Below, in pieces: positions 1 through 22,550 of a DNA stretch of 22,550 bases. Numbering within the stretch: position 1 is the first letter of the stretch; the number at the start of each line of letters is the position of its first letter. The notes beneath the pieces were generated by a model. It searched no databases. It was not told the DNA's origin and saw nothing but the letters and a program-made list of their open reading frames with translations. Source of the stretch: a virus; IMG/VR virus record IMGVR_UViG_3300023210_000247, positions 1 through 22,550 of that record; one strand, 5' to 3'. The position numbers were made by a program, and so were the translations under genes.

Positions 1-200
1 ATATAAGTGACATAAAAAAAACAAAGAGAGGTTTTTTAGATTATATAGGGTCACATTATTCTGGTGGACAATATTCACATTTTTGGGCAGCTGCTAATCA
101 TTCTGGTATTATAGAAAAAGTAGGTGGTGGTTCTAATGTAACATATAAACTAGGACCCAATTATGAATCTTGGGAAGAGGGTAGAGTAGTAGCGTTTTAA
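1..200 (+). CDS. C-terminal part of an unrecognised phage protein (5' end outside window)
   Basis: An open frame enters from the left edge (first full codon at position 3) and ends with TAA at 198-200, giving 65 residues. The visible part is rich in aromatic residues and ends in EEGRVVAF. A Gly-rich turn (VGGGSNVTYKLGPN) follows a short helix-like stretch (SHFWAAANHSGIIEKV), which would suit a small winged-helix fold, but I do not recognise the family. The terminase gene starts 10 nt downstream, so the two are probably co-transcribed. The position directly before a gp17-like gene is where T4 has the small terminase gp16, but I see no gp16-like sequence and do not make that call. Confidence 0.7.
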   Translation, partial: ISDIKKTKRGFLDYIGSHYSGGQYSHFWAAANHSGIIEKVGGGSNVTYKLGPNYESWEEGRVVAF

Positions 201-210
201 ATATAATATT

Positions 211-2007
211 ATGGATAGAAATGAAAAATTAAAAATATTTGCTAAATGTTTAGGTGATCCTATATATGCAGTTGAGACATTTTTAAAAACATATGATTTA
301 ACTCAAAAGGGGTTTGTACCGTTTAAGTTATTTTACAAACAAAAACAAATAATTAAGTCTTACGAAGAAAATAATCGGAATATAGTTACTAAACCAAGAC
401 AGGCTGGTGTATCTACTACAACCGCAGCCTATATTGCAATAAAAATTGCATTTTGTGACCCAAATAACCCTTGGAAAATTTTGGTGCTGGCGAATAAACA
501 AACATTGGCTCAGGAATTTCTTAAAAAAATTAAAGACTTTACCGATCAAATACCTGAATGGGTGTGGGGGATTGGAGAAGGTGAATCTTATTTAGATATT
601 GAAGCTAAAGGACATATAAAAACTAAGTCTACTAAATGTGAAGTTAAGGCATTGGCAACATCAAAAGATGCACTAAGGGGATATACCCCTACATTCTTAG
701 TGATGGATGAGGCAGCTTTTATCGATAACGGTGCTGAAGTATTTGGTGCAGCACTAACCTCTTTGGGTACAGGTGGTAAGGTTACGTTAATATCAACACC
801 TAACGGTCAAGACGCATTATATTATAAAACATATGACAACGCTAAAAAAGGTGATAATAATTTCAATATCATTGAAATGAGGTGGTATGAGGATATTAGA
901 TATAATAGACACTTAAGTTGGTTAAGAGGAGAAGATGAGGTAATTGTATGTGATAGTATCGGTAGAGATAAATTAAGGTGGGAATACAGTGGTAAAACGT
1001 ATGAAACGGATAGTACACATATTGAAGACTACGGTGTTATGGAAAAAGATGGTTGGAAGGCAACTTCACATTGGTATGAGGAGATGTGTAGAGATATGAA
1101 TGGTGATAAGAAACAAATTGCGCAAGAATTAGACGTATCATTTGTTTCTTCAGGTGGTAACGTAGTTGATGATGAGTATGTGGATTATCAGAACACAAAT
1201 TATGTTATGGAACCTAAGTATAAAGCTGAAATGGAGAAGTCTATGTGGATATGGAAAGAACCAGAGGTGGGTCACAAATATATTATGGGCGTTGATGTTT
1301 CTAGAGGGGATGGTAAAGATAGTTCCACTATTGTAATATTAGATTTTGATGGGTTAGAACAGGTTGCGGAATTCAAACATAAATTACCTCCAGATTTATT
1401 GGCAGAAATTGTATATAAATACGGTAACCTATATCAAGCTTACACTGTCGTAGATATAACAGGTGGTATGGGAGTATCTACTGTTATGAAGTTATTAGAA
1501 ATGGGGTATAATCACTTACACTATGACGACCCTAAAAATAGAAAACTAAGTGAAAAATATGCAAAAAGTGTATATAAACAAGGTGATAAAGTTCCTGGAT
1601 TTAATGTTGGAAGTAGTAGGTTGCAAATGGTTAGTGATTTAGAAGAACATATTAGAGAAAATAAAACCATAATAAGATCGGTTAGGTTAATTTCTGAATT
1701 AAAAACTTTTGTATATAGAAATGGTAGGCCAGATCATCAAGATGGTTTTCATGATGATATTATTATGGCTTTGGCGATGCCACTTTTTGTGGTACAAACA
1801 ACATTTAAAAAATTAGAGACAATAGAAAAACAAACAAAGGCAATGTTAGAAGGGTGGGTTAATACTAATTTATCGAATGATGTGAATAAAGTTAATAAAA
1901 GTTTTACAAATCCATTTTATAGTAATACCCCCACCTATGAACCCCAACAACAGAATAATAATAATAATGATAATGGTGAATATAATTGGTTATTTGGTAT
2001 TAAATAA
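211..2007 (+). CDS. Terminase large subunit (T4 gp17-like packaging ATPase/nuclease)
   Basis: This is the motor that pumps DNA into the prohead through the portal and cuts the concatemer. The 598 residues compare with 610 in T4 gp17. The N-terminal ATPase shows a P-loop at residues 61-70 (KPRQAGVSTT), Walker B at 161-168 (TFLVMDEA, with D166 and E167), and the coupling motif STPNG at 195-199. The C-terminal RNase H-like nuclease shows acidic residues in MGVDVSRGDGKD (D362), VVDITGG (D415) and FHDDIIMA (D515/D516). The P-loop lacks the usual Lys after the second Gly (AGVSTT); K61 upstream may substitute, as in terminases with a displaced P-loop lysine. The C-terminus is an Asn/Gln-rich tail. 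The ATG at 211 has an AT-rich leader and no Shine-Dalgarno sequence. The portal gene follows after 53 nt. Confidence 0.97.
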   Translation: MDRNEKLKIFAKCLGDPIYAVETFLKTYDLTQKGFVPFKLFYKQKQIIKSYEENNRNIVTKPRQAGVSTTTAAYIAIKIAFCDPNNPWKILVLANKQTLAQEFLKKIKDFTDQIPEWVWGIGEGESYLDIEAKGHIKTKSTKCEVKALATSKDALRGYTPTFLVMDEAAFIDNGAEVFGAALTSLGTGGKVTLISTPNGQDALYYKTYDNAKKGDNNFNIIEMRWYEDIRYNRHLSWLRGEDEVIVCDSIGRDKLRWEYSGKTYETDSTHIEDYGVMEKDGWKATSHWYEEMCRDMNGDKKQIAQELDVSFVSSGGNVVDDEYVDYQNTNYVMEPKYKAEMEKSMWIWKEPEVGHKYIMGVDVSRGDGKDSSTIVILDFDGLEQVAEFKHKLPPDLLAEIVYKYGNLYQAYTVVDITGGMGVSTVMKLLEMGYNHLHYDDPKNRKLSEKYAKSVYKQGDKVPGFNVGSSRLQMVSDLEEHIRENKTIIRSVRLISELKTFVYRNGRPDHQDGFHDDIIMALAMPLFVVQTTFKKLETIEKQTKAMLEGWVNTNLSNDVNKVNKSFTNPFYSNTPTYEPQQQNNNNNDNGEYNWLFGIK

Positions 2008-2022
2008 CTTTTAATATTTTTT

Positions 2023-2040
2023 GATATTTATTATTATAAA
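2023..2040 (+). promoter_or_regulatory. Putative late promoter motif (core ATATTTAT), upstream of portal gene
   Basis: The core ATATTTAT lies at 2024-2031, preceded by G and followed by TATTATAAAATAA, 29 nt before the portal ATG. The same core recurs before other head and tail genes on both strands. It is inferred to be the element read by the gp55-like sigma factor encoded at 18025-18765. Confidence 0.5.
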
Positions 2041-2060
2041 ATAAACATTATACTTATAAA

Positions 2061-4004
2061 ATGGCTAGAAAAACTATATTCCAACAGTTAAACAACTTAT
2101 TTGGACCGGAAATAAAAAGACCCGATAATAAGTCTCGATATTCTATAAACGATAAAGAGTTATTAAAAACTAAGTCAAAAGAAGAATATGACTATGAAAA
2201 ACTAAAACTACAACAAGATAAATATTTATCAGGAATGTGGCAAAAGGTTGATAACGAGATTTATCAACACTCTATATATTATGAAACAACAAGGTTAGCT
2301 TCATATGCAGATTTTGAGGGTATGGAATTTTTCCCTGAAATTGCGGCAGCATTAGATATAATGATGGAGGAGTCGACAACCTTAAATCCTGAAAATAAAG
2401 TGATAAACATATTTTCAGAAAGTAAAAGAGTTAGAAGGGTGTTGGAAGACTTATTCTTCAACAGATTAGATATACACACTTCATTACCTATGTGGACAAG
2501 AAACACATGTAAATATGGTGATAATTTTTTATTTTTAAATATTGATAGTGAGGAAGGTATAACAGGTGTTAAACAACTACCAAATATAGAAATCACTAGA
2601 AAAGATAATGAAGGTTTTGGTGCAAATTCGGTAAATGCTGAAGAAGATAGTTTTAACCCAGTTAAGTTTGTTTGGGGTCAGAGAGATATTGAATTTAATG
2701 CGTGGCAGGTTGCACACTTTAGACTATTAGGTGATGACAGAAGATTACCTTATGGTACTTCTATGTTAGAAAAGGCTAGACGTATATGGAAACAATTATT
2801 ACTTTCTGAAGATGCTATGTTAATTTACAGAGTTACAAGAGCACCAGAAAGAAGAATCTTTAAAATATTCGTAGGTAACATTGATGAAGCAGATGTTCCT
2901 TCATATGTACAAAAAATTGCTAATAATTTTAAAAGGAGTCCTGTTATAGACGAAAAAACTGGGCAGATAGATACTAGGTATAATCAAATGGCTCAGGATC
3001 AAGATTATTTTATCCCTGTAAGAGATCCAAACGCACCTAGTCCTATAGATACCTTACCAGGTGCAACTAACCTTTCAGAGATTGCAGATATTCAGTATCT
3101 ACAGAAGAAATTATTTACTGCTCTTAGAGTACCTAAACCGTTTTTAGGTTTCGAGGAGGCAACTGGTGATGGGAAGAACTTAGCGTTACAAGATATTAGA
3201 TTCGCAAGAACAATCAATAGGATACAACAATCGATGTTACAAGAATTAAATAAGATTGCAATAATCCATTTATACATTTTAGGGTTAGAGGATGAATTAG
3301 AAAATTTCACTTTAACACTTAACAACCCTTCTACACAAGCAGAGATGTTAAAGATAGAACAAACACAAATGAAGGTTACTTTATATAAAGATGCAGTGTC
3401 TGATGCAGGTAACGGGTTCGGATCTATGTCTATGACTAGAGCAAGAAAACAAATATTAGGGATGTCAGATGAGGACATTAGAAGTGATTTAGAACAACAA
3501 AGGTTAGAGAAAGCAGCTGCGGCTGAAATGGAACAAACTGCTAATATTATTAAGAAGACTGGTTTATTTGATAGAGTTGATAAATTATATGGTGACTTTG
3601 ATACTTTGGTTTCAGATGGTGCAACCGCTGAAGGTGGTGAAGGTGGTGAAGGTGGTGAAGAAACTGACTCTGGAGGTGGATTTGGTGCAGACGCTGGAGG
3701 TGGATTTGGTGCAGACATAGAAAGCGCTGCAGATAGTATGGCTGGTGGTGAAGCAACCGCAGCTGAAACCGACACAGCAGTAGAGTCAACAAATAAAAAA
3801 GATAATCTTTTAATGGAGGAAAGTAGACGAAAATATGTATCTAAAACTAAAAAATATCAAGGGATATATCTTAAAAGACTTACAGAAAGTTTAGGGAAAA
3901 ATGAACATATTTATGATTTAGATTCAGTAGAAAAAGATACTGATATTATAAACAACAAAATAGAGGATATGTCAAAAGAAATAGATAAAATCATCAAAGA
4001 CTAA
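2061..4004 (+). CDS. Portal vertex protein (T4 gp20-like)
   Basis: The portal is the dodecameric ring at the packaging vertex. It nucleates head assembly, docks the terminase and later joins the neck. At 647 residues it is about 120 longer than T4 gp20 (524). The conserved body covers roughly residues 60-500, with portal-like stretches such as YGTSMLEKARRIWKQLLLSE, RAPERRIFKIFVGN and VPKPFLGFEEATGDGKNLA. The extra length is C-terminal: a Gly/Glu-rich linker at about 524-565 (three GAAGGTGGT codon repeats, then two GGGFGAD units), followed by a charged, probably helical tail. The gene sits between terminase and the prohead genes, as expected, and has a late-type motif upstream. The low-complexity linker is the unusual part. 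Confidence 0.95.
   Translation: MARKTIFQQLNNLFGPEIKRPDNKSRYSINDKELLKTKSKEEYDYEKLKLQQDKYLSGMWQKVDNEIYQHSIYYETTRLASYADFEGMEFFPEIAAALDIMMEESTTLNPENKVINIFSESKRVRRVLEDLFFNRLDIHTSLPMWTRNTCKYGDNFLFLNIDSEEGITGVKQLPNIEITRKDNEGFGANSVNAEEDSFNPVKFVWGQRDIEFNAWQVAHFRLLGDDRRLPYGTSMLEKARRIWKQLLLSEDAMLIYRVTRAPERRIFKIFVGNIDEADVPSYVQKIANNFKRSPVIDEKTGQIDTRYNQMAQDQDYFIPVRDPNAPSPIDTLPGATNLSEIADIQYLQKKLFTALRVPKPFLGFEEATGDGKNLALQDIRFARTINRIQQSMLQELNKIAIIHLYILGLEDELENFTLTLNNPSTQAEMLKIEQTQMKVTLYKDAVSDAGNGFGSMSMTRARKQILGMSDEDIRSDLEQQRLEKAAAAEMEQTANIIKKTGLFDRVDKLYGDFDTLVSDGATAEGGEGGEGGEETDSGGGFGADAGGGFGADIESAADSMAGGEATAAETDTAVESTNKKDNLLMEESRRKYVSKTKKYQGIYLKRLTESLGKNEHIYDLDSVEKDTDIINNKIEDMSKEIDKIIKD
3630..3716 (+). repeat. 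Short in-frame tandem repeats in the portal C-terminal linker
   Basis: Three exact copies of the 9-mer GAAGGTGGT run from 3630 to 3656. They are followed by two 23-bp copies (3670-3692 and 3694-3716, period 24) encoding GGGFGAD. All repeats keep the reading frame, so the result is a flexible Gly-rich linker. Confidence 0.9.
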
Positions 4005-4020
4005 ATTTTTTCATAATTCT

Positions 4021-4036
4021 TAATATTTATTAATAA
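4021..4036 (+). promoter_or_regulatory. Putative late promoter motif (core ATATTTAT), upstream of 4044 gene
   Basis: The core ATATTTAT lies at 4023-4030 and is followed by TAATAAATAG, 13 nt before the ATG at 4044. It matches the recurring motif seen upstream of portal, protease and scaffold genes. Confidence 0.5.
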
Positions 4037-4043
4037 ATAGAAT

Positions 4044-4805
4044 ATGGAAAATTTTGGTAATATAAAAGACACTTTTAAAAATATAGTGGTTGAGTCTGTT
4101 TTAAGGAAAGATAAAGAGGGAAAAAAAGTATTCTCTAAATTTTTAAAAACGTTAAAAGAAAATAAAACATTAAGTGATCAATACTTAATTTATAAGAATT
4201 TACAAACTAAAAAGTTTAACGATGGTGGACAAGCCAGAGAGTATATTAAAGAAAATATAACTTTATTAAGAAATTTAAATGAGGGTCACATCCAAAAAGG
4301 AAATGACTATTTTTTAAAACTATTAAAAGGTGTGAAGATTATTAAAGAAAATGATTCATTTTATAATGATATATCCTATTTAACTAAAACTAAAAAAACC
4401 CCTTCTAATATTGATAAACTCAATACATCTACAAATAACATTGTTAGGTTAATGTTAGAAAAAGAAGATGAGGTAGTAGTAAAAGAAAGTTTAGATATAC
4501 CCCCTAGTATAATTACTAAATTAGCGGTTGACAAATTTAATAATAGATACTCAAATATAAGTGAATCGGAAAAAGAAATCATAAAAACTATTTTAAATGG
4601 TAATGATGAAGATAAATTAAATACGTTTATTAAATTAAAAAAGGGTTGTATTGAGACTATCGATAAAAAACTAGATGAATCATCAGACATAGATTTAAAA
4701 GACAAGTTATTGAGAGTCAAAGACAAGTTACTAAATACTGATTTTAGTTTAGATAATTTTAAAACGGATATAGGTAAGATTTATGATTTAAATGAATCTA
4801 TATAA
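4044..4805 (+). CDS. Unrecognised head-module protein between portal and protease (253 aa)
   Basis: I do not recognise this family. The 253-residue product is Lys/Glu/Asn-rich and looks almost entirely alpha-helical, with no signal peptide or membrane segment. It occupies the slot where T4 encodes the small prohead-core proteins gp67 and gp68, so a core or assembly role is a positional inference only. The N-terminus reads MENFGNIKDTFKNIVVES, a short amphipathic segment ending in VVE|S. The C-terminus ends in DLNESI, which contains LNE|S, the same tetrapeptide found at the predicted capsid protein cleavage site. The last 14 codons plus stop are repeated exactly further downstream (5597-5641), outside any gene. 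The ATG follows an A/T-rich leader. Confidence 0.85.
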   Translation: MENFGNIKDTFKNIVVESVLRKDKEGKKVFSKFLKTLKENKTLSDQYLIYKNLQTKKFNDGGQAREYIKENITLLRNLNEGHIQKGNDYFLKLLKGVKIIKENDSFYNDISYLTKTKKTPSNIDKLNTSTNNIVRLMLEKEDEVVVKESLDIPPSIITKLAVDKFNNRYSNISESEKEIIKTILNGNDEDKLNTFIKLKKGCIETIDKKLDESSDIDLKDKLLRVKDKLLNTDFSLDNFKTDIGKIYDLNESI

Positions 4806-4811
4806 TAATAA
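4761..4811 (+). repeat. 51-bp direct repeat, copy 1
   Basis: Covers the last 14 codons and stop of the 4044 gene plus 6 nt. It is identical over 51 bp to 5597-5647 (offset 836). Each copy lies just before a gene that begins with the same N-terminal peptide tag. Confidence 0.97.
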
Positions 4812-4828
4812 TAGGAAAAAAAAGAAAA

Positions 4829-5548
4829 ATGAGAATTAAAAAAAATGGAAAGGTTATTAGACTAACCGAATCGGATTTACAAAAAATTGTAAAAAGGATA
4901 TTAAAAGAGAGTAATGAAAATCCAACACAATATCATAGATATAGAGACGGATCAAATCCAGGGATAGAGGACTTTTTTCAAAACCCAACAGATAGAACAT
5001 TACAAGATAGACTTAAACAACAATTAAATGATGATGTTTATTCTAATGTAGATAATCCAACCAACATTGGTAAAGGGACTAGAAAATTATTTATTTATTT
5101 TAACGGTAGAAAGATGACAATAGAAAGGTTTATTGATCAGGTACAAAGGGATGGTGAAGATGGTTTTTGTCATGTTATAGACGAATATGAATACGATAAT
5201 AAGTTTCTTGGTGCCACTAAAATAACCATTAAAACTGAACAAGGTCCTTGTGAAGAGGAAGAAGAGGAAATCGATGTTGATGTTGATAAACCCGTTGTTG
5301 ATAAACCCGTAGAAAAAATAGGTTGTCCTCAAGGTGATAAATGGTATGAGAATGTATTAAAAATAGGTACACCACCAACAGGTGGTTTTATGTTTAACTG
5401 GAGAGAAGTTATACGCCTCAAAATGGGAAGTTCAAAAGAATCGGTATGTAATTGTTTTCGAAAGAAAGGTGGTAGGTATAAAAGAATACATGACACCGCT
5501 CCTGGTTTTTGTGTAGCCAAACAACGCAGAATTCCATTCCGCCCATAA
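4829..5548 (+). CDS. Putative prohead cargo protein with L-x-E N-terminal tag (239 aa)
   Basis: The body of this protein is not recognised. Residues 1-27 (MRIKKNGKVIRLTESDLQKI followed by VKRILKE) form a basic, amphipathic segment ending in LKE|S. This matches the L/I-x-E consensus cut by gp21-type proteases. The gene at 5670 has the same segment (20 of 27 residues identical), yet the two proteins share nothing obvious beyond it. I infer a capsid-targeting propeptide that is removed during maturation. The mature part has an acidic stretch (EEEEEIDVDVDKPVVDKPVE) and a C-terminal half with several Cys (GCPQGDKWYE, VCNC, GFC) and basic residues, which could bind DNA or metal. The preceding gene ends 23 nt upstream. 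The start has an A-rich leader and no Shine-Dalgarno sequence. Confidence 0.85.
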   Translation: MRIKKNGKVIRLTESDLQKIVKRILKESNENPTQYHRYRDGSNPGIEDFFQNPTDRTLQDRLKQQLNDDVYSNVDNPTNIGKGTRKLFIYFNGRKMTIERFIDQVQRDGEDGFCHVIDEYEYDNKFLGATKITIKTEQGPCEEEEEEIDVDVDKPVVDKPVEKIGCPQGDKWYENVLKIGTPPTGGFMFNWREVIRLKMGSSKESVCNCFRKKGGRYKRIHDTAPGFCVAKQRRIPFRP

Positions 5549-5596
5549 AAACTAAAGAATCCATTTTGGAGTGAAGTCGAACACACTAATACAATA

Positions 5597-5647
5597 AAAA
5601 CGGATATAGGTAAGATTTATGATTTAAATGAATCTATATAATAATAA
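5597..5647 (+). repeat. 51-bp direct repeat, copy 2 (relic tail of the 4044 gene)
   Basis: An exact copy of 4761-4811. It preserves 14 codons (encoding KTDIGKIYDLNESI) and a TAA, but has no gene body upstream. It lies 22 nt before the ATG of the second tagged gene (5670), so it marks a duplication or cassette-exchange junction. The segment from 5549 to 5596 separates it from the stop of the previous gene. Confidence 0.95.
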
Positions 5648-5669
5648 CAATAATAATGATAATTAAAAA

Positions 5670-5978
5670 ATGAGAATTAGAAAAAACGGAACAGTTGTAA
5701 ATCTTACAGAATCAGATTTACAAAGAATTGTTAAGAGAACATTAAATGAACAAACCTCTGATTTACCTTCATGTAAAAAAGTAATGGGTGATTTAGCGGA
5801 GGAAGAAATGGAAAAGAATCAAAATAAAGGTAAACGTGATAAAGGTAGTAAACCCCCTATAGGTACCGTTGGTACGGCAGAACAAAAAGTTACTTTAAAA
5901 ACAACTGTTGGTCCAATAGGTGAATCTGGTGTTGTAGTTGCATATAAGGGTCGTACACCTTGGTGTAAGTGCGGATAA
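5670..5978 (+). CDS. Small putative prohead cargo protein with L-x-E N-terminal tag (102 aa)
   Basis: The body is not recognised. Residues 1-27 (MRIRKNGTVVNLTESDLQRI then VKRTLNE) match the N-terminus of the protein at 4829 and end in LNE|Q, fitting a gp21-type cleavage site. After the tag, the remaining 75 residues are hydrophilic and Lys/Gly-rich, ending in PWCKCG with a CxC pair. If the tag is removed the mature peptide is about 8 kDa and basic, like several T4 internal head proteins. A 51-bp repeat of upstream sequence precedes it, and the terminator at 6026-6062 lies 48 nt after its stop. The internal-protein role is inferred from the tag and position. Confidence 0.8.
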   Translation: MRIRKNGTVVNLTESDLQRIVKRTLNEQTSDLPSCKKVMGDLAEEEMEKNQNKGKRDKGSKPPIGTVGTAEQKVTLKTTVGPIGESGVVVAYKGRTPWCKCG

Positions 5979-6025
5979 AACTATTAAAAAAACGGATTAG
6001 GACCGTTATTGTCTACGGACAGTAT

Positions 6026-6062
6026 AAAACCCACTAAAGTTCGCTACTATAGTGGGTTTTTT
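6026..6062 (+). terminator. Rho-independent terminator
   Basis: The 11-bp stem AAAACCCACTA (6026-6036) pairs with TAGTGGGTTTT (6050-6060). An upper 3-bp AGT/ACT helix caps it with a 5-nt TCGCT loop, and a T-run continues to 6062. It closes the transcript from the portal and cargo genes. The A-run on the 5' side means it could also work in reverse. Confidence 0.9.
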
Positions 6063-6074
6063 CATGTCTAAAAT

Positions 6075-6103
6075 TTGACATTTCGCGTCACAATCATTAT
6101 AAT
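6075..6103 (+). promoter_or_regulatory. Consensus sigma-70 promoter (TTGACA, 17-nt spacer, TATAAT)
   Basis: Perfect -35 TTGACA at 6075-6080 and perfect -10 TATAAT at 6098-6103, separated by exactly 17 nt. Transcription would start near 6110, about 40 nt before the ATG at 6150. It sits just after a terminator, so the downstream gene is probably expressed independently, early or constitutively, by unmodified host polymerase. No other gene in the window has such a promoter. Confidence 0.7.
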
Positions 6104-6149
6104 TGTAATATACAAACTTTAAAAATAACAAAAAAATAAATAGATATGA

Positions 6150-6587
6150 ATGAAAGTAGGAAAAGAATTAAAACTGAATTTATTAAATAACTACAAAACT
6201 AAAATCGGTACAGTCAATAATAAAGAATCTAAAAGTTTATACATTAACCTTAGTGCTTGGGGAGAGATAAACAACATTGATGAAAACACAAATTACGAAT
6301 CGGTGTTGAGGAATCTAAGAAAAAAAATCAAACAAAATCTTAATAATAAGTTAAACGAAGAAATCTTCCACAATAATAAATATATAGTGGATTTAGATAT
6401 GAGATCATCTGGATTTGTAACCACCAAAAGAAGTTTTATGTCCTGTGAGATAACACTATATCAGAAGAAAGGGTTACCTATAAATCAAATAAAATTACTA
6501 AACGAATCAAAAAAATTAATATACGATGTAGCAAATAATTGTTTAGATAATAATAATTATTTTACCTTTTATAAAACTAAAAAATAG
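6150..6587 (+). CDS. Unrecognised 145-aa protein with its own promoter
   Basis: I do not recognise this family. The product is 145 residues, mixed alpha/beta by inspection, with a conserved-looking block in the middle (VDLDMRSSGFVTTKRSFMSC followed by EITLYQKK). It has no tag ending in L-x-E at the N-terminus, unlike its neighbours. An independent terminator (6026-6062) and a perfect sigma-70 promoter (6075-6103) lie upstream, a layout typical of a moron inserted in a late operon. The ATG at 6150 is used because the nearby ATG at 6146 opens only a 13-codon frame. The stop overlaps the start of the 45-bp repeat that carries the next late-type motif. Confidence 0.8.
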   Translation: MKVGKELKLNLLNNYKTKIGTVNNKESKSLYINLSAWGEINNIDENTNYESVLRNLRKKIKQNLNNKLNEEIFHNNKYIVDLDMRSSGFVTTKRSFMSCEITLYQKKGLPINQIKLLNESKKLIYDVANNCLDNNNYFTFYKTKK

Positions 6588-6623
6588 AGTTTTTATTGTA
6601 ATGATATATTTATAATTAAAGTA
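6579..6623 (+). repeat. 45-bp promoter-region repeat, copy 1
   Basis: Matches 7503-7547 at 44 of 45 positions (difference at 6597, T against A). It includes the stop codon of the 6150 gene and the late-type motif, and ends just before the ATG at 6628. The copy is therefore a duplicated regulatory segment. Confidence 0.95.
6603..6620 (+). promoter_or_regulatory. Putative late promoter motif (core ATATTTAT), upstream of 6628 gene
   Basis: Core ATATTTAT at 6606-6613 in the context GATATATTTATAATTAAAG, 14 nt before the ATG. It is identical in context to the motif before the protease gene. Confidence 0.55.
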
Positions 6624-6627
6624 TATT

Positions 6628-7446
6628 ATGGAAACATTATTAGAAGAGAAAAATCACATGAGAAAGTTAATGGGGTTATCTTTGTTAACTGAAGAAGAAA
6701 CCCCTAATACTAATTATACTGGTGGTGATATTTTAGATGCGACAATGTTAAATGTTAGTTCAAAAGAATTACAACCTCTCATAGATGAATTAAATGGTAT
6801 AGTAGTAAATACTTCAAAAAAAGTAGGGGTTAAAAAGCCTAATGATACAAATGGTGTACTTGTTACGTTAGTTAGTAAAAATATATCTAAATCACAAATG
6901 AATGGTACAAATTTTCAACAAATTCAAGTTGGGGATAGAAATGGAGGTGTACCTAACCAGTTTATGGAAAATGACACTTCTTTTGACTCTGTGTTTGTTC
7001 AGAACTTATATGGTAAAATCACTCCAAATGAAATAGGTTCACAAAAAGATATAGATGGTGGTACGTATTGGTTATCTAAGCGTTTTAATGATGAATCTAA
7101 AGGTGATAAAAATTATGAAAATTTCTTTAATAAAACAAAAAAATCCAAGTCTGTTAATATCATCAATAACTTATTTGGTGGAAAAGGTGGAGATTCGGAT
7201 AGGTTAGCAGCAACTATGTCAGCAATAATGGGATTAAATGATGCAAGTAGGGTGAATGATTTCATCGACACTAACGGTACTCATTCGGGTATAGATGCTA
7301 GAGATGTAGCTATAAATAAATTGTATATTGAATTAAAAAATCTATTAAAACCATATATGGAAAAAAGTAAACAATTCGTAACAGATTTAATAAACAATAA
7401 GTTTAAAAAATTCCAAACATCATTGGTTTCGCAAACTCCAAGGTAA
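6628..7446 (+). CDS. Unrecognised head-module protein, possibly tagged prohead cargo (272 aa)
   Basis: I do not recognise the family. The N-terminus is MRKLMGLSLLTE|EE after a short METLLEEKNH leader, so residues 20-22 (LTE) provide a possible gp21-type cleavage site after E22. An alternative start at M11 would keep the same motif. The remainder is hydrophilic and contains the conserved-looking stretches GGTYWLSKRFNDESKGDKNY, NNLFGGKGGDSDRLAATMSA and a helical C-terminus (residues about 230-265). It lies directly before the prohead protease, and the promoter regions of the two genes are near-identical 45-bp repeats, so they are probably expressed together late. A role inside the head is inferred from location and N-terminus only. 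Confidence 0.82.
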   Translation: METLLEEKNHMRKLMGLSLLTEEETPNTNYTGGDILDATMLNVSSKELQPLIDELNGIVVNTSKKVGVKKPNDTNGVLVTLVSKNISKSQMNGTNFQQIQVGDRNGGVPNQFMENDTSFDSVFVQNLYGKITPNEIGSQKDIDGGTYWLSKRFNDESKGDKNYENFFNKTKKSKSVNIINNLFGGKGGDSDRLAATMSAIMGLNDASRVNDFIDTNGTHSGIDARDVAINKLYIELKNLLKPYMEKSKQFVTDLINNKFKKFQTSLVSQTPR

Positions 7447-7502
7447 TTAATACATAACTTTTATTTTACATTTAATATAGTCATTTTTTTTCATTTAAAC
7501 AA

Positions 7503-7547
7503 AAAAAATAGAGTTTTTATAGTAATGATATATTTATAATTAAAGTA
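7503..7547 (+). repeat. 45-bp promoter-region repeat, copy 2
   Basis: Near-identical copy (44/45) of 6579-6623. It carries the late-type motif 11 nt before the protease ATG. It lies in the 111-nt gap between the 6628 gene and the protease gene, which otherwise contains only AT-rich sequence. Confidence 0.95.
7527..7544 (+). promoter_or_regulatory. Putative late promoter motif (core ATATTTAT), upstream of protease gene
   Basis: Core ATATTTAT at 7530-7537 in the context GATATATTTATAATTAAAG, 20 nt before the ATG at 7558. Confidence 0.55.
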
Positions 7548-7557
7548 AATCATTATT

Positions 7558-8247
7558 ATGGAAATAATTAAAAAAAACGAAATAAATAAAAAAGGCATTC
7601 TCATCGAATATGATGCTGGATACATTTCCCCAAAAGATAATAAAAGTTTCATTAACGAAGTTAGTAAACTATCAGAAGGTCAACAAGTAGTTAGTGACCC
7701 TTTAATTGTTTATGCTGTTATGCAAAAATATGGGGTGGAGAATAAAAATGAAAGGGTGTACCCTGAAGCTCTATTAAGAAAAGAAGCGGAAAACTATTTA
7801 AAACTTGTTAAAGAAAAAAGAGCAATGGGTGAAGCTGATCACCCAGAGAGTTCTATTATCGCAGTAAGTAGGATATCTCATAACGTCATAGACTTATGGT
7901 GGGAAGGTAATGTATTAATGGGAAAACTCCAAATCATTATGTCACCAGGTTTCGTTAATCAAGGAATTATTTCATGTGAAGGTGATAGAGTGGCTAACTA
8001 CATTCGTCAAGGATTAAAAATCGGTGTATCATCAAGAGGTGTTGGTTCGTTAGAAAAAGAAAATGGTAAGAACATAGTACAAGATGATTACGAACTAATC
8101 TGCTGGGACATTGTAACTTCCCCATCAACTCCTGGGTCTTGGATATATAATGAAGAACCATCTAGAGAACAACAAATGTCAGAGTCTAATAAAAAGAATG
8201 AAGATAATTTATTAAAAGATTCTTTATCTAATTTTTTATTAGATTAA
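7558..8247 (+). CDS. Prohead core protease (T4 gp21-like serine protease)
   Basis: This enzyme matures the prohead by cutting scaffold, capsid protein and internal proteins after L/I-x-E. The 229-residue length is close to T4 gp21 (212). The expected catalytic His is H95 in GEADHPESS and the catalytic Ser is S158 or S159 in IGVSSRGVGS, the spacing and context of the herpes/HK97-type protease fold. The stretch YELICWDIVTSPSTPGSWI is also typical of the family. Candidate self-cleavage sites near the N-terminus are INE|V (after E34) and LSE|G (after E40). It lies immediately upstream of scaffold and capsid genes, as in T4. The acidic C-terminal tail is probably a scaffold-binding or self-cleavage region. 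Confidence 0.95.
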   Translation: MEIIKKNEINKKGILIEYDAGYISPKDNKSFINEVSKLSEGQQVVSDPLIVYAVMQKYGVENKNERVYPEALLRKEAENYLKLVKEKRAMGEADHPESSIIAVSRISHNVIDLWWEGNVLMGKLQIIMSPGFVNQGIISCEGDRVANYIRQGLKIGVSSRGVGSLEKENGKNIVQDDYELICWDIVTSPSTPGSWIYNEEPSREQQMSESNKKNEDNLLKDSLSNFLLD

Positions 8248-8294
8248 AAAAAACCCTAAAAAAAGTACTAAAAAAAATCTTTTTATGTTTTATT

Positions 8295-8306
8295 GCATAT
8301 TTATTA
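8295..8306 (+). promoter_or_regulatory. Putative late promoter motif (core ATATTTAT), upstream of scaffold gene
   Basis: Core ATATTTAT at 8297-8304, 62 nt before the scaffold ATG, farther than for the other genes. The extra leader contains the hairpin at 8308-8331. Confidence 0.45.
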
Positions 8307-8307
8307 A

Positions 8308-8331
8308 AAAATGCGTATGTGTACGCGTTTT
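8308..8331 (+). other. Hairpin in the leader of the scaffold/capsid transcript
   Basis: AAAATGCGTA (8308-8317) pairs with TACGCGTTTT (8322-8331) through 10 bp including one G-U, with a TGTG loop. It is the most GC-rich spot in the intergenic region. If the upstream motif is a promoter, the stem lies at the 5' end of the mRNA and could protect it. As a terminator for the protease gene it is weak because only four T follow. Confidence 0.65.
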
Positions 8332-8366
8332 AATATAATAATAAAATAATTTTAAAAAAAATTAAA

Positions 8367-9743
8367 ATGGCTGAGAAAAAGAAATCAATCATCGAAGAGG
8401 CTTTGTTAGAAGCAAAGACTTTAGAGGATGCCTTAAAAGCCAACACGAAAGAAATGCTTTCGGCGCATATGTCGAAAGAAATTGAAAGTATCGTAGAGTC
8501 GTCTTTGAGAGAAAAAGATGAAGAAACTATTGAATTAGACGATATTGAATTAAAAGGATCCGCAGATGATATGGACGTTGAGTTAGAACTTGACAATGAA
8601 GATGACGATTCAGAAGAATCTGAAGAGTTGGGGATGGAAGTTATGGATTTACCAGATGATGGTGAAGAAGTTGCTGATATCGAATTAGACCTCGACACTG
8701 ATCTAGATTTAGATGGTGAAGAAGAACTAGAATTAGACCTTGAACCTATGGGGATGGAATTGGGTATGGACGATGTATTAGATATGACAATGTCTTCAGA
8801 TGATGAAGTTGTTAAAGTATTTAAGAAATTAGGTCCAGACGATGAAGTTGAAGTAGTTAAAGACGCTGATGGAATTCATTTGACAGATAACGAAACGGGT
8901 GCAGAGTATTACATTAAAGAATCTTTGGAAGAAATGGAAATGATAGACGAAGATGATGAAATGTGTGAAGGTTGCGGTATGGACGAAGATGACGAAGTTG
9001 TGTATGAAATCGAAATGGCTGATGAATTAGGTGAAGGACACCAAAGTTTTTCTGACCGTAGAAGTGAAAGAAGAGGGATGAGAAAACATTATGGTGAAAA
9101 CCCTGATGGTTTGGATGCTCACTTATCACATTCTAAACAAGGGTATAACGATAGAATGGATGACTCATTAGGTATGGATGAAGATTATGGAATGGATGAA
9201 GATGATGATGCTTCTTTGGAGGAAGATCATACATTGGCTAGAACTAAAGGATACCAGAGAAAAGGTGGACATAGAAATAGACAAACTTCTGAAACTAGAA
9301 ATTCACGTAAACCAGTCATTACTAGAAAACCAAAAACTAATACTGTTGCAGAATCTAAAATGTTAAAAGAGTACAATGAGTTGAAAGGTAAAAATACCGA
9401 ATACAAAAAAGCTCTTAATATATTTAAAGACAAACTTAATGAAGTGGCTCTATTCAATACTAACTTAGCGTATGTAAATAGATTGTTCACAGAAAATTCG
9501 ACAACTAAAAAAGAAAAAATGTTAATTCTTAAGAGGTTTGACAATGCTGATACAATCAAAGAATCTAAATCTATTTATAAAACAATTAAAACTGAGTTAG
9601 ATGCGAAGACACCAATCAGTGAGTCTGTTGAAAATAAAGTTAATAAAACTGTTAAGTCTTCAAAATCTGATTTGAATGAATCTACTGCTTATGTAGACCC
9701 ACAAATTTCAGCGATTAAAGATTTAATGAAAAGAATATCATAA
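8367..9743 (+). CDS. Prohead scaffold (core) protein, T4 gp22-like
   Basis: The scaffold fills the prohead, sets its size and is degraded by the protease before packaging. The call rests on position between protease and capsid protein, an extremely acidic middle (about residues 54-300, rich in Asp/Glu/Met), and a helical basic C-terminal part (about 340-458) with the block LNEVALFNTNLAYVNRLFTE. At 458 residues it is much longer than T4 gp22 (269), mostly from the acidic region. Several gp21-type sites are visible: LLE|A after E15, LNE|V, and LNE|S near the C-terminus (SDLNE|STAYVDP), the last identical to the capsid site. A CEGCGMDEDDE segment adds an unusual Cys pair. The capsid gene follows after 34 nt. 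Confidence 0.9.
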   Translation: MAEKKKSIIEEALLEAKTLEDALKANTKEMLSAHMSKEIESIVESSLREKDEETIELDDIELKGSADDMDVELELDNEDDDSEESEELGMEVMDLPDDGEEVADIELDLDTDLDLDGEEELELDLEPMGMELGMDDVLDMTMSSDDEVVKVFKKLGPDDEVEVVKDADGIHLTDNETGAEYYIKESLEEMEMIDEDDEMCEGCGMDEDDEVVYEIEMADELGEGHQSFSDRRSERRGMRKHYGENPDGLDAHLSHSKQGYNDRMDDSLGMDEDYGMDEDDDASLEEDHTLARTKGYQRKGGHRNRQTSETRNSRKPVITRKPKTNTVAESKMLKEYNELKGKNTEYKKALNIFKDKLNEVALFNTNLAYVNRLFTENSTTKKEKMLILKRFDNADTIKESKSIYKTIKTELDAKTPISESVENKVNKTVKSSKSDLNESTAYVDPQISAIKDLMKRIS

Positions 9744-9777
9744 TAATAATAACAAAATAAAAAAACTCAAAAATAAA

Positions 9778-11535
9778 ATGGGACATTTATTAAATTCAGG
9801 TGAAGTCGGAAATATCGGACTTGAACACCTAAAACAAATAAGATCTAAAACTATTTCAAAGTGGAACAAAATTGGTTTCCTAGAAGGTTTAAAAGGTCAC
9901 GTAAAAGAGAACATTGCTCAGTTATATGAAAACCAAGCATCCTCTATGCTAAACGAATCAACGGGAGCTGGCTCCTCTGGTTCATTTGAGACTGTCGTCT
10001 TTCCAATCGTAAGACGTGTATTCTCTAAATTATTGGCTAATGACATCGTATCAGTACAAGCGATGAACATGCCAATTGGAAAATTATTCTACTTTGTACC
10101 AAAAACATCATCTACACAAGTTCCTTTGAACGGTAGTAATGGTGATGGTAATGGTGCATTACCAGAATGTGTAATTAGTGGATGTAATGCTGATACAGTT
10201 ATCACTCCATTCTTAACTAAATCACTTTATGATTTATTTTATAATGATGGTTTATTTGACGCATCTAAAGGTAAAAAAGTTATTTTTGCTGGTGCTGGTT
10301 ACTATGGTGTAACTATTAATGCTGCTGGTGAGAATGTTACTACAGCTTTGGCTTCTCAGCCTTTAGCTTCTGACAATTCATTTAGAAGTGTTAAGATGTG
10401 TGTAACAGGATTCTCTGACACAAATGCTGGTAGATTAACTGGTCCAGATGGTAATGAAATGGATACTGAAACTTTCTTAGCTTCTTTAAATGTTGTTTCA
10501 GAAGTTGAAATAGTTGATAACGATGGTAAAACAATCATCGCTGCTGGTGGTGCAGTACCATTTAGATTAGTGGCTCAAGTATATGGAAAAGGTATTGTAA
10601 ATTACAATAATATCTGTACTCCTGATGGTTGTCTATTAATTGAATTAGATTTGACACACCCAGCGTGTATCGATTGTGGTTCTGCTAACCTTGATGGTTA
10701 TGTAGGTGCCGCTTCAGGTTCAACATTCCCATTGACTGGGTTTACAGTTGCTTGGAGTAGATACGAAACATTAGAATTTGCTACTGAGATGGGAGAAGTT
10801 TCTTTCGAACTTGATGAAGTAGTTGTTTCTGTTACGGAAAGAAAACTAAGAGCTACTTGGTCTCCAGAATTGGCACAAGATGTTAGTGCATTCCACAACA
10901 TTGATGCTGAAGCTGAATTAACAGCTTTATTGTCTGAACAAGTTGCGGCTGAAATCGATAGAGAGATCTTGAGAGATTTGAGAGTCGGTGGAGCTTGGAC
11001 ATTGAGATGGGATTACAACGGATGGAAAAGAACGACTAGTGGTGGTTTCAACGCTTACACTCAAAAAGAGTGGAATCAAACGTTGATTACTAAAGTAAAT
11101 CAAGTTTCTGCTCAAATTCACAAAGCAACTTTAAGAGGTGGTGCGAACTTTGTCGTAGTATCTTCTGAAGTTTCAGCGATTTTTGACGACTTGGAATACT
11201 TCCACGTATCAAACGCTAATCCAGAACAGGATCAGTACAATATGGGAATTGAGAAAATTGGTTCATTAGGTGGACGTTACACTGTGTATCGTGACCCTTA
11301 CGCTCCAGCTAACTCAATCATCATTGGACATAAAGGTAAGTCTTTATTGGATACTGGGTACATTTATGCACCTTACGTACCGTTACAACTTACTCCAACG
11401 TTGCAAAACCCGTTCAACTTCGCACCAACGAAGGGTATCATGACGAGATACGCTAAGAAGATGGTTAATAACCGATTCTATGGTACGATTACAGTTGATG
11501 GTGTTCAAACGTTTGACATCAATGAATTGAGATAG
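9778..11535 (+). CDS. Major capsid protein (T4 gp23-like)
   Basis: This protein forms the hexamer shell with the HK97 fold. The N-terminal 60 residues are a helical, basic propeptide ending in SSMLNE|STGAG. A gp21-type cut after E60 is very close to T4 gp23, which is cut after E65. The family core is clear at FPIVRRVFSKLLANDIVSVQ (residues 75-94) and in the C-terminal part (DYNGWKRTTSGGF, FVVVSSEVSAIF, TPTLQNPFNFAPTKGIMTRY). At 585 residues it is about 60 longer than T4 gp23 (521), with extra length around residues 115-350. That region has seven Cys, including C280-x4-C285-x11-C297-x2-C300. No late-type motif precedes it, so it is probably transcribed with the scaffold gene. Codon use includes more GC-ending codons than neighbours, as expected for a highly expressed gene. 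Confidence 0.97.
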   Translation: MGHLLNSGEVGNIGLEHLKQIRSKTISKWNKIGFLEGLKGHVKENIAQLYENQASSMLNESTGAGSSGSFETVVFPIVRRVFSKLLANDIVSVQAMNMPIGKLFYFVPKTSSTQVPLNGSNGDGNGALPECVISGCNADTVITPFLTKSLYDLFYNDGLFDASKGKKVIFAGAGYYGVTINAAGENVTTALASQPLASDNSFRSVKMCVTGFSDTNAGRLTGPDGNEMDTETFLASLNVVSEVEIVDNDGKTIIAAGGAVPFRLVAQVYGKGIVNYNNICTPDGCLLIELDLTHPACIDCGSANLDGYVGAASGSTFPLTGFTVAWSRYETLEFATEMGEVSFELDEVVVSVTERKLRATWSPELAQDVSAFHNIDAEAELTALLSEQVAAEIDREILRDLRVGGAWTLRWDYNGWKRTTSGGFNAYTQKEWNQTLITKVNQVSAQIHKATLRGGANFVVVSSEVSAIFDDLEYFHVSNANPEQDQYNMGIEKIGSLGGRYTVYRDPYAPANSIIIGHKGKSLLDTGYIYAPYVPLQLTPTLQNPFNFAPTKGIMTRYAKKMVNNRFYGTITVDGVQTFDINELR

Positions 11536-11557
11536 ACTTAATTTAAAAGTTAATATT

Positions 11558-11589
11558 AAAAGGGTGGGATTTATTTCTCACCCTTTTTT
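11558..11589 (+). terminator. Rho-independent terminator after the major capsid gene
   Basis: AAAAGGGTGGGA (11558-11569) pairs with TCTCACCCTTTT (11576-11587) through a 12-bp stem with one G-U pair, a 6-nt loop (TTTATT) and a T-run to 11589. It lies 22 nt after the capsid stop. Confidence 0.92.
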
Positions 11590-11597
11590 GTTTTACG

Positions 11598-11613
11598 ATA
11601 TATTTATTATTAT
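11598..11613 (+). promoter_or_regulatory. Putative late promoter motif (core ATATTTAT), upstream of 11626 gene
   Basis: Core ATATTTAT at 11600-11607 in the context CGATATATTTATTATTATA, directly after the capsid terminator and 18 nt before the next ATG. A promoter is expected here because of the terminator. Confidence 0.6.
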
Positions 11614-11625
11614 ATTAGCAGTTAT

Positions 11626-12504
11626 ATGAGAATTAAAAAGAAACATGTATTATTAGAATCTAATTTAATTGACACATCAGTTGAGTTTTCCCCACAAGAA
11701 AAAAGACTTCTATGGGTATTAAATAAAGAATTTGGACCACACGACTATAAATCTTTTAATATATGGAAATCAGCGGTATGGTTAATAGAGTTATTTGATA
11801 TACCTTATGATATAGCTTATGAAATATCATACACATATTATTATAATGGTGATAAGTTATTTAGTGAACATAAGCCGTTAAGAAAGTTACAAAATACTAC
11901 TGAAATATTTTTTAGACATTTGGTTGATTTTATTAGGGACTTTAAAGTGGAGTTATCATCCAAATCCACTGGCGATAATGATGGAGATAATGATTCACAT
12001 GTAGGTATTTTAGATATAGATTTTATTGATGATGATTATGGTAATTATAAAACAGAATTTCTCCAAAGAAATATACTTTTTTGGGATAATAGTTATGGGT
12101 TTACTTTATATATCCCACTAAATGCTCGTGAGGTTGGGGAATGGCCCAATAAAAAATATCTTTATAGTACAGAAACTGACCCTAGGTTAATTATGGTTAG
12201 TGTTAAGTTTAGTGAAATAAAAACACCTAATGAGGATGATAAATATGATTATGAGGGTGACCCTGATAAATTTAAGGTAGATGTGAATATTAGAATTGGT
12301 AATGACACTACATCTGGAAAAGAGGGTGGTGGTTATTCATTAGATAATTGGATGAGTTTTGATGTACCTACACCTAAACCATTATCTAAAGAAAAAATAC
12401 ATGATACTTTAAAGGGCATTTATAATGATGTAATAGAAAAACTTAAAAAAACAAAGTTTAATTTACCATCTGGTGTTGAACCATTAAATTTAAATGATAT
12501 TTAA
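11626..12504 (+). CDS. Unrecognised late protein after the capsid gene; 3' end altered by a tandem duplication
   Basis: The family is not recognised. The 292-residue product starts MRIKKKHVLLE|S, a short basic segment like the starts of the tagged proteins at 4829 and 5670 and ending in LLE, a gp21-type site. The body is acidic, aromatic and mixed alpha/beta, with FGFTLYIPL-like beta stretches around residues 140-165 and a helical C-terminus. In T4 the vertex protein gp24 follows gp23, but I see no gp24-like sequence. The last 20 codons lie in a 58-bp tandem duplication. The duplication creates the present stop; without it the frame would continue KTND to a stop at 12572-12574. The gene is the last on the + strand before the convergent junction. 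Confidence 0.85.
   Translation: MRIKKKHVLLESNLIDTSVEFSPQEKRLLWVLNKEFGPHDYKSFNIWKSAVWLIELFDIPYDIAYEISYTYYYNGDKLFSEHKPLRKLQNTTEIFFRHLVDFIRDFKVELSSKSTGDNDGDNDSHVGILDIDFIDDDYGNYKTEFLQRNILFWDNSYGFTLYIPLNAREVGEWPNKKYLYSTETDPRLIMVSVKFSEIKTPNEDDKYDYEGDPDKFKVDVNIRIGNDTTSGKEGGGYSLDNWMSFDVPTPKPLSKEKIHDTLKGIYNDVIEKLKKTKFNLPSGVEPLNLNDI
12443..12500 (+). repeat. 58-bp tandem repeat, unit 1
   Basis: Exact 58-bp unit lying inside the C-terminal codons of the 11626 gene and directly abutting unit 2. The length is not a multiple of three, so the duplication shifted the frame at the 3' end. Confidence 0.98.
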
Positions 12505-12558
12505 AAAAACAAAGTTTAATTTACCATCTGGTGTTGAACCATTAAATTTAAATGATAT
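12501..12558 (+). repeat. 58-bp tandem repeat, unit 2
   Basis: Exact copy of 12443-12500. It contains the present stop (12502-12504) of the 11626 gene and then a non-coding remnant of the old gene end up to 12574. The rest of the convergent junction (12559-12578) is AT-rich with no clear terminator. Confidence 0.98.
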
Positions 12559-12578
12559 TAAAACAAATGATTAATAAA

Positions 12579-13976
12579 TTATTCTTTTTGATTAACTACA
12601 CTAAATTTTAGTTTGGTAGTATAAGTCTTAACTAATTCGTTAGAAGTTAACTTAATATCGATATAATATTCATTAGGTATAAACCAAGAAGTATCTAAAA
12701 TAAAATAATTTCTAAGAAACGCTCTATTAACATCTTCCCAGTCAATTACATTTACTTGTGTCGTACCTTCTCTAATCCATAATCTATATTGTAAACCATC
12801 AATTACACTTGATTGGTTAATTGTATATGGTAATCTAGCGTTAACAAATACTTTTCTTTTATCACCCCTTTTAATTTTTTCATCTCTTTTAATCCCACTT
12901 AAAGAAACTTCATATTCTATGGGTAAAGATTCACTATCACCAAAATTATAATAAATGTCATCAGATTTAATTTCAAAGTCTAACGTCACATCCGGACGAT
13001 CAATACCATTTATTTTTATATCTCCCCAAGTATCGGTAAATAAAACACAATTTTCTTGAGTTATCGGAACAAATACGTCAACATAATAGATCCCTGTTGT
13101 TGTCTGTATTGTTTGTGCTGAAGTAATAGCAGAAAATGTAGACCCATTAGAGTCTTTTATTACTACGCTAGGGTTATTATCTAAATTGGTGGGTTGTCCT
13201 CCGACATTTACGTAAAAATATAGTCTATTAGTCTTACCAGCGTAAAAGTTCTTCCTGTCGTCTCTAATTGGATCATTATAAACTGTCTCTAAGAATGGTT
13301 CATAATATGTTTGAGTATGTCTAGTGAAGAACCCTACATATTGAGACGGGTTTTTAATTAATAATTCTAAATCTCTTTCAAAAGCAACCCCATACCCATA
13401 ATTGGTTGTACCACCAGTAATTAAACTATTAACTTCATCAGTTATAACCATAGAAATATCTTCATTACCCTTATCAAAATGTTGTGTAGCAACTGTAATT
13501 CCTGATGGGGAACCAGAATAGACACCACCATCGTCCCATTGGGTAGTTGTCTCAGAATTTAACCAATTACTAGCCGATTCTACAAAAGTGATATTATCTT
13601 CAGATTCAAAACTTAATAATTGTTGGTAGTCATATCCACAACCTTCATCCCATTCTTTGTTAACTCTAAATAAAACTAAATCAAAGGATGAAGTTCTTTG
13701 TTTACCATCTAATAATTTTTGAGCTTGTAAATCTTTATCGAAAAATGAACTGTTTGTCATTCTTAATGTGTGAACTACTTTAGATAAGTCACCAAGTTCT
13801 CCAGAAGTGTATCTATTTTGTAAATCTGTTACATCAAAATATAATAAATGTCTTGTGTAGTCGGCTGTAGTATCTTTACCACCATAATAAATTTCTGCAA
13901 TAGGATTTCTACCAGTATTTATCTGAGTATTTTTTATTATGGTATTGTTTTTATCTATGTATGATCTAATTAGCAT
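12579..13976 (-). CDS. Putative virion structural protein, beta-rich (465 aa)
   Basis: No firm family assignment. The 465 residues are dominated by beta-type sequence. The first 230 residues resemble a secreted or structural beta-sandwich of the DNRLRE kind (RSYIDKNN, RHLLYFDVTDLQNR, VNKEWDEGCGYDYQ). The C-terminal 200 residues look like two Ig-like or similar beta domains (YFYVNVGGQPTNL, GIYYVDVFVPI, EYEVSLSGIKRDEKI). There is no signal peptide. It lies just downstream of the gp5-like spike gene and has its own late-type motif, so a baseplate, neck or tail-fibre part is likely. I infer this from location and composition. Confidence 0.75.
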   Translation of the reverse strand: MLIRSYIDKNNTIIKNTQINTGRNPIAEIYYGGKDTTADYTRHLLYFDVTDLQNRYTSGELGDLSKVVHTLRMTNSSFFDKDLQAQKLLDGKQRTSSFDLVLFRVNKEWDEGCGYDYQQLLSFESEDNITFVESASNWLNSETTTQWDDGGVYSGSPSGITVATQHFDKGNEDISMVITDEVNSLITGGTTNYGYGVAFERDLELLIKNPSQYVGFFTRHTQTYYEPFLETVYNDPIRDDRKNFYAGKTNRLYFYVNVGGQPTNLDNNPSVVIKDSNGSTFSAITSAQTIQTTTGIYYVDVFVPITQENCVLFTDTWGDIKINGIDRPDVTLDFEIKSDDIYYNFGDSESLPIEYEVSLSGIKRDEKIKRGDKRKVFVNARLPYTINQSSVIDGLQYRLWIREGTTQVNVIDWEDVNRAFLRNYFILDTSWFIPNEYYIDIKLTSNELVKTYTTKLKFSVVNQKE

Positions 13977-13984
13977 ATTTTCTT

Positions 13985-13999
13985 TACATATAAATATAT
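13985..13999 (-). promoter_or_regulatory. Putative late promoter motif (core ATATTTAT on - strand)
   Basis: On the - strand the core ATATTTAT occupies 13997-13990, in the context TAATATATTTATATGTAAAG, 13 nt before the ATG of the 12579-13976 gene. Confidence 0.5.
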
Positions 14000-15309
14000 T
14001 AATTACTATTAATGTTCTTATTTAATATTTTATTTAAGTCAAATCCCATAACATCTGTAGTAGTTTTACTAGGGTCGGGGGGTAAACCATTATAGGGGTG
14101 GACATGTGAAATGACATATTTCTTAATTAAATTTAAAAACTCTACTAAGGTATCACCATATACCAATGGGTGTGCATCATTATTAATTTTTTCTTGTTCA
14201 TCATCAGTAATTAACCCTTTAGGGTCAGTTAAATTAAAAGAATGTTCACCATCGTGACTAATTAAATTTATTTTATTGGCAACTACATTTATAACGCTAG
14301 TTGTTACATCATTTTTTTTAATTAATTTTACTTCTGGTATTGTTTTTACTATGTCTATAGATATTAAATCTTTAGAGGTTGCAATCCCGTTAGCGCCTTT
14401 ATATATTGTAATAAAGTCTTGTGCATCTGATTTTATCTGATATTGTAATAAACCTTTAGTGTCTATATATATTTTGGCAGCATTTAAAGCCTGTTCTCTG
14501 GAATTTTTACCAGTGTTAAATACTTGGGTGAAGGTATCAATTTCCTTACCATCGGATATATTAATTATTCTTATAAATAAATCAGTAGATAAAACATCAT
14601 CTTCTATATATCTTTCAGGTGGTAAATCCCCTGACAACCCTAATGGTGTCGCTTCCGTATTTGTATTAATTTTTACAAATATACTAATTTTTGGTAGGGG
14701 TTGAGATTTAGTAACCACTTTTCTTTGGGTTATCTCTCTTTTTAATTTTTCACCACCGTATTTTAATTGTATAAAACCTAAATCTTTTTTATTATATTTT
14801 TTAGGGTCACCTTCTGTAAATTTACCAGTTCTAATCCATATTTGTCTATCTTTTTGAATAATGTCTGTATTGTACCTTCCCTGTAAAGTTATATCATCAT
14901 CATCACCATAAACACCCAATTCAACATTAGGGTCTTTTAATTTTTTGTAACCGTCAGGTAAAATAGAAAGTGCATCATTATAATCTTCACCACTCAATTT
15001 TGTGGGTTGAGTAATTAAGGGACCTATCCAAAAACGTTTAGATTTAAACGATGTCGTTGGTGTACCTACCTTATATTCATATTGGAATACGAAAACACAT
15101 TCACCAACTTTAGGTAAGGTACTTAGATATTTTGGTAAGAGTGGGACACAATCTATTAGGGTTGAATCTGTTTCTAAGTCATCAACACCAGTGATTCTTA
15201 CTTTAATTCTACCTGACTTAGTAGTGTCTAAAACACTAATTACCTCCCCAACTTTAATAATTGGTACAGTATCGGTATTTGTACTATTGTTATAATAATT
15301 ACCTGACAT
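13999..15309 (-). CDS. Baseplate central spike/hub protein with gp5-like OB fold
   Basis: The N-terminus carries an OB-fold typical of T4 gp5 and VgrG spikes: GEVISVLDTTKSGRIKVRIT at residues 21-40, VPLLPKYLSTLPKVGECVFV at 55-74, and KRFWIGPLIT at 91-100. The C-terminal segment (about 380-415: HPLVYGDTLVEFLNLIKKYV, then SHVHPYNGLPP) is a motif I associate with gp5-like spikes of marine T4-like phages. No lysozyme domain is evident, unlike T4 gp5. The middle (150-330) is beta-rich and unassigned. It would sit at the tip of the tail tube and pierce the outer membrane. Its start overlaps the stop of the next upstream gene by 1 nt, so they are translationally coupled. Confidence 0.85.
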   Translation of the reverse strand: MSGNYYNNSTNTDTVPIIKVGEVISVLDTTKSGRIKVRITGVDDLETDSTLIDCVPLLPKYLSTLPKVGECVFVFQYEYKVGTPTTSFKSKRFWIGPLITQPTKLSGEDYNDALSILPDGYKKLKDPNVELGVYGDDDDITLQGRYNTDIIQKDRQIWIRTGKFTEGDPKKYNKKDLGFIQLKYGGEKLKREITQRKVVTKSQPLPKISIFVKINTNTEATPLGLSGDLPPERYIEDDVLSTDLFIRIINISDGKEIDTFTQVFNTGKNSREQALNAAKIYIDTKGLLQYQIKSDAQDFITIYKGANGIATSKDLISIDIVKTIPEVKLIKKNDVTTSVINVVANKINLISHDGEHSFNLTDPKGLITDDEQEKINNDAHPLVYGDTLVEFLNLIKKYVISHVHPYNGLPPDPSKTTTDVMGFDLNKILNKNINSN

Positions 15310-15500
15310 TAATCTACACCTTTATATCTTTTTGTTAGTATTTTATTTCCATAATAATATTCTTTTTCGAGATTTTCTAAATTATCCACCATTTTTAGAA
15401 TATTATTTTTAATACCACTTATTTCATTTTGTAATTCTTGTAAATTCATCTTAATTGATGCATTACTTTTATTATCCCAATCTGTTGTCTTCTTTTCCAT
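15309..15500 (-). CDS. Small coiled-coil protein (63 aa)
   Basis: I do not recognise it. The 63 residues form an uninterrupted heptad-like helix from about residue 17 to 48 (MNLQELQNEISGIKNNILKM then VDNLENLEKEY), with a basic tail. It is tightly packed between two - strand genes: 10 nt after the 15511 gene, and its stop overlaps the start of the spike gene by 1 nt. Such coupling to the spike suggests a small baseplate or assembly chaperone, but this is inference. Confidence 0.75.
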   Translation of the reverse strand: MEKKTTDWDNKSNASIKMNLQELQNEISGIKNNILKMVDNLENLEKEYYYGNKILTKRYKGVD

Positions 15501-15510
15501 ATCCTTTATA

Positions 15511-15924
15511 TCACCTAATTATACCCTTAGCTTTAACTATATCTAAAGTTGCTCCCACAACTTGTATTGGTCCACCAGCGTTACCACCACTAGCAGTTAA
15601 TTTAATGCCTGGAGGCATTTCAATTTCAATAACTGCATCTGTTGTTAATGCATTTATAATCTCTTCGATTCTAATAACTTCCATTTGTAAGTCTATATTT
15701 TTTGCCCCACTAGGTAAAGGACCAATTCCAACACCTACTTCTTTTTTTCGTTCAATTATTTTTGAAGCAATATCTATGGGACTTAAACCAGTTCTAAACT
15801 TTGTACCAAATAATATTAACCCAGTTGGTATCGTTTTTAATCTTTTTGGGGGTTTAAAAGCGTTTTTTAGTAAAGATGAAATAGTACTAAATATCCCCAT
15901 TACACCACTTGAATCTCCTGCCAT
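15511..15924 (-). CDS. Putative baseplate-associated protein (137 aa)
   Basis: The family is not recognised. The 137 residues begin with a Gly/Ser-rich helix (SSGVMGIFSTISSLLKNAFK), then KRLKTIPTGLILFGTKFRTG, and end with a beta-rich Gly-rich part (IEMPPGIKLTASGGNAGGPI). It belongs to the tightly spaced - strand run 13999-17987, 12 nt after the 15937 gene, so a structural role at the baseplate is likely from context. The TATAAAT directly before its ATG overlaps the start and is not counted as a promoter. Confidence 0.75.
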   Translation of the reverse strand: MAGDSSGVMGIFSTISSLLKNAFKPPKRLKTIPTGLILFGTKFRTGLSPIDIASKIIERKKEVGVGIGPLPSGAKNIDLQMEVIRIEEIINALTTDAVIEIEMPPGIKLTASGGNAGGPIQVVGATLDIVKAKGIIR

Positions 15925-15936
15925 ATTTATATGTTT

Positions 15937-17607
15937 TTAATCACAAAATCTACCTTTTTTACCTAAAGTAGATTGTATGTTTATGTTATTTAATGCGTTT
16001 AAATTTATACCTTCTGTAAAGTCACTTAGTTTATCTGCAGCACCCTTAGCTTTACCAAACAACTCATTTGCTTTTTCTAATTTTTCAGTTATCTTACCAG
16101 GAATTAAACTGGAAATGCTTTTTATATATTGTAAATTTTCTTCTTTAATTTTTTTTGTAATGTAACAAATAATTAAGTTTTTTAATGCTTTAATAACTAA
16201 AGGTAATAAATATTCGTATATTAATTTTCTTATTAATTCACGAATTATGTCTCTAATGACACACTCATATTCTTTTAAGATTTTTTTAATATTTACCTCT
16301 TTTATTGGTACACCATTAACTAAAAAATATAACATATTTACTAAAAGTAAATTTTTAGGTGATAAAACCATTTTAGTGAGTGCAATTTGTAAAGATGTAA
16401 TGAAGTTTGCTAAAAATTCTGCAGATGCATTATTTATATCTAAGTTTTTAACACCCACAGTTGACTCATCTATGAGTCTATCCATTGATCTACTATATGC
16501 ACTTATTTTTTCTTGTAGGTTAGATGTGGATTTTATATCCTTATTTATATTATCCAATGTCTCAAATGAAATAGAACTAGTTTGTTTACCACAACATTTA
16601 TTAAATTGTTTTAACCCTAATTTTTTTTGTGATACAGTTCTTTTAATATTTTTAATTTGATCTGCATTAAAATCGTAAAAAGATTCGTCAAAAACCACCT
16701 CAGCATTATCACCCCCATTATTAATATAATCTTCTATTGATTTCTCAAACTCAACAACTTTATTTAAACATTCGTCAGGTAATTTTATTTTATTTGTTAG
16801 TGTCCCATATATCAAATCTACTACATTTGGCATCACTTTATCCACATCAAGAAGAGGGTTTTGGCTATTAAAATAATCGTTAATAAATGTTACTAATGAT
16901 TTATCCTGATAACTATCCATTATTCTCACATTAAATAGTATAGGTTTTTGTTCTATATCTTGATATGGGGTGCCAGACGATTCCACAAATCCTATAACAC
17001 TATCCTCATAATACCTAAACTCTGCTATCTCTTTACCACTTAAAGGATCTTTCCACGTTAAAGGGTTACCATTTTCTTGTATAACTTCCCATAAAAAAGC
17101 ATTCATATCGCTGTCCTTATCACCATCGTAAAATAATTCCCCAACACTACTGTTAGGGTTTGCTGCGAAAAGACAGGATAAATCTATTTTGTTTAATTCT
17201 ACATTGTAACCAATACCTGTTTGTGTAGTTCCTGGTTGTGTTTGAAATAACCATCCAGGAATTGTTGGTTCTATTTTACAAACATAACATTTATTCAATG
17301 ACGATTTTAGGTTAAATGATAAATCTTTAGCTAATGGAGATAGTTGTTCCACCAACCAATTAATTAGTTGCATCCTCATTTCATCGAAATTAATTCCAGA
17401 TAAAACAGATAAAATATCGTTTAAAAAATCTATAACCGCTTGACTAGGGTTTAGATTTGGTACGTCTGGTAATGTAGACGGTATTTGTAAGTTTGGGAGA
17501 TTGTTACAAGTAGTTTGTTTAAGAGAAATAAACTCGAATATTTGTCTTTTAATACCTTCTATAACATCATCGGGTTCACATACTACATTTTTAAATTTTT
17601 CACTCAT
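15937..17607 (-). CDS. Cysteine-rich putative virion structural protein (556 aa)
   Basis: No family recognised. The 556 residues contain 11 Cys (at about 10, 34, 107, 110, 145, 280, 338, 339, 449, 481 and 555), including a CxxC (NKCYVCKI) and a vicinal pair (NKCCGK). A hydrophobic helical region (about 400-485, for example FLANFITSLQIALTKMVLSP and LLPLVIKALKNLIICYITKK) could be an oligomerisation or membrane-active segment. The start overlaps the upstream gene's stop by 4 nt (ATGA), so translation is coupled. Location upstream of the gp5-like spike suggests a tail or baseplate part. A metal or disulfide function of the Cys is untested inference. Confidence 0.8.
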   Translation of the reverse strand: MSEKFKNVVCEPDDVIEGIKRQIFEFISLKQTTCNNLPNLQIPSTLPDVPNLNPSQAVIDFLNDILSVLSGINFDEMRMQLINWLVEQLSPLAKDLSFNLKSSLNKCYVCKIEPTIPGWLFQTQPGTTQTGIGYNVELNKIDLSCLFAANPNSSVGELFYDGDKDSDMNAFLWEVIQENGNPLTWKDPLSGKEIAEFRYYEDSVIGFVESSGTPYQDIEQKPILFNVRIMDSYQDKSLVTFINDYFNSQNPLLDVDKVMPNVVDLIYGTLTNKIKLPDECLNKVVEFEKSIEDYINNGGDNAEVVFDESFYDFNADQIKNIKRTVSQKKLGLKQFNKCCGKQTSSISFETLDNINKDIKSTSNLQEKISAYSRSMDRLIDESTVGVKNLDINNASAEFLANFITSLQIALTKMVLSPKNLLLVNMLYFLVNGVPIKEVNIKKILKEYECVIRDIIRELIRKLIYEYLLPLVIKALKNLIICYITKKIKEENLQYIKSISSLIPGKITEKLEKANELFGKAKGAADKLSDFTEGINLNALNNINIQSTLGKKGRFCD

Positions 17608-17987
17608 TCCCCAAGATCATATTCTGTGTTATTTTTATCAGATTTTTCTTTAAATAATTCTCTTAAAATATCTTTATCTTCTTCTGTTATAGAATTGTTT
17701 TGGACTGTTCCAGTATTTTCACTTTTATCTGTAACTATCTGACTTTGTAGTTTGGCTAATGATAGTTTTTTATCAACTGCAGTTTCTAATATTTTAAGTG
17801 TTTCATTATTGACTTTACCTATCTGATATTCATCGTTAACGTCATCAATTTCCACTCTAACTTTTCTTTCATTTAATTCTTTCCTAGCACTATTCATTAT
17901 ATTTACACAATCATTATAAATTTCTTGCATAAACTCTTGTAGACTATCTTTGTCTAAGTTAATTTTAGTTTTTTTTGGTCTTCCCAT
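17604..17987 (-). CDS. Small DNA-binding-like helical protein (127 aa)
   Basis: The N-terminus MGRPKKTK resembles an AT-hook, and the rest is helical and charged (residues 12-90), with an acidic C-terminus. The layout of helices (YNDCVNIMNSARKELNERK and NNETLKILETAVDKKLSLAK) loosely recalls small terminase subunits of T4-like phages, but I cannot support that call. No small terminase is otherwise identified in the window. It starts the run of structural genes and is preceded by a late-type motif. The stop overlaps the next gene by 4 nt. Confidence 0.75.
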   Translation of the reverse strand: MGRPKKTKINLDKDSLQEFMQEIYNDCVNIMNSARKELNERKVRVEIDDVNDEYQIGKVNNETLKILETAVDKKLSLAKLQSQIVTDKSENTGTVQNNSITEEDKDILRELFKEKSDKNNTEYDLGE

Positions 17988-18000
17988 GATATTGTGTTTA

Positions 18001-18013
18001 TTGATAAATATCT
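18001..18013 (-). promoter_or_regulatory. Putative late promoter motif (core ATATTTAT on - strand)
   Basis: On the - strand the core lies at 18011-18004 in the context TAGATATTTATCAATAAACAC, 16 nt before the ATG ending at 17987. It fills the 37-nt gap after the sigma factor gene and would start the tail/baseplate transcript. Confidence 0.55.
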
Positions 18014-18024
18014 AAAAATGTATT

Positions 18025-18765
18025 TTATATTAAACCATTATCTATTTTATCGTTTTTAAGTAGGATATATATTTTTTTAAATTTTTTCATAGAGACTCTA
18101 ATGTCTTTTGTAGATAAATCAGTCATTTCTCTAATATATGATAGTATTAAATTTTTATTGTACTTATTACCACTTTCTATTTGTTCAAATATAGTTTCCC
18201 AACTATCTAAAACAGTGACTAAAGAATTACCAACTTTGATTTCATTCTCATTAAGTTTAGTAGTCTCTAATTCTAATTTAATACTAGCAGAAATCTCACC
18301 AATAAAGATATCTAAAGGTGTTTTATCTTTATCCTCTATATTGTTATATATAAAGTCATCCATAGTCTCTACGGTTTTATATACATCATCATACCTGAGG
18401 TCAGTTCTTAATTTTTTATCATCTTTAATTAGTTGACCTAAAAGATAATGTTTACATATTGTACCAAAATACGAATAGGCTTTTTTATTTTTAGCTGGTT
18501 TAAAATTATGCATTTTAGTCACTAAAAAAGAAAGAGTATCTGCGTGCATATCTTCAAAAGTATAATCTTTTCTATAAAGTTTATACCTTCTAATGATAGA
18601 ATCTATCATTTTATTTATTGGGTGCCTAAGATACTCGTTGTAAATTTTATTTCTTTCACTATAGGATTCGGTGGTTAAAAAATCAACCACCGCCTTCTCT
18701 TGATCCGGTCCAAAATATAAATTCGATGTCCTCTTACGACCCCTTTTTTTAGGTTCTTCTGACAT
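18025..18765 (-). CDS. Late-transcription RNA polymerase sigma factor (T4 gp55-like)
   Basis: gp55 replaces the host sigma factor and directs polymerase to phage late promoters, in T4 together with the sliding clamp gp45. The 246 residues contain the family core at about 41-118 (HPINKMIDSIIRRYKLYRKD, FEDMHADTLSFLVTKMHNFK, KKAYSYFGTICKHYLLGQLI). The basic N-terminus (KKRGRKRTSN) precedes it. T4 gp55 has 185 residues. The C-terminal extra part (about 200-246) looks like a helix-turn-helix (ILSYIREMTDLSTKDIRVSM), giving this factor a possible second DNA-contact region. The product probably recognises the ATATTTAT motif found before late genes in this window. It starts 9 nt after the glycosyltransferase gene. 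Confidence 0.9.
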   Translation of the reverse strand: MSEEPKKRGRKRTSNLYFGPDQEKAVVDFLTTESYSERNKIYNEYLRHPINKMIDSIIRRYKLYRKDYTFEDMHADTLSFLVTKMHNFKPAKNKKAYSYFGTICKHYLLGQLIKDDKKLRTDLRYDDVYKTVETMDDFIYNNIEDKDKTPLDIFIGEISASIKLELETTKLNENEIKVGNSLVTVLDSWETIFEQIESGNKYNKNLILSYIREMTDLSTKDIRVSMKKFKKIYILLKNDKIDNGLI

Positions 18766-18774
18766 GGTTAAAAT

Positions 18775-19554
18775 TTATACTTCGTATGTTATCTCTCTAT
18801 CTTCTGTGAAAAAATATTCTTTTTTAGCTTTATTAACCCAAAACTTACTCTCTAGTACGTCTATACTGTTCTTATATTCAACAAACAAAGACCCTTCTCT
18901 ATTATTAGTATGTTTATACCCTAGTTTAGGTATTACCATAATAGAAACATCATTGTAAGACATTCTTAAAAGAAATTCATATGTGAAGGTTAGTTTAACA
19001 TTAGATTTTAAACCACCCCACTCTAAGAATAAATCTTTTTTGACTATCATACCATCAAAATTAAAGTTCTGAACTTTCTGTAGTGTATTATTATCTAAGA
19101 AACCACTAACTTCAGTAAATTCTTTAGCCCATACACTTTCATTTGTAAATGAAATAAACTGTCCTTTTTCATCAGTTTCATAGACTATTGGTAGAAATAC
19201 ACCCACTTCTGGATATGACTTACTATATTCTACTCCGTTTTTAATCCATATTGGTGATAACTCATCATCGTACTCTACGAAGGTAAAGTATTCTGTAGTA
19301 CTTTGTTCTACACCATAATTAATTTGTGATTGAAAGGAATAGTCCTTTGTTTCATTATGTACCACCCTTGTTATTCCCTTTAGTTCACCAAAATCATAAC
19401 CATCTAAAAATTTTGTTAATTCATCATCATCTGATCTCACAATTAAAAATTCATCTGGCTGTGTTTTTTGATTCTTTATACTTTGTACGCATCCATTAAA
19501 ATAGGTTTCTTCTAATTTATGGATTGGTAAAATTACTGTTATATTACTTGACAT
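18775..19554 (-). CDS. Family 2-type glycosyltransferase (GT-A fold)
   Basis: The N-terminus MSSNITVILPIHKLEETYFN followed by QSIKNQKTQPDEFLIV is the nucleotide-binding start typical of GT2 enzymes. The acidic metal and donor motif is FVEYDDELSP (residues 92-101, D96/D97). A second acidic region is SDDDELTKFL (41-50). The 259-residue length fits a single catalytic domain without membrane segments. It is next to a second glycosyltransferase gene (23-nt gap), so the two may act in series on a phage product. Possible acceptors are virion proteins or modified DNA bases, and the sequence does not say which. Confidence 0.85.
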   Translation of the reverse strand: MSSNITVILPIHKLEETYFNGCVQSIKNQKTQPDEFLIVRSDDDELTKFLDGYDFGELKGITRVVHNETKDYSFQSQINYGVEQSTTEYFTFVEYDDELSPIWIKNGVEYSKSYPEVGVFLPIVYETDEKGQFISFTNESVWAKEFTEVSGFLDNNTLQKVQNFNFDGMIVKKDLFLEWGGLKSNVKLTFTYEFLLRMSYNDVSIMVIPKLGYKHTNNREGSLFVEYKNSIDVLESKFWVNKAKKEYFFTEDREITYEV

Positions 19555-19577
19555 TTTTTTATCTATTAATTTTTATA

Positions 19578-20702
19578 TTATTTTTCAGTTGTTACTACTT
19601 CTTTTTCTTCTAAATTTTTACACATCATCTCGAATTCAACTATTCTACGATCAAAAAGTCTTCCGTATACTTCAGAAAGAGTTTTTTCAAATGTTTCAAC
19701 ATCATACTTATTTTTATATTCCTCCATACCATTCATAATATTTTCAGGTAGAGCATCTTCTAAATATAACCCAACCATAGTTGCAATTACATCAGGAATA
19801 GAATTCAAATTCGCAGTCCATATACCATTATCATTAAGGTTTAAATTTCCGTTTTCATCAACACTACCCATCCATTCTGGTACCATTCTAGGGATTTTAC
19901 CAATAACTGGGGTATTACACTTCATTGATTCGATAGGGAAAGTACCAAAACTTGATAGTTCATCAATCCATACACTTAAGAATGATTTACTTAATTCATC
20001 AGCGAAATCTTTTCTTGGTAATCCTGACATATCTCTAAAAGTTACAAACCTATAGTGTGGGTATTTCTGATAAAATATTTTTACAATTTTAAGCAATTCT
20101 CTTTTATCTCTAGCAGACATTGAAATAGTAGGTACTTTAGGTTTATCACTATCTTTAAAATATTCTGGTATCGCCAAAGGAATTTCTTCTGTAAATGTAC
20201 CCCTAAATATTGTTCTAACATAATCAGTTAAATTCTTATTTGTTGTAATAACGTCTCTAATATTAAATTGATCCCAACCTTCACCGATTTCTAACATTTC
20301 AAAAATGTATTCATAGGCTTGTAGGAAAACTACTCTTTTACAAGGAAAATCTTTAGTTTGTTTCATCACACTAGCAAAAGCTTCGGGAATGATAACAAAG
20401 TCTTGTGGACCTACTTGTAGTTTTTGTGATTCGATAGAGATATGTGGTAATTCTGCGTATTCATCACCTAACCACTCGGCAAGTCCAATACCATTCTCAT
20501 CTTCTCTAAGTTTATAGTCATCTTTATCGTGTAGGATTTGTGCGTTGTACCCCAACTCTCTTAATTTCTTAACATGTTCATAGATTGTAGCAACACCAGC
20601 GGTTGGATTACCTTTGGTGTCTAACGTAAAGAAATAGATTCCAAAATCTTTATCTTTAATTTTTTTAATAGAATTCTTTAAATTCTCTAATTGTTCACTC
20701 AT
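19578..20702 (-). CDS. Glycosyltransferase, GT-B fold (family 4-like)
   Basis: A 374-residue protein. The N-terminal half has GNPTAGVATIYEHVKKLREL (residues 31-50, a GT4-type glycine loop). The C-terminal half has FGTFPIESMKCNTPVIG (252-268), in which E258 matches the conserved donor-binding Glu of GT-B enzymes. No signal or membrane segments are seen. T4 encodes GT-B glucosyltransferases of similar size that act on hydroxymethylcytosine, but I see no close similarity to them. The pair with the GT2 gene suggests two-step glycan building. The leader before ATG is AT-rich with no clear late motif. Confidence 0.82.
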   Translation of the reverse strand: MSEQLENLKNSIKKIKDKDFGIYFFTLDTKGNPTAGVATIYEHVKKLRELGYNAQILHDKDDYKLREDENGIGLAEWLGDEYAELPHISIESQKLQVGPQDFVIIPEAFASVMKQTKDFPCKRVVFLQAYEYIFEMLEIGEGWDQFNIRDVITTNKNLTDYVRTIFRGTFTEEIPLAIPEYFKDSDKPKVPTISMSARDKRELLKIVKIFYQKYPHYRFVTFRDMSGLPRKDFADELSKSFLSVWIDELSSFGTFPIESMKCNTPVIGKIPRMVPEWMGSVDENGNLNLNDNGIWTANLNSIPDVIATMVGLYLEDALPENIMNGMEEYKNKYDVETFEKTLSEVYGRLFDRRIVEFEMMCKNLEEKEVVTTEK

Positions 20703-20725
20703 TTTATTTATATTATTTATTGTTA

Positions 20726-21058
20726 TTATAATTCTTTTAACACACCTTTAATTAATAAAGTATTATATGCTAATTTAAATGGTACTGTGGTAGAATTATT
20801 TAAACCAATCATACCCATTTTATTGTCAACTTGTTCATTATACATTAATAGTGTCCCCATAAGTTCTCTATACATCTCATATTTCGTAACATCTATTTGA
20901 ATACCGTTACTTTCATCATGTAAGATTTGAGATTCATCGTTATCAACGTCTTTATCTATACATTCTTTCTCAACTTCTTCTATTTTAACCAATTCAGACA
21001 ATTTATCAATGTCAAAATATAATTCTTTACCACAAATTTCTAACAATAAATTATCCAT
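20726..21058 (-). CDS. Unrecognised small protein (110 aa)
   Basis: No family recognised. The 110 residues have an acidic first half (KIEEVEKECIDKDVDNDESQ) and a more conserved-looking helical second half (TKYEMYRELMGTLLMYNEQV then GLNNSTTVPFKLAYNTLLIK). It lies between the HAD-like gene (44 nt upstream) and the GT-B gene (23 nt downstream), all on the - strand. A function cannot be assigned. Confidence 0.75.
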   Translation of the reverse strand: MDNLLLEICGKELYFDIDKLSELVKIEEVEKECIDKDVDNDESQILHDESNGIQIDVTKYEMYRELMGTLLMYNEQVDNKMGMIGLNNSTTVPFKLAYNTLLIKGVLKEL

Positions 21059-21102
21059 ATATTTTTTATTAAATTTTAACTTAAAATTATTATAAGTAAA
21101 TG

Positions 21103-21732
21103 TTAAACATCTTCAAAATCTACTGTTTCTGTATTTAATATTTTCTCCAACATTTTTTTATCATCTAATAACTCTTTTAAATCAATTACAGTATAATCTG
21201 ATTCACAATCCTTATTATAATGATTAATTACTTTAATCGATACTTTACCCGATGGTTTACTATCTAATGTTGTAGGGTTAGCGGTAATTAATATGTCCAC
21301 ATGGTCCCATTTCTTTTCAAAATCTCTAACGAAAACTATATTGTTAACTTTAGATGATAATTTTGATAAGAAGAACAATGTGGCTGGCTTACTATTATTT
21401 AATTCTTTACTAACTATAATAGGTGTATGTCCCATATCCTCAATTAGATTATGTAATTGATTTAGATGTTCCACACTATTTAGTTTAGTCTCACCAGCGT
21501 GTCCGAAAATCTCTAACGAAGACTCTACATACATAAACTCATTAAGTCCCTTTGTACCACCTGTAAACTCAAAATATTCTAATAGATTTAAACTTTTAAT
21601 ATCTCTTTCAGGTAATTCTTCGGGTTCTTCTTCTTCGTCACCTATTTCCAATGGGTGGTATTTATCATAAACTGACTCAAACTTTGTTATAAAATCTCTT
21701 ATAACACCATCAATTGTTATTCCTATTTTCAT
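21103..21732 (-). CDS. HAD-like protein lacking catalytic aspartates
   Basis: The N-terminus MKIGITIDGVIRDF matches HAD phosphatase motif I (DxDG) of the 5'-nucleotidase type, but the nucleophile position is Thr6, leaving only D8. Motif II is compatible (PIIVSKEL, S108). The basic residue of motif III may be K140/K141 (DFEKKWDH). The acidic pair of motif IV is replaced by ITANPTTL (T150/A151). The fold is therefore recognisable but catalysis by the usual mechanism is unlikely. An acidic insertion (EIGDEEEEPEELPERD, residues 29-44) occupies the cap region. Its start overlaps the small upstream gene by 23 nt. It is probably a binding or regulatory protein. Confidence 0.78.
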   Translation of the reverse strand: MKIGITIDGVIRDFITKFESVYDKYHPLEIGDEEEEPEELPERDIKSLNLLEYFEFTGGTKGLNEFMYVESSLEIFGHAGETKLNSVEHLNQLHNLIEDMGHTPIIVSKELNNSKPATLFFLSKLSSKVNNIVFVRDFEKKWDHVDILITANPTTLDSKPSGKVSIKVINHYNKDCESDYTVIDLKELLDDKKMLEKILNTETVDFEDV

Positions 21733-21877
21733 CTTCTTCTACGGTATATATTTTTAATAATTCTTTTTTAGGTATTATTTTCATTCTAGAAAAGTATTCT
21801 ATCGCATCACTTAAACATATTTGTGTCGTATTATTTATTACATCACCATCTTTTGTTTTTAATACGTATTGTTTCAT
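21710..21877 (-). CDS. Small conserved-looking phage protein (55 aa)
   Basis: A 55-codon frame starts at ATG 21877-21875 and ends with TGA at 21712-21710. The product begins MKQYVLKTKDGDVINNTTQI and continues CLSDAIEYFSRMKIIPKKEL, then LKIYTVEEDENRNNN. It fits a small alpha/beta protein with a helix from about 22 to 32. The start lies 1 nt after the PhoH stop and the stop overlaps the HAD-like gene start by 23 nt, which is strong evidence of a coupled operon. Function is unknown. Confidence 0.75.
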   Translation of the reverse strand: MKQYVLKTKDGDVINNTTQICLSDAIEYFSRMKIIPKKELLKIYTVEEDENRNNN

Positions 21878-21878
21878 C

Positions 21879-22550
21879 TTAATTTTCTAACAAGTCAAAT
21901 GTTTCTTCTATTATTCTAATAATTGGGTTTCTAACAACATCATTAGGGTTTCTTAGTTCAACACATCCAAAGTTGTCTATGTTGTTAAATTTATCTATAA
22001 TAACCTCCAAAGAACTATCTTTTTTATTTCTTATATCTTTTTGTTTTACATCACCTAAAATAATCATTTTTGAGTTGTCACCTATACGTGTCATTAGAGT
22101 TCTCATGTTATCTACAGATATGTTTTGCGCTTCGTCAACAATGATAATAGTGTTATCAATACTTCTACCTCTAACAAAAGCTAAAGGTTGTAAATTTATT
22201 AAACCTAACTCTCTAAGTTTACGTGTTAAAGACTCACCAATAATTTTTTCAAAATTATCAATAAAAGAACCCAAATAAGGATCGAATTTTTCGTTTAAAT
22301 CTCCAGGTAAACTACCCAACTCTTCACCTCTTAATTGTGTGATAGATTTAACTAGAAGTATTTTTTTATATTTACTTTTTGATTTTATCAATTTCAAAGC
22401 TTCTGCACATGCAATAAAAGTTTTGCCAGTACCAGGTAATCCTGAAACAATACTAATTTCATTATTTCTTATCGACTCCCTTAATTTACCTTGATTTTCG
22501 TTTTTACACTTGTAGTGTACTGACATTGATGTGAGGAATTTATCCTCTTC
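21879..22550 (-). CDS. PhoH-family ATPase (5' end outside window)
   Basis: PhoH-like P-loop ATPases are common in T4-like and marine phages, with a role probably in RNA handling or phosphate-stress response. Walker A is SGLPGTGKTF and Walker B is IIIVDEAQNI, with further family blocks LLVKSITQLRGEELGSLPGD and MIILGDVKQKDIRN. An internal ATG at 22526 gives 215 residues, but the frame stays open to the right edge (EEDKFLTS before that Met), so the true start probably lies outside. Its stop is separated by 1 nt from the start of the 55-aa gene. Confidence 0.92.
   Translation of the reverse strand, partial: EEDKFLTSMSVHYKCKNENQGKLRESIRNNEISIVSGLPGTGKTFIACAEALKLIKSKSKYKKILLVKSITQLRGEELGSLPGDLNEKFDPYLGSFIDNFEKIIGESLTRKLRELGLINLQPLAFVRGRSIDNTIIIVDEAQNISVDNMRTLMTRIGDNSKMIILGDVKQKDIRNKKDSSLEVIIDKFNNIDNFGCVELRNPNDVVRNPIIRIIEETFDLLEN

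Follow-up and report, generated by a model that had tools for sequence, protein, structure and literature searches.

Why would two neighbouring phage genes encode proteins that begin alike and then have nothing in common? The genes are in IMGVR_UViG_3300023210_000247, a virus record of 22,550 bases; by the window we mean this whole stretch, which is what we analysed. An earlier note on this DNA had proposed that the shared N-terminus is a portable propeptide, which takes diverse cargo into the head and is cut off by a gp21-type protease. Wherever sequence can test that interpretation, it was supported. In our view, the 27-residue segment is probably (at roughly 80%) a capsid-targeting propeptide that is removed by gp21 and whose cargo is swapped as cassettes.

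The window carries a T4-type head module on the + strand. Its genes run terminase, gp20, g4044, the two tagged genes, g6150, g6628, gp21, a scaffold-like gene and gp23, which is the gp17-gp20-gp21-gp22-gp23 order of a T4-type phage head module. Among cultured phages, the closest capsid proteins are only distant matches, those of Flavobacterium phage immuto (38%), Microcystis phage Mel-JY01 (33%) and Rhodothermus phage RM378 (30%). Going by the nearest cultured relatives alone, the host is probably one of the Bacteroidota. The genes of the module, with a downward arrow at candidate cleavage sites, are:

211-2007, + strand: terminase
2061-4004, + strand: portal, gp20 family (PF07230, E = 1.5e-78)
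4044-4805, + strand: head-module gene g4044, conserved N-terminus MxNFGxIKDTFxxIVVE↓S
7558-8247, + strand: prohead protease, gp21/S77 family (PF03420, E = 4.5e-23; phrog_207, E = 2.5e-39)
8367-9743, + strand: scaffold-like gene at the gp22 position, with sites near the N-terminus (SIIE↓EALLE↓A) and the C-terminus (DLNE↓S)
9778-11535, + strand: major capsid protein gp23, LNE60↓S (PF07068, E = 2.3e-71)
11626-12504, + strand: head-module gene g11626, conserved short leader MRIKKKHVLLE↓S

The tagged proteins

Three genes of the module encode proteins with a leader of the proposed kind. Two share what we call tag 1, and the third begins with a different leader, tag 2:

4829-4909, + strand: tag 1, copy A (MRIKKNGKVIRLTESDLQKIVKRILKE↓S), proposed capsid-targeting propeptide, 27 residues
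4910-5548, + strand: cargo body A, 212 aa; no Pfam or PHROG match
5670-5750, + strand: tag 1, copy B (MRIRKNGTVVNLTESDLQRIVKRTLNE↓Q)
5751-5978, + strand: cargo body B, 75 aa; a homologue lies directly after g4044 in contig L339
6628-6693, + strand: tag 2 (METLLEEKNHMRKLMGLSLLTE↓E), dissimilar to tag 1, ends in L-x-E
6694-7446, + strand: cargo body C of the tag-2 protein, 250 aa

Both tag-1 reading frames are present as the earlier note had claimed (4829-5548, 239 aa, and 5670-5978, 102 aa), and 20 of their first 28 residues are identical. BLASTP gave an ungapped alignment of residues 1-31 of the two proteins, in which 20 residues are identical (E = 9e-11), and the tag pair's alignment score of 101 compares with a maximum of 59 over 2000 shuffles. 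The bodies alone score like shuffles (p = 0.08), which agrees with the claim that they are unrelated. The eight synonymous codon differences that had been reported are also there (N6, L12, T13, S15, V21, K22, R23 and E27): the 28 codons of the pair comprise 12 identical, 8 synonymous and 8 non-synonymous ones (pS 0.61, pN 0.16). A homologue of body A, in L047, stands behind a shorter variant of tag 1. An AlphaFold model of the 4829 protein, from a two-row alignment, was unusable (pLDDT 37), and the helix that it predicts at residues 14-30 is a hint only.

The earlier note had suggested a search of related phages for the tag. A degenerate scan of viral contigs for LTESDLxxIVKR found at least 120 stretches, while about 0.3 would be expected by chance (as estimated from base frequencies). 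When these were read in frame, nearly every match was an ORF, and its Met was usually 6, 7 or 11 residues upstream of LTE. With a slightly relaxed pattern, we obtained at least 165 distinct tag proteins. Their 163-164 testable bodies fall into at least 110-111 unrelated clusters (BLASTP at 1e-3), and the largest cluster has 9 members. Thus, the tag does recur at N-termini on diverse bodies. We set aside the matches in L022 and L114, which are far from the ORF start, have few residues after them and look like chance.

Where does the conservation end? Across the family, the tag is 22-27 residues long. Aligning 102 representatives gave the consensus MKKIIRLTESDLxRIVKRVIxE, beyond which almost nothing is conserved. 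Of the 165 matches listed, every one has I, L, V or M at position +13, and 161 have E at position +15; past this E, the information per column falls from 4.1 to 1.4, 0.6 and 0.6 bits. [L/I]-x-E is found at +15 in 152 of the 165 listed proteins and at each other offset in just 0-2 of them, so conservation stops at this motif, as had been proposed. This boundary is not a selection effect because the search pattern fixed residues only up to +11.

For 88 pairs of tags from the same locus but with unrelated bodies, pS was 0.48 and pN was 0.15, and pS was 0 in none of them. These codon comparisons indicate that the tag is conserved as a peptide, under peptide-level selection.

Tag 2 is also portable. 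The pattern ETNxMRxLMGLxLLxE matched 9 proteins with 8 unrelated bodies; those outside the window are in L091, L092, L221, L348, L349, L352 and L357. (A relaxed scan of the first loci for LMGL had mixed true and chance matches, which the stricter pattern separated.) Tags 1 and 2 are dissimilar, yet both end at L-x-E, which argues that the motif matters, although the boundary of tag 2 was partly selected by the LLxE in its search pattern.

By eye, the core of tag 2 (NKMRKLMGLNLL) looks similar to the C-termini of the scaffold (8367-9743 and its relatives L167-L213; LRMKDLMTKIK) and of gp21 (LDLMKRLSDYL), and perhaps these share a core-binding motif. Also, the interval between gp21 and gp22 holds runs of small genes in L280, L285, L293, L310, L321 and L322. 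The leaders of these genes, MKNIISESELKRMVKKVVRE↓E and MNIRKIIKEELLKE↓V among them, are probably additional variants of the tag.

The cargo itself is mostly nondescript. LysM and PG_binding_1 are the only clear Pfam matches among the 102 representatives, and endolysin-type PHROGs match few of them; the others have weak matches or none. The bodies are mostly acidic (median pI 5.5, with 35% above 8), unlike the internal proteins of T4, which are basic. The tagged proteins that resemble peptidoglycan-binding or LysM proteins are recurrent (L063, L066, L067, L081 and others; L048). They would be odd cargo for a head, and possibly they are used during DNA entry.

As for cultured phages, tblastn of the tag against them gave no match, and the tag is absent from the nearest cultured relative that we examined, Flavobacterium phage immuto (its genome apart from 99-111 kb, or about 12 kb). 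The string LTESDL was not found in open papers. Among 8 stretches from bacterial genomes, a tag-like ORF was found only in a Prochlorococcus single-cell contig and in a Prevotellaceae MAG. The former (L221/L222/L361) is a 63,985-bp contig of a T4-like phage, with S77 and both tags, within the single-cell genome assembly; this could be an infection or carry-over.

The prohead protease and its candidate sites

The protease of T4, gp21, cleaves after L/I-X-E (PMC9026906), which is how most of the listed tags end. In phages with the tag, gp23 has the invariant sequence YENQAS[HF]LINE↓A/S at the position where the gp23 of T4 loses its propeptide, and near the C-terminus of the scaffold is LIE↓S. 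In the window, both sites are LNE↓S (E60↓S61 of gp23 and E438↓S439 of the scaffold), just as the earlier note had stated. Candidate N-terminal sites are also kept across relatives in gp21 (GILIE↓Y), in the scaffold (SIIE↓EALLE↓A), in g4044 (mostly [ILV]xE↓S) and in g11626, whose short leader is a possible further propeptide.

We also asked whether the tag occurs together with the protease. Among records of at least 36 kb with the tag, 19 of 40 have S77, including 17 of the 17 with gp23; the window has gp20, gp21 and gp23. The earlier note had raised the case of a tag that is mainly in phages without a gp21-type protease. This is not what we found: the tag records in which S77 is missing have neither gp23 nor HK97 capsid genes, and they lack gp20, except for G057, which is the same record as L022 (the chance match) and has a partial gp20 at its end. 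They look like pieces of genomes without the head module.

We had considered the co-occurrence with S77 as strong support, and we now count it as consistency only. S77 is present in just 3 of 44 random contigs overall, but it is in 2 of the 3 that are over 100 kb, so the association is consistent with the propeptide reading and not decisive. (Among tag records over 100 kb, S77 was not found in 2 of 14.) As a cleaner and independent sampling, we selected records of at least 60 kb by the clade of their gp23. The tag was in 11 of these 21 records and was not seen in the other 10, versus 0 of 10 random records, two of which have S77.

If the tagged proteins are head proteins, then their genes might be near gp21, gp22 and gp23, as the earlier note had expected. 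This part of the proposal stood for relatives of the window and not for large genomes. In 20 loci (fetched via gp23 or the body of the 4829 protein, plus the window), we found 30 tags, and these are in the gp20-gp21 or gp21-gp22 intervals or a few kb past gp23. In large genomes, tagged genes are mostly tens of kb or more from gp21. For example, one 241-kb record has about 14 tagged genes, almost all at 2.5-36 kb, and its head genes are at 66-71 kb. In records with S77, 44 of 45 copies of the tag are on the strand of the protease.

Proposed exchange of tagged genes

Comparison of the window with its relatives brought out conserved DNA on both sides of the tagged genes, as well as a repeat around the tag-2 gene:

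4764-4811, + strand: left anchor, native copy (3' end of g4044, its stop codon and intergenic DNA)
5600-5647, + strand: left anchor, duplicated copy before the second tagged gene; no g4044 frame
5986-6150, + strand: right anchor, 89-96% identical across phages with a different cassette or none
6018-6068, + strand: hairpin with a GTGGGTTTTTT tail in the right anchor, terminator-like (inverted repeat, 5-nt loop)
6075-6103, + strand: promoter-like site in the right anchor, 12/12 match to TTGACA-17-TATAAT (consensus match only)
6553-6629, + strand: 77-nt direct repeat before the tag-2 gene
7477-7553, + strand: second copy of the 77-nt repeat (82%), before gp21

The two copies of the 48-nt left anchor, which the earlier note had missed, are identical and lie just upstream of the two tagged genes. 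The element is also identical or nearly so in more than 12 other contigs, whose g4044 DNA is about 74% identical. In other words, the upstream element is conserved as DNA and the tag as a peptide.

What follows the left anchor varies. In the window, it is the 239-aa gene, the copied element and the 102-aa gene. In L339, it is a relative of the 102-aa gene alone. In L043, L072, L090, L334-L336, L338 and L343, a 90-aa tagged gene is in this place, and in L248/L333 (one contig) there is no gene. The hairpin and the promoter-like site (the latter a consensus match only) are kept across these alternatives. In L269, L273, L278 and L284, the insertion site between g4044 and g6150 holds untagged genes, some of which look PAS-like by eye.

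The simplest history, as we infer it, is that tagged genes were swapped as cassettes by recombination at shared seams. The window then holds two tandem cassettes, and a copy of the left anchor precedes the second as well as the first. We rejected a fresh tandem duplication as the origin of the pair: a 20% difference separates the two tags, whereas the 48 nt upstream of them are identical, and alternative single cassettes stand in L339 and L043.

The tag-2 gene is bracketed by the 77-nt repeat. Its 34-nt core is 97% identical, and this core occurs a third time, in weaker form, at 11584-11617. Where relatives lack the tag-2 gene, the repeat stands before gp21. It is possibly a late promoter element.

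Interpretation and known systems

During prohead assembly, the amphipathic helix of the tag (L-T-E-S-D-L-x-x-I-V-K-R-x-L/I) would bind the core or the scaffold and take the protein fused to it into the prohead. Cleavage by the gp21-type S77 protease would follow, after the [L/I]-x-E that the tags carry, and the freed body would remain in the head until its injection together with the DNA. The tag is portable, with more than 100 unrelated bodies behind it. Tag 2 would do the same job for the 6628 protein, and tagged genes would be exchanged between the 3' end of g4044 on the left and the hairpin and promoter-like site on the right. More broadly, we lean towards a general-purpose system for loading the head in an uncultured clade of T4-like phages, with at least two interchangeable leaders, one protease motif, more than 110 families of cargo, roughly twelve or more cargo proteins per phage in some cases, swaps of anchored cassettes, and injection.

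Some observations count against a propeptide. The cargo is acidic, and LysM and peptidoglycan-binding domains would also suit a role in the tail or in lysis; about half of the records in the gp23 clade have no visible tag; and most tagged genes of large genomes are far from gp21. The tag might instead be a docking helix for another phage structure (the tail, a membrane or a site of replication) that is never cut, with the E at the end of the helix. The recognisable domains of the cargo and the distance from the head module in big genomes fit this idea, but it does not explain why conservation stops exactly at [L/I]-x-E, why the dissimilar tag 2 stops at the same motif, why gp23, gp22, gp21, g4044 and g11626 keep [LIV]-x-E near an end, or why tagged genes recur within the gp20-gp23 interval. 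We consider it unlikely.

Far less probable is ordinary paralogy, in which the bodies of the tagged proteins diverged quickly while the N-terminus was kept. Some bodies do form small families, and the pair in the window could descend from one duplication that included the upstream DNA. But there are too many unrelated clusters of bodies, different recognisable domains stand behind the same tag, and the 102-aa gene's relative alone in L339 and the 90-aa gene in L043, L072 and L090 occupy the same site, as two alternative cassettes. The least credible explanation is that the shared sequence acts as DNA or in translation (a promoter, ribosome loading or a recombination seam at the 5' end) and that the peptide is incidental. 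The DNA just upstream is indeed conserved and duplicated, but this element ends before the tag, and within the tag, synonymous sites have diverged (pS 0.48-0.61) and the peptide has not.

If the tag is a propeptide, then it is functionally like the capsid-targeting sequence (CTS) of T4's IPI, IPII, IPIII and Alt: both are short N-terminal leaders on unrelated proteins, with an L/I-x-E site for an S77 protease, in phages with T4-type head genes. The principle is already known, because the internal proteins of T-even phages were described as diverse with only the CTS conserved (PMC3012670); their cargo varies between related T4-type phages (PMC9026906, PMC3012670). Going by the descriptions, the leaders of T4 are about 10-20 residues and few per phage, while those described here are 22-27 residues with a consensus of their own, with up to about 14 tagged genes per 241-kb record, over 100 families of bodies, and at least two types of tag in the same phages. 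In phiKZ-like phages (201phi2-1, phiKZ and SPN3US), the prohead protease also cuts inner-head proteins after glutamate (PMC9026906, PMC5694885), but the propeptides are often over 100 residues, the motif of phiKZ is S/A-x-E, and those two papers describe no short shared tag.

The exchange site may also have a precedent. Arbiol et al. in 2010 (cited in PMC4177764 and PMC3797505) reportedly described mobile regulatory cassettes of T4-type phages, in which small genes are exchanged between conserved intergenic seams with a promoter-like site and a hairpin. By that description, the arrangement may be comparable; here, part of a head gene (its 3' end) belongs to one anchor, and what is exchanged are genes with a putative capsid tag. 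Relative to the literature that we searched, what appears to be new is the family of tags, how large it is, the existence of tag 2 and the exchange site with its anchors.

It is hard to predict which proteins a phage injects along with its DNA, since their bodies lack relatives. The classic injected protein is IPI of T4, which inhibits a restriction enzyme of the host. The leader makes the prediction a sequence search: a gene that begins with LTESDLxxIVKRxIxE or ETNxMRxLMGLxLLxE encodes a candidate injected protein, so the head cargo of such phages could be listed from sequence alone. The more than 110 families of bodies, nearly all without a known domain, are plausible candidates for anti-defence or takeover proteins, and the head operon has a defined site at which tagged genes are swapped. 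Another use to try for the tag would be the loading of proteins into capsids.

Elsewhere in the module, a perfect 58-nt tandem duplication (12443-12558) spans the end of the 11626 gene and repeats its C-terminal coding sequence past the stop region.
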